A stretch of DNA of 64,000 nucleotides from the NCBI GenBank assembly GCA_947458545.1, contig CANGYH010000003.1, positions 1 to 64,000 on the forward strand, in the 5' to 3' direction. Of this stretch, positions 1-64,000 are shown piece by piece. A program made the translations under genes and the position numbers. Positions within the stretch are counted from its first letter, which is position 1, and each line of letters starts with the position of its first letter. The notes below the pieces were generated by a model, which did no database searches, had not been told where the DNA came from, and saw only the letters and a program-made list of their open reading frames with translations. The DNA comes from Cytophagaceae bacterium (GTDB taxonomy: Bacteria > Bacteroidota > Bacteroidia > Cytophagales > Flexibacteraceae).

Positions 1-55
1 CAACAAACCTTTTTACACCAGGCAGGGGCTCCGTACCATCCCCCGCCGGTCTCTT

Positions 56-133
56 TCACCAGGCCAGATACACCAGCCCGGCCAGCGCGCAGGCCTGGGC
101 AAACCAGACCAGCCACGCCTTCAGCTTCCTCAT
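56..133 (-). CDS. 25-residue membrane peptide in prophage early operon
   Basis: A 25-codon frame starts with ATG at 133 and overlaps the stop of the Gam-like gene by four bases (ATGA), the usual sign of translational coupling. The peptide begins MRKLKAW and then has one hydrophobic stretch ending LVYLAW, so it is a predicted single-pass membrane peptide. It is too short for family assignment. Small membrane peptides are common in phage early and lysis regions, but no function can be assigned. The chance of a spurious frame is real; the coupling and hydrophobicity are the only support. Confidence 0.45.
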   Translation of the reverse strand: MRKLKAWLVWFAQACALAGLVYLAW

Positions 134-564
134 GCCGCCTTCGCCTTGCGTACCTCCACCACAAGCTCCTTCTCCTGCTTGCAGTCCAGGCCAAGCTTCA
201 CCAGCTTGCCCCGCAGGTCAGCATTGCCGAAGTAGGTCTTCAGCGCCGTAGCGTTAAAGTCCGGCTGCTTAAGGCAGTCAGGAAACTTGGCCGCAAACAC
301 AGCCAGGTCGAAGTTTTCCAGCTGCACCGGCTTGGTCTTCTCCGCCTCGCGCACATACGCAGCACCTAGCTCCAGGCGGCCGTCAACAAACAGGTCGCCA
401 TGCTCGGCCGCCAGCTCCAGCAGCTCCGCCTTGGCAGACTTCAGCTCTGCCTCCAGCGTAGCCTTCTGGCCCTGCTGCGCAGCCACACAGTCGGCCAGCT
501 CAACCATCCGGTCATAATCCGTCTGGCCAGCCTTTTTAATCGGTTTTTTCGTCACTTCAGACAT
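130..564 (-). CDS. Gam-like host-nuclease inhibitor (probable)
   Basis: This 144-residue protein begins with a basic, Lys-rich tail, continues with a helical Ala/Glu/Leu-rich segment (about residues 20-55) likely to form a coiled coil, and ends in a compact charged domain. That order, the length and the position several genes after the MuB-like ATPase match Mu Gam, which binds double-stranded DNA ends and shields them from RecBCD-type nucleases. The assignment rests on layout and overall character rather than a catalytic motif. Its start lies just after a spacer carrying two CCCCC-containing repeats that also precede the MuB-like gene. Confidence 0.5.
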   Translation of the reverse strand: MSEVTKKPIKKAGQTDYDRMVELADCVAAQQGQKATLEAELKSAKAELLELAAEHGDLFVDGRLELGAAYVREAEKTKPVQLENFDLAVFAAKFPDCLKQPDFNATALKTYFGNADLRGKLVKLGLDCKQEKELVVEVRKAKAA

Positions 565-569
565 CTTCT

Positions 570-595
570 AAAAGGGGGTTAAAGGGGGTTAAAAC
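570..595 (-). repeat. TTTAACCCCC leader repeat before Gam-like gene
   Basis: Read on the coding strand, the spacer just upstream of the Gam-like start contains TTTAACCCCC twice in tandem, followed by TTTTAG. A close relative of this sequence precedes the MuB-like gene (2918-2942), and a single copy occurs near the prophage end at about 6898. Its recurrence in the sense leaders of two early genes suggests a phage-specific RNA or DNA signal; the role is unknown. Confidence 0.6.
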
Positions 596-618
596 GCCCG
601 GCAACCGCGCCAGGCTAG

Positions 619-662
619 AGCCCGGTGGGGGAATCGAACCCCCACCTCGCACCATGCGGGCT
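619..662 (-). other. tRNA acceptor/T-arm-like minihelix
   Basis: On the minus strand a 6-bp helix (AGCCCG with CGGGCT) encloses an 11-base bulge and a 7-bp stem (GTGGGGG with CCCCCAC) capped by the loop TTCGATT. TTCGATT is the invariant T-loop sequence of tRNA genes, and the two helices stack like an acceptor plus T arm. No D arm or anticodon arm is present and no CCA follows, so it is not a normal tRNA gene. It overlaps the stop codon of the upstream gene. It could be a deleted tRNA remnant or a tRNA-mimicking hairpin. Confidence 0.6.
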
Positions 663-1048
663 TAGGTCATCGGTGGGCCGTAGTGCTGCACCGTGTGGCG
701 GTAATAGGCCTCCGCCGCCACCCAGGCGCTGGGCAACTGTCCGGGTTGGAAAAACTCCGGGTTCCGCGCCTCCGAGTAATAGCCCAGCGCCAGCCGAGCC
801 TGCATCACCACAAAGCGCTTGGCAAAGGCTACCCGGTGCTCATACCACACCCGGCCAAGCAGATGCCCCCGCAGCTGTATCAGCCAGGTGCCTTCCGGTT
901 CCTCCTCCACCATCATCCGCAGCAGGTCCAGCCCGGCATGCAGCGCATCCACCGCCGCCTGCTGCTGGGGGTCGCCTGCCAGGTTGCTGGCAGCGTCCAC
1001 CACCCACCAAAACAGCTCGCTTTCCGTAAGGCCCAACCAGGCCGCCAT
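662..1048 (-). CDS. Hypothetical prophage early protein
   Basis: A 128-residue protein rich in Trp, Leu and Ala with no recognised motif. The ATG at 1048 (MAAWLGLTESELFWW) is chosen because it lies 11 bases after the stop of the preceding ATPase gene; an upstream ATG at 1108 would give 148 residues but overlap that gene by 50 bases. It belongs to the leftward early operon between a RecA-fold ATPase and the Gam-like gene, where Mu carries small replication or nuclease-control genes. The stop codon overlaps the tRNA-like minihelix. Function unknown. Confidence 0.6.
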   Translation of the reverse strand: MAAWLGLTESELFWWVVDAASNLAGDPQQQAAVDALHAGLDLLRMMVEEEPEGTWLIQLRGHLLGRVWYEHRVAFAKRFVVMQARLALGYYSEARNPEFFQPGQLPSAWVAAEAYYRHTVQHYGPPMT

Positions 1049-1058
1049 CGTGTCCAGA

Positions 1059-1961
1059 TTAGCCACCAACCACCTCCGTTTCTGCCAGGTCGGCCACTTC
1101 CAGCTCACTTAGCCAGGCTGCATAGTCTGCCGCCGCCATCTCTTTCGTGTCCTTCGGCCAACACTTGTGCGCCCCCTTTGGCACGTCCGTTTTCTTCACC
1201 GCCACACCCAGCGAGCCTATGTGCTCCAGGATGCTGAACGTGCGGCTGTCCACACCCAAAGCCTCCTTTTGCAACACAAACACACGCCCCTGGGCCGCGC
1301 GGTTGTTGCGGGTCTGCTGCCCCACCAGGCCGCCCATGTGGTCTGCCCAGTCTGGCCAGATATTGTAAGGCACATTTCCGCCGTAGCGGCTTGTGGGGTA
1401 GGCCATAAACTGGCTCACCCGCACCTTAATCATGCTCGCGTACTTGATCGCCTTCGCATGCTCATTATAAGGCTGCATCCCGGCAGACCAGGCTATGATT
1501 ATCAAGCCCTTGTGTGGGTATAGCTCTCGCAGTTCTTGCCACTGCCGGTACGTCAGCCCCATAAAATCCAGGCTGTCAATTACCACAATGCGCTCGGTGT
1601 TCTTAGTGCCCATGCGCTTCTTCAGGGCCTCAAAGTCCAGCGCATCGCCAATCGTAATCTTACCTGCCACTTCTGCCCAGCCTTCACGCTCGGCCAGCTT
1701 CTGAATGCTGCGACCGTGCCCCTCCTCGTGGCTGTTGTAGAGCACAGCCGCCGTAGAGGTGTCCATAAACAGCGAGGCCAGGTACTTGCAAAGCCGCGCC
1801 GTATAGGTGCTCTTGCCCTCCCCGCTGGGGCCGTAAATCAGCGCCGTAAAGCCCTGCTCCGGGTAGCCCAGGTGGTTGGCCCACGAGCCCTCAAAGGGCA
1901 GCGTGCGGTACTCTTTGCGCAGCAGCTCCCCTACGCCTATAATATCGCGCAGCCTAGGCAC
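1059..1961 (-). CDS. RecA-fold ATPase of Mu-like prophage
   Basis: A 300-residue P-loop ATPase. Walker A is GPSGEGKS at about residues 44-51 and Walker B is IVVIDS ending at about residue 130. Between them, VLYNSHEE resembles the strand-Glu region of RadA/RecA proteins. The start overlaps the end of the MuB-like gene by a few bases, so the two are probably co-translated and may work together on target DNA or replication. Classical Mu has no such second ATPase here. The C-terminal half of the protein encoded at 50000-51688 has the same plan, so the family recurs on two different elements in this window. Precise role unknown. Confidence 0.75.
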   Translation of the reverse strand: MPRLRDIIGVGELLRKEYRTLPFEGSWANHLGYPEQGFTALIYGPSGEGKSTYTARLCKYLASLFMDTSTAAVLYNSHEEGHGRSIQKLAEREGWAEVAGKITIGDALDFEALKKRMGTKNTERIVVIDSLDFMGLTYRQWQELRELYPHKGLIIIAWSAGMQPYNEHAKAIKYASMIKVRVSQFMAYPTSRYGGNVPYNIWPDWADHMGGLVGQQTRNNRAAQGRVFVLQKEALGVDSRTFSILEHIGSLGVAVKKTDVPKGAHKCWPKDTKEMAAADYAAWLSELEVADLAETEVVGG

Positions 1962-2907
1962 CTACCACCTCCTTCCGGGCATCCTTCTCGGCCTTGCGCT
2001 CGCTTTTGGCCAACACCTTGGCGTCCTTCTCCCGCTTGCGGAGCGTCTTAAACAGATCGCGGTAGGTGTCGCAGTCGGCCAGTATCGCGTCCCGCTCGCC
2101 TTCGGCAATACCAAAATGCTCAAAAATGTCCGCCGCATCGTCGCGCAGCGTGTCGTTGCCCACAAAGCATGGGCTAGACTTAAACCTGCTAAAGAACTGC
2201 GGCATCGTGTTCTTTGCATCCACCCTGTCGGCCAGCAGTTGCAGGTGCTGGTAATAGTGGTTGGCACCCACCAGCACAATGCTGATGCGGTCTTCCGTGC
2301 TGTCATACAGGGCCTTCAGCGTGTCATAAATGAACTGCCCCTTGCTCAAGTTCTCGGCCTCGTCGATTATCAAAATCACATCATACCGCTTCGTCAGGTT
2401 CAGCAGGTGGTTGGTCAACCGCACCCGCATCTGCCCACGGTTGCCAAAGGCAGGCGGCTGCAACCCGCAGGCATCGCAGATGCCCTTCACCGTCTGCAGG
2501 GCGTTCATGTCGCGCGCAGCTTTATAGATGAACGTGCCCCCAGGGTACCGCTTCTGGAACTCGGCCAGGGCGTTGCTCTTACCGCTACCGGCATCGCCCG
2601 TCAATATGCCGCAGGTCTTGCCGCTCTTAGCCAGCTTTAGCCAGGCCATAGCGTCCAGGTAAGGCTGGGTAAGCACCAGGTCTTCCCTTACCGTAAGCAC
2701 CCGGTTTAAGGCTTGGTAAACCTTTAGCGGAAAAGGCTTGCCAGTGTTGCCGTAGCTGTGTATGCCGCGCGCCAGTTGGCTCACATAGCTGGCGTTCACG
2801 CCTGCCACATCCGCCAGCCGTTGCTGGGTAATCTTGCCGGTCTCCTTGTCAGTAGCCTGGGCTACCAGCTTGGCTACCTTGGCATAAAACTCGTTGGTCT
2901 GCTCCAT
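1954..2907 (-). CDS. MuB-like transposition target-selection ATPase
   Basis: This 317-residue protein has an N-terminal helix-turn-helix (about residues 28-50) followed by an AAA ATPase core with Walker A GDAGSGKS (residues 104-111) and Walker B VILIIDEAE (about residues 177-185). HTH followed by AAA is the arrangement of phage Mu B, which coats target DNA, activates the transposase and gives target immunity. It lies directly downstream of the DDE transposase with a short spacer, matching the Mu A-B order. The C terminus is Lys- and Arg-rich. Annotation as the MuB equivalent is well supported by both domains and context. Confidence 0.88.
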   Translation of the reverse strand: MEQTNEFYAKVAKLVAQATDKETGKITQQRLADVAGVNASYVSQLARGIHSYGNTGKPFPLKVYQALNRVLTVREDLVLTQPYLDAMAWLKLAKSGKTCGILTGDAGSGKSNALAEFQKRYPGGTFIYKAARDMNALQTVKGICDACGLQPPAFGNRGQMRVRLTNHLLNLTKRYDVILIIDEAENLSKGQFIYDTLKALYDSTEDRISIVLVGANHYYQHLQLLADRVDAKNTMPQFFSRFKSSPCFVGNDTLRDDAADIFEHFGIAEGERDAILADCDTYRDLFKTLRKREKDAKVLAKSERKAEKDARKEVVGA

Positions 2908-2917
2908 GTTGGTGATG

Positions 2918-2942
2918 AAGGGGGTAAAAAGGGGGTTAAAGT
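2918..2942 (-). repeat. TTTAACCCCC leader repeat before MuB-like gene
   Basis: The spacer between the transposase stop and the MuB-like start carries TTTAACCCCC followed by TTTTTACCCCC on the coding strand. It is the second occurrence of the motif seen at 570-595, again in the sense strand just upstream of a prophage early gene. Confidence 0.6.
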
Positions 2943-2943
2943 G

Positions 2944-5289
2944 TTACAAGTCAGAATCTTCGTGTTCCATAGCCGCCCGGTATCGGGCTAGTTTGGCTTC
3001 TTTGGCCGTCTGCGCAGGGGCCTTCTCGGCCACCCGCCTGCGGTTCTCGCTGCGCTCCAGGCTCACCGCATCGTCATGCAGGCGCTTGCCCAGCATCAGC
3101 AGCTCCGCCTCGTTGTAGTGTGTCTTAAAGCGCTTCGCGTCCGCCGTAAAGGGCACCGCCAGCACCAGCTCTGCATCCTCGTGTAGGTCTCCGCCTACCT
3201 CCAGCTCGTCCAGGCCCTGGCGGAGGTCTTCCTCCATTCGCGTCTGCGCCTGGTCAAAAGCCTTCTTGGCAGCCACCTGCTTGCCCAGCGCCGCCAGGCC
3301 TTCTGGTGTGCGCTCGGCCACGCCCTTGCTGGCCAGGCCCTTGTACTCAACCGTAGCCAGGTAGCGGTCAAGGTCAGCGTTGTCAGGCTGCTTCGGGTCG
3401 TAGTTGTACAAGTCCACCGTCTCTGGGTGCTCCTCGTCAAACATTACCACCACCTTCTTGCGGTTGGCCGTCTCAATCGCCAGGGTCGTCGGTACATCCA
3501 CCGCATAGCAGTGCTTGATAGGTGCAGGCCTGCGGCGCAAGTCGTGCTGCACCACTTGCCCAAACTGTACCGTCACCTCGCCGCGCTCCACGCGCACAGG
3601 CCCCAGGCGGTGGGCAAATGCAGCCCGCTGCTCCAATACGCCTACCTGCCTGCAGGCTGGGTTCAGCGTCTCCAGGTAGCGCTCGCGGCGGCTCTTGCCA
3701 TCGGCACCCAGCTCTGCCGCAATCCGGGCAAAAACCCCGTCCAGCATCGCTGATAGCTCCTCAAACGTGGGCAGTTGAGCCGTCTTCGGGTAGTAATCCG
3801 GGTTGGGCACATCCGTGTGCTTGCTGCTCATGTTGCCGCCCACAAACCCTTCCACCGTGGCCAGAGCAGCCTTCAGGTGGGTGCGTATGTAGGTCTCGGC
3901 CGGGTTCGCCTGCGAGTTGCCTACTGCAATCGGGCTCACCACATCGGCCACCACCTTCAGCGTGTGTCGGCTAAGGCCACTGGTAAACGCCGAGCCGTTA
4001 TCCATAACGATCTCGCGCGCTGCCCGGCCACCGTTCAGGGCCATCATCCGGCGCATGGCCTGCCGGGCCAGCAGCCCGGTCTCGCTGGCGCCAATGGCCC
4101 AGCCAAGCGGGCAGCCTGTGGCATGGTCCACCAAAAACACCACCGCCAGGCGCTTGCGCACCTCCGTGGTGCCATTGCTCAACCGCGTGCGGTAGGGTAT
4201 CTCCGGTACCCATCCGTCCATCGCCACCAGGCTGCCGCCCATCTGGCTACGCTGAGCGCTTACGAATGGCCGGTACAGGTCATTGCTCTTCTTAGCACCC
4301 AGGCGCTCTTTGGCTATCAGCATCTGGGTGTTCGGGTCGCTGGCGTACCGGTAAAACGTGCTCTGCGTCACAGGCTGCACGTTCTTCTCCAGGCACCGCG
4401 CCACGTAGTGGTAATACGCCTGGGGCGTATTCCGCACCACAGAGCCGTCCGGGTTGGCCACAGCCTCCAGAATCAGCAGCTCGTGTACGTCAAAACGGCC
4501 TCCGGCAAACACCTTGCGCTCGGCCCGGCCCACCTTGCGGGTGTTCTGGTTGCCTAGCTTCAGGCGCTTCAGAATGCTTTGCAGGGCATTCTTGCGGCGC
4601 TCAGCGGCCACAAAACCGGCCGGAACCCCCTCCACCTCGGCCTCCAAAGCCTCGGCAAAGGCCCGCTCCGCCCGTTGCAGCACCTGCACGTTGGCTATGC
4701 GCAGGCCTTTTAAGATGTCCTTATGGGTCTCCGGCTCGTGTACGGCCTTCTTGCCCTCCCGGTCCACCAGCTGCCAGGCACATTCCTGCCAGATCAGCCG
4801 CACCACCGTCTCCCGCAGCTCCGCCTTGGTGCGGATCACGCCCGCAAAGGCAGACCGTACCTGGGTAGGGGTATCCAGCTGGGCCAGCAGCGTCAGCAGC
4901 CCGGCCGAGCGCACGATCTCATGCACCCATTTCACCGGCAGGCCTTTGCCTCCGGCGCAGGGCTTCAGCGTAAGCAGGTACTCCGTGTCGGCCGTGCGAT
5001 GCAAGGCCTGCACATTGTCCCAGGCCTGCTTCAGCGCCGTCAGTTGGCTGTCCTCCCCGTTTCGCTTGGCTACCGCCTCGCGCAGGGTTTGCATACGTTG
5101 CGCCCAGTCAGCAGGCTCTAAACCACCCCAAAGGGTGACCTTTAGCGCCTCTTTCCAGGTTTCCGGCAGAGTCACATAGTTGTACTCGCCGCGACCAACC
5201 TTTTGAAAAGTCTTACGACGCACCGCCGCTTCGACGGTGTTAATAGAGATTCCGGCAGTAGTAAGATCGTTCGGGGTGATGATAAACAT
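2944..5289 (-). CDS. MuA-like DDE transposase
   Basis: A 781-residue transposase of the Mu A/integrase-core class, which cuts and joins phage ends to target DNA during integration and replicative transposition. It has an N-terminal DNA-binding region, then a retroviral-integrase-like core: Asp at about 358 (LVAMDGW), Asp at about 429 (VMDNGSAF) and Glu at about 465 (NPAETYI), with the typical D-35-E spacing, followed by a long C-terminal domain that in Mu contacts MuB. The ATG at 5289 is chosen because AGGAGG lies five bases upstream, unusually strong for this phylum; an ATG at 5307 overlaps the upstream gene and is the alternative. It follows the Ner-like gene and precedes the MuB-like gene. 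Confidence 0.93.
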   Translation of the reverse strand: MFIITPNDLTTAGISINTVEAAVRRKTFQKVGRGEYNYVTLPETWKEALKVTLWGGLEPADWAQRMQTLREAVAKRNGEDSQLTALKQAWDNVQALHRTADTEYLLTLKPCAGGKGLPVKWVHEIVRSAGLLTLLAQLDTPTQVRSAFAGVIRTKAELRETVVRLIWQECAWQLVDREGKKAVHEPETHKDILKGLRIANVQVLQRAERAFAEALEAEVEGVPAGFVAAERRKNALQSILKRLKLGNQNTRKVGRAERKVFAGGRFDVHELLILEAVANPDGSVVRNTPQAYYHYVARCLEKNVQPVTQSTFYRYASDPNTQMLIAKERLGAKKSNDLYRPFVSAQRSQMGGSLVAMDGWVPEIPYRTRLSNGTTEVRKRLAVVFLVDHATGCPLGWAIGASETGLLARQAMRRMMALNGGRAAREIVMDNGSAFTSGLSRHTLKVVADVVSPIAVGNSQANPAETYIRTHLKAALATVEGFVGGNMSSKHTDVPNPDYYPKTAQLPTFEELSAMLDGVFARIAAELGADGKSRRERYLETLNPACRQVGVLEQRAAFAHRLGPVRVERGEVTVQFGQVVQHDLRRRPAPIKHCYAVDVPTTLAIETANRKKVVVMFDEEHPETVDLYNYDPKQPDNADLDRYLATVEYKGLASKGVAERTPEGLAALGKQVAAKKAFDQAQTRMEEDLRQGLDELEVGGDLHEDAELVLAVPFTADAKRFKTHYNEAELLMLGKRLHDDAVSLERSENRRRVAEKAPAQTAKEAKLARYRAAMEHEDSDL

Positions 5290-5303
5290 GCCTGCCTCCT
5301 CCC

Positions 5304-5546
5304 TCATAGAGTCGCTAAATCCCCTTGTAATTGTCCGACGGCGTTCTGCTTAATGCGCAGCCATGCATAGCAAGCCTTGGCTACGCGCTGGCTCTTGCGG
5401 TTACCCGCCGCCACTTGGTAGACGGTGTCCTGCTTTACACCTAATAGATCAGCGATGATGCGCTTATCCTCCCTGCTTATAGGAATCTTTTCCTGGTGTT
5501 GTTCTTGGTTTGTTGCAGATGTGTCTTGCATCTTTCGTTCAGGCAT
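5304..5546 (-). CDS. Ner/Cro-like HTH regulator of prophage early operon
   Basis: A small protein of about 80 residues with a helix-turn-helix-like segment (DKRIIADLLGVKQDTVYQV). It is the first gene of the leftward transposition operon and is divergent from the repressor, the position of ner in Mu, whose product limits early transcription. A TTG at 5558 lies inside the -7 promoter box, so translation most likely starts at ATG 5546 or ATG 5531. The stop overlaps an in-frame upstream ATG of the transposase gene, suggesting coupling. Confidence 0.65.
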   Translation of the reverse strand: MPERKMQDTSATNQEQHQEKIPISREDKRIIADLLGVKQDTVYQVAAGNRKSQRVAKACYAWLRIKQNAVGQLQGDLATL

Positions 5547-5555
5547 ATCCTGATG

Positions 5556-5598
5556 CAAACCTATCCTTATAATCTCAGCATGTCAAGCCCTTTCTTGA
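5556..5598 (-). promoter_or_regulatory. Early promoter and putative repressor operator
   Basis: On the minus strand a -33 TTG (5584-5586) is followed after 20 bases by TAGGTTTG (5556-5563), an exact match to the Bacteroidota consensus TAnnTTTG. A dyad TCAAG-N6-CTTGA (5583-5598) overlaps the -33 element and is a natural operator for the divergently encoded repressor or the Ner-like protein. This intergenic switch should control the choice between lysogeny and transposition. Confidence 0.7.
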
Positions 5599-5619
5599 GA
5601 TTTTTCTCTCACCCTCCTT

Positions 5620-6699
5620 ATGGATGCTGCTACACGTTTTGCTTTAGTATTGAAATACAGCGGTTTATCCGCCATCGCTTTTGATAAAAAAGTGGGATTA
5701 TCTTCCGGATACACTGGGAAGATGATCCGTGGCGAGCTTAAACCAGGCCTGGAAGCCATCGAGAAGATCCTGGCAACCTTTCCATTGGTCAATGCCAATT
5801 GGCTTGTAAAGGGTGAAGGCGTTATGCTTTTAGACCCACCCCGTAGAGTACGCCCTGCTAACCGTCCAGCGGGCATACTTATAGACCTACCTATTACCCT
5901 CCCTGAGTTAGGTAGCGATTACAGAGAAAGTACAATTCCCGAAATGCAGGGAAATGCACGGTTTGATGCACGGAATCATGCACGGAAACCCCTGTTTTCT
6001 CAAACGAAAAGTATAGATTTTGCCCAGGAGGAGCGTTCACCGTACCTGCCCAGCCAGCCTGCCCAATCCCTACCGGCCAAGGCCCCAAACGGCGGCAAAA
6101 ACGTGCTGAAGCACCCCCAACCCCATCCCCTTGAGGTAGCCGGCAACCTCGTCCAGGTATTCAACCAGCCCCACGTCATTACAGAGGATAGCTCGGGGCG
6201 TCCCAACATCGCTTTCGTGCGCTCCGAGGCCATGGCAGGCTATCCCAAGCGCTACATGGACCCTGAGTACTTCGCCGACTTGCCCAAAGGTTCCCTGCCC
6301 TTCAACGCCCTCCGCCAGGGTGCCTACCGGGCCTTTACCGTCCGGGGCCGCAGCATGATGGACACCCTTTTCGATGGTGACGTTGTGATATGCGAGTTCG
6401 TTGAAAACTGGCCCAGCAGCATCAGAAACGGCCAAATTCACGTCCTGGTAACCTCTGACAACATCGTGGTGAAGCGCCTCCACAACCGCATCCAGGAAGC
6501 CGGCTACCTAGTCTGCCAATCCGACAACATAGAAGAGGAGCGTACCTTCACCATGCCCGCCACCGAGATCATCGAGGTCTGGCGCGTAGTCTTCAACATT
6601 ACCGCCAACCTCCCCAACCGCAACCTAGACGTCCGCACCCGCATTGCTGATGTAGAAGCCCGCATTCATCAGCTAGAATCGGCCATTAAACCCCTTTAA
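5620..6699 (+). CDS. Phage repressor with S24/LexA-type protease domain
   Basis: A 359-residue repressor: an N-terminal HTH domain (about residues 1-65) of the phage-repressor type, a Pro-rich linker (about 90-170), and a C-terminal S24 peptidase domain. The catalytic Ser is about residue 245 in VRGRSMMDTL and the Lys about residue 285 in NIVVKRL, the LexA/CI spacing, so RecA-stimulated self-cleavage during DNA damage is expected. A short helical tail follows the protease domain. It is transcribed toward the prophage end, divergent from the transposition operon, as Mu c is. At 359 residues it is longer than lambda CI because of the linker and tail. Confidence 0.88.
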   Translation: MDAATRFALVLKYSGLSAIAFDKKVGLSSGYTGKMIRGELKPGLEAIEKILATFPLVNANWLVKGEGVMLLDPPRRVRPANRPAGILIDLPITLPELGSDYRESTIPEMQGNARFDARNHARKPLFSQTKSIDFAQEERSPYLPSQPAQSLPAKAPNGGKNVLKHPQPHPLEVAGNLVQVFNQPHVITEDSSGRPNIAFVRSEAMAGYPKRYMDPEYFADLPKGSLPFNALRQGAYRAFTVRGRSMMDTLFDGDVVICEFVENWPSSIRNGQIHVLVTSDNIVVKRLHNRIQEAGYLVCQSDNIEEERTFTMPATEIIEVWRVVFNITANLPNRNLDVRTRIADVEARIHQLESAIKPL

Positions 6700-6808
6700 G
6701 CCACTTTTAAGGCTCAATCAAAGTCTTTTGTAAAAGATAAAGCTGTGAAACAGGCCTATGTCTTAATCTGTCCTTAAAAAATCTTTACTTTTCGTTTGAC
6801 AATCAAAA

Positions 6809-6854
6809 AGCGCCAGAGCTGATGCAAATCGGCCCTGGCGCTATCATTTTGGCC
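6809..6854 (+). terminator. Terminator after prophage repressor
   Basis: AGCGCCAG (6809-6816) pairs with CTGGCGCT (6835-6842) and is followed by a T-rich run. The imperfect direct repeat GGCCATTTTT follows directly. Placed after the repressor gene and before the prophage end. Confidence 0.6.
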
Positions 6855-6942
6855 ATTTTTGGCCATTTTTCTTGACCTTCTATATCTATACCTTTCGTTT
6901 AACCCCCCTTACTTCAGACTGGAGCAACACACGACAATTCTA

Positions 6943-6974
6943 CCGACATTTCTTCGACAAAAAATGCTTGTAAA
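6943..6974 (+). repeat. Prophage-end repeat copy 1 (putative transposase site)
   Basis: This 32-base segment beginning CCGACAT and ending in CTTGTAAA matches the segment at 7115-7146 at about two thirds of positions, including CCGACAT, CGACAAAA and GCTTG. Mu ends carry several imperfect transposase-binding repeats, so these are candidate MuA-like binding sites. Further GACA-containing words occur at 6931 and 6796. Confidence 0.55.
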
Positions 6975-7114
6975 CCCTTGTAAATCAATGCAAATGCTGC
7001 ATGGGAAAAAATCTACATCTAGCCCCTTAGCCCCGCCCTTGGGCACCATCCGCAGGGCGGGTTGGCAGCCCGCACTACAATCCGCTGCACGCCTTTCTCA
7101 CTCCGACAAATTTC

Positions 7115-7146
7115 CCGACATCTTCCCGACAAAATTCGCTTGCAAC
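7115..7146 (+). repeat. Prophage-end repeat copy 2 (putative transposase site)
   Basis: Second copy of the imperfect repeat described at 6943-6974. A third, weaker relative, TTGACAAAAAGGGCAAATAA, runs from 7185 to near the inferred terminus at 7210 (TTTTCA). The G+C-rich stretch 7018-7095 between copies 1 and 2 contains a host-style palindrome around GCGGGTTGGCAGCCCGC. Confidence 0.55.
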
Positions 7147-7213
7147 ATCCTGAAAAACAGCAAAAAATCCCTCGGCTTTATCCGTTGACAAAAAGGGCAA
7201 ATAATTTTCAGTT

Positions 7214-7386
7214 ACCTCACGGCTTTAGCCTGGGGTGAACATGGCCTCCCTGGCTTTGCGCACCCCCGCGCCCTCCGGAGGCTGCAAGGTCTGGCGCCCT
7301 GGCCTAAACGCGAGGCGCAGCCTCGCCAGAGCGCGAGACAATGGCAAAGCCATTGCACAGATGAAGGGGGCACAGCCCTTGCACAG
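7214..7386 (-). repeat. REP-like repeat, copy A
   Basis: The segment 7262-7386 on the minus strand is homologous to copy B (20789-20910) and partly to copy C (29514-29594). It contains hairpins of the form CAAnGGC-TTT-GCCnTTG and GCGAGGC-TGC-GCCTCGC, each followed by the same spacer words (GTGCTCTGG, TTTTAGGCCAGGGCG). Just upstream, 7214-7232 holds another palindrome, GGC-TTTA-GCC with TGGGGTGAACA, whose relatives occur at 21121 and 21148. The region lies between the prophage end and the thiolase gene and has no convincing gene. Confidence 0.7.
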
Positions 7387-7450
7387 TTTGGCACCCGTCG
7401 CGGCCATCAGCCCGCGCTGCATCTACGCACCACCTCAAGGCCTCAAACAT

Positions 7451-7458
7451 TACCTTTG
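7451..7458 (+). promoter_or_regulatory. -7 promoter box (TACCTTTG) of thiolase gene
   Basis: TACCTTTG fits the Bacteroidota -7 consensus and lies 13 bases before the ATG at 7471. A TTG at 7456 that would extend the reading frame is part of this box and is therefore rejected as the start. Confidence 0.6.
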
Positions 7459-7470
7459 TATCCACACACC

Positions 7471-8655
7471 ATGGACAAGAAAGAAGTCGTCATCGTATCC
7501 GCCGTGCGCACCCCGATGGGCAGCTTTGGCGGTTCACTTGCAGGTATCTCTGCTGTAGAGCTGGGCGCCATCGCCCTCAAAGGTGCCCTGGAGAAGGCCG
7601 GCATTGCCGCCAGCCAGGTACAAGAGGTATACATGGGCAACGTATGCCAGGCCAACGTGGGCCAAAACCCAGCCAAGCAAGTGAGCCTGGCAGCCGGCCT
7701 GCCTGCCCATGTGCCTTGCACCACCATCAACAAAGTTTGTGCTTCTGGCACCAAGGCCATCATGCTGGCGGCCCAGAGCATCCAGCTCGGCCTGGCCGAC
7801 GTGGTGGCCGCAGGCGGCTTCGAGAGCATGAGCCAGGTGCCGTACTACGTGCCCCGGGCCCGCTTCGGCTACAAGTACGGCTCGGCCCAGTTGGTTGACG
7901 GCCTGGAGCGCGATGGCCTGGAAGACGTCTATCAGAAAAAGGCCATGGGCGTCTTTGCCGATGCCACTGCTAAAGAGTACGGCATCAGCCGTGAGGCTCA
8001 GGACACGTTTGCCATTGACAGCTACAAGAAGAGCCAGGCCTCTGGCGAAGCCGGCCTGTTTGCGGCTGAGATCGTGCCGGTGCTCATTCCGCAAAAGAAG
8101 GGCGAGCCCAAGGCCATCGCTACGGACGAGGAGCCTGCCAATGTCTTCTTCGACAAGATTCCCGGCCTGCGCCCGGCCTTTACCCCAGACGGCACCGTGA
8201 CGGCGGCCAATGCCTCTACCATCAACGATGGGGGCGCGGCCTTAATCTTGATGTCGGCCGCCAAGGCCCAAGAGCTGGGCCTGAAGCCCCTGGCCAAAAT
8301 CGCCGCCTTTGCCGACTACGAGCAAGAGCCCGAGCGCTTCACCACGGCCCCCGTCGGGGCCATGCAAAAGGCCTTGGAGCGCGCCGGCATCGGCCTAGAG
8401 CAGGTGGACTACATGGAGATCAACGAGGCCTTCGCCGTCGTACCCCTGGCCGTGGGCCAATTGATGGGTGCAGATATGGCCAAGGTGAACGTCCGCGGTG
8501 GTGCCGTATCGCTGGGCCACCCGCTGGGCTGCTCGGGCGCGCGCATCGTCACGACGCTTACGCACATCCTCAACAGCAACGGCGGCCGCTACGGCCTGGC
8601 CGGCATCTGCAACGGCGGCGGCGGCGCCAGTGCCCTGCTGCTGGAGAAAGCCTAA
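7471..8655 (+). CDS. Acetyl-CoA C-acetyltransferase (thiolase)
   Basis: A 394-residue thiolase that condenses two acetyl-CoA to acetoacetyl-CoA or runs the reverse, in fatty-acid, amino-acid or ketone-body metabolism. The nucleophilic Cys is at about residue 90 (NKVCASG), followed by the family's NEAFA, the His-containing GGAVSLGHPLGCSGAR and the C-terminal CNGGGGASA with the second catalytic Cys. Length is normal. The ATG at 7471 gives the canonical N terminus MDKKEVVIVSAVRTP. It stands alone, with a strong terminator at 8678. Substrate chain length cannot be told from sequence. Confidence 0.95.
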   Translation: MDKKEVVIVSAVRTPMGSFGGSLAGISAVELGAIALKGALEKAGIAASQVQEVYMGNVCQANVGQNPAKQVSLAAGLPAHVPCTTINKVCASGTKAIMLAAQSIQLGLADVVAAGGFESMSQVPYYVPRARFGYKYGSAQLVDGLERDGLEDVYQKKAMGVFADATAKEYGISREAQDTFAIDSYKKSQASGEAGLFAAEIVPVLIPQKKGEPKAIATDEEPANVFFDKIPGLRPAFTPDGTVTAANASTINDGGAALILMSAAKAQELGLKPLAKIAAFADYEQEPERFTTAPVGAMQKALERAGIGLEQVDYMEINEAFAVVPLAVGQLMGADMAKVNVRGGAVSLGHPLGCSGARIVTTLTHILNSNGGRYGLAGICNGGGGASALLLEKA

Positions 8656-8677
8656 TCGTCTGGCCCCCGCGCCATTG

Positions 8678-8711
8678 GCCGCACCCTCAGGAATGAGGGT
8701 GCGGCTTTTTT
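8678..8711 (+). terminator. Rho-independent terminator after thiolase
   Basis: GCCGCACCCTC (8678-8688) and GAGGGTGCGGC pair perfectly over 11 bp around a 6-base loop and are followed by six T. The first HipB-type operator begins two bases later. Confidence 0.9.
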
Positions 8712-8712
8712 G

Positions 8713-8848
8713 TACCCGTTTGGGTATAAATTAGTAGGGGCTATCTATTTGTATACCTGATTGGGTATAATTTAGGTCATTTCTGCTTGATTGTACCCGT
8801 TCGGGTATAGTATTTTTGTATTGAGTATTTTGTATACCTGTTCGGGTA
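8713..8848 (+). promoter_or_regulatory. Four phased operators upstream of hipBST
   Basis: The dyad TACCYGNNYGGGTA, with near-exact arms, occurs four times: 8713-8726, 8754-8767, 8794-8807 and 8835-8848. Start-to-start spacings are 41, 40 and 41 bases, close to four helical turns, so bound dimers would lie on one face of the DNA. A TATTTTTG -7 box (8811-8818) lies between operators 3 and 4. E. coli HipB also binds several dyads of TATCC-N8-GGATA type upstream of hipBA, so autoregulation by the first gene product is the natural reading. Confidence 0.85.
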
Positions 8849-8871
8849 TAAAAATCGTTTTACAAGCAGCT

Positions 8872-9084
8872 ATGCAAACTTCCTTAAGCCAATTTGTAAC
8901 CAAGCAGCGCAAGGCTTTGGGGCTTACCCAACCCGAGCTGGCCGCGCAAAGCGGGCTTGGGCTTCGCTTCATTCGTGAGGTAGAGGCAGGCAAGCCTACG
9001 CTTCGGTTAGACAAAGTCAATCAGTTGCTGGCTTTCTGGGGCCATACGCTGGTGCCAGAACCTTTACCCAGACATCAGCCATGA
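8872..9084 (+). CDS. hipB: HipB-like HTH antitoxin/autorepressor
   Basis: A 70-residue XRE-family protein whose helix-turn-helix spans about residues 17-40 (LGLTQPELAAQSGLGLRFI), as in HipB. It should bind the four upstream dyads and repress the operon. The ATG at 8872 is chosen because an upstream in-frame TTG at 8791 overlaps operator 3. The stop overlaps the next start by ATGA (9081-9084), coupling it to hipS. Together with the next two genes it forms the hipB-hipS-hipT order of tripartite HipBST toxin-antitoxin systems. Confidence 0.85.
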   Translation: MQTSLSQFVTKQRKALGLTQPELAAQSGLGLRFIREVEAGKPTLRLDKVNQLLAFWGHTLVPEPLPRHQP

Positions 9085-9422
9085 GCCGGAAAGCCATCGT
9101 TTGGTACAAGCAACTGCGGGCAGGCCTGCTGGAGGAGCTGCCTGATAGTTACCGCTTTAGCTACCTGCCCGAATACCTGGCCCACCCAGACGCCAAACCC
9201 ATCAGCGTTACGCTGCCCCTTGCTACACCCGTGGTACAGACCCGGCAGTTGCACCCGTTCTTCGACGGATTGATACCTGAAGGCTGGCTGCTGGCCGTAG
9301 CCCAAGAGACTTGGAAACTGAGTCGCTTGGATCGTATGGGCGCGCTGCTGGCAGCCTGTAGAGACTGTATAGGAGCCGTCGGTATAGAAGATTGTTCTGA
9401 CCCCGAACCCGAGACCGTATGA
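9081..9422 (+). CDS. hipS: HipS-like protein (HipA N-terminal domain as separate gene)
   Basis: This 113-residue protein corresponds to the N-terminal subdomain of HipA: a short beta-rich domain with the family words VWYK, FSYLPEYL and HPFFDGLIPEGWL. In HipBST systems this domain is split from the kinase and acts as the direct antitoxin. Start and stop overlap hipB and hipT by four bases each, so the three proteins should be made together. The gene is not a truncated hipA: both reading frames are intact and the kinase has its own start. Confidence 0.82.
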   Translation: MSRKAIVWYKQLRAGLLEELPDSYRFSYLPEYLAHPDAKPISVTLPLATPVVQTRQLHPFFDGLIPEGWLLAVAQETWKLSRLDRMGALLAACRDCIGAVGIEDCSDPEPETV

Positions 9423-10369
9423 ACCCCTGCCTGGTATGCCTGCAACCGCTTGGTATGGCCGATTTGCCTGACTACCATACCCGCTGTGCCAAGGCGCTCT
9501 TCGGCAAAGCGGGTGTGCCTGTACTGGCCATAGACAAGGCCAGCCTTAAGGATATGGCCGCCAAACTGCTGTCGGCACGCAGCGCCGTCACGGGCGTGCA
9601 GGCCAAGCTGTCGCTGCAGCTCGAAAAGGTGGGCAACTCCCAACGGCTCACTGTCTTAGAGGCAGGCGGACGCTACATCCTGAAGCCCCAAACGCCCCAC
9701 TTTGCCCAACTGCCAGAGAACGAGCACCTGACTATGCTGTTGGCCAAGCCCATGGGTCTGCCTACGGCCCAGTTTGGCCTCGTAAAGCTGGCAGACCAGT
9801 CGCTGGCCTACCTTACCCTGAGGATGGATCGTACCCCGGCAGGCCAAAAGCTCGATATGGAGGACCTGGCCCAGGTAACCGAAACGCCCACCGACCAGAA
9901 GTACCGCAGCAGTATAGAGAAAGTGGCCAAGGCCATAGCCGCATACTCTGCAGTACCAGGCCAAGACAAGCTAAACCTGTATCTGCTGCTGCTCCATAAC
10001 TTCTTGACGGGCAACGCAGACATGCACCTCAAGAACTTCTCGGTGCTAGAGACGCCTCTGGGGCTACGGATGGCCCCCGCCTACGACTTGGTTAATACCC
10101 GCCTGGCCATGCCCAGCGATAAGGAGGTGTTTGCCATGCCCTTACGCGGCAAAAAGAGCAAGTTCAAACCCGACGACCTCCTCACCTACCTGCCCACCGA
10201 GGTGCTGGGCCTGCCCCCCAAGGTGGCTGCCGTGGCCCAGCGCAAGGTGCAGGCCGCCCTGCCCCAATGGCCGGGCCTGATAGCCGCCTCTTTCTTGAGC
10301 GAGGAGCGCAAAGAAGCCTACTTGGAGCTGCTGCAAGCCCGCACCGCCGAGCTGGGCTGGAGCCTCTGA
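9419..10369 (+). CDS. hipT: HipT-like serine/threonine kinase toxin
   Basis: A 316-residue HipA-family kinase lacking the N-terminal subdomain, which is the preceding gene. The nucleotide-binding loop is AVTGVQAKLSL, the catalytic loop GNADMHLKN gives Asp at about 201, Lys 205 and Asn 206, and the metal-binding Asp is about 223 in APAYDL. HipA and HipT kinases phosphorylate aminoacyl-tRNA synthetases and stop translation. The Ser residues that HipT autophosphorylates in its Gly-rich loop appear here as Ala and Thr, so regulation may differ. The N terminus has CLVC and HTRC cysteine pairs that could bind a metal. Confidence 0.85.
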   Translation: MNPCLVCLQPLGMADLPDYHTRCAKALFGKAGVPVLAIDKASLKDMAAKLLSARSAVTGVQAKLSLQLEKVGNSQRLTVLEAGGRYILKPQTPHFAQLPENEHLTMLLAKPMGLPTAQFGLVKLADQSLAYLTLRMDRTPAGQKLDMEDLAQVTETPTDQKYRSSIEKVAKAIAAYSAVPGQDKLNLYLLLLHNFLTGNADMHLKNFSVLETPLGLRMAPAYDLVNTRLAMPSDKEVFAMPLRGKKSKFKPDDLLTYLPTEVLGLPPKVAAVAQRKVQAALPQWPGLIAASFLSEERKEAYLELLQARTAELGWSL

Positions 10370-10412
10370 AAACCCGGCCCGTAGGCGGAACCGAAATATC
10401 CACGTTTGTCGT

Positions 10413-10420
10413 TACATTTG
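10413..10420 (+). promoter_or_regulatory. Possible -7 box (TACATTTG) upstream of HNH gene
   Basis: TACATTTG fits the -7 consensus and would give a leader of about 180 bases for the HNH gene at 10603. A small hairpin around CCGCC...GGCGG (about 10489-10512) lies in that leader. Assignment is by motif alone. Confidence 0.35.
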
Positions 10421-10602
10421 AGCACCAACCTCCTGATCCGTACGGACTTGACGCCGATGCATCTGCCAGCCGCAACAGCTCTTTCTGCCCGCCTTCTAGA
10501 GGGCAGGCGGCCGTACGTTCTGTTCATGCCACAGTTTTTTTACCATCGCCTGCACCACAAGCATAGGTGTAGGCAAGTCTAGCCAAAGCACCACCATTCG
10601 TT

Positions 10603-11106
10603 ATGGGAAAAAAGGTACTTGTCCTCAATGCCGACTTCAGCGCCATCACCGTTTGCAGCGTACCCAAAGCTTTCTTGCTGGTGTACCTCAACAAGGCCGA
10701 ACTCGTCACCGAAAGCGGAAGCGCACGTTTGCGCACCGTTAGAGACAGCTACCCCCTTCCCAGTGTCATCCGGCTGCACCACTACGTCCATATACCCTAT
10801 CGCAACGGAGTAGTGCTTAACCGGCAAAACATCTTTAAGCGCGACGGCGGCCACTGCGTCTATTGCGGCTCGGGCCGAGACCTGACGCTAGACCATGTGC
10901 ACCCCCGCAGCCGCGGCGGCAAAACCAGCTGGGACAACCTGGCCACCGCCTGCAAAACCTGCAACAGCCGCAAAGGAGACCTAACCCCGGAAGAGGCCGA
11001 GATGCCCATGCGCCAGCGCCCCTTCAAGCCCAGCTTCGTCATGTTTCTGCGCGACTTTGCCGACAAAGTCAGCGAGGATTGGTCGTATTATTTGGGGCAG
11101 CGGTAA
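10603..11106 (+). CDS. HNH endonuclease
   Basis: A 167-residue HNH nuclease. The zinc-binding pair CVYCG at about residue 86 and CKTCN at about residue 120 bracket the HNH core LTLDHVHPRSRGGKTSWDN, with His-Asn-His-type catalytic residues intact. Small stand-alone proteins of this kind are widespread in Bacteroidota chromosomes, and their substrate is mostly unknown; DNA repair or defence roles are possible. No methyltransferase is adjacent. It ends against a long perfect palindrome shared with the convergent AMP nucleosidase gene. Confidence 0.85.
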   Translation: MGKKVLVLNADFSAITVCSVPKAFLLVYLNKAELVTESGSARLRTVRDSYPLPSVIRLHHYVHIPYRNGVVLNRQNIFKRDGGHCVYCGSGRDLTLDHVHPRSRGGKTSWDNLATACKTCNSRKGDLTPEEAEMPMRQRPFKPSFVMFLRDFADKVSEDWSYYLGQR

Positions 11107-11121
11107 GCCCCAGTATATGGA

Positions 11122-11174
11122 GGCTCATTAACGACAAAGCCAACCCTTGAGGTTGGCTTTGTCGTTAATGAGCC
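11122..11174. terminator. 24-bp perfect palindrome, probable bidirectional terminator
   Basis: GGCTCATTAACGACAAAGCC (start 11122) and its exact complement form a perfect 24-bp stem around the loop CTTGA. It sits between convergent genes, so it can stop transcription from both sides, though neither side has a classic long T run. The stem is far longer than needed for termination. Confidence 0.7.
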
Positions 11175-11187
11175 GCTTGGGTTTAAC

Positions 11188-11958
11188 TTACTCAAAAATC
11201 AAGTGCTTTACCGACTCGCCCCGCTCGGCCAGCTCGGTGAGGGCGTCTATGCCCAGGGCCAGGTGCTGCTGCACGTATTTGGCCGTCACGGTCTTGTCTG
11301 AGGCGGCCGTTTTCACGCCGTCGGGCTCCATCGGGTTGTCTGATACGAGCAGCAGGGCCCCGTGCGGAATGGAGTTGGCAAACCCCACCACAAAGATGGT
11401 GGCCGTCTCCATGTCGATGGCCATGGCGCGGATGTCGCGCAGGTATTGTTTAAACTTCTCGTCGTGCTCCCACACGCGGCGGTTGGTGGTGTAGACGGTG
11501 CCGGTCCAATAGTCCAGCTCGGCCTTTTTGATGGCCGACGACACGGCCCGCTGCAGGCGGAACGACGGCAGGGCAGGTACCTCGGGCGGCAGGTAGTCGT
11601 TGCTGGTGCCCTCGCCGCGGATGGCGGCAATGGGCAGAATCAGGTCTCCGATGCGGGTCTTCTTGAGGCCCCCGCATTTGCCCAAAAACAGCACTGCCTT
11701 CGGCATAATGGCCGAGAGCAGGTCCATACACGTAGCCGCCATGGCCGACCCCATGCCGAAGTTGATGATTGAGATCTGGCCTGCCGTGGCTACCTGCATG
11801 GGCTTACCCTTTCCCTGCACCTCTACCCCAAAGCGCTCGGCAAACATGTCCACATAGTTGTGGAAGTTGGTCAGCAGGATGTAGGGTGCAAAGTCCTCTA
11901 GCGCTACCCCAGTGTAGCGGGGCAGCCAGTCTTGTACGATTTGCTCTTTTGTGGTCAT
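11188..11958 (-). CDS. amn: AMP nucleosidase
   Basis: A 256-residue nucleoside-phosphorylase-fold enzyme that hydrolyses AMP to adenine and ribose 5-phosphate. The phosphorylase-fold core includes INFGMGSA, LFLGKCGGL and the substrate-binding AIDMETAT with the Met-Glu pair typical of purine-handling members; RRVWEHDEKF fits the short AMP nucleosidase form common in Bacteroidota, which lacks the long N-terminal regulatory domain of the E. coli enzyme. It faces left, 39 bases downstream of aroE, and ends at the palindrome shared with the HNH gene. Confidence 0.88.
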   Translation of the reverse strand: MTTKEQIVQDWLPRYTGVALEDFAPYILLTNFHNYVDMFAERFGVEVQGKGKPMQVATAGQISIINFGMGSAMAATCMDLLSAIMPKAVLFLGKCGGLKKTRIGDLILPIAAIRGEGTSNDYLPPEVPALPSFRLQRAVSSAIKKAELDYWTGTVYTTNRRVWEHDEKFKQYLRDIRAMAIDMETATIFVVGFANSIPHGALLLVSDNPMEPDGVKTAASDKTVTAKYVQQHLALGIDALTELAERGESVKHLIFE

Positions 11959-11997
11959 GGCACCAAAGGTAGTGCAGGCGGGTTGGGCTGCAAGGGT

Positions 11998-12756
11998 TCA
12001 GAGAGATTGCTGCCAAATTTCCCAGGCGGCCTCGGCTTGGGCGTGCAGCATGGGCAGGCCGTTCTGCACGGGGCAGCCCTGGGCGGCGCAAAGGGTCATA
12101 AACCGTGTCTGGGCCGGGTTATAGACCAGGTCGTAGCAAAGGGTGTCGGGCGTTAGTTCGGTGTAGGGTAGGGGCAGGGCAGTCTCTACGTCGGGGTGCA
12201 TGCCCAAGGGGGTGGTTTGTACCACAAGGTCGTATATGCCCAAGGTGCCTGGCAGCGCGTCGTAGGGCAGCCAGCGCTGGCCGGTGATATCTGTGCCTGC
12301 CCGCCGGGCCGCCACCCGAAAGGCTACCCCGCGCAGGCGCAGTGCCACCTGCACGGCTTGGCTGGCTCCCCCCGCCCCGACTATCAGGGCTTTGCGCGGC
12401 ATTGAACGCCCCAGCTCTACCAGCCAGGTATCCAGCGTCTGGCCAAAGCCCAGCACATCAGTGTTGTACCCTCTGAGCCTCCCGCCTGGCATCCGCACCA
12501 CTGTATTGACGGCCCCGGCCTCGGCAGCCAGCGGGTCTAGCGCGGTGCAGTAGGCCCGCACCGCCGTCTTGTAGGGAATCGTCACGTTGAGCCCCAGCAA
12601 GTCGGGCTGCTGGGCCAGCAAGGTGGGCAGCTCCGCCACGTCGGCCAGCTCGTAAAGGTCGTATCGGTGGGGCAGACCTAGCCGGTCAAACTTCTCTGAG
12701 AAGTAGCTCTTAGAGAAGCTGTGGCCCAGCTTGCGCCCTATCAGCCCGAACTGCAT
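11998..12756 (-). CDS. aroE: Shikimate dehydrogenase
   Basis: A 252-residue NADP-dependent shikimate dehydrogenase of the aromatic amino-acid pathway. The N terminus FGLIGRKLGHSFSKSYF carries the substrate-binding Ser residues; LGLNVTIPYKTAV contains the catalytic Lys; NTDVLGF holds the catalytic Asp; and VGAGGASQAV is the dinucleotide loop. Length is slightly below the usual 270. It precedes amn on the same strand with a gap of 39 bases, so co-transcription is possible. Confidence 0.93.
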   Translation of the reverse strand: MQFGLIGRKLGHSFSKSYFSEKFDRLGLPHRYDLYELADVAELPTLLAQQPDLLGLNVTIPYKTAVRAYCTALDPLAAEAGAVNTVVRMPGGRLRGYNTDVLGFGQTLDTWLVELGRSMPRKALIVGAGGASQAVQVALRLRGVAFRVAARRAGTDITGQRWLPYDALPGTLGIYDLVVQTTPLGMHPDVETALPLPYTELTPDTLCYDLVYNPAQTRFMTLCAAQGCPVQNGLPMLHAQAEAAWEIWQQSL

Positions 12757-12777
12757 GGCCGCAAAGATGGCCTACCC

Positions 12778-12785
12778 TAGCTTTG
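12778..12785 (+). promoter_or_regulatory. -7 box (TAGCTTTG) of PIG-V-like gene
   Basis: TAGCTTTG ends seven bases before the ATG at 12793, predicting a leader of only a few bases. It overlaps the upstream side of divergent aroE. Confidence 0.6.
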
Positions 12786-12792
12786 CCTCCCC

Positions 12793-13941
12793 ATGCTGAA
12801 GCACTACCCCCTGGCTCTGGCTCCAATGGCCTGCCACCTTGCGCTGGTGGCGGCAGGTGCATGCCTGGGGCGCTACGGCCTGCCCCACGCGCCAGACTGG
12901 GGTGCCCTGCAAAGCCCGGCCATCGCCCAGGCCCCTGCCTGGATGCAGCCCCTGCTGCAATGGGACGCCCACTGGTACACCCAGATTGCCGCCGAGGGCT
13001 ACAACCCCAAGTCGGCGGCGTTCTTTCCGCTGATGCCCGTGCTGGCTGCGCTGCTGGCCGAGGCTACGGGCCTGCCCGTGGCTGCCGCCGGGTGGCTGCT
13101 GGGCAATGTCTGCGGCATTCTGGCCTTGCTGGTAGCCCCGGCAGCCTTTGCCCCATATCTGGAGCGCCGCCTGGCCGTGCGCGCCACTTGGCTGTTGGCC
13201 CTGCTGCCCACCTCATTTTACCTCAACACCTTCTACACCGAGCCGCTCTTTTTGCTCTGCACGCTGGCCGCGTTCTACTACGCTCCACAGGGGCGGGTAT
13301 GGCCTACGGCTCTGGCCACCGTAGGCGCAACCTTGACACGCAACACCGGCCTGGCCCTGCTCTTGTGGGTGGGCCAGGCCCTCATTGTGCGGTACCGCCG
13401 ACAGGGCCTCAGCCTCAAGCTTGGCCTAACCGGGGTAGCTGCCCTGGCCTTGCCCGCGGCCGGGTTGGGTTTGTTTATGCTCTTTGGCCAGGCCGCTTTT
13501 TACGACCCGCTGGCCTTCGTTACGGCGCAGGCCTCTTTTGGCAGACAGGCCTGCTGGCCCGGCACGGGCCTTTGGCTGGGGCTGCGGCAGCTGGCGGCCT
13601 GGGGCTTTGTGCCGACGGCGGGGCGGCTGTTTCTGTTTTTGGGCGTAGCCCTGCAGGGGGCGGCCCTGCTGGCCTGGGCAACCATTGCGCGCCAGGCTTG
13701 GCGGCAGCCGCTATGGCGCTGGGGCTGCGGGCTGGCGGCCGTCTGGCTGTTGGTACCGCTCACCTCCTGCATGGCCACAGACCCGCTACAGAGCATATCG
13801 CGCTATGTGCTGGTAAATGTGCCATTGTACCTGGCCGTCTCTCTGCTGCCTACGCGTGCCTATCTCTTATGGTGCCTGGCCAGCGCCCTGGGACTGCTGC
13901 TGGCTACAGCCCTCTTTGCCCAGGGGTGGTGGGTAGCCTAG
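12793..13941 (+). CDS. PIG-V-like polytopic mannosyltransferase (probable)
   Basis: A 382-residue membrane protein with about ten hydrophobic segments. The first extramembrane loop has WDAHWYTQIAAEGY followed by AFFPLMP, and a later segment has SFYLNTFYTEPLFLL; these are hallmark words of the PIG-V/GT-C glycosyltransferase family, with the Asp in WDAHW a likely catalytic residue. GT-C enzymes move sugars from lipid-phosphate donors across or at the membrane. The acceptor is not evident here. It stands alone between aroE and leucine dehydrogenase. Confidence 0.72.
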   Translation: MLKHYPLALAPMACHLALVAAGACLGRYGLPHAPDWGALQSPAIAQAPAWMQPLLQWDAHWYTQIAAEGYNPKSAAFFPLMPVLAALLAEATGLPVAAAGWLLGNVCGILALLVAPAAFAPYLERRLAVRATWLLALLPTSFYLNTFYTEPLFLLCTLAAFYYAPQGRVWPTALATVGATLTRNTGLALLLWVGQALIVRYRRQGLSLKLGLTGVAALALPAAGLGLFMLFGQAAFYDPLAFVTAQASFGRQACWPGTGLWLGLRQLAAWGFVPTAGRLFLFLGVALQGAALLAWATIARQAWRQPLWRWGCGLAAVWLLVPLTSCMATDPLQSISRYVLVNVPLYLAVSLLPTRAYLLWCLASALGLLLATALFAQGWWVA

Positions 13942-14337
13942 CTGGGGCTACGCCGGGCCAAAAAATACCCAGCCGTCTAACTTTTTTATGTTTGGCGAAG
14001 GGTTGTTGTAGTAAAACAATATTTGGCCCAAGCGGCTTATTTGCCTAACGAAAGTTGGCAAGCCTGGCGTAAGGCGGTGCGTGTGCCCAGGCCACGGTCT
14101 GTGGGTGCAGATGGGCTGCCCAGGCAGACCCTTGCAAGAGCGAATGTAGGCCTGCTAACTTTCCCTTTACATTGCGCGGCAAGGTGGCGGCTACGGGCCG
14201 ACGCCTGCGCCCAAACAAGGTTGCGGCTTGTGGCGTAATTACACCAACACCCTGGCATACAGCAGGCCTTTGGCCGGCTGCCGGTGGTGCCTCACACACT
14301 TTCTTTCAACGCTTTTTTACCCCGCTTGCGCGCAGTT
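13942..14337. other. Intergenic region before leucine dehydrogenase
   Basis: No convincing gene in about 400 bases. A TATGTTTG box at 13987-13994 fits the -7 consensus but would leave a 340-base leader. Frames that cross this stretch lack family similarity and look like G+C-rich artefacts. An in-frame GTG at 14284 would extend the next protein by 18 residues without family support. Confidence 0.5.
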
Positions 14338-15435
14338 ATGGTAGCAACCGAGGACCTACTCCCCGCCGTGGCCGACAACGCCCTTTTCGAGCAGATACAA
14401 ACGATGGGCCACGAGTCCGTTGTTTTCTGCTCAGACCCCGACACTGGCCTCAAGGCCATCATCGGTATCCATAGCACTGTGCTTGGGCCTGCCCTGGGTG
14501 GCTTGCGCTTCTGGCACTACGAGCGAGACGCCGATGCCGTAACGGATGTGCTGCGCCTCGCGCGCGGGATGAGCCTCAAGAACTCGGCCGCAGGCCTGGG
14601 GCTGGGCGGTGGCAAGGCCGTCATCATCGGAGACCCTGCCAAGATCAAGTCGCCCGCGCTGCTGCGCCGCTTTGGCGAGTTTGTAGAGGGCCAGGCTGGC
14701 CGCTACATCACGGCAGAAGACGTCGGCACCACCACGGCCGACATCACCTACATCCGCGAAAAAACCAAGCACGCCACCGGCATCCCCGAGGAGATGGGCG
14801 GCAGCGGAGACCCGTCGCCCTTCACGGCCATGGGGGTCTATCTGTCCATGAAAGCCTCTGCCAAGCACGTCTATGGCACCGATAGCCTGCAAGGCCGCAC
14901 CGTAGCCTTGCAAGGTGCTGGCCACGTAGGCACCTACCTGGCAGAGTCTCTCCAGAAAGAGGGGGCTAAGCTCATCATCTCAGACTACTTTGCTGATCGT
15001 GCCGAGAAGCTGGCCAAGCATGTAGGCGGCACCGTGGTAGGCACCAACGAGATCTACGACGTGGCGGCCGATATCTACGCCCCCTGCGCGCTGGGTGCTA
15101 CCCTCAACACGGACACCATTGCCCGCCTGCGCGTGGCCATCGTCTGCGGAGCGGCCAATAACCAGCTTGCCGACGAGGCCCTGCACGGCCAAATGATCAA
15201 AGACCGGGGCATCCTATATGCGCCAGACTTTGTCATCAACGCAGGCGGCGTCATCAACGTCTATCAAGAGATCCTCGGCTACGACCGGGCCAAGGCCACC
15301 CAAAAGGTAGAGACCCTCTACCCCACCTTGCTCAACCTCTACGCCCAGGCCGAGGCTGCCGGCATCACCACCCACCAGGCCGCCTTGCAAATGGCCATGG
15401 ACCGTATCCAAAAGGCCAAGGCCGCCAAAGCCTAA
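14338..15435 (+). CDS. Leucine dehydrogenase (Glu/Leu/Phe/Val family)
   Basis: A 365-residue NAD-dependent amino-acid dehydrogenase that deaminates branched-chain amino acids. ALGGLRFW and GMSLKNSAAGLGLGGGKAVI contain the substrate and catalytic lysines (about 81 and 93); the Rossmann loop is LQGAGHVGTYLAE. Length matches leucine dehydrogenases (about 364) and is shorter than glutamate dehydrogenase. The ATG at 14338 gives the standard N terminus. It ends at a strong terminator. Confidence 0.9.
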   Translation: MVATEDLLPAVADNALFEQIQTMGHESVVFCSDPDTGLKAIIGIHSTVLGPALGGLRFWHYERDADAVTDVLRLARGMSLKNSAAGLGLGGGKAVIIGDPAKIKSPALLRRFGEFVEGQAGRYITAEDVGTTTADITYIREKTKHATGIPEEMGGSGDPSPFTAMGVYLSMKASAKHVYGTDSLQGRTVALQGAGHVGTYLAESLQKEGAKLIISDYFADRAEKLAKHVGGTVVGTNEIYDVAADIYAPCALGATLNTDTIARLRVAIVCGAANNQLADEALHGQMIKDRGILYAPDFVINAGGVINVYQEILGYDRAKATQKVETLYPTLLNLYAQAEAAGITTHQAALQMAMDRIQKAKAAKA

Positions 15436-15450
15436 GCCTGCTGCCCATAC

Positions 15451-15484
15451 CAAAAGCCCCGGCCTCCACCGGGGCTTTTGTTTG
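15451..15484 (+). terminator. Terminator after leucine dehydrogenase
   Basis: CAAAAGCCCCGG and CCGGGGCTTTTG pair over 12 bp around a 6-base loop, followed by a short T-rich tail. Confidence 0.85.
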
Positions 15485-15513
15485 ACTGGCCAGAGCCCTT
15501 CTGCCAGGCCGCG

Positions 15514-15521
15514 TATCTTTG
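15514..15521 (+). promoter_or_regulatory. -7 box (TATCTTTG) of SPT-like gene
   Basis: TATCTTTG matches the consensus TAnnTTTG and lies 37 bases before the proposed GTG start at 15559. Confidence 0.6.
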
Positions 15522-15558
15522 TAATCCCACTTATTTGTACTAAACACAGGCGTTCACC

Positions 15559-16827
15559 GTGGATTTATTCGATAAGCTCTTGCAAGACCGTGGCCCCCTG
15601 GGCCGCCATGCCAAAGCCGCGCACGGCTACTACATGTTCCCGCAACTGGAGGGTGAAATTGGCCCCCACATGCGCTTTCGTGGCAAAGAGGTGCTCAACT
15701 GGAGCCTGAACAACTACCTGGGCCTGGCCAACCACCCCGAGGTGCGCCAGGCAGACGCCGACGCCGCCGCTCAGTTTGGCATGGCCGCCCCCATGGGCGC
15801 CCGCATGATGAGCGGCGACACCAAGTACCACGTCCAGCTAGAGCAAGAGCTCTCTGCCTTTATGGGCTACGAGGATACCATGCTGATGAACTTCGGCTAC
15901 CAGGGTATCATGTCTGTCATCGAGGCTCTGCTCGATAGGCACGACGTGGCCGTGTACGACGCTGAAAGCCACGCCTGTATTATTGACGGCCTGCGCCAAC
16001 ACCTGGGCAAGCGCCTGGTGTACCCCCACAACGACATGGCCGGCCTAGAGCGCCAGCTGCAACGCGCCACCAAACTGACGGCCGAAAACAACGGCGCCAT
16101 CCTCGTCATCACCGAGGGCGTCTTCGGAATGAGTGGCAACGAGGGCAAGCTCAAAGAGATTGTCGAGCTTAAGAAGAAGTACAACTTCCGCCTGCTGGTA
16201 GACGATGCCCACGGCTTCGGCACCATGGGCCCTACCGGTGCCGGCACGGCCGAGCACCAGGGCGTCGGGGCTGGCGTAGATGTGTACTTCTCTACGTTTG
16301 CCAAGTCTATGGCCAGCATCGGGGCGTTTGTGTCCTCGGAGGCGCAGGTTATTGAGTACCTGCGCTACAACACCCGCTCGCAGATTTTTGCCAAGGCCCT
16401 GCCGCTGCCCATCGTGGTAGGTGCGCTTAAGCGGCTGGAGCTGCTTCGTACCCGCCCAGAGCTGCGCGAAAAGCTCTGGACGATCGTAGATGCGCTCAAG
16501 ACAGGCTTCCGTGCCAAGGGCTTCAACATCGGCACCACCACGGCCCCGGTGATCCCCGTCGTGCTCAATGGCGACGAGACGCTGGCCATGGCCATGGTGC
16601 AAGACCTGCGCGAGAACTTCGGCATCTTCTGCTCCATCGTGGTGTACCCGGTCATCCCCCGCGGCATGATCATCCTGCGCATCATCCCCACCGCCGTCCA
16701 CGAGCTGGCCGACGTAGAGCGCACCATCACCACCTTCGAGGAGATACAGCGCCGCCTCACGGCCGGCTTTTACAACAAGAGCTACGAAGAGGTAGCCATG
16801 CCCGTGCCCGTGGCGGTGGGCGAGTAG
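15559..16827 (+). CDS. Serine palmitoyltransferase-like alpha-oxoamine synthase
   Basis: A 422-residue PLP enzyme of the alpha-oxoamine synthase family (serine palmitoyltransferase, KBL, BioF). SLNNYLGLANHPEV, the FGYQG segment, LLVDDAHGFGTMG with the PLP-contacting Asp and His, and the PLP Lys at about 249 in TFAKSMASIGAF are intact. In Bacteroidota such stand-alone genes with this long C terminus usually make 3-ketosphinganine for sphingolipids; 2-amino-3-ketobutyrate ligase is the main alternative. The start is GTG because no in-frame ATG lies near the N-terminal homology. Flanked by its own promoter box and terminator. Confidence 0.8.
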   Translation: MDLFDKLLQDRGPLGRHAKAAHGYYMFPQLEGEIGPHMRFRGKEVLNWSLNNYLGLANHPEVRQADADAAAQFGMAAPMGARMMSGDTKYHVQLEQELSAFMGYEDTMLMNFGYQGIMSVIEALLDRHDVAVYDAESHACIIDGLRQHLGKRLVYPHNDMAGLERQLQRATKLTAENNGAILVITEGVFGMSGNEGKLKEIVELKKKYNFRLLVDDAHGFGTMGPTGAGTAEHQGVGAGVDVYFSTFAKSMASIGAFVSSEAQVIEYLRYNTRSQIFAKALPLPIVVGALKRLELLRTRPELREKLWTIVDALKTGFRAKGFNIGTTTAPVIPVVLNGDETLAMAMVQDLRENFGIFCSIVVYPVIPRGMIILRIIPTAVHELADVERTITTFEEIQRRLTAGFYNKSYEEVAMPVPVAVGE

Positions 16828-16857
16828 GGCATCTCGGTACAAACCAGCCGAAAGCAG

Positions 16858-16885
16858 AAAAGCTCTCCGCCAGGGGAGCTTTTTT
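16858..16885 (+). terminator. Terminator after SPT-like gene
   Basis: A stem of about 8 bp around AGCTC...GAGCT followed by six T, shortly after the stop codon. Confidence 0.8.
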
Positions 16886-17046
16886 GCTTTCGGGCCTTTA
16901 AATAATATTACCTACAGGGCGGTTGCAGACACAATTTCATTGTTGGCAGATACATCGTGCCCATGAGCAGATTCTAGTAAAATAGCCCTAAAGTAGCCCA
17001 GTACTTTTGACCCCGAAGCCGGTACAAAAGCCGCTTTACCATAATT

Positions 17047-18093
17047 ATGACAAAGGTTTTTGCAGGTGCTTTGCACCTAGGCTACTGGCTCTTGTTTGCC
17101 ATGCTCTTGCTGGTATTTGTGCTGATTAGTTTCCAGAGCCCGGTGGGTAGTGCGATGGGTGGTGGCCGTTTCTTTAGGCTTATGCTGCCGTTTGTGGTGA
17201 TACCCTCGGCAGCGGGGTTTTATCTGGGTTACGTTTGGCTGTTTCCGCGGTTTGTGTTGCGGCGTGCGTGGGGTATGCTTACCCTTGGTGCTGGGGGTGG
17301 GGCAGTGGTGGCGGGCATGCTGGGTGCGGCGGCGGTCAGCGTTGTGTTTGGGCCTGGGTATATGTTTTACGCTGGTTGGCACTCTGCCACTACCGAGCTG
17401 CTCTTTATGGCAGCGCTGGCATTTGTACAGATGGCAATTGGGCTGGTGCTCCGCGGATTTGTAGATGGATTTGCCCAGGCCGGGCTCAAAGATGCTTTGT
17501 TGGCCCAAAACGCCCAGATGGAGCTGGCGCTGCTGCGGGCGCAGATAAATCCACACTTCCTATTTAATACCATTAATAATATTGATGTGCTTATCGATAA
17601 AGATCCGCATCGGGCATCTGGATATTTAAATCAACTGTCAGATATTCTGCGATTTATGCTCTTTGAAACCAAGGCACCGCACATACCCCTCAGCCAAGAA
17701 ATTACTTACATTGAGAAATACCTAGAGCTGCAGAAAATAAGATTTTCTAACCCAGACTTTGTGCAATTGCGCTGCGAGGGAGACTTAACCAGTGTTGCAG
17801 TGCCACCCATGCTCTTTATGCCCTTTATCGAGAATGCTTTCAAACATTCAGAAAATAAAAATGCTGCGCAGGGTATCCGGCTGTCTTTTGCTGCAGTGGG
17901 CGGGGAGGTTCGGTTTGAATGCATCAACTTCTACGAGGCACGCCCTGCCAAACTGCCCGAGGCGGGCGGCCTGGGGCAGAGCCTCATCCGCAGGCGTTTG
18001 GAGCTGCTTTATCCGGGCAAGCATACCTTGCACATCTCAGACGAGGCCTACTGCTACCGCGTAGACCTGACACTGCCTGCCAATGCCACTTAG
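17047..18093 (+). CDS. LytS-type membrane sensor histidine kinase
   Basis: A 348-residue kinase: about four membrane segments in residues 10-150, then a short cytoplasmic helix and the His-kinase domain of the LytS/YehU family, with phosphoacceptor His at about 170 in QINPHFLFNTINNID, and an ATP-binding region with MLFMPFIENAFKHS. No periplasmic sensor domain is apparent, so the signal is probably sensed in or at the membrane. The stop overlaps the start of the LytTR response-regulator gene, so they form one two-component pair. Confidence 0.9.
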   Translation: MTKVFAGALHLGYWLLFAMLLLVFVLISFQSPVGSAMGGGRFFRLMLPFVVIPSAAGFYLGYVWLFPRFVLRRAWGMLTLGAGGGAVVAGMLGAAAVSVVFGPGYMFYAGWHSATTELLFMAALAFVQMAIGLVLRGFVDGFAQAGLKDALLAQNAQMELALLRAQINPHFLFNTINNIDVLIDKDPHRASGYLNQLSDILRFMLFETKAPHIPLSQEITYIEKYLELQKIRFSNPDFVQLRCEGDLTSVAVPPMLFMPFIENAFKHSENKNAAQGIRLSFAAVGGEVRFECINFYEARPAKLPEAGGLGQSLIRRRLELLYPGKHTLHISDEAYCYRVDLTLPANAT

Positions 18094-18787
18094 CTGTATC
18101 ATCATAGAAGACGAGCCGCTTGCCATGGAGCGCACCCGCGGCTATGTGCAGCGGGTGCCTTGGCTTGGGCTAGCGGCTACCTTCGAGACGGGGTTGCAGG
18201 CTGCAGGTTGGCTGGCTGCCCATTCTGTAGATATTATTTTTTTGGACATCAATCTTGGAGATATATCTGGCCTAGATTTATTGGAGAAGCTGCGCCCACG
18301 TGCCGAGGTGATTCTGACCACCGCCTACGATGCCTATGCCCTGCGCGGCTACGAGTTGCAGGTAAGCGATTACCTGCTGAAGCCCTACACCTTTGAGCGG
18401 TTTTTACAGGCGGCCTTGCTGGCACGCACTCGCCACGAGGCGCACCAAATACCTTCTGAGCCAGCGTACGATATGGTATTTGTAAAGACTGAATATCGGC
18501 TGGAGCGGGTAGCTATAGGCGATATTTTATTCATAGAGGGTATGCGTGATTACCGCCGGATCCACACTATAGCCAAGCGCATCATGACGCTGCAAACATT
18601 TGGGCATTTTGAGCAAGCGCTGCCTGCCCAAAAAATATGCCGCGTGCATAAATCATATATGGTGGCCTTAGGCAAGATCGAATCTGTAGAGCGCAATAGG
18701 GTGCGGATTGGGCAGCATCTCATTCCCGTGTCTGACACGTATCGCTCAGCCTTTTTGCAACGCATAGAAGGGGGTGGCAAAGGCTAA
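18083..18787 (+). CDS. LytTR-family response regulator
   Basis: A 234-residue regulator: a receiver domain with the phospho-acceptor Asp at about 55 (IIFLDINLGDISG) and the conserved Lys in LLKPYTFERF, then a LytTR DNA-binding domain (about 130-230; VFVKTEYRLERV, ICRVHKSYMV). It overlaps the sensor kinase gene by 11 bases and is surely its partner. Target genes are unknown; LytTR regulators commonly act on nearby or surface-related genes. Confidence 0.92.
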   Translation: MPLSCIIIEDEPLAMERTRGYVQRVPWLGLAATFETGLQAAGWLAAHSVDIIFLDINLGDISGLDLLEKLRPRAEVILTTAYDAYALRGYELQVSDYLLKPYTFERFLQAALLARTRHEAHQIPSEPAYDMVFVKTEYRLERVAIGDILFIEGMRDYRRIHTIAKRIMTLQTFGHFEQALPAQKICRVHKSYMVALGKIESVERNRVRIGQHLIPVSDTYRSAFLQRIEGGGKG

Positions 18788-18821
18788 ATAGGCGCCGGTT
18801 TAAGGCAGTGGTAGGGTCGCG

Positions 18822-19685
18822 CTATTCCGGCACCTGCCCGTCCACATCCTCGTCTGAGATTTGGGCCAGCAGGTTGCGGACCTCCTCTACCTTCTCCTCC
18901 TCGTTGGCTTTCTCGAAGCTGACGATCAGGTTGCGCAGCGCCCGGCGCACGATGTCCAGGTGCGAGCAGGGCTCGTAGAAGACGGGCAGTTGGCGCAGGT
19001 TCAGGCTGGCCAGGTAGTTGTCAATGTCCTTGCGCGTCAACGTCAGCCCCTTAGAGAAGGCGTTGATGTAGAACTGCATGCCCTCGTCTTTGTAAGTGAG
19101 CAAAAACAGGTTGGGCATGTTGACGCCATAGACGGGCAGCTTCATCTTCTGGCAGATAAGCATGTAGACCACGCAGAGCGTGATGGGATTGCCGCGCTTG
19201 CTCTCCAGCACGACGTTGATCATGCTGTTGCCCGGCGAGTGGAAGTGCTTGGTGTTGGCCGCAAACCGCTGCTTGCGGAAGAGCACGTCGTTGATGGTGT
19301 TGATTTGGTCCACCGGGTTTTGGTCGGGGCGCAGCTCCAGCCATGTTTCGTAGAAGAGCTGGTCCATGATGCGGCGCAGCTTGGCCAGGTCCAGGTCTGG
19401 GTACTGGTAGGTGGCAATGAGCCACATTCCCTCTAGCAGGTCTTGCCCGCCTTCGTCGGCCCACGTTTTGAGGCGGCGCTGCAGTTGCTCGTATTGCAGG
19501 TGGTGGATGATGTCTTCGATGCGCTTTTGCACGTCGGGCCGCATGTTCTGCTCCCACTCCATCTCCAGGTAGGGGATGGCCTGATCTCCGATGGCCAGAA
19601 TCTTGCTGTGGACATGGTCTAGCACTTCGCGGTCATCGTCGCCGATGAGCGAGACCAGGGCGCGGATTTCAGTGTCTTTAAGCAT
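18822..19685 (-). CDS. SirB1/transglutaminase-like family protein
   Basis: A 287-residue soluble protein. The central segment KRGNPITLCVVYMLICQKM with LPVYGVNMPNLFLL is the signature of the SirB1 transglutaminase-like core, whose reaction is undefined. The N-terminal part is helical and charged. The ATG at 19685 (MLKDTEIRAL) is preferred: upstream codons to 19787 encode Cys- and Ser-rich sequence unlike the family. It converges with the LytTR regulator gene. Confidence 0.8.
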   Translation of the reverse strand: MLKDTEIRALVSLIGDDDREVLDHVHSKILAIGDQAIPYLEMEWEQNMRPDVQKRIEDIIHHLQYEQLQRRLKTWADEGGQDLLEGMWLIATYQYPDLDLAKLRRIMDQLFYETWLELRPDQNPVDQINTINDVLFRKQRFAANTKHFHSPGNSMINVVLESKRGNPITLCVVYMLICQKMKLPVYGVNMPNLFLLTYKDEGMQFYINAFSKGLTLTRKDIDNYLASLNLRQLPVFYEPCSHLDIVRRALRNLIVSFEKANEEEKVEEVRNLLAQISDEDVDGQVPE

Positions 19686-19809
19686 GGGCGTGGGGATGTG
19701 GGATAGGGAGGAACAGCAAGCCTGGGCCAGGCATCTATCGATCTGCAAAAAAGAGACCGAATTTGCACCCGCGTGGTTGGTATTCATACGGCGAATGGGC
19801 CTGGTAGTA

Positions 19810-19834
19810 ACCGGAAACTTTTTCCGTTTCCGGT
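19810..19834. other. Inverted repeat upstream of SirB1-like gene
   Basis: ACCGGAAAC and GTTTCCGGT are perfect 9-bp arms around a 7-base T-rich spacer, in the gap between the divergent SirB1-like and receiver genes. It may be an operator or a hairpin; nothing distinguishes these. Confidence 0.4.
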
Positions 19835-19981
19835 GGGAAATCTTACCAACCCGGCCTGCCAGCGACGGGCCGCGCCCGTGCCTGGTGTTTTTTTATTGGC
19901 CTGGCCCACACTAACATTGGGGACCAAACCGGCACCGCGAGCGGGCCGCAACCATCTCATAACCCCGTAAACGACGCTACT

Positions 19982-20398
19982 ATGAGCGCTAAAGGCCGCA
20001 AATTCAAGTCTGTCATGCTCGTGGACGACAACGAGATCGACAACCTCATCAACCAGAAAATGCTCGAGGCCTCTGACATCACAGAGTCTATCATGAGCTA
20101 CACGGGGGCCAAAGGGGCCCTGGAGTTTCTTAAAAACATAGAAAAGGTACCTGCCATGCGCGACAGCGCCATGCCCGAGGTCATCTTCTTAGACATTGAT
20201 ATGCCCCTGATGGATGGCTTTCAGTTCTTGGAAGAGTTTGATAAACTTTCTGACGAAACAAAGGGTGCCGTCTCCATCGTCATGCTGACGTCTTCGCTCA
20301 ACCCGCAAGACCTCAGCAAGGCCAAAAAGAGCCAGTACGTCAAAAAGTACATCAACAAGCCGCTGACGCAAGAATCGCTCGAAAAGCTTACGCTGTAA
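19982..20398 (+). CDS. CheY-like single-domain response regulator
   Basis: A 138-residue receiver with no output domain: acidic pocket VDDNE near residue 15, phospho-acceptor Asp at about 71 (IFLDIDMPLMDG), the Thr/Ser of MLTSS and the conserved Lys near INKPL. Stand-alone receivers of this subtype, with a longer alpha1-beta2 segment, often serve as phosphorelay intermediates for hybrid kinases in Bacteroidota. No kinase is adjacent, so its partner is elsewhere. Followed by a terminator. Confidence 0.9.
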   Translation: MSAKGRKFKSVMLVDDNEIDNLINQKMLEASDITESIMSYTGAKGALEFLKNIEKVPAMRDSAMPEVIFLDIDMPLMDGFQFLEEFDKLSDETKGAVSIVMLTSSLNPQDLSKAKKSQYVKKYINKPLTQESLEKLTL

Positions 20399-20417
20399 GG
20401 AACACTACCCGCTGCTT

Positions 20418-20446
20418 AAGCCGCCCCCGGGCGGCTTTTGGCATTT
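20418..20446 (+). terminator. Terminator after CheY-like gene
   Basis: AAGCCGCCC and GGGCGGCTT form a 9-bp stem with a short loop followed by TTTTGGCATTTT. Confidence 0.85.
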
Positions 20447-20454
20447 TAGGGGGT

Positions 20455-20769
20455 ATGAAAACCTCCGTAACTACCTTGACTTTCTGCGCCCTGGCTTTGG
20501 TTGCCCTGGGTTTTGCCGCCAACGGTTGGCGTGTCTATCGCACGCAAGAGGCGGCCAAAACGATACCCCTCGGGATGGACAGCGCCCAGGTGGTACATCT
20601 GCTCGGCGCCCCGGGCAGCATCGAGCCCCGTCCGCAGGGGGTTGCCTATCCCACCTATGCCCGCATGCACTACTCGGTGCCGCTCTTTTTGCCCAACGCC
20701 TGCACCATAGAGCTGAACGAGCAAGGCAAAGTACACGGCGTGCATACCCAGGTAGCTCTGGCAGATTAA
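20455..20769 (+). CDS. Small membrane-anchored BamE/SmpA-like protein
   Basis: A 104-residue protein with an N-terminal hydrophobic segment (about residues 5-25) that is a signal anchor, then a domain beginning IPLGMDSAQVVHLLGAPGS. The pattern of Gly, Met, Val and LLG-P is that of the SmpA/OmlA/BamE fold. No lipobox Cys is apparent after the hydrophobic segment. The function in this setting is unknown; BamE itself assists outer-membrane protein assembly. Confidence 0.6.
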   Translation: MKTSVTTLTFCALALVALGFAANGWRVYRTQEAAKTIPLGMDSAQVVHLLGAPGSIEPRPQGVAYPTYARMHYSVPLFLPNACTIELNEQGKVHGVHTQVALAD

Positions 20770-20788
20770 GTGCCCTTGGTCAAGAATT

Positions 20789-20910
20789 CTGTGCAAGGGT
20801 TGTGCCCCCAACTTCTGTGCAAGGGCTTTGCCCTTGTCACGTGCTCTGGCGAGGCTGCGCCTCGCTTTTAGGCCAGGGCGATAGACCTGGCAGCCTGCGG
20901 AAGGTGCCCA
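20789..20910 (+). repeat. REP-like repeat, copy B
   Basis: Homologous to copy A (7262-7386, opposite strand) and copy C (29514-29594). It holds CAAGGGC-TTT-GCCCTTG and GCGAGGC-TGC-GCCTCGC hairpins separated by the shared word GTGCTCTGG, then the extension TTTTAGGCCAGGGCG and AGCCTGCGG also found in copy A. It begins the 560-base noncoding interval 20770-21329. Confidence 0.75.
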
Positions 20911-21036
20911 ACGGGGGAGATAAAAGAGAAAAGATAAGAGATAAAAGATGGGGCCGCTACCGCTGGGTAAAGTATGCCAAGGGCTGTGCCTGGGCCCTGT
21001 TTGTACCGTTGGGCCGTGTTTGCTGTAGGTGGGTAT

Positions 21037-21301
21037 GCAGGGCTGGAGCCCTGCCAGCGAGGGTTACGAGGGCTGGAGCCCTCGAACAGCATCCTCAGGA
21101 CGCCGAAGGCTCATAGCGTTCGGCTTTAGCCGCCGCCTTAGCAGTAGCCCCAGGTTTCTAACCTGGGGTGAACACGACGAAGCCTGCCTTGCGTAATGGC
21201 CATGACCCGCATCCTGACCTATCCGCCCCTGATTGACGTATGCTTATGGGAGGCCGACGGGAGTCGGCCAGCAAGGCATCCTTAGACTGGAGTCTAAGGA
21301 T
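21037..21301. repeat. Cluster of palindromes with conserved GGA loop and different stems
   Basis: Four perfect hairpins share the loop TGGA or GGGA but have unrelated stems: 21037-21054 (stem GCAGGGC), 21067-21084 (CGAGGGC), 21252-21269 (GGCCGAC) and 21278-21301 (ATCCTTAGAC). Two more hairpins with other loops, at 21121-21132 (CGGC, loop TTTA) and 21148-21168 (CCCCAGGTT, loop TCT), lie among them. No gene is supported in 20770-21329. Confidence 0.8.
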
Positions 21302-21315
21302 AGCGAGGCGAATGC

Positions 21316-21342
21316 TTAATTTTTAATTTTTAATTTTTAATT
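21316..21342 (-). repeat. Heptamer TTAAAAA tandem array, about 4 units
   Basis: On the minus strand this is nearly four copies of TTAAAAA. The array contains the last codons and stop of the ion-channel gene, so its copy number sets the extreme C terminus. A nine-copy array with the same unit overlaps the helicase stop at 29436-29500. Confidence 0.8.
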
Positions 21343-22073
21343 CTTCCCTCTGGGCATTTGGGTTTGGCCAGCGTGGGGAAGCGCCCCGTGAAATAGCTGA
21401 AAAACAGCACCGCAAACACAAAAGAGAAAATGACGTGCACCACCGTGATGCCTTGGGCCAGCGGGGTTTGTGGGGTAATGTCGCCATAGCCTACGGTGGC
21501 AGAGGTTACCATGCTGAAGTAGAACGCCGTGACGGGCAGGGCCAGGTTCTCGCCCTCGGCGCAGAGGAAGGTGCCGGGTATGGCCACCGAGAGGGTTTTG
21601 TAGATGCTGGCGAAGGTCAGGTTTAGCTCGACGTAGTTGAGCAGGATGAGCAGGATGCTGCGCCGCACCACGATCGTCTGGTTGTGCTGGTCTGGCAAAA
21701 AAATGAGCGAGAGGATGTACACCACCGTCTCTACCGACAGCACGATGGGCACCGAGAGCCAGGCCGGGTTGTAGCTGTACCACAAGAAACCGGCACAGAT
21801 GCCCACCTTCAGCAGCACGTACATGTCGGTGGCAAGGTCTCGGCGCTGCTTGCCGTAGCGGCCCCAGAAGTGGCGCCACCACAGGCCAGGCGTTACAAAC
21901 GGAAGGGCCACGAGCAGCAGCCGCAGCAAGCGCTCTACGCCGAAGTCGTTGTTGTTTTTGTTGCGCCAAACACGCCAGAAGCGCAAACGCTGCATCTTAA
22001 GCTCAGGCGGCACGTGGACATACTGCTCGGTATGGCCCAGTAAGAGCAGTTGCAAGAAGCGGGAGATGCCCAT
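21330..22073 (-). CDS. Two-TM-pore potassium channel family protein
   Basis: A 247-residue membrane protein of the voltage-gated-like channel superfamily. The pore loop SATVGYGDITPQTPLAQ carries the K+ selectivity filter GYGD, followed by the last transmembrane helix VVHVIFSFVFAVLFF. Several hydrophobic segments precede it (about residues 60-150). The short cytoplasmic tail ends in IKN, encoded by the heptamer array. No ligand-binding domain is attached. It is divergent from the gene at 22142. Confidence 0.85.
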   Translation of the reverse strand: MGISRFLQLLLLGHTEQYVHVPPELKMQRLRFWRVWRNKNNNDFGVERLLRLLLVALPFVTPGLWWRHFWGRYGKQRRDLATDMYVLLKVGICAGFLWYSYNPAWLSVPIVLSVETVVYILSLIFLPDQHNQTIVVRRSILLILLNYVELNLTFASIYKTLSVAIPGTFLCAEGENLALPVTAFYFSMVTSATVGYGDITPQTPLAQGITVVHVIFSFVFAVLFFSYFTGRFPTLAKPKCPEGRIKN

Positions 22074-22141
22074 GGCAAGATGTTTGCTTTGTGGTTAAAT
22101 GCAAGCGCTGCCTCCGTAGCGCCCCGTGCAATTTCTACCTG

Positions 22142-22597
22142 ATGACACCCCTCTTCAAAAAACTGCACTATAAGGGCCAAAGCCCCATCTGCATTCTGAA
22201 CGCTCCGGCAGACCTGGCCCCACTGTGGGACGCTATGGCCCCCTTTGCCACCCTGGTGCCGGGCTTGCCGCCTGAGGGGCCAGTGACGTACGCCCTGGCC
22301 TTCGCCACCACCCTGGCAGATGTAGAGCGCCTGACGGCCCAACTGGCCCCCCGCCTGGAGGGCGATGCCACCCTTTGGTTTTGCTACCCCAAAGCCAGCA
22401 GCAAGCGCTACCGCTGCGCGTTTAACCGAGACACCGGCTGGGCCGCCCTCGGCGCGGCAGGCTTTGAGCCCGTGAGCCAGGTGGCCCTGGATGATGACTG
22501 GAGCGCGCTGCGGTTCCGCCGCGTGGCCTACATTGCCATGATGACGCGTGGCTTCGCCATGACGGAAGAGGGCAAGCAGAAGGCAGGCTTGGGCTAA
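22142..22597 (+). CDS. Conserved protein of unknown function
   Basis: A 151-residue soluble protein ending in a block with DDDWSALRFRRV and MTRGF that I recognise as a conserved Bacteroidota family without assigned reaction (similar to DUF3052-like annotations). FCYPKASSKRYRC precedes it. ATG 22142 (MTPLFKKLHYKG) is chosen over an upstream in-frame GTG at 22091. It converges with the DUF4256-like gene seven bases downstream. Confidence 0.6.
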   Translation: MTPLFKKLHYKGQSPICILNAPADLAPLWDAMAPFATLVPGLPPEGPVTYALAFATTLADVERLTAQLAPRLEGDATLWFCYPKASSKRYRCAFNRDTGWAALGAAGFEPVSQVALDDDWSALRFRRVAYIAMMTRGFAMTEEGKQKAGLG

Positions 22598-22603
22598 ACG
22601 CCC

Positions 22604-23128
22604 CTAAAGCGCCAACAACGCCCTGAACCCCCGCGCCGCATAGTAGCTCTGCACCCCGTTGTGGTAGATAAAGACGGTGCCGTAGCGATAGTCTCCAAAC
22701 AGGGCACCGCCCAGGGCGCGGATGGGCTGTGGTGTAAGCAGCCAACTGGAGGTTTTCTGATCTACCGGCCCCAGGCTTTGCAGTTGGCGGTATTGGGCCT
22801 CCGTCAGCAAGGTGAGGCCGTGGGCTTCGCACAGGCCGTGGGCGCTGCCGGCGGGTGGTGCGTCTTTGCGGCTGAGGCGGGCGGGCTCGTCGTAGCAGAG
22901 GCTGCGGCGGCCGGTGGGGCTCTCGGGGGCGCAGTCTATGAATTGCAGGGTGCCGGTGGCCGGGTCAGGCACGGCGTCGGGTTGGCCGCCGGTGGCTTCC
23001 ATCCAGGCCAGGGCCTCCAGGGCGGCGGGGGTTAGGCGGGCGGCCACTTCGGCCCAGGCCAGGCCGGGGTGCCGGTGCGGGTGCTGGGCAAAGCGGGCCT
23101 CCAGCACAGGGAGGATGGGGTGGGGCAT
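22604..23128 (-). CDS. DUF4256 family protein
   Basis: A 174-residue protein that fits the DUF4256 pattern throughout: RHPGLAW near the start, MEATGGQPDAV, CAPESPTGRRSLCYDE, LLTEAQYRQLQ, QKTSSWLLTPQPIRALGG and the C-terminal YHNGVQSYYAARGFR. The two Cys and the RRS/SYYA blocks are conserved in the family. No biochemical role is known. Length is typical. Confidence 0.82.
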   Translation of the reverse strand: MPHPILPVLEARFAQHPHRHPGLAWAEVAARLTPAALEALAWMEATGGQPDAVPDPATGTLQFIDCAPESPTGRRSLCYDEPARLSRKDAPPAGSAHGLCEAHGLTLLTEAQYRQLQSLGPVDQKTSSWLLTPQPIRALGGALFGDYRYGTVFIYHNGVQSYYAARGFRALLAL

Positions 23129-23220
23129 GGGGGCAAGTTAGCGGGGGGGGCAATAATTGGAAACATGCGCAATGGCTGTGCGTGCATTGCATATGGGGCT
23201 TACCATCCCCGCCACAAGAC

Positions 23221-23228
23221 TACATTTG
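23221..23228 (+). promoter_or_regulatory. -7 box (TACATTTG) of restriction-modification gene
   Basis: TACATTTG lies 25 bases upstream of ATG 23254 and downstream of earlier in-frame start candidates, so it decides the start in favour of MDLTAIRD. Confidence 0.6.
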
Positions 23229-23253
23229 CCTGCCTGCCCTGGCCCCCGTTTGT

Positions 23254-26200
23254 ATGGACCTTACCGCTATCCGAGACTATCACGCTACCGTAGACCAGAT
23301 TATTCGCCACGGAGGCTCGCGCAACGAAACCACCGTGCGATCGGCCTTTATCCGCCTCATAAACCGGTATGCACAGCCCAAGGGTCTGGTGCTGGTGGAG
23401 GAGCTGGCTTACAAAACCAAAACGGGCCGCAGCGTGAACCCAGACGGCACCCTGAAGGACAAGCTGCGCCAGGATTGGGGCTACTACGAGGCCAAAGACT
23501 CTAAAGACGACCTGCCCACCGAGGTAGCCAAGAAGTTTGCGGCCGGCTATCCCCAAGACAACATCCTGTTTGAAGACAGCCAGCAGGCTTTCCTCTACCA
23601 GCAGGGCGTGCTCACGATGCGCTGCGAATTGACCGACGAACTGGCACTGGCGGCACTGCTGAACACCTTTGTATCGTTTGAGCGGCCGGAGGTGAAGACC
23701 TTCCGCGAGGCGTTGCAGCACTTTAGTGCCGATGTGCCCCAGGTGACGGACACCCTGCGAACCCTGATCGCCGAGCAGGAGGCGCCGCAGGCCAACCCGC
23801 GCTTCATCCATGCCCGCGATGCGTTTTGGGAGCTGTGTAAGGAGTCCATAAACCCGGCCATTACGCTGGAGGATGTGCGCGAGATGATGATCCAGCACGT
23901 GCTGACGGCAGACATCTTCAATACCGTCTTTGACGAGCCGCACTTCCACCGCGAGAACAACGTGGCCAAGGAGCTCGAGGGCGTGGTAGGCACCTTCTTT
24001 ACCGGCGACGTGCGCCGCGATACACTCGGGCGCATCCAGCACTACTACCAGACCATCAACGCGGCGGCGGCGCAGATTGCCGACCACCATGAGAAGCAGC
24101 GGTTTTTGAAGGTGCTCTACGAGACGTTTTACAAGAGCTACAACCCCAAGGCCGCAGACCGACTCGGCGTGGTCTATACGCCCAACGAGATCGTCCGCTT
24201 TATGGTGGAGGGCACCGACTGGTTGCTGGAAAAGCACTTTGGCCGCCGGCTGGAGGACAAAGGGGTGGAGATACTGGACCCCGCCACCGGCACGGGCACC
24301 TACATCTGCGAGATCATCGACTACCTGGGGCAGACGGAGGCCGGCCGCAAGAAGCTGCCTTACAAATACGCTGAGGAGCTGCACGCCAACGAGGTGGCCA
24401 TTCTGCCCTACTACATCGCCAACCTCAACATAGAGTTTACCTACAAGCAGTGCGTGGGCGAGTACCGCGAGTTTAAAAACCTCTGCTTTGTGGATACGCT
24501 GGACAATGTGGACTTCGACTTCGTAGGCAAGCAAAAGGACCTGTTTGGCAGCGTAAGCGCCGAAAATGCCGAGCGCATACGCCGGCAAAACAAGCGGAAA
24601 ATCAGCGTGATTATCGGGAATCCGCCGTATAATGCCAAACAAGAGAATTATAATTATCAGAATGCTAACCGGGGCTATAAGCATGTGGATAAGCGCATTA
24701 AAGAAACGTTTATCAAACATGGCACGGCCCAGAATCAGATTGTGGTGTACGATATGTACACCCGTTTTTACCGCTGGGCCATGGATAGGCTGGACGACAA
24801 GCAGGGCGTTATTGCTTTTATTACTAACCGCAGCTTTATTGATGGAAGAGCCTTTGACGGCTTTCGAAAGGTTATAGAGCAGGACTTTCAATATGCGTAT
24901 ATTATAGATACGCAATCAGATGTACGAGCCAATCCAAAAATTAGTGGGACAGGGCATAATGTTTTTGGCATACAGACTGGGGTAGCTATAATGTTTTTAG
25001 TGAAAGCTCCTTCATACAACTCGAATAATAATTGTAGAATAGAATATACACAATTGGATGATTTTCTACCAAGGTCGGAAAAAATATCTTGGTTTGGAAA
25101 TAATAGGCTATCTAAAACAGTAACAAGTTTAATTGAAAGTAATAAGAAAAGGGATTGGATAAAACAATCAGATGGGGAATGGGAAAAATTTATCCCGATT
25201 GCAAGTCAGGAGGCAAAGAAGGTGGGAGTAAACGCGGTTTTCTCCCTCTTCTCAAGAGGAGTTGCAACACAACGAGATGAATGGGTGTATGACGAAAATA
25301 CAGATAAACTAGGCAATAAGATCAATTACTTCATTGATACATATAATCGCGCTGTAGACGGCAGTGGTAAAATTGATAACGATATAAAATGGGATAGAGA
25401 ATTGATGAGTTATTTAAAAGCAGGAATAACGAAGACACTTGAACCAGCAAACCTAATTTCTTCGATGTTTAGGCCATATGTCAAAAAATACATGTACTAT
25501 GATAAGCACCTTAACGGTATGACCTATTTGTGGAAGCAAATAGGTCTTAATAACACAATTATTCAATTGAATGGCATTGGAATGGAAGGCAAGGCGTTTG
25601 GCGCTATTGGTTTGTACGGAATGGCTGATGTGCAGAACATGCCAAACGGCCAATGCCTCCCCCTCTATCGCTACGACAAGGACGGCAACCGGTATGATAA
25701 CATTACCGACTGGGCCCTTGAGCAGTTTGAAAAAGCATATGGCCGCGAAGGGGCCTTTGTAAAGCGCGAGAAAACGCCGGAGCAATGGGAAGCCTTGAAA
25801 AAGAGCTTTGTGGCCAATGCGGAAGAGCAACTGGGCCGCAAAGCCACATGGGAGGAGCTGGTAAACCACCCGGATTTCGAGATCGAGGCCATCTACCTGG
25901 GGTCCGGTGGTGAGCCGATGGAGGGTGGATTCGAGCTCACCAAGCTCGACATCTTCCACTACGTCTATGCGGTGCTGCACGACCCAGTGTATCGGGAGAA
26001 ATACGCCCTTAACCTGAAGCGGGAGTTTCCGCGCATACCGTTCTACCCCGGCTTTCAGCAATGGGCCGCCTGGGGCGCTTACCTGATGTACATCCATATC
26101 AACTACGAAACGGCCAAGCCCTATGCCTTGCGTGAAGTAACCCTGGCCCAGGCTGACCCCGATAACCCCGAGCGGGATAAACTGCTGGCCAAGGCAAAGC

Positions 26201-26526
26201 TGACGGCAGACAAGGTAGCCGGCACCATTACGCTAGACGGCTTCACCCGCTTGGAAGGCATACCTCCCGAGGCATGGGACTATAAGCTGGGCAACCGCAG
26301 CGCCCTGGAGTGGGTGCTAGACCAATACAAAGAGAAGACCCCCAAAGACCCCACCATCCGCGAGAAGTTCAACACCTACCGCTTTGCCGATTACAAATCC
26401 CACGTCATCGGCCTTCTACGCCGCGTCTGCCGCGTCAGCGCAGAGACCCAGGCCATCATAGCCCAAATGCAATCCCTACCTGCTGATGCTCGCGAGGCGT
26501 ATGCCGCCTCGGCAGAAGCTGCGTAA
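23254..26526 (+). CDS. Single-chain restriction enzyme/adenine methyltransferase (type IIG/ISP-like)
   Basis: A 1090-residue bifunctional restriction-modification protein. The N terminus has a PD-(D/E)xK nuclease: Pro63-Asp64 and Glu79-Ala-Lys81 in YYEAKD. The methyltransferase follows, with motif I DPATGTGTYICE at about 340 and motif IV NPPYN at about 456, so it makes N6-methyladenine. The C-terminal block around YLGSGGEPMEGGFELTKLDI fits the specificity domain of type ISP enzymes. No helicase domain is present, unlike LlaBIII. The section at about 24640-25640 is conspicuously A+T-rich against its flanks, consistent with an exchanged target-recognition region. It formerly abutted the helicase gene. 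Confidence 0.85.
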   Translation: MDLTAIRDYHATVDQIIRHGGSRNETTVRSAFIRLINRYAQPKGLVLVEELAYKTKTGRSVNPDGTLKDKLRQDWGYYEAKDSKDDLPTEVAKKFAAGYPQDNILFEDSQQAFLYQQGVLTMRCELTDELALAALLNTFVSFERPEVKTFREALQHFSADVPQVTDTLRTLIAEQEAPQANPRFIHARDAFWELCKESINPAITLEDVREMMIQHVLTADIFNTVFDEPHFHRENNVAKELEGVVGTFFTGDVRRDTLGRIQHYYQTINAAAAQIADHHEKQRFLKVLYETFYKSYNPKAADRLGVVYTPNEIVRFMVEGTDWLLEKHFGRRLEDKGVEILDPATGTGTYICEIIDYLGQTEAGRKKLPYKYAEELHANEVAILPYYIANLNIEFTYKQCVGEYREFKNLCFVDTLDNVDFDFVGKQKDLFGSVSAENAERIRRQNKRKISVIIGNPPYNAKQENYNYQNANRGYKHVDKRIKETFIKHGTAQNQIVVYDMYTRFYRWAMDRLDDKQGVIAFITNRSFIDGRAFDGFRKVIEQDFQYAYIIDTQSDVRANPKISGTGHNVFGIQTGVAIMFLVKAPSYNSNNNCRIEYTQLDDFLPRSEKISWFGNNRLSKTVTSLIESNKKRDWIKQSDGEWEKFIPIASQEAKKVGVNAVFSLFSRGVATQRDEWVYDENTDKLGNKINYFIDTYNRAVDGSGKIDNDIKWDRELMSYLKAGITKTLEPANLISSMFRPYVKKYMYYDKHLNGMTYLWKQIGLNNTIIQLNGIGMEGKAFGAIGLYGMADVQNMPNGQCLPLYRYDKDGNRYDNITDWALEQFEKAYGREGAFVKREKTPEQWEALKKSFVANAEEQLGRKATWEELVNHPDFEIEAIYLGSGGEPMEGGFELTKLDIFHYVYAVLHDPVYREKYALNLKREFPRIPFYPGFQQWAAWGAYLMYIHINYETAKPYALREVTLAQADPDNPERDKLLAKAKLTADKVAGTITLDGFTRLEGIPPEAWDYKLGNRSALEWVLDQYKEKTPKDPTIREKFNTYRFADYKSHVIGLLRRVCRVSAETQAIIAQMQSLPADAREAYAASAEAA

Positions 26527-26529
26527 GCC

Positions 26530-26567
26530 CTCCACATGCACCCCCTCTACCAAACGCTGCGGCAGGC
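26530..26567 (+). repeat. 38-bp direct repeat, left copy (duplicated helicase start)
   Basis: This copy matches 27376-27413 at 37 of 38 bases. It includes the first 32 coding bases of the helicase gene (ATGCACCCCCTCTACC onward) and stops where the inserted element begins. It is therefore an orphan 5' fragment of the downstream gene. Confidence 0.9.
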
Positions 26568-27337
26568 CCCCGCTAAGCAAAGTCTCTGACTTTGCTTTAT
26601 GTAGCTGCAAGTCTCTGACTTGCATTCTTCACCTCGCTAACCAAAGTCTCTGACTTGCATTTTCCTTCCACCAAGCGCCCCATCCATCCGTTTGCAGACA
26701 CCCCCTACGTACCGCGCTTATTCCATCGTCAAAGGCTCAGAGATACACTTTTTGACCCTTACGGTGGTGGATTGGCTCGATGTGTTTGTGCGGCCCGAGT
26801 TTGCGCGCCATGTGCTGGAGAGCCTTGCCTATTGTATTACGCATAAGGGTCTACAGCTCCACGCCTGGGTGTTGATGACCAGCCACCTGCACCTGATGGC
26901 CTCGCCACAACAGGGCCATGACCTCTCGGCCATTCTGCGGGACTTCAAGAAGTTTACCGCCCGCCAGATCTTGACCGACCTGACGCAAGCCCGTGTGAAC
27001 GAGAGCCGCGCCCAGGCTTTTTTGAACGCCTTTGGCTGGCACGGAATTCATAACCCCAACAACGAGCAATACCAGCTCTGGCAGGGCGACAACCACGCTG
27101 TTCATGTCCATAGCCGCGACTTTGCCGAGCAGAAGCTGGGCTACATCCATCAAAACCCAGTGGTGGTCGGCTGGGTAGAGGAGCCTTGGCACTACCGCTA
27201 TAGCTCGGCGGTGGATTATATGACCGAGCGGAAGGGGTTGCTGCCGGTTTGTTTGTTGTAGGGGTGATGTGCATGGACGCAAGTCGGAGACTTGCAGCTA
27301 ACCGCTAAGCAAAGTCAGAGACTTTGCTTAGCGGGGG
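26567..27337. mobile_element. REP-bounded element carrying a RAYT transposase
   Basis: A 771-bp unit with perfect 31-bp inverted terminal repeats (26567-26597 and 27307-27337). Each terminus is itself a palindrome, AAGCAAAGTC-TCT-GACTTTGCTT. A second pair of related hairpins (26608-26627 and about 27287-27306, stem GCAAGTC) lies just inside. One gene, a REP-associated tyrosine transposase, is enclosed. The unit plus a 38-base tail (27338-27375) is flanked by a duplicated 38-bp sequence from the helicase gene, so it looks like a recent insertion. Confidence 0.8.
26692..27261 (+). CDS. REP-associated tyrosine transposase (RAYT, Y1/HUH family)
   Basis: A 189-residue single-stranded-DNA transposase of the Y1 group related to IS200/IS605 TnpA. 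The metal-binding HUH motif is THLHLM-like (TSHLHLMA, about residues 64-71). The C-terminal portion KLGYIHQNPVVVGWVEEP and YRYSSAVDY is the standard RAYT block that includes the conserved Tyr candidates. RAYTs nick at REP palindromes, and such palindromes bracket this gene on both sides. The start appears to be TTG at 26692, since no ATG or GTG lies nearby; expression may be low. Confidence 0.88.
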   Translation: MQTPPTYRAYSIVKGSEIHFLTLTVVDWLDVFVRPEFARHVLESLAYCITHKGLQLHAWVLMTSHLHLMASPQQGHDLSAILRDFKKFTARQILTDLTQARVNESRAQAFLNAFGWHGIHNPNNEQYQLWQGDNHAVHVHSRDFAEQKLGYIHQNPVVVGWVEEPWHYRYSSAVDYMTERKGLLPVCLL

Positions 27338-27375
27338 GGTATATGTCTGCTTAGTTAGGTGGCATCTTTAGGCTC

Positions 27376-27413
27376 CTCAACATGCACCCCCTCTACCAAA
27401 CGCTGCGGCAGGC
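27376..27413 (+). repeat. 38-bp direct repeat, right copy (intact helicase start)
   Basis: Right partner of 26530-26567; it contains the functional ATG (27382) and first codons of the helicase gene. The single mismatch lies just before the ATG. Confidence 0.9.
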
Positions 27414-29439
27414 GCAAGACAGGCTCCTCTTTGGGCCCGATGTGGAGCCAGACGAGGCCGATGGCTGGTTGCAGGCCGTGGGGCAGACGCTGGCTCTGTG
27501 CGGGCTGGCCGTGGCGGGGCGGCCCCTGCCACAGGGGGCGTTTGCGGCCCACCCCCAGGCCGACCCCAAGCTGCTGGCCGAGGGGGTAGAGATTGCCCTG
27601 CGGGCCCTGCGCGGCAAGCTGGCCGCCGAGCAAGGGGGGCAGCCGTGGCGGGCCGAGTCTGCCCTGCTGCCGGCGCTGGGCATCTGGCAAGACGCCCTGG
27701 CCCGCGCCTTTCAGAAGCCTGACGAAGACCCGGCGTTTCCGCCCGGCTATGCCGCAGACCCGGCCGTGCGGGCCCTGCTAGACCGCATCTTGCGGCAGCG
27801 GGCCAACTACTTCGTGACGGGCAAGGCGGGCACGGGCAAGAGCACGTTTCTGCGCTACCTCAAAAAGTACGCGCCCCGGGCTACGGTGGTGGTGGCCCCC
27901 AGTGGGGTGGCGGCGCTCAACGTGGGCGGGCAGACGATCCACAGCTTCTTTAGGCTGCCGCTGCGGCCCATGCTGCCCGACGACCAGGAGCCCAAGCGCC
28001 TGCAGAGCGAGCAGTTCCGCCGCCTTTACGACCGGCTGGAGCTGCTGATTATAGACGAAATCTCGATGGTGCGGGCCGATGTGCTGGAGGGCATCTCGCG
28101 GGGGTTGCAGCGCAACCGGGGCAACAGCAAGCCCTTCGGCGGGGTGCAGGTGGTGGTGTTTGGAGACTGCTTCCAGCTCGGCCCCGTGCTGCGCGCCCAA
28201 GAGGCCGAGGCCTACCAGGGGTTCTATGCCGGGCCGTGGTTCTTTCAGGCCCCGGTGTGGGCGCGGGCGCGGTTCCAGACGGTGGAGCTGACGCGGGTGT
28301 TCCGCCAGGCAGACCCTGCCTTTGTGGAGCTGCTCAACCTGGTGCGCACCGGCGAGGCTGGCCCGGCAGACCTGGCCCGCCTCAACGCCCGTACCCAGGC
28401 CGAGCCCGACCCGCTCGGCCCGGAGCCCATGCACCTGACCACGCGCAACAAACAGGCTGAAGACATCAACCTGGCCCGGCTGCGCGCCCTGCCCGGGCAG
28501 GTGCAGCCGCTGGATGCCGTGGTAGAGGGCGAGTTTCCGCAAAGCGCCTACCCGACGGACTTTCGGCTGCAACTGAAGGTGGGGGCGCGGGTCATCTTCT
28601 TGCGCAACGACATGGCCGGCGGCCGCTGGCGCAATGGCACCCTGGCCACCGTAGAGGCCATAGACCCCGAGGTGCTGCAAGTGCGCTTGCCCGACGGCAA
28701 CCTGGCCGAGGTGCGGCCCGAGCTGTGGGAAAACCTTCGCTACCGCTACGACCGTGCCCAGCGCAACATCGCCAGCGAGCGGCTGGGCGGGTTCACGCAG
28801 TTTCCGCTGCGGCTGGCCTGGGCCATCACCATCCACAAAAGCCAGGGCATGACGCTGGACCTGGCCCAGGTAGATCTGGGCCGCGCGGGCAGCTTTGCCC
28901 ACGGGCAGGCCTACGTGGCCCTCAGCCGCGTCCGCAGCCTGGAGGGGCTTTTTCTGACCGAACCCCTGCGCCCCACAGACCTGCTGCTGGAGCCCGAGGT
29001 GCTGGCGTTCTACAAGCAGGCCATTGCCCAGGCCACCCACACGGGGGAGGCCGGGCCGGATGTGCTAGACTTCTTTCTGCGCCGCCCGGGCTTCACGCTG
29101 GCCCTTATAGAGCGGCACCAGCTCCTCCCGCCCGACACGCTAGAGCACTACGGCCCGGCCCTGGCCACGCTAGAGGCACTCCCCCCCGCAGAGCCTGAGG
29201 CTGCCCCGCGCAGCTTCGCGACCCTCTCTATGGCTGAGCTTGCCACGCTGCTGCCAGAAGAAGACCCCCTCATGGCGGCAGACCAGGCCCTGCAACTTGC
29301 CCAGCTCGCCGCCAACCCAACTCTGTGGGCGCGGACGTTGCAACCGCTGTTGACGCCCCTGGTGCACGCCTTCGTTACCGAGCAGGCCCACATGCACCAG
29401 CTGGAGCAGGATAGACAGGCAGAGGGGGAGGGGAGTTAA
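27382..29439 (+). CDS. PIF1/RecD2-like superfamily 1 helicase
   Basis: A 685-residue helicase. A roughly 130-residue N-terminal region precedes the motor: Walker A GKAGTGKST at about 148, motif Ia VVVAPSGVAALNVGGQT, Walker B LLIIDEISM at about 224, FGDCFQLGPV, and motif V/VI AWAITIHKSQGMTLD with YVALSRVRSLEG near the end, all typical of the PIF1 group. Such enzymes unwind forked or G-quadruplex DNA 5' to 3'. The C-terminal 150 residues carry no recognised domain. Before the RAYT insertion it lay about nine bases after the restriction-modification gene. Confidence 0.9.
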   Translation: MHPLYQTLRQAQDRLLFGPDVEPDEADGWLQAVGQTLALCGLAVAGRPLPQGAFAAHPQADPKLLAEGVEIALRALRGKLAAEQGGQPWRAESALLPALGIWQDALARAFQKPDEDPAFPPGYAADPAVRALLDRILRQRANYFVTGKAGTGKSTFLRYLKKYAPRATVVVAPSGVAALNVGGQTIHSFFRLPLRPMLPDDQEPKRLQSEQFRRLYDRLELLIIDEISMVRADVLEGISRGLQRNRGNSKPFGGVQVVVFGDCFQLGPVLRAQEAEAYQGFYAGPWFFQAPVWARARFQTVELTRVFRQADPAFVELLNLVRTGEAGPADLARLNARTQAEPDPLGPEPMHLTTRNKQAEDINLARLRALPGQVQPLDAVVEGEFPQSAYPTDFRLQLKVGARVIFLRNDMAGGRWRNGTLATVEAIDPEVLQVRLPDGNLAEVRPELWENLRYRYDRAQRNIASERLGGFTQFPLRLAWAITIHKSQGMTLDLAQVDLGRAGSFAHGQAYVALSRVRSLEGLFLTEPLRPTDLLLEPEVLAFYKQAIAQATHTGEAGPDVLDFFLRRPGFTLALIERHQLLPPDTLEHYGPALATLEALPPAEPEAAPRSFATLSMAELATLLPEEDPLMAADQALQLAQLAANPTLWARTLQPLLTPLVHAFVTEQAHMHQLEQDRQAEGEGS

Positions 29440-29500
29440 AAATTAAAAATTAAAAATTAAAAATTAAAAATTAAAAATTAAAAATTAAAAATTAAAAATT
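29436..29500 (+). repeat. Heptamer TTAAAAA tandem array, about 9 units
   Basis: Nine perfect copies of TTAAAAA plus TT, beginning within the last codon and stop of the helicase. Same unit and same position relative to a gene end as the array at 21316-21342; both are next to a REP-like cluster. Confidence 0.85.
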
Positions 29501-29513
29501 CTTCTACCCATAG

Positions 29514-29594
29514 CTGTGCAAGGGATTTGACCCCTTTTACTGTGCAAGGGCTGTGCCCTTGTCAGGTGCTCTGGCGAGGCTGTGCCTCGCTTTT
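29514..29594 (+). repeat. REP-like repeat, copy C
   Basis: Contains CAAGGGC-TGT-GCCCTTG, the spacer GTGCTCTGG and GCGAGGC-TGT-GCCTCGC followed by CTTTTGG, matching copy B and the complement of copy A. It lacks the AGCCTGCGG extension. The two hairpin stems are preserved while loop bases differ between copies. Confidence 0.75.
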
Positions 29595-29604
29595 GGGGGG
29601 TGGG

Positions 29605-30726
29605 CTATACGGTTACGCCTTCGTAAATGCCCTCTACGGTTTCGGCGCAGATGTGGTCTACCACGGCCTGGAGGTTCTCGCCGCTTTCGTAGTAGGTGCG
29701 CAATTGCCTGTCGGCCCCGGTGCCGTGGTGGAGCATGTGCTGGATGTAGTTGATCTCGCGGCGGCTGTCTAGGCCATCTACTACGTCATCTACAAAGTCT
29801 AGCAGCTCATAGACCAGGCTGCGGCACTCCACCTCCTCTTGCTTGCCGAAGTCGATCAGCTTGCCGTCTAGCCCGTAGCGGGCGGCGCGCCATTTGTTCT
29901 CGTTGATGAGGGCACGGCGGTAGAGGCGGAAGTTGAGGTTCTGCTGCATCAGCTTGTGGATCTTGGCCACTACGGCCTGCATGAGGGCAGCCAGGGCCAG
30001 GGTCTCCTCTACGCGCATGGGCACGTCGCAAATGCGGAACTCAATCGTCTCGAAGAAGGGGTGCAGGCGGATGTCCCACCAGATCTTCTTGCCGTTGTCT
30101 ATGCAGCCTGTTTTGATGAGCAGGTTGATATAGTTGTCGTACTCGCCGGCAGAAGCAAAGAAATCGGGTATGCCCGTGCGCGGAAACTTGTCGAACACCT
30201 TGGTGCGGAAGCTCTTAAAGCCCGTGTTGCGGCCCTCCCAAAAGGGCGAGTTGGTGCTGAGGGCAAAGATGTGCGGCAAGAAATACCGGCAGGCGTTCAT
30301 GATCTGCAACCCGGTCTCGCGGTCTGGTATGCCCACGTGCACGTGCAGGCCGAAGATGAGGTTGGCCCGGGCCGTATCCTGCAGCTCCTCTACGATGTGG
30401 TGGTAGCGGGGATGGTCTGTAATGGGCTGGTTTTGCCAGAGCGAGAAGGGGTGCGTGCCCGCAGCGGCAATCTTGAGGCCGCTTTGGTCTGCCAGCTCGG
30501 CAATGGTGCGGCGCAGGAAGGTTACCTCGCGCCGGGCGTCGTGCATGTTGTGGCAGATGTTGGTGCCCACCTCTACCACGGCCTGGTGCATTTCGGCCTT
30601 TACCTGCTCTTTGAGCAAGATGCGCCCGCCCTCGATGATCTGCTCCATATGGCTGCGCAGCTCGCGGGTGTGCGGGTCAATCACCTGAAACTCCTCTTCT
30701 ATGCCGATGGTGTAGGTGTACTTCAT
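29605..30726 (-). CDS. YbdK-type carboxylate-amine ligase (glutamate-cysteine ligase 2 family)
   Basis: A 373-residue ATP-grasp-like GCS2 enzyme. The N terminus IGIEEEFQVID carries the metal- and substrate-binding Glu run; GLHVHVGIPD and NSPFWEGRNTGFKSFR follow, and RICDVPMRVEETLALAALMQ is the family C-terminal block. YbdK has weak gamma-glutamylcysteine ligase activity in vitro and its true role is uncertain. The gene stands alone, ending next to REP copy C. Confidence 0.88.
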   Translation of the reverse strand: MKYTYTIGIEEEFQVIDPHTRELRSHMEQIIEGGRILLKEQVKAEMHQAVVEVGTNICHNMHDARREVTFLRRTIAELADQSGLKIAAAGTHPFSLWQNQPITDHPRYHHIVEELQDTARANLIFGLHVHVGIPDRETGLQIMNACRYFLPHIFALSTNSPFWEGRNTGFKSFRTKVFDKFPRTGIPDFFASAGEYDNYINLLIKTGCIDNGKKIWWDIRLHPFFETIEFRICDVPMRVEETLALAALMQAVVAKIHKLMQQNLNFRLYRRALINENKWRAARYGLDGKLIDFGKQEEVECRSLVYELLDFVDDVVDGLDSRREINYIQHMLHHGTGADRQLRTYYESGENLQAVVDHICAETVEGIYEGVTV

Positions 30727-30898
30727 AAGAATAATGATGGGGTTGAGGCGCCGGCGGCGCGTACGGAGGCGGGCTAGAATCCGGTACCAATATAGGACAC
30801 AGGCTGCACCTATCGGGGTTTGGCTTCGCAGCTGCGTTTGGAAAAAGCAAGCGGGTAGGGGGTATTGTTCAAAAAAACGGAGCCAACCCCTGGCAGCC

Positions 30899-32314
30899 TT
30901 ATTCTTTTACAAACTGCCGAGCCACGGCCCCGGCCTGCAGACGGTACACCCCGGGCGGCAGGCCGCTCACGTCTATGGTGCTGCCCGGGCCCAACTGCCC
31001 TGCCAATACCTGTTTGCCCAGCACCGTATATATGGCATAAGCCGCACCTATACCCCTGCCGGCAATGGCCAGTTGGGTGTTTGCCGGGTTGGGAGCCAGT
31101 TGTAACTGCCCTTGGGCAGTGGGCGCCACCCGGGTTGTAGCATAAAAGAAAACCAAGCGATAGTACCCGCCCATGCTGGTCTCTACCACTTGCTCTGCCA
31201 GCCTGTTTTGGCCATCGTATGTGTTGGCAAAGCGTTCAAACCCTGCCATGTACACCTGGCCCGCCAGGTTGTATTGGGCATAGTTCACGTCTAGCCGTTG
31301 GCCTTGGTCGTCGTAGGTAATGCTGGTGGTGTCAGAGGTAATCCAGCGGCCGTTTGCCAGTAGCTGCTGCTGGCTGTTGGCGCGCCGGCCTACCTGGTTG
31401 CCCAGGCAACGCCAGGGTGTAAGGCCGGGCAGCGAGTCGCGCCGAACCTGGCCGCTGCCGCGCAGCAGCATCGGGTCTGGCTCTCGGCCTTGGTCGTGGG
31501 CGCGCTCCACTGCGTCTAAAGGCCGGGGCCGATCATAACCGAAGGCCCATACCAGGCTGTCGGTTGTACTTATAAAAATGTAGGTGCCGTGGTTGGTCTG
31601 GTCTTCGTCCCAGCGTGATTGGCCCGTCAGGCGGCCGGCAGCATCGTAGCGGTGGGCCAGCTTCACCCGCCACACCTGCCCCGATGCGCGAATCGTTTGT
31701 GCCAGCGTATCTACCCAGCCCGTGGGGGTATAGGTAAAGCGCACGGTAGATCCCACATTATTAACGTTGAAGACGGATTGGATTTCCGTTATCCGGCCGG
31801 CACTGTCTTGGGTGTAGAAATACCGGGTAGAGTCTATTTCTGTACCGCCAGAAATCGTTTTCTTTTTGGCAAGCCACCCGTTGGGCCGGTAGGTATATAC
31901 GATCAGGTCGCTCATGGCCGGGTCGTTGATGTTGAGGATGAAGCGTGTGGCAAAGCGCCCATCTGGGTTGTAGGTGTACTCCGTTGCCTCTTGCAGCGTC
32001 CACCGGCCGGGTGTGCCGGTGTAGCGCTCCATGCGGATGGGCCTGTTGGCAAACAGGCTGGCTGCGCTGCTAAGGGGAGGCTCGGGCCGCGCCCTGCCTT
32101 CTTCTGCCCCAGACGGCAAATAGTCGTAAGCACATGGCATGGGCCAGTACGCCTGCGCATACCCCAGCCCGGGCAGCATAAAGGCTTGGGCCAGCAAAAG
32201 CAAGAGGAGACCAAAGCCACAGAGGCTGCCAGATTTCGGTATCTGGCAAGGTGCCAAGTAGAGCCGGTAAAGACAGTTTAGAAGCGCGCTTTCCATACGG
32301 ATTTGGATTTGCAT
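30899..32314 (-). CDS. Secreted protein with T9SS sorting tail
   Basis: About 471 residues. A signal peptide (GLLLLLLAQAFMLPGLGYAQA) is followed by a body with repeated Tyr/Asp phrases such as YTYNPDGRFA, YTYRPNGWL, FTYTPTGW and HRYDAAGRLTG, a degenerate YD/RHS-like repeat pattern. The last 75 residues (LAPNPANTQL through GVYRLQAG) form a type A C-terminal sorting domain for the type IX system, so the protein is exported to the cell surface or medium. ATG 32314 is chosen; 32365 and 32296 are alternatives. The partner or ligand is unknown. Confidence 0.8.
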   Translation of the reverse strand: MQIQIRMESALLNCLYRLYLAPCQIPKSGSLCGFGLLLLLLAQAFMLPGLGYAQAYWPMPCAYDYLPSGAEEGRARPEPPLSSAASLFANRPIRMERYTGTPGRWTLQEATEYTYNPDGRFATRFILNINDPAMSDLIVYTYRPNGWLAKKKTISGGTEIDSTRYFYTQDSAGRITEIQSVFNVNNVGSTVRFTYTPTGWVDTLAQTIRASGQVWRVKLAHRYDAAGRLTGQSRWDEDQTNHGTYIFISTTDSLVWAFGYDRPRPLDAVERAHDQGREPDPMLLRGSGQVRRDSLPGLTPWRCLGNQVGRRANSQQQLLANGRWITSDTTSITYDDQGQRLDVNYAQYNLAGQVYMAGFERFANTYDGQNRLAEQVVETSMGGYYRLVFFYATTRVAPTAQGQLQLAPNPANTQLAIAGRGIGAAYAIYTVLGKQVLAGQLGPGSTIDVSGLPPGVYRLQAGAVARQFVKE

Positions 32315-32441
32315 GGCTAAGATAAGCACAGCAGGTAATTGCCTGTTACTATTGAAAAGTTGCACTTACAGGCAAGCATTGGTTGCATAGAGTCGGCCTG
32401 CGCCAAAAGGGCATGCAACCGAGCCTGGTAAAAAGGGGTAT

Positions 32442-32476
32442 TTTGGTTTTAGAATTGCCTTGTCGTGCTATATTTG
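32442..32476 (+). promoter_or_regulatory. Promoter of tRNA-Ser
   Basis: TTTG (32442-32445), 23 bases, then TATATTTG (32469-32476): the best match in the window to the Bacteroidota promoter TTTG-N19-23-TAnnTTTG. It ends 17 bases before the tRNA. Confidence 0.85.
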
Positions 32477-32493
32477 CACCCGCTCCACGAGCC

Positions 32494-32578
32494 AGAGGGA
32501 TGGCAGAGTGGTCGATTGCGGCGGTCTTGAAAACCGTTGAACCGCGAGGTTCCGGGGGTTCGAATCCCTCTCCCTCTA
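32494..32578 (+). tRNA. tRNA-Ser (TGA)
   Basis: An 85-base class II tRNA. The acceptor AGAGGGA pairs with TCCCTCT; the anticodon arm GCGGT-CTTGAAA-ACCGT gives anticodon TGA; a long variable arm follows as expected for serine; the T arm ends GTTCGAATCCC. No CCA is encoded. The integrase-led island starts directly downstream, so the tRNA 3' end is the probable attachment site. Confidence 0.95.
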
Positions 32579-32602
32579 CTAGGCCCATCTACTGAAGGGT
32601 CA

Positions 32603-32636
32603 AAAAGTGCCTCTACGACATCGTAGAGGCACTTTT
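32603..32636. terminator. 34-bp near-continuous palindrome after tRNA-Ser
   Basis: AAAAGTGCCTCTACGA pairs perfectly with TCGTAGAGGCACTTTT over 16 bp with only CA between. It starts 24 bases after the tRNA and would terminate tRNA transcription, but it also sits where integrase arm or excision sites would be expected. Confidence 0.75.
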
Positions 32637-32818
32637 CAATTAGAGCGAACCCCATCTTTGCCCATCTTTTCCCGGTATTCTGGTGTGCGCAAAGGTGAGC
32701 GCAGGAAAAGTCCAACTTTGCGCTCACCAGAAGGGGTTTAAGTGGCTGACTGCCATTTGGTTACAACCAAGATTTTAGTCTTCATTTGTGCCCATTTCTG
32801 ACACGAAATCTCGCACAT

Positions 32819-34084
32819 ATGATTCCATCCACCAACCTTACTGAGCAGCAACTACAGCGCCAGTCATTCGGCACCACCTTCATTACCCGCGCAAGCAGGG
32901 CTAAGGGTGCCACCGACCACATCATCTTCATGCGCATCACCGTAGACAAGGAGCGCCTTGAGTTCTCTACCAAGTTCGCAGTTGACCCTAAGAACTGGCA
33001 CCCCGGCAAGGGCCGGGTAAAGGGCACCGGCACAAAGGCCAAAGCCATCAATGACTCCCTAGACAACCTGGAGGCCGAGGCCCGCTCAACATTCAATGAG
33101 CTTATGATCCGGGAAAAGGTCGTGCTTGTGGAGAAAGTCCGTGATGTGCTCTTGGGCACAAGCCAGCGCAAGTATGGGCTGATTGACCAGTGTGTTGCGC
33201 ACCTTGCCATGATGCGTGAGCGCCATGGCCGTGGCTACTCGCCTGCCTCTACCGCAGTCTACCAAACTACCTTCAATCACCTTCGCACCTTCGTCAGGCT
33301 GGAGTATGACCGGGATGAGATATTTCTCAAAGAGCTGGATTTCTCCTTTGTCGAGCGCTTCGAGCACTTCCTACTCACCCACGTCAAGGTCTCTATCAAC
33401 TGCATAGCCAAGCATATGCAACGCCTGCGCGTGGTGCTCAACTTGTGCATGAAGCGTGAGATACTGCATCGCGACCCTATGGCCCTCTACAAGATCAAGA
33501 CCGAGCGCGTTGAGATATGCTATCTCACCGAAGACGAATTGGAGCGCGTAATGAAAAAACGATTGCACAGCCAGCGTGTGGCCAGAGTGCGCGACACGTT
33601 CCTCTTTGCCTGCTTCACAGGCTTTAGCTACTCAGATATTCGAGACCTGACCGCCTGCAAAATCCAGAAGGGGCCTGACGGAGAGCCCTGGCTTTTTGCC
33701 ACTCGTCAAAAGACCGGCATCCCCTGCAATGTGCCTCTGCTGCCACCAGCCCTAGCGTTGGCCAAGCGGTATGCCAATGATGAGGTCTGCAAGAAAAAAG
33801 GCCAGGTAGTGCCGGTGCTCTCCAACCAGAAGCTCAACAACTACCTCAAAGAGATTGCCGACCTCTGCGACATCCAGAAGAACATCACCATGCACGTAGG
33901 GCGGCACACTTTCGCCACCACAGTCTGCCTCTCTCAGGGGGTACCCATTGAGACCGTGTCCAAGATGCTGGGTCATACCAACCTTAAGACCACCCAGATA
34001 TACGCCAAGGTGATTGAGGATAAGGTGGCCCGAGACATGCAGGCGGCCCGCAACCGGTTCAAAGGTTTGGCAGGCGAAGCCTGA
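32819..34084 (+). CDS. CTnDOT-family tyrosine integrase
   Basis: A 421-residue site-specific recombinase with an N-terminal arm-binding region, a SAM-like core-binding domain (about 100-200) and a catalytic domain. HVGRHTFATT supplies His-x-x-Arg, LGHTNLKTTQIYAKV supplies the last His and the nucleophilic Tyr. The usual first catalytic Arg is Ser in GFSYSDIRDL, the substitution known from IntDOT. ATG 32819 (MIPSTNLT) is preferred over an in-frame start at 32786. Position beside tRNA-Ser indicates integration into the tRNA 3' end. Confidence 0.93.
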   Translation: MIPSTNLTEQQLQRQSFGTTFITRASRAKGATDHIIFMRITVDKERLEFSTKFAVDPKNWHPGKGRVKGTGTKAKAINDSLDNLEAEARSTFNELMIREKVVLVEKVRDVLLGTSQRKYGLIDQCVAHLAMMRERHGRGYSPASTAVYQTTFNHLRTFVRLEYDRDEIFLKELDFSFVERFEHFLLTHVKVSINCIAKHMQRLRVVLNLCMKREILHRDPMALYKIKTERVEICYLTEDELERVMKKRLHSQRVARVRDTFLFACFTGFSYSDIRDLTACKIQKGPDGEPWLFATRQKTGIPCNVPLLPPALALAKRYANDEVCKKKGQVVPVLSNQKLNNYLKEIADLCDIQKNITMHVGRHTFATTVCLSQGVPIETVSKMLGHTNLKTTQIYAKVIEDKVARDMQAARNRFKGLAGEA

Positions 34085-34106
34085 GCTTTGGTTTGGAGGT
34101 CGGATG

Positions 34107-34147
34107 GCCCGGAAGGTGTAAATAGGCACCTTCTGGGCTGCTTTTTT
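34107..34147 (+). terminator. Terminator after integrase
   Basis: GCCCGGAAGGTG and CACCTTCTGGGC pair with one mismatch around an 8-base loop, followed by CTGCTTTTTTG. Confidence 0.8.
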
Positions 34148-34241
34148 GTTAGACCTATACAGAGGAAACCCACTTGACAAGCTTGTGCCGCCTGTTAAGC
34201 ATTGCCAGGACTGCACAGATTGAGAAGGGGATGCAAACCCC

Positions 34242-35483
34242 ATGAATACTGAGATTGACCAACTTAACAATATCATCAAGCTAAGTTTTGAAGACACCTA
34301 CTTTGTAGAAGCCGAGGGAGAACTTGACGAAGAAGCACGTAGGCTGTACCTGAGCTACCTGAAGATTTTCAAGCAGCTCAGATTTCAAACGAAGCATAGC
34401 CTTGACACTTCGACGCTGACCTTCCGGCAGAAGCAGCGCGTCTCCGCCGTATCGAATCTGCATGGGGCCTTCGTCCGGCTTCTGGGATCGCTTGTTTTGC
34501 GGCGGGCGGAGGTTGCGTTGGAATTACCTGAATTGTTGCTTGAGCCAGATACAACGCCCATCATGGTACTGCTCCAGAAGGCTACGGTAGCTGCCGAGTC
34601 AGTGCTGGAGATGCTGGAGGATGAATACCCGGATGATATTGAGCTGGACAAGGAAATAGCCGAGGCAAGGCATGAGGTTATGATCTCAACCCATGAGCCA
34701 CGGTATGACAGACTATCAAAAGCCTTCAGGCTGCGCGGCCATGTAAGAGCACCCATTCTTGCGATCATAGCCAATCTGGTGCATCCGTTTTTTGACTATC
34801 AGCGCCTGCCCACGCGCAGGCGTTTTGCTGTAATCCGCCATTTTCTGCACAGTCTTGAAACAAGGCAGCAAGTTCGCTTAAGCACGGAAGCTCATGCTAC
34901 AATCCATGCCCGGCAGATCGTCTCTGCTTTGGTTGACGCTAACCACAATGATCCGTTCGTTATTCAAACGCTCCAGGAGCTTTTGAAGCACCACCTGGCC
35001 CGGTTTGACCGCCACCGTGGTGTTCGATATTTGAAGGGAGCGCTTGCACATTTGAAAAGCCTGTCGCCCCCGCGCAGAAATGGTAGCTCGCCTGAGCATC
35101 CCAATCTATGGGAGCAACTGAACCGGATGCTCAAAGGGGAGCTGGAGGGTTTGACGGTTGGACTTGACGGCCCGCAATCAGCGGAGGTGCCCGAAGGACG
35201 AAAAGCCTTGCAGTTGGGTGTTAACGTTGACTCCTTCGCCTTGCTTGCTTCGGCAGCATTGGATGCAAAGGTGATAACGGGCACATCTCAGGCCGAGCTT
35301 GCCCGCAGAATAACCTCGCAGTTTGTCAATCAGAACGGCGATCCGATTGCCGAAAAGAGCCTTATCAAAAGACTCAGCAGCGTGAGTGAAAAGAGCCTGG
35401 AAGAGGCAGAGGCTTCCATCGAGCGAATCGGCCAGAGGCTTGCACGGAAACGACTGTTATTAGACCAGGCGATTAGCCAGTAA
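34242..35483 (+). CDS. Hypothetical island protein, RteC-like C terminus
   Basis: A 413-residue, largely helical and charged protein without catalytic motifs. The last 90 residues (LGVNVDSFALLASAAL, then ARRITSQFVNQNGDPI and SLIKRLSS) have the character of a helical DNA- or protein-binding domain reminiscent of RteC-type regulators of Bacteroidota conjugative elements, but the match is only by general pattern. It lies between the integrase and the HTH/primase genes. Function not assigned. Confidence 0.5.
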   Translation: MNTEIDQLNNIIKLSFEDTYFVEAEGELDEEARRLYLSYLKIFKQLRFQTKHSLDTSTLTFRQKQRVSAVSNLHGAFVRLLGSLVLRRAEVALELPELLLEPDTTPIMVLLQKATVAAESVLEMLEDEYPDDIELDKEIAEARHEVMISTHEPRYDRLSKAFRLRGHVRAPILAIIANLVHPFFDYQRLPTRRRFAVIRHFLHSLETRQQVRLSTEAHATIHARQIVSALVDANHNDPFVIQTLQELLKHHLARFDRHRGVRYLKGALAHLKSLSPPRRNGSSPEHPNLWEQLNRMLKGELEGLTVGLDGPQSAEVPEGRKALQLGVNVDSFALLASAALDAKVITGTSQAELARRITSQFVNQNGDPIAEKSLIKRLSSVSEKSLEEAEASIERIGQRLARKRLLLDQAISQ

Positions 35484-35619
35484 CAGACTGATTGTCAAGA
35501 GTGGAATATGGTGGAATGCCGCCGTATTCCTTTGACTTGGGGTCAGATTTCGCGACTGTTTTGCGCACACTTCAGGCCGGGAACCTCAAAAAACCTCAAG
35601 CCTTAAGTGCAAACAGTCA

Positions 35620-35976
35620 ATGATAGATACCCCTACACTTAACCCCGCACTGTCACTGGCCGAGATTGCCAGGGCTGTAGCCTTGGAGGTCTACAAGAAA
35701 GTAGACTCCCGAATTTCTGAGTTCATGGCTCAGGAGCGCATCCTCTCACCGCTTCTCTCGCCCGATCAGGTGAAGCGCTATCTCAACGTGTCAGATGCGG
35801 TGCTTCAGTACCTGCGCGACTCGCGCCAGCTTGCCTATGTGCGCGTCAAAGGCAAGTATATGTACAAGGCCGAAGATGTGGAGCGCTTTGTTTCCTCCAA
35901 CTACTACCAGGAGAAAAGGGCCCGCGCTTTTGATGAACGCAAAAAGGCTACCGGCCAGAAAGGAGACGCGAAATGA
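35620..35976 (+). CDS. HTH (excisionase/AlpA-like) DNA-binding protein
   Basis: A 118-residue protein with a MerR-like winged HTH in its centre (LLSPDQVKRYLNVSDAVLQY, then KYMYKAEDVERFV), the pattern of Bacteroidota excisionase-type HTH_17 proteins. A helical N terminus precedes and a Lys-rich tail follows. It starts an operon with the next small gene (ATGA overlap) and the primase-helicase. In integrative elements such proteins assist excision or activate replication genes. Confidence 0.75.
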   Translation: MIDTPTLNPALSLAEIARAVALEVYKKVDSRISEFMAQERILSPLLSPDQVKRYLNVSDAVLQYLRDSRQLAYVRVKGKYMYKAEDVERFVSSNYYQEKRARAFDERKKATGQKGDAK

Positions 35977-36203
35977 AGTTGATCGAACGCAAAGCAGAGC
36001 TTGAAAAGCGTACCGCCAAGGCCAAGCGAGACCGTACCATCATGCTCAAGGATGTGGTACAAATTGATGAAACCATCAACCGGGACGAGCGGGAACTGCG
36101 CATATTAACCCTAGCCGAAAAGTCGCTCGGCTACGGGGCAACGATGGAGCAGGTAAAGCGGGTCTTCCCCGACTTCGGCCAAGGTCAGTTCAACAGCTTT
36201 TAG
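35973..36203 (+). CDS. Small charged protein in primase operon
   Basis: A 76-residue, Arg/Lys/Glu-rich protein with predicted helical N-terminal half and a C-terminal LGYGATMEQVKRVFPDFG segment. No recognised family. It overlaps the HTH gene by four bases and ends three bases before the primase-helicase ATG, so it is a coupled member of the replication operon. Confidence 0.65.
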   Translation: MKLIERKAELEKRTAKAKRDRTIMLKDVVQIDETINRDERELRILTLAEKSLGYGATMEQVKRVFPDFGQGQFNSF

Positions 36204-36206
36204 GCA

Positions 36207-38507
36207 ATGGCAAAGGAGACAACCTACGCCGCCATTCGAGCAAGGGAGATTGGCTGGACAAAGGAAATGAACAAGGTGAAGGTGTGGCTGCCTGGGGCAG
36301 CCACACCCGTCCTATGTGAACTGCTAAGCCAAGACTTGGCCCGGCACGATAATCTTGCCATTCTATACCTAAAGTCTGAAAAGCGAGATGGAGCTTATGT
36401 GGCCGAGACCTGCATAGCCACCAAGATCGATGCTTATACTCAAAATGAAGTTGATGTGGAAGTGCCCTTTAAGGTACTGCGCTTGAAGAACCCATCGCCC
36501 TCGCGCCCAAAGTACCAGACCCCTCAAGGGACTACGGCCAGGCCCTTTCTACCGCCTGCTTTGATTGACAAAATCGAGGCAAAAACACGCATCAAAACCC
36601 TGATCTTGACGGAAGGCGCGCTTAAGGCACTCTGCGGCTCGGTGCATGGGCTGGATGTGGTGGGGATGAACGGCATCTGGGGCATGAGGGCAAAGGGGGA
36701 AGAGACGCTGCACCCGACCATAGAGCTGATTCTGGAGCGTTGCCGCCCGGAGCGGCTGGTGTACCTGCACGATGGAGACTGCCGCCAGATCACCGGCGAG
36801 TATGGCAAAGACCTTGCCCAGCGCCCGGAGAGCTTCATGCGGTCGGTCAAGGCCTTTCGTGATGCGACCAAACTTTTACTAAAAAAGGGAGTGAAAGTGC
36901 TTTATGCACATATTAAAGAAGATGGGCCAAAGGGGTTGGACGACCTGCTTTTGGCTAACAGGAAGGATAACGGCTTCCTCAAAGTCATCTTGGCCGAGTT
37001 TGATGGTGCTGCCATTGCATCATATCTGCACATGGTGCCGGTGCATGAAGCCTTCCCACGGATGGCCTCGCTTCGGGAGTATTTTCATCTGGAGTCTGTA
37101 GGCCAGTTCTATGACCGCCACGAGGATATACTGGCCGCCGAGCCCTTCCTGTTTCAGGGAAGTTGGTACCGCTTCAACGAGGACACCGAAGAGCTCGATT
37201 GTCAACTCTCGGCGGCTGCGGCAGGCTATATGCTGGTAGGCAACCGCTACTACGAGCAGATATGGACACTGAACTCGAAGGGCTTTGCCGAGCCTCTGCG
37301 CGAGCCGCGCCACCAGGCCATTATCATCGACGACTTCCGTCGCAAGGGCATCGCAGCCAAGGACGTGGAGCACCACCTGCGCCAAATACCCAAGTTTGCC
37401 ACCTACGCCAACGAGCCGGACTTCACCGCCTACAAGCCCGTGCTGGAAATCAAGGGCACGCAACGGGCGCTGAATCTGGCCTACCCACTAGAGTACGAGC
37501 CCCACGAGGGCGACATCTCCGCCACGATGGCCTTTCTGGAGCACGTTTTTGCCAATGATGGGGACAGCAAACTGGGTGTGGGCCTGGACATGGTGCAGAT
37601 GTACTATACCCGGCCCAAGCAGAAGCAACGTATTCTCTCGCTGGTCTCCAAAGAGAATGAGACAGGCAAGACTACCTTCCTGCTCTGGCTCAGGGAAATC
37701 TTCGGCCAGAACATGAGCATCGTAGGCAACGCTGACTTCAAGAGCCAGTTCAACGGCTATGTGGTAAAGAGCCTGGTAGGCATCGATGAGAGCCGCATTG
37801 ACGACCCAGCCGTGATCGAAGCCATCAAGTCCATGGTTACCTCTCCCTACGCCAGCCTCAACGAAAAGAACGCTCCGGCCCGCCAGGTGGTCAATCATGT
37901 GAAGCTCATCATGACGAGCAACCACGTGCTCGACTTCGCTCATGTGGCAAGAGAGGAGAACAAGTGGTTTGTGATAGACGTGGGTCGCATCCCACGTCGG
38001 GATTCCGGCTTGATGGACAAGTTGAAAGGCGAGATACCGGCCTTCCTGCACTTCCTGCGCCACAGGCAGCTTGTTCACTTTACGGCCGAGTCCCGCTTTG
38101 CCATCTCTGACCGGGATGCGCATACAAAGGCTCTAGCCCGCGTGAAAGAGAACTCCGTGCCGCAACTTGTGGCGCTGGTACAGGATGCCGTCAGGCAGAT
38201 ATTCATCGACTTTCCTGAGCATACTCGGCAGCACTTCCGATGCGATGCCAAACGGCTCTACGAGCTGATCTTCCCGGAGCGCACACCCCGCTACACACCT
38301 CACGATGTGGGCCGGGTGCTCAAGCAGGAGTACGAGCTGGCCCCGTCGGAGAAGACATCGGCCTTTCTTTTCCCGACCATAGATCCGGTGGCCGAAGTGG
38401 CCTCGGAGGAAACCGGCGAGGTGATGCAGGAGGCTTCGACCAAGGTGAGCTGGAAGTGGATGACCGGCAAGGTGTACACCTTCAGGCGGGAGCAGTTCGC
38501 TATTTAG
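36207..38507 (+). CDS. Primase-helicase (Toprim-like plus SF3/DUF5906-like)
   Basis: A 766-residue replication protein. The N-terminal third has a Toprim-like domain (LILTEGALKALCG, then LVYLHDGDC and GPKGLDDLL), as in DUF3854-type primase regions. The second half is a superfamily 3 helicase: Walker A SKENETGKTTFL, the following SLVGIDESRI and VKLIMTSNHV sensor, ending with a winged-helix-like C terminus. This is the replication initiator type of phage satellites and mobilizable islands. It closes the operon and is followed by a terminator. Confidence 0.82.
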   Translation: MAKETTYAAIRAREIGWTKEMNKVKVWLPGAATPVLCELLSQDLARHDNLAILYLKSEKRDGAYVAETCIATKIDAYTQNEVDVEVPFKVLRLKNPSPSRPKYQTPQGTTARPFLPPALIDKIEAKTRIKTLILTEGALKALCGSVHGLDVVGMNGIWGMRAKGEETLHPTIELILERCRPERLVYLHDGDCRQITGEYGKDLAQRPESFMRSVKAFRDATKLLLKKGVKVLYAHIKEDGPKGLDDLLLANRKDNGFLKVILAEFDGAAIASYLHMVPVHEAFPRMASLREYFHLESVGQFYDRHEDILAAEPFLFQGSWYRFNEDTEELDCQLSAAAAGYMLVGNRYYEQIWTLNSKGFAEPLREPRHQAIIIDDFRRKGIAAKDVEHHLRQIPKFATYANEPDFTAYKPVLEIKGTQRALNLAYPLEYEPHEGDISATMAFLEHVFANDGDSKLGVGLDMVQMYYTRPKQKQRILSLVSKENETGKTTFLLWLREIFGQNMSIVGNADFKSQFNGYVVKSLVGIDESRIDDPAVIEAIKSMVTSPYASLNEKNAPARQVVNHVKLIMTSNHVLDFAHVAREENKWFVIDVGRIPRRDSGLMDKLKGEIPAFLHFLRHRQLVHFTAESRFAISDRDAHTKALARVKENSVPQLVALVQDAVRQIFIDFPEHTRQHFRCDAKRLYELIFPERTPRYTPHDVGRVLKQEYELAPSEKTSAFLFPTIDPVAEVASEETGEVMQEASTKVSWKWMTGKVYTFRREQFAI

Positions 38508-38541
38508 AGTAAGGAAAGTAAACGAGCGCCTGACAACATGC

Positions 38542-38576
38542 AAAAAGGGCTTTGGCAATCAGCCAAAGCCCTTTTC
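38542..38576 (+). terminator. Terminator after primase-helicase
   Basis: AAAAGGGCTTTGGC and GCCAAAGCCCTTTT form a 14-bp stem around AATCA. Confidence 0.88.
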
Positions 38577-38644
38577 ATGTATTTACTCTTAAAGTAAATA
38601 AGAAGAAAAAGAGTAAAGGGGGCTTACCTCAGCCCGTGTTTTTT

Positions 38645-38652
38645 TAGCTTTG
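38645..38652 (+). promoter_or_regulatory. -7 box (TAGCTTTG), leaderless start
   Basis: TAGCTTTG ends four bases before ATG 38657, so transcription should begin at or next to the A of the start codon. Confidence 0.6.
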
Positions 38653-38656
38653 CTTT

Positions 38657-39472
38657 ATGCAAACTAGGGCAGAACGCGAGCAGGCCGAGCGGAAGCGCAG
38701 CGATGAGCTGGTGCGGGAGATGAACGAGACCACCCCTTACCTCTACAGCTTTGAGGCCCGCACACCCTTCTACCTCAACGAGCCGCTTGAGGATCGCTAT
38801 CGCAAGGACACAACGGTAGACATATTGGCCACGCCCTTCGGCCTTGCCGAAACTAACCCAGAACTTTTTGCAGACTGGCCCAGATCAACCGTCTACACCG
38901 ACAGCTATGAGCCGCGCAAGGTAGGTGAAATGCGCTTTGCCGAGATAGATTTCTGCCTGGCTGACTTCGCTGGGATAGACAACCACTATGACCTGGTGGC
39001 CGAGCATGACCTCAACTACATGCTCATGCACTATTATATGCAGCGAGACCCCAGGGAGCCGGAGCAAATGACTGTACTGTCGGCCCGTCTGCGGGAGAGC
39101 GAGTTTGAGGACGCTATGGGAGGGGGTGGCTCAGAGCTGTTTTTGGTCGAGATGTGGCTGGAGCCCACTCATCGGGGGCGCGGCATCGGGCGGCAGGCCC
39201 TGGCTTACACGTACCAGCGACTCTTCTCGCACTGTGTGGGCCTGTCAACTCTCATCTATCCTTTGCAGGCTGATGGAGACAATGCAATCATGCGTCTCGA
39301 ACTGCAAGGCATGGAGCCTGATCAAGAAAAAGCTACCGTGCGCCTGACAAAGCACCTAGAGGCTATAGGCTTTACCATCCAGCCCCGCGAGCACGGTACA
39401 TTCATGCGCGTTACTGATTGGCGCAAGTGGGAGGACTTCTATAAGTTTGTTTGCGAGGAGTGGGAGGAATAA
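38657..39472 (+). CDS. GNAT-family acetyltransferase-like protein
   Basis: A 271-residue protein. The GNAT acetyl-CoA-binding motif A is seen in VEMWLEPTHRGRGIGRQALAY. The N-terminal 130 residues, rich in Asp and Tyr, have no recognised domain. It is a monocistronic cargo gene between the replication operon and the metal genes, with what appears to be a leaderless promoter. The substrate is unknown, and an acetyltransferase toxin role is not supported because there is no antitoxin-like neighbour. Confidence 0.65.
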   Translation: MQTRAEREQAERKRSDELVREMNETTPYLYSFEARTPFYLNEPLEDRYRKDTTVDILATPFGLAETNPELFADWPRSTVYTDSYEPRKVGEMRFAEIDFCLADFAGIDNHYDLVAEHDLNYMLMHYYMQRDPREPEQMTVLSARLRESEFEDAMGGGGSELFLVEMWLEPTHRGRGIGRQALAYTYQRLFSHCVGLSTLIYPLQADGDNAIMRLELQGMEPDQEKATVRLTKHLEAIGFTIQPREHGTFMRVTDWRKWEDFYKFVCEEWEE

Positions 39473-39490
39473 AAAAGTCTACCACACCAC

Positions 39491-39523
39491 TTGACAAACC
39501 CTGGGGGAAGTACTATAGGTTTG
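39491..39523 (+). promoter_or_regulatory. Promoter of CsoR-like gene
   Basis: TTG (39491-39493), 22 bases, then TAGGTTTG (39516-39523): a full Bacteroidota promoter whose -7 box ends four bases before ATG 39528, again predicting a leaderless transcript. Confidence 0.7.
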
Positions 39524-39527
39524 CGTC

Positions 39528-39866
39528 ATGCTGACCCCGCAGGAGCGAAGAAAAATCGGAGCAGAGATCAACGCTCTAAAAGGCCAGCTAGATGGCCTGC
39601 AAAAAGCATATGATGACGAGCAGGATTTACGTATGTTGCTTCAGCAGTTCAAAGCTGTTGAAGGCAGAGTAACGCGATCGGTTCATGTAGTGCTTGATGA
39701 GCTTTTCCGCAAATCGCTCGCTGAGAGCCTTGTCAGGGCACAGAACGAATGCCCCGGCGAGTGCGACTATTGCGACCGTATAGAGCAGCTCAAAGGCCTC
39801 TTCAAGGATATGAACCTACATGAAGTAGTAGAGCATCTAAGCCACTTTCCCAAAAATACAACATGA
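39528..39866 (+). CDS. CsoR/FrmR-like (DUF156-type) helical protein
   Basis: A 112-residue all-helical protein. KGQLDGLQKAY and the following LLQQFKAVEGRVTRSVHVVL align in order with EGQ-x-x-G and the second helix of CsoR/FrmR metal and aldehyde sensors. The Cys that starts helix 2 in CsoR is replaced here (sequence DLRMLL), while a different cluster CPGECDYC occurs near residue 76. If it senses metal, the ligands are rearranged. It overlaps an in-frame upstream start of the next, Cys-rich gene. Context is a heavy-metal cluster. Family assignment is by eye. Confidence 0.5.
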   Translation: MLTPQERRKIGAEINALKGQLDGLQKAYDDEQDLRMLLQQFKAVEGRVTRSVHVVLDELFRKSLAESLVRAQNECPGECDYCDRIEQLKGLFKDMNLHEVVEHLSHFPKNTT

Positions 39867-39970
39867 CTTTCATCCTTACTCAGTCATGTTACCAGGCAAC
39901 AGGGCACGACCTGTTCATTTATCGGCCTTCACTTCGTGCGGTGGATGCCATCACCTTAGAAAAAATGCTA

Positions 39971-40186
39971 ATGAAAGTATTGTTTTCGGCTGTCATGGTT
40001 GCCTTTATGGGGCTGGCCACTGGCAGCTCGGTAGAGAGTCGCGCAATAACCAGCGCCATCGGCTACTGCCCTATCACGGCAGAATGCCCGGCCTCGGTTT
40101 GTCAGGCTGATCCCTGTCAAGGGGTTTGCAGCGATTCGGAATGCCCGCCTGTCATGGGCTGCACCACCGGCTGCTGCGCTCGATGA
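39971..40186 (+). CDS. Exported cysteine-rich peptide 1
   Basis: A 71-residue peptide: signal-like hydrophobic N terminus (MKVLFSAVMVAFMGLATG) and a 40-residue tail with nine Cys, ending GCTTGCCAR. ATG 39971 is chosen because it gives a standard signal peptide; an upstream frame to 39863 adds unrelated sequence. Cys spacing (C-x5-C-x4-C-x4-C-x3-C) suggests thiol metal binding in the periplasm or outside. It lies between the CsoR-like gene and arsR and ends at its own terminator. A related design is found at 57506-57685. Function not established. Confidence 0.7.
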   Translation: MKVLFSAVMVAFMGLATGSSVESRAITSAIGYCPITAECPASVCQADPCQGVCSDSECPPVMGCTTGCCAR

Positions 40187-40190
40187 TCCA

Positions 40191-40220
40191 AAGGCTCCCA
40201 CCAAAAGGGAGCCTTTTTTT
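40191..40220 (+). terminator. Terminator after Cys-rich peptide 1
   Basis: AAGGCTCCC and GGGAGCCTT form a 9-bp stem around a 7-base loop, followed by a run of T. Confidence 0.88.
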
Positions 40221-40259
40221 AACTATTCTGAGAAGAGCACCGAGGTAAATGGGAGAATT

Positions 40260-40275
40260 ATCGTAATATTGCGAT
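40260..40275 (+). promoter_or_regulatory. ArsR operator overlapping -7 box
   Basis: ATCGTAATATTGCGAT is a dyad with 7 of 8 symmetric pairs, and TAATATTG within it (40264-40271) is a one-mismatch -7 box. An ArsR-family dimer bound here would block RNA polymerase. ATG 40280 follows five bases later. Confidence 0.7.
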
Positions 40276-40279
40276 TGAA

Positions 40280-40612
40280 ATGGGTGCAACAAAAGCAGAC
40301 GTATTCACGGCAGAGCAGGTTAAGCTCGCACAGCTAGCAAAGGCACTGGCACACCCCGCACGGGTCGCCATCGTGCAGATGCTGGCCCGGCGCGGCAACG
40401 CCTGCGTCTGTGGCGACATCGTAGATGAGCTCCCCCTTGCCCAGAGTACCGTCTCCCAGCATTTGAAAGAGCTAAAAGAGGCGGGGCTTGTGGCAGGTGA
40501 GATCAGCGGGGTACAGACTTGCTACTGCCTCTCGGCAGAGGGAGTGCGCTTTGCACGCCTGGCACTGGGAGAGCTGCTGGCTGAGCCTGCCCTAAAACCC
40601 GCTTGCTGCTGA
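40280..40612 (+). CDS. arsR: ArsR-family arsenite-responsive repressor
   Basis: A 110-residue winged-HTH repressor: [15 protein letters not shown], then CVCGDIV (the Cys-x-Cys of the metal-binding helix), [19 protein letters not shown] as recognition helix, and YCLSAEG wing. The pair CVC and the C-terminal ACC give thiols for As(III). It is the first gene of arsR-arsM-arsC-acr3 and is expected to repress them from the overlapping operator until arsenite binds. Confidence 0.92.
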
Positions 40613-40659
40613 CGGTCTCTTTTTTTACCCTATTTCATCGCAATAAAACGATTAATCAA

Positions 40660-41574
40660 ATGAACAATCCATTTCCTTCTGCTCCCGATCTGGCATCGGT
40701 GGAGCTTACCCCTGACTCGCCCGCGGCCATCAAGGCTATGGTGCGCGAGAAGTACGCCGTCATCGCCACCCAAAGCAAGGGCGACAATGAGGCCTCCTGC
40801 TGCGGGGCCACCTCAGCCTGGTGCGGCCCTGACGGCGAGGGGCAGGACTATACCGTCTTCTCGGAAGACTACGCGCACCTGGCAGGCTACGATGCCGGTG
40901 CCGACCTGGGCTTGGGCTGCGGCCTGCCCACCGCTTTTGCCCATATTAAAGCGGGCGACACTGTGGTAGACTTAGGGTCGGGCGCTGGCAACGACTGCTT
41001 CGTGGCCCGTGCCGAGACCGGCGAGACGGGCCGGGTTATAGGTGTAGACTTTACGCCCGCCATGATTGTTAAGGCCCGCGAAAATGCCACCCGCCTGGGC
41101 TACGGCAATGTCGAGTTCCGCGAGGGCGAGATCGAGAATCTACCTCTGGGCAAGGGCGTGGCCGATGTGGTTGTCTCCAACTGTGTGCTCAACCTGGTGC
41201 CCGATAAACAGGCCGCCTTCAACGAGGTATACCGGGTGCTAAAACCGGGCGGCCATTTCTCCATCTCGGATGTGGTTACCAAGGGCGCACTGCCTCCGCA
41301 CTTGAAGAAGGCCGCCGAGATGTACGCGGGTTGCGTATCAGGCGGGATCACGATGGATGAGTATCTGGAGGTAGTTGAGAAGGCCGGTTTCACAGACGTG
41401 AAGGTGCAAAAGATGCGGGCCGTGGCCATGCCGCTCGATACGCTCAAAACCTACCTCCCCGAGGATCAGGCCAAAGCCTTCGGTACCGGCGAGGAGGGCA
41501 TCTATTCCGTAACCGTTTTCGCCCGCAAACCCGATACTGATGCCTGTTGCAAACCTGGCACGGGCTGTTGCTAG
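40660..41574 (+). CDS. arsM: Arsenite S-adenosylmethionine methyltransferase
   Basis: A 304-residue SAM methyltransferase that converts arsenite to methylated arsenicals. ASCCGA near residue 45, NCVLNLVPDK and the MYAGCVSGG segment provide the conserved arsenite-binding cysteines; VVDLGSGAGNDC is SAM motif I. The C terminus CCKPGTGCC is an extra thiol tail. ATG 40660 gives MNNPFPSAP. It follows arsR in one operon. Confidence 0.92.
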   Translation: MNNPFPSAPDLASVELTPDSPAAIKAMVREKYAVIATQSKGDNEASCCGATSAWCGPDGEGQDYTVFSEDYAHLAGYDAGADLGLGCGLPTAFAHIKAGDTVVDLGSGAGNDCFVARAETGETGRVIGVDFTPAMIVKARENATRLGYGNVEFREGEIENLPLGKGVADVVVSNCVLNLVPDKQAAFNEVYRVLKPGGHFSISDVVTKGALPPHLKKAAEMYAGCVSGGITMDEYLEVVEKAGFTDVKVQKMRAVAMPLDTLKTYLPEDQAKAFGTGEEGIYSVTVFARKPDTDACCKPGTGCC

Positions 41575-41592
41575 CCCTTTGAGTATCTGCAA

Positions 41593-42249
41593 ATGGAAAC
41601 GACATACACAAACCGACTCTACCCAGCAGTGGCAGCCTCGCTTGAGGCCGCCCGTCAAGGTTTTAATATCACCCAGAGCCCGCGACAGGCCGGACTTGAG
41701 CGGCTGGCCGCATTTCTGAAGGACAGACAGGCAAACGACCTGCCAATTAAGGTCATAGTCATCTGTACGCACAACTCGCGCCGTTCGCACCTGGGACAGT
41801 TCTGGCTCACGGCGGCGGCAAGCAGAGCGGTGGTAGCGCTTGAGGCCTTTAGCGGCGGTACTGAGGCCACGGCCTGCCAACCCAACACCCTGGCAGCGCT
41901 TGAGCGAGCCGGTGCCCGTGTGGAGAAAATGAGCGAAGGGGCCAATCCGCACTACCAGCTTCGCTACGGCCAAGCTGAGACGGACATGCTGGAGGTCTTC
42001 AGCAAGGTGTATAGCCATAAGGCTAATCCACAGGCAGACTTCGTGGCTTTAATGGTGTGCTCGGAGGCCGACCAAGGTTGCCCCTGGGTGGAGGGAGCAG
42101 TCGGCCGCTACTCGCTTCCCTACCGCGACCCAAAATATGCCGACGGCACTCCAGACGAGGCCGCAGCCTATGATGAGGCAAGCCGCACCATCGCCTCAGA
42201 AATGGCCTGGCTGATCGACCAACTTCAAACCACGACGCAACAGGCATGA
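41593..42249 (+). CDS. Arsenate reductase-like low-molecular-weight phosphatase
   Basis: A 218-residue protein of the LMW tyrosine phosphatase fold. The CX5R loop is ICTHNSRRS, and [15 protein letters not shown] with the DPKYADG Asp complete the site. In Bacteroidota ars operons this type reduces arsenate to arsenite, with two further Cys relaying electrons. It overlaps acr3 by four bases (ATGA), so product and exporter are coupled. It is longer than classical ArsC (about 135). Confidence 0.85.
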
Positions 42250-43259
42250 AGCGCCTCTCCTTTTTAGATCGTTACCTATCCCTCTGGATCGTGCTGGCAA
42301 TGGCCCTGGGGGTTGGGCTCTCCGTGCTGGCTCCTGGCCTTGCCAAGGGCCTGGGCCTTGCCGCCACGGGCACCATCTCCTGGCCGCTGGCGGCGGGGCT
42401 GGTACTAATGATGTACCCGCCCCTGGCGAAAGTACGCTATCACGAGCTCGGCCAGGTGTTTTCCAATACGCGGGTGCTGCTGCTCTCGCTGGTGCAAAAC
42501 TGGCTGATCGGCCCGCTGGTGATGTTCGGCCTGGCGGCGCTGCTTCTGGGCCGTTACCCGGATTATATGACCGGCCTCATCCTTGTCGGCATAGCCCGCT
42601 GTATTGCCATGGTGGTGGTCTGGTCAGACCTGGCGGGCGGCTCGCGGGAGTATACGGCAGGGCTGGTGGCCTTCAACTCGGTCTTTCAGGTGCTGTTCTA
42701 CTCGGTCTATGCCTGGGTATTCTGTACCTGGCTGCCGGATGTGCTGGGTATGCAAGGGGTGGTGGTGCCGGTATCTATGGGCGAGGTGGCCCGCTCGGTC
42801 TTGCTGTATCTGGGCCTGCCCTTCGCGCTGGGGTTGCTTAGCTACCTAGTGCTGCCAAGGCTCAAGTCTCGGCAATGGTATGAGGATGTGTACTTGCCGC
42901 GCATTTCGCCTATCACGCTCATTGCTCTGCTCTTTACCATTGTAGTGATGTTTGCCTTAAAAGGCAAAACAGTGCTGGAGCGCCCTGTCGATATTGCCCT
43001 GATTGCTCTGCCGCTCTCGCTCTATTTCGCCTTGATGTTCTTTTCGGCGTATTATCTGGCGTTGCGCTCTGGCCAGAGCAAAGACAAAGCTGTATCGCTG
43101 GCTTTTACGGCTGCGGGCAACAACTTCGAGTTAGGTATCGCCGTGGCGGTATCGGTTTTCGGGTTGGGCTCTGGCCAGGCGCTTGCTGCCGTGGTAGGGC
43201 CTCTTGTGGAGGTACCGGTACTGCTTGGACTGGCTCGGTGGGCAGGAAGAAATGTGTAG
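42246..43259 (+). CDS. acr3: ACR3-family arsenite efflux permease
   Basis: A 337-residue protein with about ten membrane helices. [19 protein letters not shown] holds the conserved functional Cys of ACR3; the [10 protein letters not shown] segment and the [18 protein letters not shown] block are family signatures. It exports As(III) across the inner membrane, driven by the proton gradient. Last gene of the arsR-arsM-arsC-acr3 operon; it converges with crcB. Confidence 0.93.
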
Positions 43260-43299
43260 AATCCGCCCATTGCTCGGACAAACATTTTCATAACGGTTA

Positions 43300-43689
43300 C
43301 TATGCGTCGATCTTGGTTAGGGCAACACCAAGCTTAAAGCCCAGCGCCACGGAGACCAAGCCTCCCAGTATACTCCCGGTTAAGTACGTGATTGCCTCAA
43401 CGGTATTTCCTTTTTCGAGCAGTAGCCAACCCTCTACCGATAGGGCTGAAAAAGTGGTAAATCCTCCGCAAAGGCCTGTCGTCAGAAATGCTCTCAGCTC
43501 TGAGCTAACCTTATTCGATTGTGTGAAAAACCCGACAAAAAAGCCCAGTATAAAGCTTCCTGTCAGATTCACTATCAATGTGGGTAGGTAGGCACGATCT
43601 GTAATTCCCCAGTGCGCCATTATCAAACCTACAGCATAGCGCAGCGTACTGCCTATGGCTCCGCCCACAGCCACTGCAACAAAATTCAT
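43300..43689 (-). CDS. crcB: CrcB/Fluc fluoride channel
   Basis: A 129-residue protein with four membrane segments: GGAIGSTLRYAVG, LIVNLTGSFILGFFVGF, TTGLCGGFTTFSALSVE and the last helix ILGGLVSVALGFKLG. The GGxxG-STLRY, NxxGSF and TGxxGGFTTFS signatures are all present, so a fluoride-selective dimeric channel is expected. It follows the MFS gene with a 37-base gap on the same strand, probably one transcript. No fluoride riboswitch is visible in that gap. Confidence 0.92.
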   Translation of the reverse strand: MNFVAVAVGGAIGSTLRYAVGLIMAHWGITDRAYLPTLIVNLTGSFILGFFVGFFTQSNKVSSELRAFLTTGLCGGFTTFSALSVEGWLLLEKGNTVEAITYLTGSILGGLVSVALGFKLGVALTKIDA

Positions 43690-43726
43690 ATCCGAATATA
43701 GTTTGTGGAAAATTGCTGGCCAGAAG

Positions 43727-44959
43727 TCATCCTGATATTCTTAACCGGAAACTTGATGGCTTTTCGCCTCTCGTTGCAAGGAGCCAACCCGCGCATACAA
43801 CGGCTACCCCTGCCGATATGGTCAGGGGCCAGACTGCCCCGGCGGTTTGCCAAAGAAAACCTGTCCAGAGGCTTGCCGCAAGCGTAGCCAGACTGGAAAG
43901 ACCTTGATAGAAGCCCATCCCCGTAGCCTTCTCCCCGGAGGGAATATGGGCCGAGAGAGCTGCCTTGCCTACGCCATCGGTAAGGGCAGCGTAAAGGCCA
44001 TAAAATATGAAAATTAGTGCCAAAGCACTTGTACTCTGGGCAAAGGCAATGCCAGTATACACAAGGGCAAAAACCAGCAGACCCAGCGCCAGCACCAGGC
44101 GCTTATCCCGACCATCAGCCCACGACCCGACGGGAAGCCCGAGCAAGGTTTGAGATACGTTGTAGAGAAGATAGAGCCCGATTACGACAGTGGAAGAATA
44201 TCCCATCTCGCGCACTTTGAGCAAAAGGAAGGCATCGGCACTATTGACCAGGGCAAAGACGATGAGCACCCCCGCCAGCCGCCTATAGCCGCTTCCGGCC
44301 CTGGCCCAGAAGCCTGCCAGATGTAGTCTGGATGCCCCTTTACTATTTACAGCCTCCGCCGCAGCGTCCTTGGGCAGCAGCCAGGTCAGGCCTACCGAGA
44401 ATAGGCCAGGCACCACCGAGACCAAGAACATAGTGGCATAACCGCCCGGATTGTAGTGAAGCCATATTAGGCCAAGCAGGGGCCCGACGACGGCTCCGAT
44501 GGAGTCCATGGAGCGGTGAAAACCGAACACCCTTCCCCGCTCGTGCTGCCCTGAGTAAGTGGTGAGCATGGCATCGCGGGCACCGGTTCGCAGGCCCTTT
44601 CCTACCCGGTCAGCGGCACGCATGGAAACAATCCAGCCAGATGCATTACTGAGCAGAATGAGCGGGCGGGCCAGGCAAGAAACCAGATAGCCAGCCCGCA
44701 CAAAGGATGCTCTCCGGCCTGTAGTATCGCTTAATCGCCCGAAGTAGATCTTGCTCAGGCCTGCAACGGCTTCCGCTACCCCCTCAAGCACACCCACCAG
44801 CCCGGCCCCATAGCCGATGGAAAGCAGGTAGAGCGGCATGATGGGGTAGAGCAATTCGCTGCTTATGTCAGCGGCAAGACTGACCAGCGAGAGTACCCAC
44901 ACAGGCCTTGAGAAGCTTAAGACACCGCGCTTTCGCTCTTGCTCCACAGGCTCATACAT
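43727..44959 (-). CDS. MFS efflux transporter
   Basis: A 410-residue major facilitator with about 12 helices. The loop 2-3 signature is SKIYFGRLSDTTGRRASFV, and DRVGKGLRTGARDAML is a motif of a subgroup often seen near metal and arsenic genes. The substrate is not evident; ArsJ-like or metal export are candidates, but no GAPDH partner of ArsJ is present. ATG 44959 (MYEPVEQE) is preferred to TTG 44977. It is divergent from the TonB receptor and precedes crcB. Confidence 0.78.
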   Translation of the reverse strand: MYEPVEQERKRGVLSFSRPVWVLSLVSLAADISSELLYPIMPLYLLSIGYGAGLVGVLEGVAEAVAGLSKIYFGRLSDTTGRRASFVRAGYLVSCLARPLILLSNASGWIVSMRAADRVGKGLRTGARDAMLTTYSGQHERGRVFGFHRSMDSIGAVVGPLLGLIWLHYNPGGYATMFLVSVVPGLFSVGLTWLLPKDAAAEAVNSKGASRLHLAGFWARAGSGYRRLAGVLIVFALVNSADAFLLLKVREMGYSSTVVIGLYLLYNVSQTLLGLPVGSWADGRDKRLVLALGLLVFALVYTGIAFAQSTSALALIFIFYGLYAALTDGVGKAALSAHIPSGEKATGMGFYQGLSSLATLAASLWTGFLWQTAGAVWPLTISAGVAVVCAGWLLATRGEKPSSFRLRISG

Positions 44960-45005
44960 AATTATGTACTCAACCAAGGCCTCAAAAAAGACTGCCCTAC
45001 CTTTG
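44955..45005 (+). promoter_or_regulatory. Divergent MFS/TonB receptor control region
   Basis: TACATAATTATGTA (44955-44968) is a perfect 14-bp palindrome over the MFS start codon, and TACCTTTG (44998-45005) is the -7 box of the receptor, ending four bases before ATG 45010. A regulator bound at the palindrome could control both genes. Confidence 0.6.
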
Positions 45006-45009
45006 TACG

Positions 45010-47244
45010 ATGGGCAGGAGAGGAAAGATAGGTATAGCGTGTTTATGCTTCACTTTTTGGTTGGCATATCTGTTTCCTTCTTCTTGCTTTGCGCAATCTA
45101 CCCTCACATTTCGGATCAGAAGCGAAGCCGACCGCAGCATTCTTGCCGGAGCCACCGTCTATTTGAAACCTAGTGGACTTGGAGGAGTAGCTGATTCTAC
45201 CGGTACAGCTACGATACCGGGTGTGCCTAACAGTGAGCAAGAAGCGACCATATCTTACCTCGGATTCGAGCCTGCACGTTTAAGAATCAAGCTACCAAGG
45301 CCTTCAGGTGCCAAGCCCCTGGAGATTGAGCTGGAGCCCTCAGGCGAATCGCTGGAGGAGGTGATCATCTCCACAACCCGTGCCGGACGGAGCGTCAGGG
45401 ATATTCCCACACGGCTTGAGGTGCTCGATGCCGAGGAGCTGGACGAGAAAGCTTCTATGCGTCCGGGCGACATCCAGATGCTGCTCAATGAGAGCACCGG
45501 CATCAACTCTCAGCAAACATCGGCCGTCTCGGCAACAGCCAACATCCGCATCCAGGGGCTGGATGGGCGCTATACCCAGATGCTCAAAGACGGCCTGCCG
45601 CTCTATCAGGGTTTTGCCTCCGGCCTTGCCATCCTCCAAATACCACCGCTGGACTTAAAACAGGTAGAAGTAATCAAGGGCTCAGCCTCTACGCTCTATG
45701 GCGGCGGAGCCATAGCAGGGCTGGTAAACCTTGTGAGCCGCACGCCCGGCGAGGGCAAGCCCGTGCTGGACGCACTTCTCAACGGAACGACGGCCAGGGG
45801 GGCGGATGTTGCCGTATTCTCATCGGCCAGGAGGGGCAAGCTGGGTTATACTATTCTTGGTACCTATAACCATGCAAGTGCCTTTGACCCATCTGGCCAG
45901 GGCTTCTCGGCCATACCCGAAACGCGGCGGGTATTGCTGAACCCAAAAGTGTTTTTTTATCCAACCACGCGCACTACCGTTTGGGCAGGCATCAATGGCA
46001 CGGTAGAGAGCCGTTATGGAGGAGACATGAACCGTATCCGAGGGGGAAGCCCCGATGGCTATTTTGAGCGCAACGACACCTGGCGTGGATCAACACAGCT
46101 AGTGGCCCAGCACCGCATCTCTGATAGCCTCGTCCTGACTGCCAAAAACAGTGTAAACGTCTTTGACCGAAGGCTACAAACTCCTGGCCAAGACTTTGCC
46201 GGGCGGCAGACCTCCACCTTCTCGGAGCTGTCCTTTGTGGCAGGGCCCAAAAGGCTTGAGTGGGTGGCAGGCATAAATCTCTGGACGGATCAATTCGCTC
46301 AGCGTAATCCGGCCCCGCCTCTTTCAGGTTCTGGGCTGGGCAACACCATCCTCACGTATGGTGCCTTTGTACAGAATACCTTCCGGCCCAACGAGCGCTT
46401 GGCTTTTGAGACAGGACTTCGCTTAGATTATGTAAATAGCAGTTTCCCAGTGCGGTCGCAAGGTGCCGTGCTGCCCAGGGCATCAGCCCTGTATCGCCTT
46501 ACCGATAACCTGACTGCCAGAGCTACGGCAGGCTTTGGCTACCGATCCCCATCGCTCTATTCTGAAGATGCGGAAGGGGCTGGTTTTGCTGGGTTACAAC
46601 CTTTAGGAACTACCGCAAGCTTGAGCCTGGAGCGTTCGTATGGCGGTGGAGCGGATGTAGGATATTCGACAAGCTTTGCCGATGGGGAGGGTTCTTTGTC
46701 CATTAACCAGCTTGCTTTTTATACCTGGCTTGAGAGGCCTAGCCAGTTGCTAGCCAATGCAACCGAGCCTGGCCTACTTTACTATGCAAATCCCGAAGGC
46801 TACCTGCGGAGCCGTGGCTTGGAGACCAACCTTAACATTCGTTTCGAGCAACTGCGCTTTGTGGCTGGCTACACGTATACCGATGCCATCAGGCAACAGA
46901 ATGGTGTCTTGCTGAGACAGCCATTGGCTGCACCGCATCGAGGCAACGCAGTCCTGCTTTACGAAAAAGCTGGCAAATTTCGCATAGGTCTGGAAGTGCT
47001 GCTTGTTAGTTCACAAACCCGACAAAACGATATGGCGGGTAAAGCCTATTATGAGTTGGGCTTTCTGGCTGAAAAGCGCTTTGGCCCTTTGTCAGTCTTT
47101 GTCAATTGCGAAAACCTGACCGATACGCGTCAAACGCGCTTTGAGCAGATATACATGGGGCAAAAACTTGCTCCCTCCTTTCGGCAGATTTATGCCCCAC
47201 TGGATGGACGTATCGTTAACGGAGGAGTAAAGTATAGACTTTAG
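45010..47244 (+). CDS. TonB-dependent outer-membrane receptor
   Basis: A 744-residue receptor: signal peptide (to about residue 29, CFAQS), a carboxypeptidase-regulatory-like beta domain (about 30-115, ending ISYLGFEPARL), plug domain (RDIPTRLEVLD to LVNLVSRTPG), and a 22-strand barrel with the C-terminal NLTDTRQTRFEQIY region. Such proteins import scarce ligands, including metal chelates and siderophores. The location among metal genes suggests a metal-complex ligand, but that is inference. No SusD partner follows. Confidence 0.92.
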   Translation: MGRRGKIGIACLCFTFWLAYLFPSSCFAQSTLTFRIRSEADRSILAGATVYLKPSGLGGVADSTGTATIPGVPNSEQEATISYLGFEPARLRIKLPRPSGAKPLEIELEPSGESLEEVIISTTRAGRSVRDIPTRLEVLDAEELDEKASMRPGDIQMLLNESTGINSQQTSAVSATANIRIQGLDGRYTQMLKDGLPLYQGFASGLAILQIPPLDLKQVEVIKGSASTLYGGGAIAGLVNLVSRTPGEGKPVLDALLNGTTARGADVAVFSSARRGKLGYTILGTYNHASAFDPSGQGFSAIPETRRVLLNPKVFFYPTTRTTVWAGINGTVESRYGGDMNRIRGGSPDGYFERNDTWRGSTQLVAQHRISDSLVLTAKNSVNVFDRRLQTPGQDFAGRQTSTFSELSFVAGPKRLEWVAGINLWTDQFAQRNPAPPLSGSGLGNTILTYGAFVQNTFRPNERLAFETGLRLDYVNSSFPVRSQGAVLPRASALYRLTDNLTARATAGFGYRSPSLYSEDAEGAGFAGLQPLGTTASLSLERSYGGGADVGYSTSFADGEGSLSINQLAFYTWLERPSQLLANATEPGLLYYANPEGYLRSRGLETNLNIRFEQLRFVAGYTYTDAIRQQNGVLLRQPLAAPHRGNAVLLYEKAGKFRIGLEVLLVSSQTRQNDMAGKAYYELGFLAEKRFGPLSVFVNCENLTDTRQTRFEQIYMGQKLAPSFRQIYAPLDGRIVNGGVKYRL

Positions 47245-47253
47245 CCATCAGAA

Positions 47254-47793
47254 TTACCGTATTGCACCTCCAACCACCAAACCAACTGCAAAACAAGCTG
47301 CCATCCCAACACGTTTCCATCTCCTTCTACGCTTTTCTCTTGATAATTGAGCCTTATCAACAACAATCTCGACTTGCCCACCATGCTGGATGCCCACCAC
47401 AACAGGTATACTTGCTAGCTGATAATTATCTACGAGACTGATACCTCGGGGTGTAAGCCGCTCTACTTCAAGGCTTTCAGAGTTTATACGCACTCCTGCA
47501 ATCAGCGTATCGTGCTCTAATCGCTGTCGGCGCAAAGTATCGGGTCTGCTATAAACAAAGACTGTCTTGGGCCTGGAGCGGACTACAACACGCACCGTGT
47601 CCCGGTATATCCGATGAACCACTACAGTATCAGTCTTGGCGGGCTTAGTATAAGCGGCTGCCAGCTCGGCCTTTGTCTGATTTAGCCGGACGTTCATGTA
47701 AAAGTGGGCAAGCGTCAGGCCAACGGCCAATCCCAAAAGCAGGATGAAGACGTAAGCCCGGAAGCGCGGTTTGCGATTCGTTTCTTGTTGCAT
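47254..47793 (-). CDS. Membrane protein next to holin (spanin-like candidate)
   Basis: A 179-residue protein with an N-terminal membrane anchor (YVFILLLGLAVGLTLAHFY), a periplasmic-type helical and beta middle section, and a C-terminal RRRRWKRVG followed by a second hydrophobic segment. Adjacent to a holin-family gene in the same direction, this resembles phage inner-membrane spanin or lysis-accessory genes of Bacteroidota phages, but no sequence motif proves it. Last gene of the leftward arm. Confidence 0.5.
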   Translation of the reverse strand: MQQETNRKPRFRAYVFILLLGLAVGLTLAHFYMNVRLNQTKAELAAAYTKPAKTDTVVVHRIYRDTVRVVVRSRPKTVFVYSRPDTLRRQRLEHDTLIAGVRINSESLEVERLTPRGISLVDNYQLASIPVVVGIQHGGQVEIVVDKAQLSREKRRRRWKRVGMAACFAVGLVVGGAIR

Positions 47794-47820
47794 TGTCTAG
47801 GAGAGGTTAGAGGTGTTTTC

Positions 47821-48282
47821 TTACGTGATTTTGCCCTGCTCGTCCATCGCCTTGAGCCGCGCCACAAGCCAGGGAGGTAGCGTGCCCGGCGATAGGCGCA
47901 CCAGGTTTTCAAGAATTGAGATGCCTTCCCGGATTAGGATGGCACCGTAGGCAAGGGAGCTGAGCCAGGCGAAAAGGTCGGATCGCACACCCTCAACGGT
48001 GAAGTGGCACAGCACATGAATGAGTACCAAGAAGGCCACATAGACAAAAAGCTTTGTGAGCAGGCGTGAAAAAGTGCGGGAGGAGACGGTTTTGGTGCGC
48101 CAGGCCCAGGCAACACCGAGCAGCGTGTCAAGCGCGATCAGCACAAGCAAGAACTTCAAAAACTGCCAGTCTGCAAAAAGGTAGGTCTCAATCATCTGGG
48201 TAAGTGGAGACAAGCCAAGGCACATAAGCGAAAGCGTGTAGCGGCGTGGGCTCAAAGGGGGAGCAAGTGCTTTATGAATCAT
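47821..48282 (-). CDS. Phage holin-family protein
   Basis: A 153-residue protein with three membrane segments: FLKFLLVLIALDTLLGVAW, TKLFVYVAFLVLIHVLC and the AYGAILIREG region leading to ISILENL. This is the class of toxin-secretion/phage-lysis holins (phage_holin_4-type), in which LDTLLGV and IREGISILEN are usual. Holins permeabilise the inner membrane for endolysin release. ATG 48282 is chosen because the long upstream frame encodes low-quality sequence. No endolysin was recognised nearby. Confidence 0.75.
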   Translation of the reverse strand: MIHKALAPPLSPRRYTLSLMCLGLSPLTQMIETYLFADWQFLKFLLVLIALDTLLGVAWAWRTKTVSSRTFSRLLTKLFVYVAFLVLIHVLCHFTVEGVRSDLFAWLSSLAYGAILIREGISILENLVRLSPGTLPPWLVARLKAMDEQGKIT

Positions 48283-48463
48283 AGTCAATTTGAGAAGATT
48301 AAACCGCCCGGCAAGGCGGAGAGGCGGTGGAGCATTGCTGGATTCGCCACCCGAAGGCATCGGCGCGTCATCTATGACCGGCCACCCGAAGGCATCGGCC
48401 AGCCATTGCTGGCTCCACCCCCTTCCCGCCATTTGCAGCCGGGGCAGGTGGTGTTTGGGAATC

Positions 48464-49357
48464 TTAGGTGAGGTGAAAGCGGTAAGAGATAAACGACACG
48501 TTACCCGGAGACTGGGTCTGGATGCGAAGCCGGAAGGTGCGCGAAAGGCCCGAGTACAGGCGTGGGCGGCGGGCAAGCTCGGCAGCATCCTGGCTCGGAT
48601 TTTTGATTGTCAGGCGAAGAGCGAATAGCTGAGACAGGCAACGTGCCTTTGCGTTCGTGTGCCGCCAAGGGCGGCCTGTGGGGCGGTACATATGCAGGGG
48701 TAGCACTCCCTGCGGACTATAGTCGCCCGGCTCAAAGTTTTCAGGGCCCAGCGTTGGAATGCTAACGTTCCCTTGAGCTCTTCGGTCAGTAAACCAAAGG
48801 TTGGGTTGCAGATTCAGGAAGATTAGATTGCCTGCTTGCCGGTTCATTTGTGGAATCTGCCACTCGGTATTTCTGCCTGCGATAAGTTGTTTTACAAGGG
48901 TACGCGAGCTGTCATCATAGGTGAGATAGTGTTGCCCACCATCGTAATAATTGCGTAGTCTTGGAGTGCCGTCCGCATTTACGGTACCGTTACGGTGCGT
49001 GGGATGCACCCATTTTTTGACCATCAGTGAGTCTTTGCTCCGTTTCACATACCGGTAGAGCCAGATTTCTGGCTCATACTCATAGAACCGCTCGTCAAAC
49101 CCTGGCGGTAGCAAACAAAAAAGCGTATCGTGCGAGTTACGCGACTCGCCGCCTACCTGGTACTGAGTCGGGTTTTTGACTCTGATTTCAGGCACGGGCA
49201 GATAGGGTACCGCAGAGCCCCCGGCTGAGCCTACCCGCTTCTCAGAGCCGTCGGCAAGCTTGAGGTAAAGCTCCTCATCAGGCTTGACAAACAGGGAAGT
49301 CGATCCACTTGGAGGTGAGCCTGGGGCCGGGGTATGGGTGAGCGTGAGTCTTGACAT
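48464..49357 (-). CDS. Phage-fibre-like structural protein (candidate)
   Basis: A 297-residue protein. The N terminus (TPAPGSPPSGSTSLFVKPDE followed by LYLKLADGSEKRVG) matches the short adaptor seen at the start of many phage tail-fibre or baseplate proteins. The remainder is beta-rich and unrecognised. It is the second of two such genes upstream of the holin, so the leftward arm looks like a tail-to-lysis block without capsid or sheath genes. Confidence 0.5.
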   Translation of the reverse strand: MSRLTLTHTPAPGSPPSGSTSLFVKPDEELYLKLADGSEKRVGSAGGSAVPYLPVPEIRVKNPTQYQVGGESRNSHDTLFCLLPPGFDERFYEYEPEIWLYRYVKRSKDSLMVKKWVHPTHRNGTVNADGTPRLRNYYDGGQHYLTYDDSSRTLVKQLIAGRNTEWQIPQMNRQAGNLIFLNLQPNLWFTDRRAQGNVSIPTLGPENFEPGDYSPQGVLPLHMYRPTGRPWRHTNAKARCLSQLFALRLTIKNPSQDAAELARRPRLYSGLSRTFRLRIQTQSPGNVSFISYRFHLT

Positions 49358-49363
49358 GATCGT

Positions 49364-49783
49364 TTAGAGTGTTTTGAGTTCGGCACCGGCGGCAAGCAGC
49401 ACATGGCCCTCCTCTCCCAGGTGGGTGTTGGCGTGCAAGAAGGTCTGGCTAGGGCCTATCTGGATAATTTCGTCTATCAGGTTGTCCTGGATGCACCAGC
49501 GAAAGCCTGAACCTTGGGGAGGAGTATCGCCTCCGGGCCGGAACTCTATCCAGCTTGCATTAGACAGGTCTTCTCCCAGCGTCCAGTATTTTTTATCGGC
49601 GCGGGTGTAGACGAGCATCCCCTCGCGCCGTCTTTCAGAGGTAATCGCATCCCTTGTTGCCAAGTCAGCGACCGAACGTAGACCGTCTATGCCGAAGAGC
49701 GGATCGATGACCGGGAAGGTATCGAGCTCGTCAGTCGGGGCGACCACGCCAGTGAGCGGTACGGAGTTGGGTATCTGTGCCAT
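49364..49783 (-). CDS. Phage-structural-like small protein (candidate)
   Basis: A 139-residue protein. RSVADLATRDAITSERRREG followed by MLVYTRADKKYWTL is a phrase common in tail-associated or fibre proteins of Bacteroidota phages. No enzyme motif. It is separated by six bases from the fibre-like gene downstream. The 216 bases upstream (49784-49999) contain no convincing gene. Confidence 0.5.
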   Translation of the reverse strand: MAQIPNSVPLTGVVAPTDELDTFPVIDPLFGIDGLRSVADLATRDAITSERRREGMLVYTRADKKYWTLGEDLSNASWIEFRPGGDTPPQGSGFRWCIQDNLIDEIIQIGPSQTFLHANTHLGEEGHVLLAAGAELKTL

Positions 49784-49999
49784 GAATAACTGAGAAGTAG
49801 TCTGAGACGTGTGTAGAGGCGCTTTTTGGGTTGTTGAATACCTGTTGCGGGGTTGTGGATGGCCGGTTCTGAGCCTGTCAGGCTATATCCTGCAACTTTC
49901 GGTCTTGCGTAGCCTTGCACATTTCAACTATTGTCCTGCACGCGGCAACGTCCTCGAACCCCGTAGTACATCTTCCGGGAGCTATCGAAGAAGCCCGTT

Positions 50000-51688
50000 T
50001 TAGAAGACCTGTATGGATGAAAGCGGTGCGTAACGGTTCTTCTGCGTCCTGGCTCGGCCACCTTCGACGGCGATTACCAAATCCGTTTCGTGGGCCCACT
50101 CCTGTGAGCCTTTGAATTGGCCCTCCTTAGTGGACTGCATCACGAGCACGACGGAGAGCTGTGGGTACTTCTCCCGGAGCCGCCGAAGCTGATCGATCTC
50201 CATACCGGCATGATTGACCGAGTCGATGAAGAGGAAGCGGTAGCGGGACAAGTCCGCATCTGAGAGGGAGGCGGCAAAGTCCATCCCGGCTACTGGGCCG
50301 CCTGCGCGGCTGACCTTGTCTTTAAGCGTATAGCTGCCGTGCTCTTCGGATGATACGTAGAGCACCGGGCCGAGCCGGGCTGCATCGACGGCCCACTGAA
50401 GGCCGAAGGTGGATTTGCCCTGGCCGGGCAGCCCGTGCAGCATGGCCAGAAAGCCTTTAGCCACTTTGCCCGTCAGCGTGGCTATGGGCTCGGAGAACTC
50501 ATAGGTGGAGTAGCTGACGGCCATCAGGTCTGAGCCCGTCATCAGAGGCTGCCCTTTGCGCCTTGGTTTAGCCAGCTGCTCGATCCTTTCCAGCGAACCC
50601 AGGCCTTGCACTTGTTCTCCTTGCGGCACGTAATGGTAGGCGGGGCGCTGGTCAGGTACCCGTCCCGACTTCATCAGGGCCAGTTCTGCTTCCAGCTCAC
50701 CGAGGCCACTTACGGCTTTGGCTTTCGCCCCTGCCTTTGCCCGGCAGGGTGTCTTGCAGGGATTGCCGGGGGTACAGCCCATCCCATCCACGTTACCCAG
50801 GCCCAGCAGTCCGCCGAGGCCGCGCAGGTCAAGCTTCGAGGCTTCCATCCGGCCCGACTTTAGATAGCCCTCCAGAGACTCGATAGCCCCAAGAATGTGG
50901 TTGTGCAGCGGGTCGGTCTGGCCCGTGGTGGAGGCTAGGAAACGCGAGGCCGATTTAATCCATCGCTTTGCCCATTCCGGCTTGGGTGAGAGGCCCTGCT
51001 GGCGGATGTAGCGCGAGAGCAGTCGCACTGACTCATACACCGCCTCGCCGCCCGCGATGGAGAGATATACGGCCAGCTTGTCATCGGGAACGTCAAGACG
51101 CACCTGGCCGGGCGTTGCCGTATTGGCGATCTCTACCAGGGTCTGCTGGATGTCGCGCAGCTCAGGGGCAAAGCCCGACGTGGCCCGCACCAGTTTCTTT
51201 AAGATGGCCTGCTGAAGCGCCTTGAGCAGGCGTACCAGATCGGCAAGCTCCACCTCCCGGTTTACCACACCGCAGAAGCGCTTGATGAGCCGGGTGGCCG
51301 TGCTGATCTCCTCGACCTCCTTGGGCAGAGGTTTGTAGGTCTGCGTAATTACTACAGGCTGAGAGGGGGAGGCCTTCGGCCTGGCCGCTTTTCTGGGTTT
51401 GGGTGCCGTGGCGGCGGGCGGCGTTGGAGGGGACGGCGCGAGACCGTCGAGATACTCCTGATACTTGCCCAGGTAGAGGTCTACCACCTCGGCCACGTCC
51501 TTGTCTTTGTAGTAGACGGCCCAGCCGTGCTCAGAAGCGGGCACCATGATGTCGCGGTGTAGCTCCTCCAGTTCTGCCGGTACGCCCAGCGTGGAGGCCA
51601 GGTGCAGGTAGTTATCAAGCGTGGCTTTCTCTTGTGCCATGGCTGCCAAGTAGCGACCCGGCACCGTGAGGCCTCCCGCTTCGGGCAA
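50000..51688 (-). CDS. RecA/RadA-like ATPase with unknown N-terminal region
   Basis: A 562-residue protein. The C-terminal 200 residues form a RecA-fold ATPase: Walker A HGLPGQGKST, a VLYVSSEEHGSYTLKDKVS strand and Walker B FLFIDSV. The first 320 residues are helical, with a Pro/Ala/Lys-rich linker and a Cys cluster GMGCTPGNPCKTPC of possible metal-binding character. The core shares its layout with the prophage ATPase at 1059-1961. ATG 51640 (MAQEKATLD) is an alternative start. It is divergent from the basic protein gene at 51773. Role in replication or DNA handling is inferred. Confidence 0.7.
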   Translation of the reverse strand: MPEAGGLTVPGRYLAAMAQEKATLDNYLHLASTLGVPAELEELHRDIMVPASEHGWAVYYKDKDVAEVVDLYLGKYQEYLDGLAPSPPTPPAATAPKPRKAARPKASPSQPVVITQTYKPLPKEVEEISTATRLIKRFCGVVNREVELADLVRLLKALQQAILKKLVRATSGFAPELRDIQQTLVEIANTATPGQVRLDVPDDKLAVYLSIAGGEAVYESVRLLSRYIRQQGLSPKPEWAKRWIKSASRFLASTTGQTDPLHNHILGAIESLEGYLKSGRMEASKLDLRGLGGLLGLGNVDGMGCTPGNPCKTPCRAKAGAKAKAVSGLGELEAELALMKSGRVPDQRPAYHYVPQGEQVQGLGSLERIEQLAKPRRKGQPLMTGSDLMAVSYSTYEFSEPIATLTGKVAKGFLAMLHGLPGQGKSTFGLQWAVDAARLGPVLYVSSEEHGSYTLKDKVSRAGGPVAGMDFAASLSDADLSRYRFLFIDSVNHAGMEIDQLRRLREKYPQLSVVLVMQSTKEGQFKGSQEWAHETDLVIAVEGGRARTQKNRYAPLSSIQVF

Positions 51689-51772
51689 GGTTGTACGCTC
51701 AAGGCCCGAACGTGGCAGAATACGGAACGATGTGGAAGCTGCCCCGAAGGCCGGAAGCTATTTGGAGGCCGT

Positions 51773-52048
51773 ATGGCAACCACCACCAAGAGCGGCAAGG
51801 CCGCAGGCAAGCGCAAGTCCAGCCGCAAAAAGACCAGCCGCAAGAAGGGCTGCAAGGTTACGCCCATGTGCTCGGCCTTCGGCAAAGAGCTGCGCGAAAA
51901 GGGCACCTCTATCGCTGGCAAAGGCCTCAACTCACCCTGCAAGTCTCGCGCCCGCCAGCGCAAGAAAGAGGGCTGCCTCGGCGGGATTACCTCCGTGGGC
52001 AAGACCGTCGTGATCACCGTCAAAGTGCCCAAGTCCAAGCTCAAGTAA
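51773..52048 (+). CDS. Small very basic Cys-containing protein
   Basis: A 91-residue protein whose first 30 residues are mostly Lys, Arg, Ser and Gly (KSGKAAGKRKSSRKKTSRKK), like histone-H1-type tails, followed by a domain with four Cys (GCKVTPMC, SPCKSR, EGCLGG). It probably binds nucleic acid; a zinc site is possible. It overlaps the following methyltransferase start (TAATG) and begins the rightward arm. Confidence 0.65.
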   Translation: MATTTKSGKAAGKRKSSRKKTSRKKGCKVTPMCSAFGKELREKGTSIAGKGLNSPCKSRARQRKKEGCLGGITSVGKTVVITVKVPKSKLK

Positions 52049-52671
52049 TGCAGGCCGACAAGACCATGCCGCGCCTGCCGCTCAAGACCGGCTCGCCCGA
52101 CGACTTTCAGACACCGCCCGAGGCGCTGGACATTCTTTTGCCCTACCTCTCGGGCTACTCTCACGTGTGGGAGTGTGCGGCAGGCAAGGGCAACCTGGCG
52201 GGGGCGCTCAAGGCAGAGGGCTTCAAGGTAACGGCGACCGATAAGGAGTGGAACTTTCTGTCTGGCAGAGATAATCCCGATGGGGCTGACGTGATCGTTA
52301 CCAATCCGCCCTACTCGATCAAAAACGCTTTCCTGGAGAGGGCCTACGAGCGGGGACTGCCCTTCGCCTTCTTGCTGCCTTTATCGACCCTTGAGTCGGC
52401 CCGCCGCCAGAAGCTCTTTGCCCGCTACGGCATAGACATCGTGCTACCCTCGCGGCGCTATCACTTCGAGACCCCATCGGGTCGCTCGGGCAAAAGCTCC
52501 TCGGCCTGGTTTGCCACCGCCTGGTTCTGCCACGGCATACCCATGCCGCGCCAGATCATGTTCTGCCCGGACGTGATGCCGGAGCGACCCGTGTTCAATA
52601 CCCCTGAGGACGCTAGAACCATTGAGACCCGGCAGCTCGCCAGGGCCAGGCAGGCTTTGCAGTCCGCATAA
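52048..52671 (+). CDS. Phage-type DNA adenine methyltransferase
   Basis: A 207-residue SAM-dependent methyltransferase. VWECAAGKGNLAGAL is motif I and VIVTNPPYSIKNAFLERA is the catalytic motif IV (NPPY), so N6-adenine is the expected target. No separate target-recognition domain is visible, typical of small phage enzymes. ATG 52048 overlaps the upstream stop. It is followed by a second methyltransferase-fold protein with an altered catalytic motif. Confidence 0.82.
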   Translation: MQADKTMPRLPLKTGSPDDFQTPPEALDILLPYLSGYSHVWECAAGKGNLAGALKAEGFKVTATDKEWNFLSGRDNPDGADVIVTNPPYSIKNAFLERAYERGLPFAFLLPLSTLESARRQKLFARYGIDIVLPSRRYHFETPSGRSGKSSSAWFATAWFCHGIPMPRQIMFCPDVMPERPVFNTPEDARTIETRQLARARQALQSA

Positions 52672-52685
52672 ACCCTATCCCGTTC

Positions 52686-53951
52686 ATGTCAGGATCAGCC
52701 TCTGTAAACACGCTTCTCGGGCCCGGCACCAAGCGGGCCCGTGGCTCTGCCGATCAGATTCAGGCGCAGCTCAAGAACACGGACTTCGAGCTTGCCCGCG
52801 AGCAGTGGGGCTTTGACTCCTGCCCGGCAGACTGGATGGATGCTGTTATTGCCAAAGCAGAGGTATCCTCCGAGCATTCGGTGCTTATCCCTTGTGCGGG
52901 CCAGGGCCTGCTTGCCGACCGCATTACCGAAAAGCTGGGGTACAACGGCTACCGTGTGTTGGAGGTACAGGAGCGCGAGGCACAGCTCCGCGACCTGCTT
53001 TCGGTGAAGGGGTATCGCCTGGCGGATGTATACGATCTGATGTCGGCTGAAGGCACCGATCTCTATAACCGCATCGTCTGCTTTCCGCCCCATCACCGGG
53101 GCCGGGAGGCCGACTACCTAAGGCAGTGCTACCGGCTACTCGCGCCCGTCGGCAGGCTTTGCGCCATCGTGGCCGACTCGGTATTCTACCACTCCCGGCC
53201 TGAATGCCATGAGTTCCGGATACTTTTCCGCACTCTGCGCAGGCTAGGCCGGGCGGGCTATGAGAGACTGGAAGACGAGGTGCAGGACGACGAGTCCGGG
53301 CAAGGCGAAGGCTCCGGCCAGCCGGAAGACTCGGAGCACGCAAGTCCGCAGCCGGAGCCTGAGCCCGGCGACGACGAGGAAGGTGAAGACAAGGAAAGTC
53401 CTGGCGATGAAAAGCCTGCCACAAAACCCTCCACAGGTAAGGGTACCCGCCCCCGGTCAGGTGCGCCCACCGATGACGACGGAGACGGAGGCCGGGCTTT
53501 TGAGCATGACGCTCCCAATCAGCTGGCCTCACCGTTCTTCTCGCCGCCTGTACTACCGCCTACAAAGCCCCACCGGCCTAATCCCTGCCAGGGCAGGTTC
53601 TGGCGGCTGGTCTGGATGCAGCGCGGCCCGCAGAAGTATGCTGAGGAGTCGCTCGACGATCACGGCCCCTTCGCGCCGGACGACGAGGCTCTCTCGCTGC
53701 CCAAGATGCGCAGCCGCTCCATTGTCCCGCAGCGTGGCAGGATGCCTTCGTTGCCAAAGCCTCAGGGCGGCCTGCAGCCCTCCAATCCGGCTCAAGCCCC
53801 TCAAGGTAGCTCGCCGCCGGGGGACGATGCGCAGGCCGAGCTGGAGCTGGAGCTCGAACTGATCCGGATGCGCCTCGGGCCGCAGACGCTCACGGGCCTG
53901 CCCGCAAAACGCCGCCTCACCCTGGCCCGCGCCAGACTTAAACTCAGCTAA
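52686..53951 (+). CDS. Degenerate methyltransferase-fold protein with acidic linker
   Basis: A 421-residue protein. Residues about 55-165 have a methyltransferase fold: VLIPCAGQGLLADRIT as motif I, but the catalytic position reads CFPPHHRG instead of NPPY, so activity is doubtful or altered. A long Glu/Asp/Ser/Pro-rich disordered segment (about 195-260) follows, then a Pro-rich region and a basic C-terminal tail. It may have become a binding or scaffold subunit that works with the intact methyltransferase just upstream. Confidence 0.6.
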   Translation: MSGSASVNTLLGPGTKRARGSADQIQAQLKNTDFELAREQWGFDSCPADWMDAVIAKAEVSSEHSVLIPCAGQGLLADRITEKLGYNGYRVLEVQEREAQLRDLLSVKGYRLADVYDLMSAEGTDLYNRIVCFPPHHRGREADYLRQCYRLLAPVGRLCAIVADSVFYHSRPECHEFRILFRTLRRLGRAGYERLEDEVQDDESGQGEGSGQPEDSEHASPQPEPEPGDDEEGEDKESPGDEKPATKPSTGKGTRPRSGAPTDDDGDGGRAFEHDAPNQLASPFFSPPVLPPTKPHRPNPCQGRFWRLVWMQRGPQKYAEESLDDHGPFAPDDEALSLPKMRSRSIVPQRGRMPSLPKPQGGLQPSNPAQAPQGSSPPGDDAQAELELELELIRMRLGPQTLTGLPAKRRLTLARARLKLS

Positions 53952-53956
53952 ACACG

Positions 53957-55342
53957 ATGTACAAGACCAAGGAACTGGAACCACTCATCCGCACGCTCGA
54001 TGCCGATACCGTGCGCCGCTTCGATCTGCTTTTGAAGGTGTCGAAGGGCTTTATCAAATCCAACGAGAAGGCCCTGGAGATGGACAGGCTGCTTCTGGCC
54101 CAGCTTCAGAAGGAAGTTCCGGAGCGGCTGCCTGCTCACCTCAAGCCGTCAGCCTCAACCAGCAGCCAGGATGCCGTGCAGCTTATCGCTGACCGGCTGG
54201 CCTCGGCCTTCGCTCACCTTCAGAAGGGAGCGCCCGGAGGCCAGGCTACAACCTTCTCAGGTAAGGTCGGCACGGAGGATCTGACCGATGAGCTGCGGGC
54301 CAAAGTGGAGTCCGTCTTGAAGATACAGTACCAGGTGCCGGGACGCGCAACGCCTGTGCTGCCCAAGTCATCCGTGCCTGACTTTCAGAAGATCGTCGAT
54401 GACGTGATGCTGGGCCAGAACGTGATGCTGGTCGGTGGGGCCGGTACGGGCAAGACCACGCTGGCCCAGGCCGTGGCCGATGCGCTCGGGCGGCCATACA
54501 TTACCATCAACTGCTCGCAGTGGACGGCCCCGACCGAGATCATCGGCGGCCAGACCATCGAAGGGTATCAGGAGGGCAAGATGATTGAGGCCTGGCGTAA
54601 CGGCTGGATGCTGATCCTGGACGAGTTGCCCAAGCTTGACCCCAACACGGCGGGCCTGTTCAATGATGCGCTGGCCAAGTCCAAGGTGCCGGGCGGAAAG
54701 ATCTTCAACGCCCGCAAGGAGGGCTTTGACCGCCACCCGGACTTTGCCTGCATCGCTACGGGCAACGTCTACCCAAACGCCGAAAGCGTGGCGTATGGGG
54801 CCAACAACAAGCAGGACTTGTCGCTGCTGGATCGCTTTGCAGGTTCGGTGTATACCATCGAAAAGAACCCCGAGCTTGAAAAGAAGGTGGTCGGGAGTGC
54901 CACACTATGGGCCTGGTGCAACATCGTGCGAGAAGTGATCGAAGAGCTACGCTACGAGGCGGCAGTTTCGCTGCGCTGGATGCAGACCTGTAGAGATACG
55001 CTGCTGCTGGAACTTGAGCGTTTTGAGCGTGGAGGAGCCAAAGAGGCTGATGCGGGCAAGACGCTGGGCGACTGTTTTGAGTCCTTCTGCACGCAAGGCT
55101 TTACGGCAGTACAGAAAGATACACTTAGCGAACGCTGCCGCGATAAGGGGCTTGATCTAGCACAGGTCTACGGCTATGGTTATAGGGGTACTCCCGCCTG
55201 GAAAAACATGCAGACTGAACTAGCTTCTGCCGGTATGACCGGAAGCAAGACGGCCAAAGTTTCCAAAAGCAAAGGCACATCAGGCCTCGGAGCGATCTTG
55301 CCAGCAACCCGCAACACCTTCTCCGTCGAGCTTCCTGAATAG
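53957..55342 (+). CDS. MoxR/CobS-like AAA+ ATPase
   Basis: A 461-residue AAA+ protein: helical N terminus (about 1-130), Walker A LVGGAGTGKTTLAQA at about 158, pore-loop region QWTAPTEIIGGQTIEGY, Walker B GWMLILDELPKLD, and sensor segment ACIATGNVYPN. This is the AAA_5 (dynein-related, MoxR/CobS-like) class, which remodels protein or inserts metal together with a von Willebrand-type partner. The next gene, five bases on, has the expected partner character. Confidence 0.78.
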   Translation: MYKTKELEPLIRTLDADTVRRFDLLLKVSKGFIKSNEKALEMDRLLLAQLQKEVPERLPAHLKPSASTSSQDAVQLIADRLASAFAHLQKGAPGGQATTFSGKVGTEDLTDELRAKVESVLKIQYQVPGRATPVLPKSSVPDFQKIVDDVMLGQNVMLVGGAGTGKTTLAQAVADALGRPYITINCSQWTAPTEIIGGQTIEGYQEGKMIEAWRNGWMLILDELPKLDPNTAGLFNDALAKSKVPGGKIFNARKEGFDRHPDFACIATGNVYPNAESVAYGANNKQDLSLLDRFAGSVYTIEKNPELEKKVVGSATLWAWCNIVREVIEELRYEAAVSLRWMQTCRDTLLLELERFERGGAKEADAGKTLGDCFESFCTQGFTAVQKDTLSERCRDKGLDLAQVYGYGYRGTPAWKNMQTELASAGMTGSKTAKVSKSKGTSGLGAILPATRNTFSVELPE

Positions 55343-55346
55343 GATC

Positions 55347-56549
55347 ATGGTAGAAGGCACGCCGAAGATATACGACCAGGGCCTTGCCGGGCGCAGGCGT
55401 TCGCCGGGCCCAGACCCGATGAAGCCCCAGCGCCTTACAGCCCGTGAGGAACGCGAGATTGCTCCCTTCCGCCGCGAGTCAGGGGCGGTGATCCGCGACG
55501 ACTTTGCCAATTTGATAGAGTTCCGCAGGTGGGCCAAGGACTACTGGCGTGATCATATTACCCAATCACAGAAAGAATACTTCTACCTAACCGACGATCA
55601 GGTGCGCAGCCAGGCAACGTGGGGCACCCAGTTCGGCAAGGGCGTAAACGCCGACGAGATTCTGGAGGGCATACGCCGATTCCGCGACCCTGATCTTATC
55701 GGCAGATTGCTGGCCCGATTTGAAACAGCTTTGCCGCAGGACATCCGCAACGCCGTGCCCCGTCGCAGGCTTGACTACAACGACCGTGGCCTTGGCGTGT
55801 TCTCCTTCGATAGGGCCGCGCAGGGCCTCTACCGGCTGCCTGAGTTTGTAAACCCGGCAACGGGAGAGAAGGTGGACTACCGGCAGGTGGAGCAAGAGGC
55901 GACAGCTACAAACGGCCAGCAAAGAGACAGATACTGGCAGGCGGCAACACAGCCCAAACAGGAGTTGCTTAAGCGTTGGGAATTGCGACCCGACGGCTCA
56001 CCCCTATTTCGCACTACCGCAAAGCGCGTATTCGGCCACTTCCCCAAGACTAAGCGCATGAAGGCCGCGACGGAAATCTTCGTCTCATGCGGTAACTACT
56101 CTGACATCTCACCCGAGCAGTTTCTCTACTCGGGCATGGTAGCCCTTGTGATCGCCCGCCTGTTGATCCGGGGCGGAGTGCCGGTCAAGATCAATACTGT
56201 GATTGGTTGGCGCGGCTCCTCAAGCCGTGAGGACTACTGCTGCGCCGTTGTGCCGCTCAAGGCCTACGACGAGCCGCTAGACGACAACCTGCTGGCCCTG
56301 GCCACGAGCGACCCGCGCTTCTGGCGTTGCGAGGGATTTCGGGCCTGCATGTGCCTGCGTCGCTCTGCCGGGATGCACCTATCTGGGGCGGGCCTTGTGG
56401 GCTATGACCTGAGGCGGGTGTTCAACCAAGCCCCTTACGCTAAGGGCACAGCAAACCGCTTCTTCTTCGGGCGTGTCAGGTCGGAGGCTGAGGCCTTGAA
56501 GGCCATCGAGGAGGCAATACTAAAAATCCTTGAGGCCCTGAACAGTTAA
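55347..56549 (+). CDS. CobT/VWA-like partner of AAA+ ATPase (probable)
   Basis: A 400-residue protein. The C-terminal 180 residues (EIFVSCGNYSDISPEQFLYS, then LLIRGGVPVKINTVIGWRG and VVPLKAYDEPLDDNLLAL) resemble the VWA-like fold of DUF7192-type phage proteins that accompany CobS-like ATPases. A conventional MIDAS motif (DxSxS) is not obvious. The N-terminal half is charged and uncharacterised. It directly follows the AAA+ gene, so the two are read as a chaperone pair; the substrate is unknown. Confidence 0.5.
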   Translation: MVEGTPKIYDQGLAGRRRSPGPDPMKPQRLTAREEREIAPFRRESGAVIRDDFANLIEFRRWAKDYWRDHITQSQKEYFYLTDDQVRSQATWGTQFGKGVNADEILEGIRRFRDPDLIGRLLARFETALPQDIRNAVPRRRLDYNDRGLGVFSFDRAAQGLYRLPEFVNPATGEKVDYRQVEQEATATNGQQRDRYWQAATQPKQELLKRWELRPDGSPLFRTTAKRVFGHFPKTKRMKAATEIFVSCGNYSDISPEQFLYSGMVALVIARLLIRGGVPVKINTVIGWRGSSSREDYCCAVVPLKAYDEPLDDNLLALATSDPRFWRCEGFRACMCLRRSAGMHLSGAGLVGYDLRRVFNQAPYAKGTANRFFFGRVRSEAEALKAIEEAILKILEALNS

Positions 56550-56552
56550 GCC

Positions 56553-56945
56553 ATGCAGACTATTCAACGCAGCTATCACCCTATACCCTTACAGATTGCT
56601 CGCAAAGGCCTTGCCGCAGCCGTGCCTTACGCCCCGGCATTTCAAGCCTTGATGGCGGCAACCGAGGAAGAGCTTGCACATTTATCTGCTGCTCAGACGG
56701 ATATGGTGGAAGACATCACCGAGGCAGCCTGGCAAGCAGCGAAGCTATCGGAAGATACTCTCCTGGGCTTGTTGCCGGTGCTTAACGTGCTCTCGGCTGC
56801 CCTGCTCACGCAAGGCCAGGTGATACTGGACTCTCGCCTTTCAACCAATACCCCGCCCACTGCTCCCTCTCAATCTCCCACCAACGTTGATAGCCTCAAG
56901 GTGCAGGCGGCCAAGGCCAAGCTGCGCCTGCTGGCCCTTAAGTAA
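56553..56945 (+). CDS. Small helical protein, unknown
   Basis: A 130-residue, Ala/Leu-rich helical protein ending VQAAKAKLRLLALK. No family recognised. It starts three bases after the CobT-like gene and ends six bases before the RadC gene, so it belongs to the rightward operon. Confidence 0.6.
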   Translation: MQTIQRSYHPIPLQIARKGLAAAVPYAPAFQALMAATEEELAHLSAAQTDMVEDITEAAWQAAKLSEDTLLGLLPVLNVLSAALLTQGQVILDSRLSTNTPPTAPSQSPTNVDSLKVQAAKAKLRLLALK

Positions 56946-56950
56946 AAAAT

Positions 56951-57445
56951 ATGGCAAAGAAGCAACTACAGATCGGCACACACCAGGGCACAAACGTGGT
57001 CAGTTACGAGCTGCCGACCCTGGAGATAGTGCTAAGTGAGAAAACCATCCTAAGTCAGATGCCCTCCCGCGACCCTGGATCGCTGGCCGCTACTTTCAAG
57101 GACATCTGGAACCAGGCCCGTATCAGCACGCAGGAGCTTTCCTACCTGTTATTCTTCGATGCTGAGGGCAAAGCCATCGGCTCCATGCACCTAGGTGCCG
57201 GGGCCCTCACCATGACCCTGGCCGACATCAACATCGCCTGCGCCGCAGCACTATGCTGTAGAGCTACTGGGGTAGCACTGGCCCACAATCACCCAAGCGG
57301 CAACCTCCGCCCGTCCGATGCCGATAAACAGCTCACCAAACAACTTGCCGAGGCGATGAAGATGCACGGGGTGCAGTTGATCGACTCGCAGATTATCACA
57401 GGGAATGACTATGTGAGCTGGAGTGAGGAGGGGATGCTTACATAA
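56951..57445 (+). CDS. RadC/JAB-domain protein
   Basis: A 164-residue JAMM-domain protein of the RadC (UPF0758) family. The metal site is HNHPSGNLRPSDAD with the second-shell Ser, preceded by LFFDAEGKAIGSMHLGAG. The N-terminal HhH domain of chromosomal RadC is absent, as in forms carried by mobile elements of Bacteroidota. These short versions often lie near restriction or plasmid genes; their exact role is unknown. Last gene of the rightward arm. Confidence 0.88.
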   Translation: MAKKQLQIGTHQGTNVVSYELPTLEIVLSEKTILSQMPSRDPGSLAATFKDIWNQARISTQELSYLLFFDAEGKAIGSMHLGAGALTMTLADINIACAAALCCRATGVALAHNHPSGNLRPSDADKQLTKQLAEAMKMHGVQLIDSQIITGNDYVSWSEEGMLT

Positions 57446-57505
57446 TTTTTGAGTTTGGTACTAAGTCTATCGGTTTAGCCCTTTCTTTGCATAAATAATT
57501 TCACC

Positions 57506-57685
57506 ATGAAGACATTCATCATTACCGCTTGCCTGGCCCTTGCTGGCCTGGGCACCAGTAGCACCGCCAGTTCAGAGGTTACCACCGCCACTTGCTGTGC
57601 GACCGCCAACTGCTGCGATATGCCCGATTGCACGCCCGAGGACTGTGCCGATATGGGCTGCTGCACCATGGCTTGCTGCGAGTAG
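57506..57685 (+). CDS. Exported cysteine-rich peptide 2
   Basis: A 59-residue peptide: hydrophobic signal (MKTFIITACLALAGLGTSS) then a 30-residue tail with ten Cys arranged as CC, CC, C, C, CC, CC and ending MACCE. Its design is that of the peptide at 39971-40186 (signal, short Thr/Ser linker, CC-rich acidic tail, double-Cys end). It is probably metal-binding outside the cytoplasm. It stands between radC and the type III genes and has its own terminator. The copper genes follow a few kilobases downstream. Confidence 0.72.
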   Translation: MKTFIITACLALAGLGTSSTASSEVTTATCCATANCCDMPDCTPEDCADMGCCTMACCE

Positions 57686-57713
57686 GCTGGCATTAGCCTT
57701 TCAGAATACGAAG

Positions 57714-57740
57714 AAGCCCCCAGAGATGGGGGTTTTTCTT
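57714..57740 (+). terminator. Terminator after Cys-rich peptide 2
   Basis: AGCCCCCA and TGGGGGTT form an 8-bp stem around GAGA, followed by TTTCTTTTT. Confidence 0.85.
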
Positions 57741-57741
57741 T

Positions 57742-60477
57742 TTAACTTAAAAGACTAATTGCATTTTCAAATTCGCCCATCCTTGTTGCTTGATTGAAAA
57801 AGGGCAAGCCCCAAACCGTGAACTTGCGACCTTTATGTAATTGTTCGATCTTATGTTCTTGCTTAAGGCTTTGTAGAAATTGCTCCTTCCAGGCATCTGC
57901 GGCTAGTAAATGAGTACCCTTAGGTTCAATAAACACTTGATAGTGCATTTGGTCTTCACCCGATGCGCGAGACAAGAACAGGATAAAGTCCGGGTAGAAC
58001 TTCTGCCCGCCATCGAATGTGTAAAGTTTTACAACCTGCTCGTTGCGAATTAAAAAAACCTCTTCCCATTTCTGCTTCAGGTCGTCATAAATCCTGTCAA
58101 AGTACTTGACAAGTAGCTTCTCCTCGCTAGTACCAAAATTATCTTCATAGGCATACCAATCAAGCTTGGAGATGTCAAGCCGGTATTTACGCTCGTCCGA
58201 TTCGGTTGTTTGGCTTAAACCAAACTCTTGATCTGCGCCCGTAAATGCCGCAAAGCTGACGATTTTGTTATCAAAGACTTTATAGATAAACTCTGGGTAA
58301 AACTCCCTTGAACCACGATATTGACTTCTGGTGCCTTCTAACACCGGCTGCATTTGCTCAAGCACACGTGTGCAGATGTGCAGCCACTCATCAGGCGTAA
58401 GCTTGTCCTCATGGTTTTTATCTGGGGTAGCTGTTACCTCTACTTTAATTGCTCCTAAATAGGTTTCACCTGTAACAAACTCTCTTGCTGAGGAAAGATT
58501 AGGCAATTGATATTGTAGGGAATTAAAGTGGTAAAACCTCAACTTGTGCAACGACTTTATTTTGATCGCAGCAGGGCACTTAGATAATGAAAAGTTATAG
58601 GTCTTGACAGTTGGCCCAGCCTGAGGCTTACCGTCCTCGCCCAGTATTGTGCTTTGCCTTAAGGCACCGGAGTAGAGCGTTGTCTTGAACCGCATATCCA
58701 AGACCACCTTGGGTAAGCCTTGCAAGGCAAATCGACCTCCATCCTCATCTTCGATGCGCCTATTAGAATATACGAGCCCAGCCTTGTAGAACCCCGTTTC
58801 CCTAAATTCCTTCTTTAGCTTTAGTTCTCTCTCCTTCATCAACTTGTCTTTCAAGCCAAGCTGCTGAAGGGCGGTATTAAGTTCGGTGATGTAGTTGGGG
58901 TTGTGGGCCGCATGGTAGAACAGCTCTTCGCAAATACGTATGGCTTGCTCTTGCGCATTATCATACTTACGCTGCCTGACTGGCTGCCCCTGCTCAACTG
59001 TGAAAGGGCAATACCGCGCACCCCGCCCAATCAACTGAGCTTCGCTCATTGTAGTTTTACTGGGGGCCGTCCCTTTGCCTGACTGGGTATCGTAGAGCCT
59101 GACGATGTCAAACAGGTTGAGCACATCCCAACCTTCATTGAGCATGTCAACAGCGAAAATCGCTCGATACTCGTTTGTCTTATCCTCTAAAGAATTTACA
59201 GCCAACTGTTTGGCTACTGAATCTTCTTTAGAGTTTATCGCTAAACACTTATCCTCCCTAAAATCTTCCCGTAACTCTAAAGCAAGATTGTCAAGCGTAA
59301 TCTTGTTCTCTCTGAACCATTCAAAAGCTTTATACAGCGCTCTACCTGGGCTTGAGCCGAATATACGGGTCTGCATACTGCCCAGTTGCTGGGCGCTTGA
59401 CTCCATCGCTTTCAGCTTTTCGCCATCTAGTTGCTTAACCGTGTGTACAAACAGCTCACAAAACTGTTTGCTCTCAGCAATCGTCTTTGACTTAAACAGT
59501 ATCACAGGCTTAATGGTCTGCCCGTGGTGCTCGAAAACCTTGCGTCTGTATTGGGAAAGAACAAGGGCGATCAATGCACGCTCCATAGGCGGCATATCTG
59601 CTTGCAATACTTTTATCTCTTTACTGTAGCCTTCCTCTCTAAACTTTCTGAGGCTGTAATCGAATAGCAGCTTATCCGTGTATTTAGCCGCTATGTTGGG
59701 GTCAGCCATATCCACTGTGGCCGTGAACTCAATTAAAGCATTAGCAGGGTGAGACTTATGGATGCGGTGAACGGTGCGTTCCCAACCCATCAACTCAATT
59801 TGCTCATCGGCTTTAAGCTGCTCCATCTTGACTCCCTTCTTTGTCAAGGCATTGATGTGGTGCGCCTCATCGGAAAGCAGGATTACTCTCTCGCCTTCAA
59901 AATCCTCAAACGTCAGCGCATTCTCGCTGGGGTTGTTCAGGCGAGTATGCAGCCCCTGGATAGTAGTGAAGCAGATGTTAATGCAATCAGGGTGGGCGCT
60001 GGCAAAGCTGGCAACCTCTTGCAGATGTACCCGCTCACCCTCAAACACGAGGCCGGAGGGGTTAAATAGATACTTGGAACTTGCCGGGTTAAGGAAGTTA
60101 TCCCGAGTCTTCTCAATGATTGAGTTGCTATTCACAAAGAATAGAAACCGCCGATACCCCTTTTGGTATAGGTAGAGGATCAACCCTGCCATAATCATGG
60201 TTTTGCCGCTACCTGTAGCCATCAGGTAGAGCAGATGTGGACAGTGCATTGACCTCGGCAGGAAGCCTTCTGCCTCCCAGTATTGTAGAAAATTCTGGAA
60301 GGCTCGCTTTTGGTAGGGCCTGACCGTAAACTCAGGATTGAGGTTTTCAAGTAGATTTCGAGGTATCTCCGTACTGTCAATAGCTCGATTGCCGAACTCA
60401 TCCTTGAGAAGCTCTTCAAGTCGCTTGGTGGGCACTACAGAAATGCCAACCGGGTTACCAAATAGATCGGTCTGCAT
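57742..60477 (-). CDS. Type III restriction endonuclease, Res subunit
   Basis: A 911-residue superfamily 2 helicase-nuclease. Motif I ATGSGKTMIMAG, motif II LLSDEAHHI and motif VI AQLIGRGARYCPF are intact. The C-terminal nuclease is seen in FYPDFILFLSRASG and VFIEPKGTHLL (PD...ExK). With Mod it cleaves DNA at a distance between two inversely oriented unmethylated sites. It follows mod by two bases in the same operon. The gene pair is more A+T-rich than the neighbouring cargo, a sign of separate origin. Confidence 0.92.
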   Translation of the reverse strand: MQTDLFGNPVGISVVPTKRLEELLKDEFGNRAIDSTEIPRNLLENLNPEFTVRPYQKRAFQNFLQYWEAEGFLPRSMHCPHLLYLMATGSGKTMIMAGLILYLYQKGYRRFLFFVNSNSIIEKTRDNFLNPASSKYLFNPSGLVFEGERVHLQEVASFASAHPDCINICFTTIQGLHTRLNNPSENALTFEDFEGERVILLSDEAHHINALTKKGVKMEQLKADEQIELMGWERTVHRIHKSHPANALIEFTATVDMADPNIAAKYTDKLLFDYSLRKFREEGYSKEIKVLQADMPPMERALIALVLSQYRRKVFEHHGQTIKPVILFKSKTIAESKQFCELFVHTVKQLDGEKLKAMESSAQQLGSMQTRIFGSSPGRALYKAFEWFRENKITLDNLALELREDFREDKCLAINSKEDSVAKQLAVNSLEDKTNEYRAIFAVDMLNEGWDVLNLFDIVRLYDTQSGKGTAPSKTTMSEAQLIGRGARYCPFTVEQGQPVRQRKYDNAQEQAIRICEELFYHAAHNPNYITELNTALQQLGLKDKLMKERELKLKKEFRETGFYKAGLVYSNRRIEDEDGGRFALQGLPKVVLDMRFKTTLYSGALRQSTILGEDGKPQAGPTVKTYNFSLSKCPAAIKIKSLHKLRFYHFNSLQYQLPNLSSAREFVTGETYLGAIKVEVTATPDKNHEDKLTPDEWLHICTRVLEQMQPVLEGTRSQYRGSREFYPEFIYKVFDNKIVSFAAFTGADQEFGLSQTTESDERKYRLDISKLDWYAYEDNFGTSEEKLLVKYFDRIYDDLKQKWEEVFLIRNEQVVKLYTFDGGQKFYPDFILFLSRASGEDQMHYQVFIEPKGTHLLAADAWKEQFLQSLKQEHKIEQLHKGRKFTVWGLPFFNQATRMGEFENAISLLS

Positions 60478-60479
60478 AT

Positions 60480-62357
60480 CTATTTGGCGTTAGCGTAAAA
60501 TGTACGGTTTACTTGCTTGTCCGCTTCCGTAAGGCCATAGGTGGCATCCTCTTGCTCATTATATGGGACATAGAGCATGTTTTTATCCAGAATCTCGATC
60601 AGGTAGCGCTTCTGGTCGGTCAGGGTTAGGTCTTGTAAACTAACGGCAGCCGCATCAATGGCCTTGGGGCTGAGTTTGTAGGAAAGAAAAGCCCGCTCCT
60701 GCATATCCTGATAGATTTCACTGATCTCAAGTGCCGTAGTCGCCTCTTGTATTCGTAGAGCGAATGCCTCGTTGAACTGGGCCAGCTCAGCATAGACGAA
60801 GCTTCCTCCACCTTTCCAATCGTACTTCGTGGAAATACCGCCTTGTTCTCCTTTGATGACTTTCTCCAGGCGCTCCATGGGTATGTTGCGGATGTAGTCC
60901 ATCTGCTCGCAGGCAATGAAGCGCCTACCCATTTTGAGGGCGACAGCGGCGGTCGTGCCCGAACCGGCAAAGAAATCTAGGACGATGTCGCCAGGTTTGG
61001 AACCTAAGTGCAAAACTCTTTCAAGTAACCTTTCTGGTTTAGGGGTATCAAAAACTACACCTGATGAGAGCAGTCCAATTTCTTTTTTTGCCTCATCACT
61101 ATGCCCCACATCAGTATGTAACCAAAGCGTTTGTGAAGGGAGCTCATCCTGAACTTCGCTCAAGAATCTCTTTAATCTTGGAACACTATTACCGTCAAAA
61201 CCAAACCATATTCGATTGTCCTCAATCAATTCGGGTATTCTTTCCTTGTTAAACCTCCAACTTGAGCCTTTAGGTGGATAGTGCTCTATTCCTGTCGGAG
61301 ATATGATTGGGTAATAAGCATATTCTCTATACTCTGTTCGTAGTAGATCACCCGAAGTCCATACTCCTCTAGGATCGTTGTCCAAGTTTTTGTAACTTAA
61401 ATTTTGCTTCTCGGTTCTTGGAAGTCCATTTAATGTAAATGACCCTTTCTTCTTTGCATATGTTAATAAATAATCATGACTTTCAGAATAGAATTTAGAG
61501 TCAGCTTTAGTTGAATATTTTTTCTGCCAGATTGCTGTTCCAATAAAATTATCGCGCCCGAATAAATTATCTTCATCGCATAACACTTTAAGATAATGGG
61601 CTTCACTGTCGTCAGCATTGATGAATATACACCCATCTAATGCCAATAATTCCTTAGCTACATTCAGTCGATTTCGCATGAACGTTAGCCAAGAAGAGTG
61701 ATTAAAGCTATCGTTATACCCAAAACTATCGCTACCAGTATTGTATGGCGGGTCGATATATATTAGCTTAACCTTGCCTCTATATACTGGTAATAAAGAG
61801 TGTAGGCATAATAGGTTGTTTCCTTTTAGAACGAGATTATCTTCCAGGCCGATTGTGCTAACTGCTTCTTTACCCGTTTCGGTGTATCGAGCCCATGCCC
61901 TCATGGCCTTCGGCTCCAACAGCCTATCTATCTGATCTGGTGCCAACGTCTCGTTGTAGAAGACTTCATTTCGGCGTGCATCGTCTTTCGTTTGGCCACC
62001 CTCAAGCACACAGTCCTTATAGGGCCAGGCAAGCACCACCTCGCGGCTCTCAGTTAGGTACTCGCCCTCATGCGTTTGTAGGCCTATCTTGTTCTTGAAA
62101 GTGGTGTAGCTGTCAGGCAAGAACTGCTTGTTCATCACAAAGCGCTGAAACTGTACCTTATCGAAGATGAGCAGTCCATCTACCTGCTCAAAAAAGTGCT
62201 GCTTCAGTCCTTCATGCCCAACCAATAGCTTCAGCAAGGAAGGTTCAAGCGCCAGGGCGTGCTCAACAATGCTATTCTTCAGCAGATTGCCCTCATCGTT
62301 AGCATACTCAGGATGGTTAGAGAGAAGGTCAGCAAGGTCTTGAAAGAGGTTCTGCAC
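60480..62357 (-). CDS. Type III DNA methyltransferase, Mod subunit
   Basis: A 625-residue beta-class adenine methyltransferase. Motif IV LIYIDPPYNTGSDSFGY (about 197-213) precedes motif I VLDFFAGSGTTAAVAL (about 468), the beta order of type III Mod. The region between them, rich in Lys, Tyr and Ser, is the target-recognition domain and is the most A+T-rich part. The start is GTG at 62357. It forms a res-mod pair and is divergent from the Csp-like gene. Confidence 0.92.
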   Translation of the reverse strand: MQNLFQDLADLLSNHPEYANDEGNLLKNSIVEHALALEPSLLKLLVGHEGLKQHFFEQVDGLLIFDKVQFQRFVMNKQFLPDSYTTFKNKIGLQTHEGEYLTESREVVLAWPYKDCVLEGGQTKDDARRNEVFYNETLAPDQIDRLLEPKAMRAWARYTETGKEAVSTIGLEDNLVLKGNNLLCLHSLLPVYRGKVKLIYIDPPYNTGSDSFGYNDSFNHSSWLTFMRNRLNVAKELLALDGCIFINADDSEAHYLKVLCDEDNLFGRDNFIGTAIWQKKYSTKADSKFYSESHDYLLTYAKKKGSFTLNGLPRTEKQNLSYKNLDNDPRGVWTSGDLLRTEYREYAYYPIISPTGIEHYPPKGSSWRFNKERIPELIEDNRIWFGFDGNSVPRLKRFLSEVQDELPSQTLWLHTDVGHSDEAKKEIGLLSSGVVFDTPKPERLLERVLHLGSKPGDIVLDFFAGSGTTAAVALKMGRRFIACEQMDYIRNIPMERLEKVIKGEQGGISTKYDWKGGGSFVYAELAQFNEAFALRIQEATTALEISEIYQDMQERAFLSYKLSPKAIDAAAVSLQDLTLTDQKRYLIEILDKNMLYVPYNEQEDATYGLTEADKQVNRTFYANAK

Positions 62358-62524
62358 GTGCGGTGTCCAAAATGTCAGCTAAAGTAAAGGTCGAAGCTTA
62401 CCCATACGTCGAACCTTTGAGGGAAATCTTGCGTTTAAGGCATTTTTTTAGCTCTGCTACCCCCAAAACTATACAAGCACCTTACACCCCTACCCCCGTA
62501 ACAGTGCCTGGACTCAACCCCAAG

Positions 62525-62875
62525 ATGACCATGCACCAACTTACCCAATACCAAGACTGTATCGAGGCCTGCCAAGACTGCGCCGTAGCCTGTGATGCCT
62601 GTGCGGATGCCTGCCTATCAGAGCAGGATGTGAAGATGATGATGGCCGAGTGTATCCGGCTAGACCGTGATTGCGCCCGGCTCTGCCAGATGGCGGTAGC
62701 TTTCATGGCTTCAGGCAGCCGATTTGCCTATCAAGTCTGCGAGCTATGCGCCACCGTCTGTGAGGCCTGCACTGAAGAATGCAGCAAGCATACCCATGAA
62801 GAGCACTGCCGCCAATGCGCTGAAGCCTGCCGCCGCTGTGCCGAGGCCTGCCGCCAAATGGTAGCTACAGCCTGA
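62525..62875 (+). CDS. Csp-like four-helix Cys-rich copper storage protein (DUF326)
   Basis: A 116-residue helical protein with regularly spaced Cys: CIEACQDCAVACDACADACL, then CIRLDRDCARLC, CELCATVCEACTEEC and CRQCAEACRRCAEACR. This CxxxC/CxxCxxxC pattern lines the core of Csp proteins, which store many Cu(I) ions. No signal peptide follows from the ATG at 62525, so a cytosolic Csp3-like role is likely; a longer in-frame start (62372) is not favoured. A TAGCTCTG near-box at about 62449 may be its promoter. Next to a copper ATPase and chaperone. Confidence 0.88.
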   Translation: MTMHQLTQYQDCIEACQDCAVACDACADACLSEQDVKMMMAECIRLDRDCARLCQMAVAFMASGSRFAYQVCELCATVCEACTEECSKHTHEEHCRQCAEACRRCAEACRQMVATA

Positions 62876-62888
62876 TAAGCCTCATACA

Positions 62889-62929
62889 ACAAGCAAAGAC
62901 CCTTGCAACTCGTAAGGGTCTTTGCTTGT
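62889..62929. terminator. Bidirectional terminator between Csp and HMA genes
   Basis: ACAAGCAAAGACCCTT pairs with AAGGGTCTTTGCTTGT over 16 bp around a 9-base loop, between convergent genes. Confidence 0.88.
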
Positions 62930-62938
62930 CCGGTAAGC

Positions 62939-63139
62939 TTACCGCACCTCCGCCTTAAAGCCGGCCTTCTCTACCTGTCGGATGATCTCCTCGGCAGGCT
63001 TGTCGGTCTTCACGGTCAGCGTCTTTTCGGGATTGGCAATGTCTACCTGCCACTCGCAGCCGAGCTCATTTAGGGAGGGGGTTACGGCCTTGAGACAGCC
63101 GCCACAGTTGATGTTGGTCTTAAAAGTCTTGGTTTCCAT
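62939..63139 (-). CDS. HMA-domain copper chaperone
   Basis: A 66-residue heavy-metal-associated protein. The metal-binding motif is NINCGGCLKAV (CxxC) and the ferredoxin-like fold is completed by the final EKAGFKAEV. It is the CopZ/Atx1 type that carries Cu(I) to CopA. It lies downstream of the copper ATPase on the same strand. Confidence 0.93.
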   Translation of the reverse strand: METKTFKTNINCGGCLKAVTPSLNELGCEWQVDIANPEKTLTVKTDKPAEEIIRQVEKAGFKAEVR

Positions 63140-63174
63140 TGTGTTGACGTGTTTTTAGTTAAGAAAGTGAGGGA

Positions 63175-63285
63175 CTAGCGGCAGCAGGACTTCTTAGGCC
63201 TGAACCACTTAATTACGGCCCAGAGCATCTGCAAGGGCCAAAGCAGCCACCGCCATTGCGGGGCCGGGCTTGTTTGTGCTTTCAT
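63175..63285 (-). CDS. 36-residue membrane peptide coupled to CopA
   Basis: A 36-codon frame begins with ATG overlapping the CopA stop (ATGA, 63282-63285), so it is translationally coupled. The peptide has a Trp-rich hydrophobic segment (WRWLLWPLQMLWAVIKWF) and ends RPKKSCCR, giving a single-span helix with a cytosolic Cys pair. Double-Cys tails fit metal handling. No known family. Its short length means chance cannot be excluded. Confidence 0.55.
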   Translation of the reverse strand: MKAQTSPAPQWRWLLWPLQMLWAVIKWFRPKKSCCR

Positions 63286-64000
63286 AGCGAGCGTGCGCGA
63301 AGGAAGAGTGAATTGGTTACTACACTTACCGAGGAGAGGGCCATAGCCGCCCCGGCAAGCATAGGATTGAGCAGATAGCCGTTGATGGGATAGAGCGCCC
63401 CCGCCGCCACCGGAATGGCCACTACGTTATAGAAGAAAGCCCAAAAGAGGTTGGAGCGAATGGTAGAGACCGTGAGCCTGGAGAGGCGCAAGGCACGGGG
63501 CACTGCCGCTAGGTCAGACGACATGAGCGTAAGCCCTGCTACCTCCATAGCCACGGCCGAGCCTGCACCCATCGCCACACCCACATCCGCCACGGCCAGG
63601 GCCTCGGCATCGTTCACGCCGTCGCCTACCATGGCCACTTGCTTGCCTTGGGCTTGCAGCTCCTTCACGAACGCACTTTTATCGGCAGGCAAAACTTGGG
63701 CTCGCACAGAGTTTATGCCCACTTGCGTGGCTACGGCTTTGGCAGTAGCGCCATTATCGCCGGTGAGCATATGCACCTCCAATCCAAGGTCTTGCAGGCG
63801 ACTAACCGCTTGGCGTGAGGTTCCTTTAACAGGGTCGGTAATCGCCAGCAGGGCTACATGGCGACTATTCCAGCCAAGCATAATGACCGTTTTGGCCTGG
63901 GCCTCCAAGGCGCTTGCCTGTTGGCTTAGGGTGGCATTCATGGCGATCCCTTCCTGCTCCATAAGGCGGATGTTACCTATGGCGATTTTTGAGCCATTGA
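63282..64000 (-). CDS. copA: Copper-translocating P-type ATPase, C-terminal part
   Basis: The visible 239 residues (5' end cut by the window) hold the end of the nucleotide-binding domain (GSKIAIGNIRLMEQEG), the MLTGDNGATAKAVA and MVGDGVNDAEALAVADVGVAMG hinge motifs, and the last two membrane helices with the FWAFFYNVVAIPVAAG segment and the final MALSSVSVVTNSL. These features define a P1B-type Cu+ exporter. The HMA chaperone, Csp and a 36-residue peptide lie alongside, forming a copper-resistance group. Confidence 0.93.
   Translation of the reverse strand, partial: NGSKIAIGNIRLMEQEGIAMNATLSQQASALEAQAKTVIMLGWNSRHVALLAITDPVKGTSRQAVSRLQDLGLEVHMLTGDNGATAKAVATQVGINSVRAQVLPADKSAFVKELQAQGKQVAMVGDGVNDAEALAVADVGVAMGAGSAVAMEVAGLTLMSSDLAAVPRALRLSRLTVSTIRSNLFWAFFYNVVAIPVAAGALYPINGYLLNPMLAGAAMALSSVSVVTNSLFLRARSL

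What the first reader, a model, noticed from the sequence alone, without database searches (positions are those of the whole stretch)
26530..27413. REP-bounded RAYT element inserted with a 38-bp target duplication
A 771-bp unit with perfect 31-bp inverted palindromic ends encloses a REP-associated tyrosine transposase. It is flanked by a 37/38 match duplicating the first codons of the helicase gene, while an orphan copy of that start remains beside the restriction gene. RAYTs are generally regarded as domesticated and immobile, and IS200/IS605 relatives do not duplicate targets. This looks like a footprint of whole-unit movement, or of an unusual REP-REP recombination.
Basis: partly seen in the sequence, partly recalled or inferred. 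Interest (0 to 1): 0.85.

Follow-up and report, generated by a model that had tools for sequence, protein, structure and literature searches.

The report
Transposase-like unit beside duplicated gene start
A palindrome-bounded REP-associated transposase gene sits between two copies of the first 39 bases of a helicase gene; the duplication is real and looks recent, but no other such unit tested in this genome shows one, so it is probably a one-off repair or recombination scar and not the element's normal insertion signature.

Summary
A 38/39 direct repeat (26529-26567, 27375-27413) brackets a unit with perfect 31-nt inverted palindromic ends enclosing an apparently intact RAYT gene (26692-27261). 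The left repeat abuts the left end. The right repeat lies 37 bp from the right end, and those 37 bp gave no second match in the genome.

The search found six RAYT genes in the genome (the others 46-60% identical to this one), each with its own inverted-repeat ends, and a family of short inverted hairpin pairs (REPINs) matching this one. Of 17 units compared over 1-kb flanks, only this one has a long flanking repeat. So the repeat is not the family's habitual target duplication.

The repeat copies are more alike (97%) than the closest pair of REPIN cores (84%), which favours recent arrival of the unit here or a recent local copying event.

Best reading: a one-off insertion of the RAYT unit plus 37 bp at codon 11 of the helicase gene, with the gene start duplicated by repair or recombination. 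Removing 846 bp leaves an open helicase frame. No empty-site relative was found, so order of events and mechanism are inferred. Ordinary RAYT biology with one odd junction.

The parts
23182..26526 (+). Type ISP restriction-modification gene (single polypeptide; ORF as listed, its start not checked); stop codon TAA 26524-26526, 9 nt before the orphan ATG
   Evidence: Pfam Type_ISP_C 275.7 bits, ISP_coupler, Eco57I, N6_Mtase; ORF; stop
26529..26567 (+). Left (orphan) copy of the 39-bp repeat: helicase start with 7 nt of leader; its ATG at 26536 opens a 17-codon frame that stops at 26587-26589 inside the left palindrome
26567..26597 (+). Left outer palindrome (outer REP hairpin) with C-run; left arm of the perfect 31-nt inverted repeat
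   Evidence: DNA fold of 26567-26665, z -6.6
26602..26661 (+). Left inner hairpin (26602-26623) and a third, partial REP hairpin (26634-26661)
26692..27261 (+). RAYT (TnpAREP-type Y1 HUH) gene, 189 aa, TTG start; H65, H67 and Y151 kept
   Evidence: ORF, NF047646 90 bits, Y1_Tnp, alignment A1
27279..27300 (-). Right inner hairpin, inverse of 26602-26623 (95%)
27302..27337 (-). Right outer palindrome with G-run; 27307-27337 is the right arm of the 31-nt inverted repeat
   Evidence: fold of 27270-27340, z -9.1
27338..27374 (.). 37-nt spacer between the right palindrome and the right repeat copy; no second match in the genome
27375..27413 (+). Right (in-gene) copy of the 39-bp repeat: start of the helicase gene
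27382..29439 (+). Pif1-like helicase gene, 685 aa
   Evidence: ORF; Pfam PIF1 102 bits

Best explanation
A block made of the REP-bounded RAYT unit plus 37 bp of foreign flank (26568-27374) was inserted once, recently, at codon 11 of a helicase gene that used to start 9 nt behind the restriction gene. The insertion was accompanied by a 39-bp duplication that rebuilt a complete helicase start on the far side, so the helicase was not broken. The duplication was made by the cell's repair or recombination machinery (staggered break with fill-in, template switch, or joining with a sister copy), not by the RAYT as a regular target duplication. The join exactly at the left palindrome suggests, without proving, that RAYT cleavage or a REP hairpin supplied the left end. 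Shown: both repeats, the unit, its being the exception in the set tested, and the open frame left when 846 bp are taken out. Inferred: that the left copy marks the old gene start, that it was a single event, its order, and the mechanism.
For: 39-bp repeat, 38/39; its 23-nt start occurs only at these two places. The left copy ends on the first base of the left palindrome. The helicase frame is complete with the insert, and the deletion product is also one open frame with only the terminal stop. The 9 nt between restriction stop and orphan ATG are operon-like (inference). The repeat copies are 97% identical against 84% for the closest of 66 pairs of REPIN cores, gaps counted as differences. HUH and Tyr residues and the ends are intact. 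No long flanking repeat at the other 5 RAYT units and 11 REPIN places over 1-kb flanks, nor in 13 further rows, mostly of other REP families, over 120-nt flanks.
Against: No empty site was found. The 37-nt spacer has no donor copy in this genome, so origin by movement within the genome is not shown. Junction microhomology is at most a base or two, judged by eye. One substitution in 39 dates the event only loosely, and REPIN cores may drift faster than this stretch. It could have been two events (rival 1).
Confidence: 0.48

Rival explanations
1. Rival 1. The RAYT unit has long sat between the restriction gene and the helicase, its palindrome directly behind the restriction stop codon. Only the 39-bp left copy is new: a templated patch copied from the helicase start across 807 bp during replication or repair stalled at the REP hairpins.
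For: The age of the repeat dates the duplication, not the unit. The left copy begins 2 nt after the restriction stop and ends at the palindrome, as a patch placed between stop and REP would. A TAA also lies just before the palindrome at C4:118646 (its frame was not checked). The end hairpins fold strongly (z -6.6 and -9.1).
Against: Needs two template switches with almost no microhomology. Does not explain the operon-like 9-nt spacing of stop and orphan ATG except by chance.
Confidence: 0.22
2. Rival 2. Exchange between strains: an allele with RAYT unit plus spacer upstream of the helicase entered a recipient with restriction gene and helicase side by side, homologously inside the helicase and illegitimately at the left end (homology-facilitated illegitimate recombination), or as a circle by single crossover; the repeat is two alleles of one start.
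For: Duplications of a homologous segment beside inserted DNA, put down to single crossover with end-truncated circles, were seen by PCR in 56 of 60 E. coli clones, 109-950 bp in 14 sequenced (PMC3240628, passages). Explains the absence of a second copy of the spacer and the 1/39 difference.
Against: Needs a donor strain with another intergenic region; none was available to look at. The cited duplications are longer, and the same passages say that true homology-facilitated events usually come with a deletion.
Confidence: 0.2
3. Rival 3. The RAYT moved the unit and made a long target duplication as its regular product, so RAYT units transpose whole.
For: Perfect ends, complete gene, left end abuts the repeat; recent event.
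Against: 0 of 5 other RAYT units and 0 of 11 window-type REPIN places have such a repeat over 1-kb flanks. The right copy is 37 bp off the right end. The other five RAYT matches in the genome are only 48-60% identical, none a second copy of this one. [quoted passage not shown] That IS200/IS605 elements insert without target duplication is recalled, from no call.
Confidence: 0.07
4. Rival 4. Assembly or sequencing artefact.
For: Draft genome in 9 contigs; reads not available.
Against: The two copies differ at one base; the unit and the spacer are single copy.
Confidence: 0.03

Closest known systems
TnpAREP/TnpAY1 subclass 2.6 (Bacteroidetes), PMC6006769
   Same: HxH motif, WQ, YIHQNP, size near 180 aa, palindromes at both ends with copies elsewhere in the genome
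   Different: SHLH in place of the signature NH[LIV]H; one 39-bp flanking duplication
TIRtron/TIRYT (RAYT with long terminal inverted repeats), PMC3733652
   Same: RAYT gene bounded by long, partly self-complementary inverted repeats, with a moderately abundant repeat family
   Different: The consensus GGGGWSAS motif was not examined here
REPIN (inverted REP pair), PMC3116915
   Same: Window-type hairpin pairs in inverted orientation, mostly about 135-180 bp, at 12 places
   Different: Two hairpins per end; no GTAG foot common to the copies, judged by eye (GTAG stands once, at the left inner hairpin of the window unit)
Insertion with long target duplication of restriction-modification genes (Nobusato et al. 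2000, known here only through passages of PMC3031569)
   Same: A restriction gene and a long duplication lie side by side
   Different: The repeat copies flank the RAYT unit, not the restriction gene

Membership tests
RAYT / TnpAREP (subclass 2.6) | HUH motif and catalytic Tyr of Y1 transposases | tested here: met
   H65, H67 and Y151 invariant in 7 of 7 aligned proteins; L068 was dropped before this count because its span held stops
RAYT / TnpAREP (subclass 2.6) | Family model above curated cutoff | tested here: met
   NF047646 90 bits, cutoff 80
RAYT / TnpAREP (subclass 2.6) | Signature NH[LIV]H, WQ, YIH[QN]NP | tested here: inconclusive
   WQ130-131 and YIHQNP met; SHLH instead of NHLH (signature from PMC6006769)
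RAYT / TnpAREP (subclass 2.6) | Flanking palindromes with copies elsewhere in the genome | tested here: met
   42 places with the REP core against 3 for the control pattern (5 of the 42 are in the unit itself); 52 DNA matches to the unit, 40 of 48 candidates scored
RAYT / TnpAREP (subclass 2.6) | Position in the family tree | not tested
   No tree was built
IS200/IS605 insertion sequence | IS200 transposase model above cutoff | tested here: not met
   NF033573 21.6 bits, cutoff 55
IS200/IS605 insertion sequence | Several near-identical transposase copies | tested here: not met
   Six RAYT matches, the other five 48-60% identical to this one
Transposon with target-site duplication | Direct repeat abuts both ends | tested here: not met
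   37 nt between right end and right copy
Transposon with target-site duplication | Duplication of this kind at other copies | tested here: not met
   0 of 16 other units over 1-kb flanks
Transposon with target-site duplication | Empty site with one copy of the target | not testable with these tools
   No same-genus genome among the 39 drawn; no empty site found
REPIN | Inverted pair of REP hairpins as a repeated unit | tested here: met

The most novel reading that the evidence does not exclude
RAYT units of the Bacteroidota type can move whole, by one-ended cleavage at the left REP with read-through of the right end, the carried flank being rejoined upstream so that a long stretch of target is duplicated and the invaded gene is rebuilt.
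Probability: 0.12. Interest if true: 0.75.

Novelty: new member of a known kind. Interest (0 to 1): 0.36.

Why it matters
How RAYT genes reach new places is open: REPs and REPINs spread, but the cognate gene is thought to stay put (PMC6006769, passage). A dated whole-unit arrival would be a rare testable case. This junction gives an exact prediction: an 846-bp deletion between the repeats would leave a restriction gene-helicase junction with an intact helicase frame. The negative result, that no other unit tested in the genome carries such a repeat, is equally useful because it takes away the simple target-duplication reading.

Tried and rejected
Empty site: helicase and RAYT as queries in genome contigs and viral contigs; the first 213 residues of the helicase and the restriction protein in 390 genomes of the order, own included. 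The loci returned had flanks of about 1.5 kb; of the 38 helicase and 29 restriction loci from other genomes, none held both genes (which also included those). More genomes matched than loci were requested, so this is a partial look. In the rows listed, homologues match the helicase from residue 101 on at the earliest, so its first codons have no counterpart to compare.

Donor of the 37-nt spacer: none in the genome or elsewhere in the window.

Tandem duplication or deletion of a second helicase copy: one helicase match in the own genome and no further direct repeat of 26 nt or more in 21500-31000 except REP sequence, so rejected. Restriction-gene insertion with long target duplication: the copies do not flank that gene, so rejected.

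Target duplications in other REP units: 13 of 14 rows were computed (C9:92035 was skipped at an edge) and three of them (loci L191, L145, L151) were read in the wrong orientation; these three were redone. In one search two rows other than the window unit exceed their shuffle maximum (C7_93 score 13, C7_458 score 11) and one equals it (C7_95, 10); all three are REP sequence in the neighbourhood, judged by eye. In one search one row (C3:120987) scores 10 against 9, with a 10-nt stretch that recurs in REP palindromes, by eye. Two places, a single REP (C3:215921) and C4:118646, were not taken into the 1-kb comparison.

Nested filled and empty sites inside the genome gave clean insertions without duplication, but of a different 124-bp element, so they do not test the RAYT itself.

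Full report
What is there. The window unit at 26567-27337 has a perfect 31-nt inverted repeat at its ends, a second inverted hairpin inside each end (26602-26623, 27279-27300; 95%) and a third partial hairpin on the left. It encloses a 189-aa RAYT with a TTG start that passes the NCBIfam RAYT cutoff and keeps the HxH pair and the tyrosine. The 39-bp repeat lies at 26529-26567 and 27375-27413 with one difference at 26533. The left copy begins 2 nt after the stop codon of a Type ISP restriction-modification gene and ends on the first base of the left palindrome. The right copy is the start of a Pif1-like helicase ORF. Between the right palindrome and the right copy lie 37 nt with no second match in the 3.23-Mb genome. 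The orphan ATG opens a 17-codon frame that stops inside the left palindrome.

Setting in the genome. Six RAYT matches are present, the other five 48-60% identical to this one over the matched part (46-60% in the alignment). Each of the other five has inverted-repeat ends of 57-95 nt made of hairpins of different sequence. The window-type REP core occurs at 42 places, 5 of them in this unit, against 3 for the control pattern. Twelve places with an inverted pair of this type were used for the core comparison, most of them 135-180 bp long. Ends of the other families matched in 13 (L050 type), 35 (L052 type; 40 of 45 candidates scored), 40 (L053 type; 40 of 58 candidates scored, so a lower bound) and 3 places (L054 type), the RAYT units' own ends included. 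The sixth family (L051 type) was not counted.

Is the repeat a target duplication? In one search, 25 rows of REP-bounded units, some of them alternative bounds of one place, were compared flank against flank (120 nt). The window unit scored 36 (shuffle maximum 10). Two other rows exceeded their shuffle maximum (13 and 11) and one equalled it (10), by eye because of neighbouring REP sequence. With 1-kb flanks, 17 units (6 RAYT, 11 REPIN places) gave 36 for the window unit and 9-13 for the other 16 (no shuffle control in that part). Thirteen further rows, mostly of other REP families, gave scores of 6-10 (three rows replaced; one row is a RAYT unit already counted and one is nested in another). 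Two RAYT units from named records (L067 Chitinophagaceae MAG, L068 Bacteroidetes MAG) also have inverted ends; L067:4200-6500 has no direct repeat of 16 nt or more, and L068:4200-6500 has four two-copy families of 16-23 nt at 74-88%, one of them the palindrome itself. Repeats shorter than about 10 nt could not be told from chance by these tests. The 39-bp repeat is therefore an exception, and the 37-nt gap on the right also speaks against a regular target duplication.

Age. The repeat is 97% identical, while the most similar pair of REPIN cores of this family is 84% identical (66 pairs, gaps counted as differences, shuffle maximum 56%). If both drift at similar rates, the duplication is younger than the REPIN spread, hence younger than the arrival of this RAYT family in the lineage. 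This favours a recent relocation of the unit or a recent local copying event. One substitution in 39 gives a wide error.

Mechanism. The preferred order is: restriction gene and helicase adjacent (9 nt between stop and ATG); insertion of 26568-27374 at codon 11; the 39-bp start present on both sides after repair. Selection for a working helicase would keep only insertions that rebuild the start. Taking out 846 bp leaves a single open helicase frame. The clean join at the left palindrome is what RAYT cleavage or a hairpin end would give, but this is inference. Rivals are a later 39-bp templated patch beside a long-resident unit, and exchange between strains. In E. coli, duplications beside inserted DNA, put down to single crossover with end-truncated circles, were the common product in one study (PMC3240628, passages read).

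What could not be settled. None of the 39 genomes drawn as relatives (own included) is of the same genus. The two genome-contig scans gave no helicase relative and eight RAYT relatives of 22-56% identity. In 390 genomes of the order, own included, the first 213 residues of the helicase matched in 180 and the restriction protein in 93, the helicase matches lying beyond residue 100 in the rows listed. None of the 38 helicase and 29 restriction loci held from other genomes carried both genes; most matching genomes were not fetched. The empty-site test remains open.

Literature seen. PMC6006769: passages and two sections. PMC3733652: passages and one section. PMC3116915, PMC8266576, PMC3031569 and PMC3240628: passages only. 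Bertels et al. 2017 and Nobusato et al. 2000 were seen only as citations. The listings (20 of 22, 3 of 3, 17 of 17, 30 of 6,694 and 10 of 493 papers) showed no title or abstract start that describes a RAYT unit with a long flanking duplication; this is not proof that none exists.

Noticed in passing
L176:2097-2220; L180:1276-1400; L132:1762-1886 (same place as L196:1654-1778): A 124-125-bp element with ATGGTC/GACCAT ends sits at the centre of a REP palindrome (by eye) in 3 of 3 full-length places in the loci held, without target duplication where filled and empty copies could be compared (L176, L180); partial internal matches of 31-62 nt occur in further loci.
   Followed up: partly
L179, L177, L188 (C7:28820-29590, C4:114297-114931, C2:103537-104096): REP pairs of one family enclose palindromes of other families, including the L051 type, in a nested, near-symmetrical order that recurs; read by eye; none of the six RAYT matches lies there.
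   Followed up: partly
L053:1340-1409 and 2050-2119: Upstream of one RAYT lies an inverted, 83% matching copy of its own 3' end between REP ends, as if a REPIN had formed from a RAYT unit by internal loss.
   Followed up: no
window 7309-7363, 20815-20865, 21252-21304: REP ends of two other RAYT families (L053 type, L053 type, L050 type) elsewhere in the window.
   Followed up: no
L059:2704-3964 (C4:119903-121163): Two window-type REPINs about 900 bp apart enclose a 149-aa ORF, like a small composite unit; no flanking repeat above chance.
   Followed up: no
window 24500-25749: G+C falls to 0.39-0.41 inside the restriction-modification gene against 0.54-0.70 around it, suggesting a mosaic or acquired segment.
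   Followed up: no
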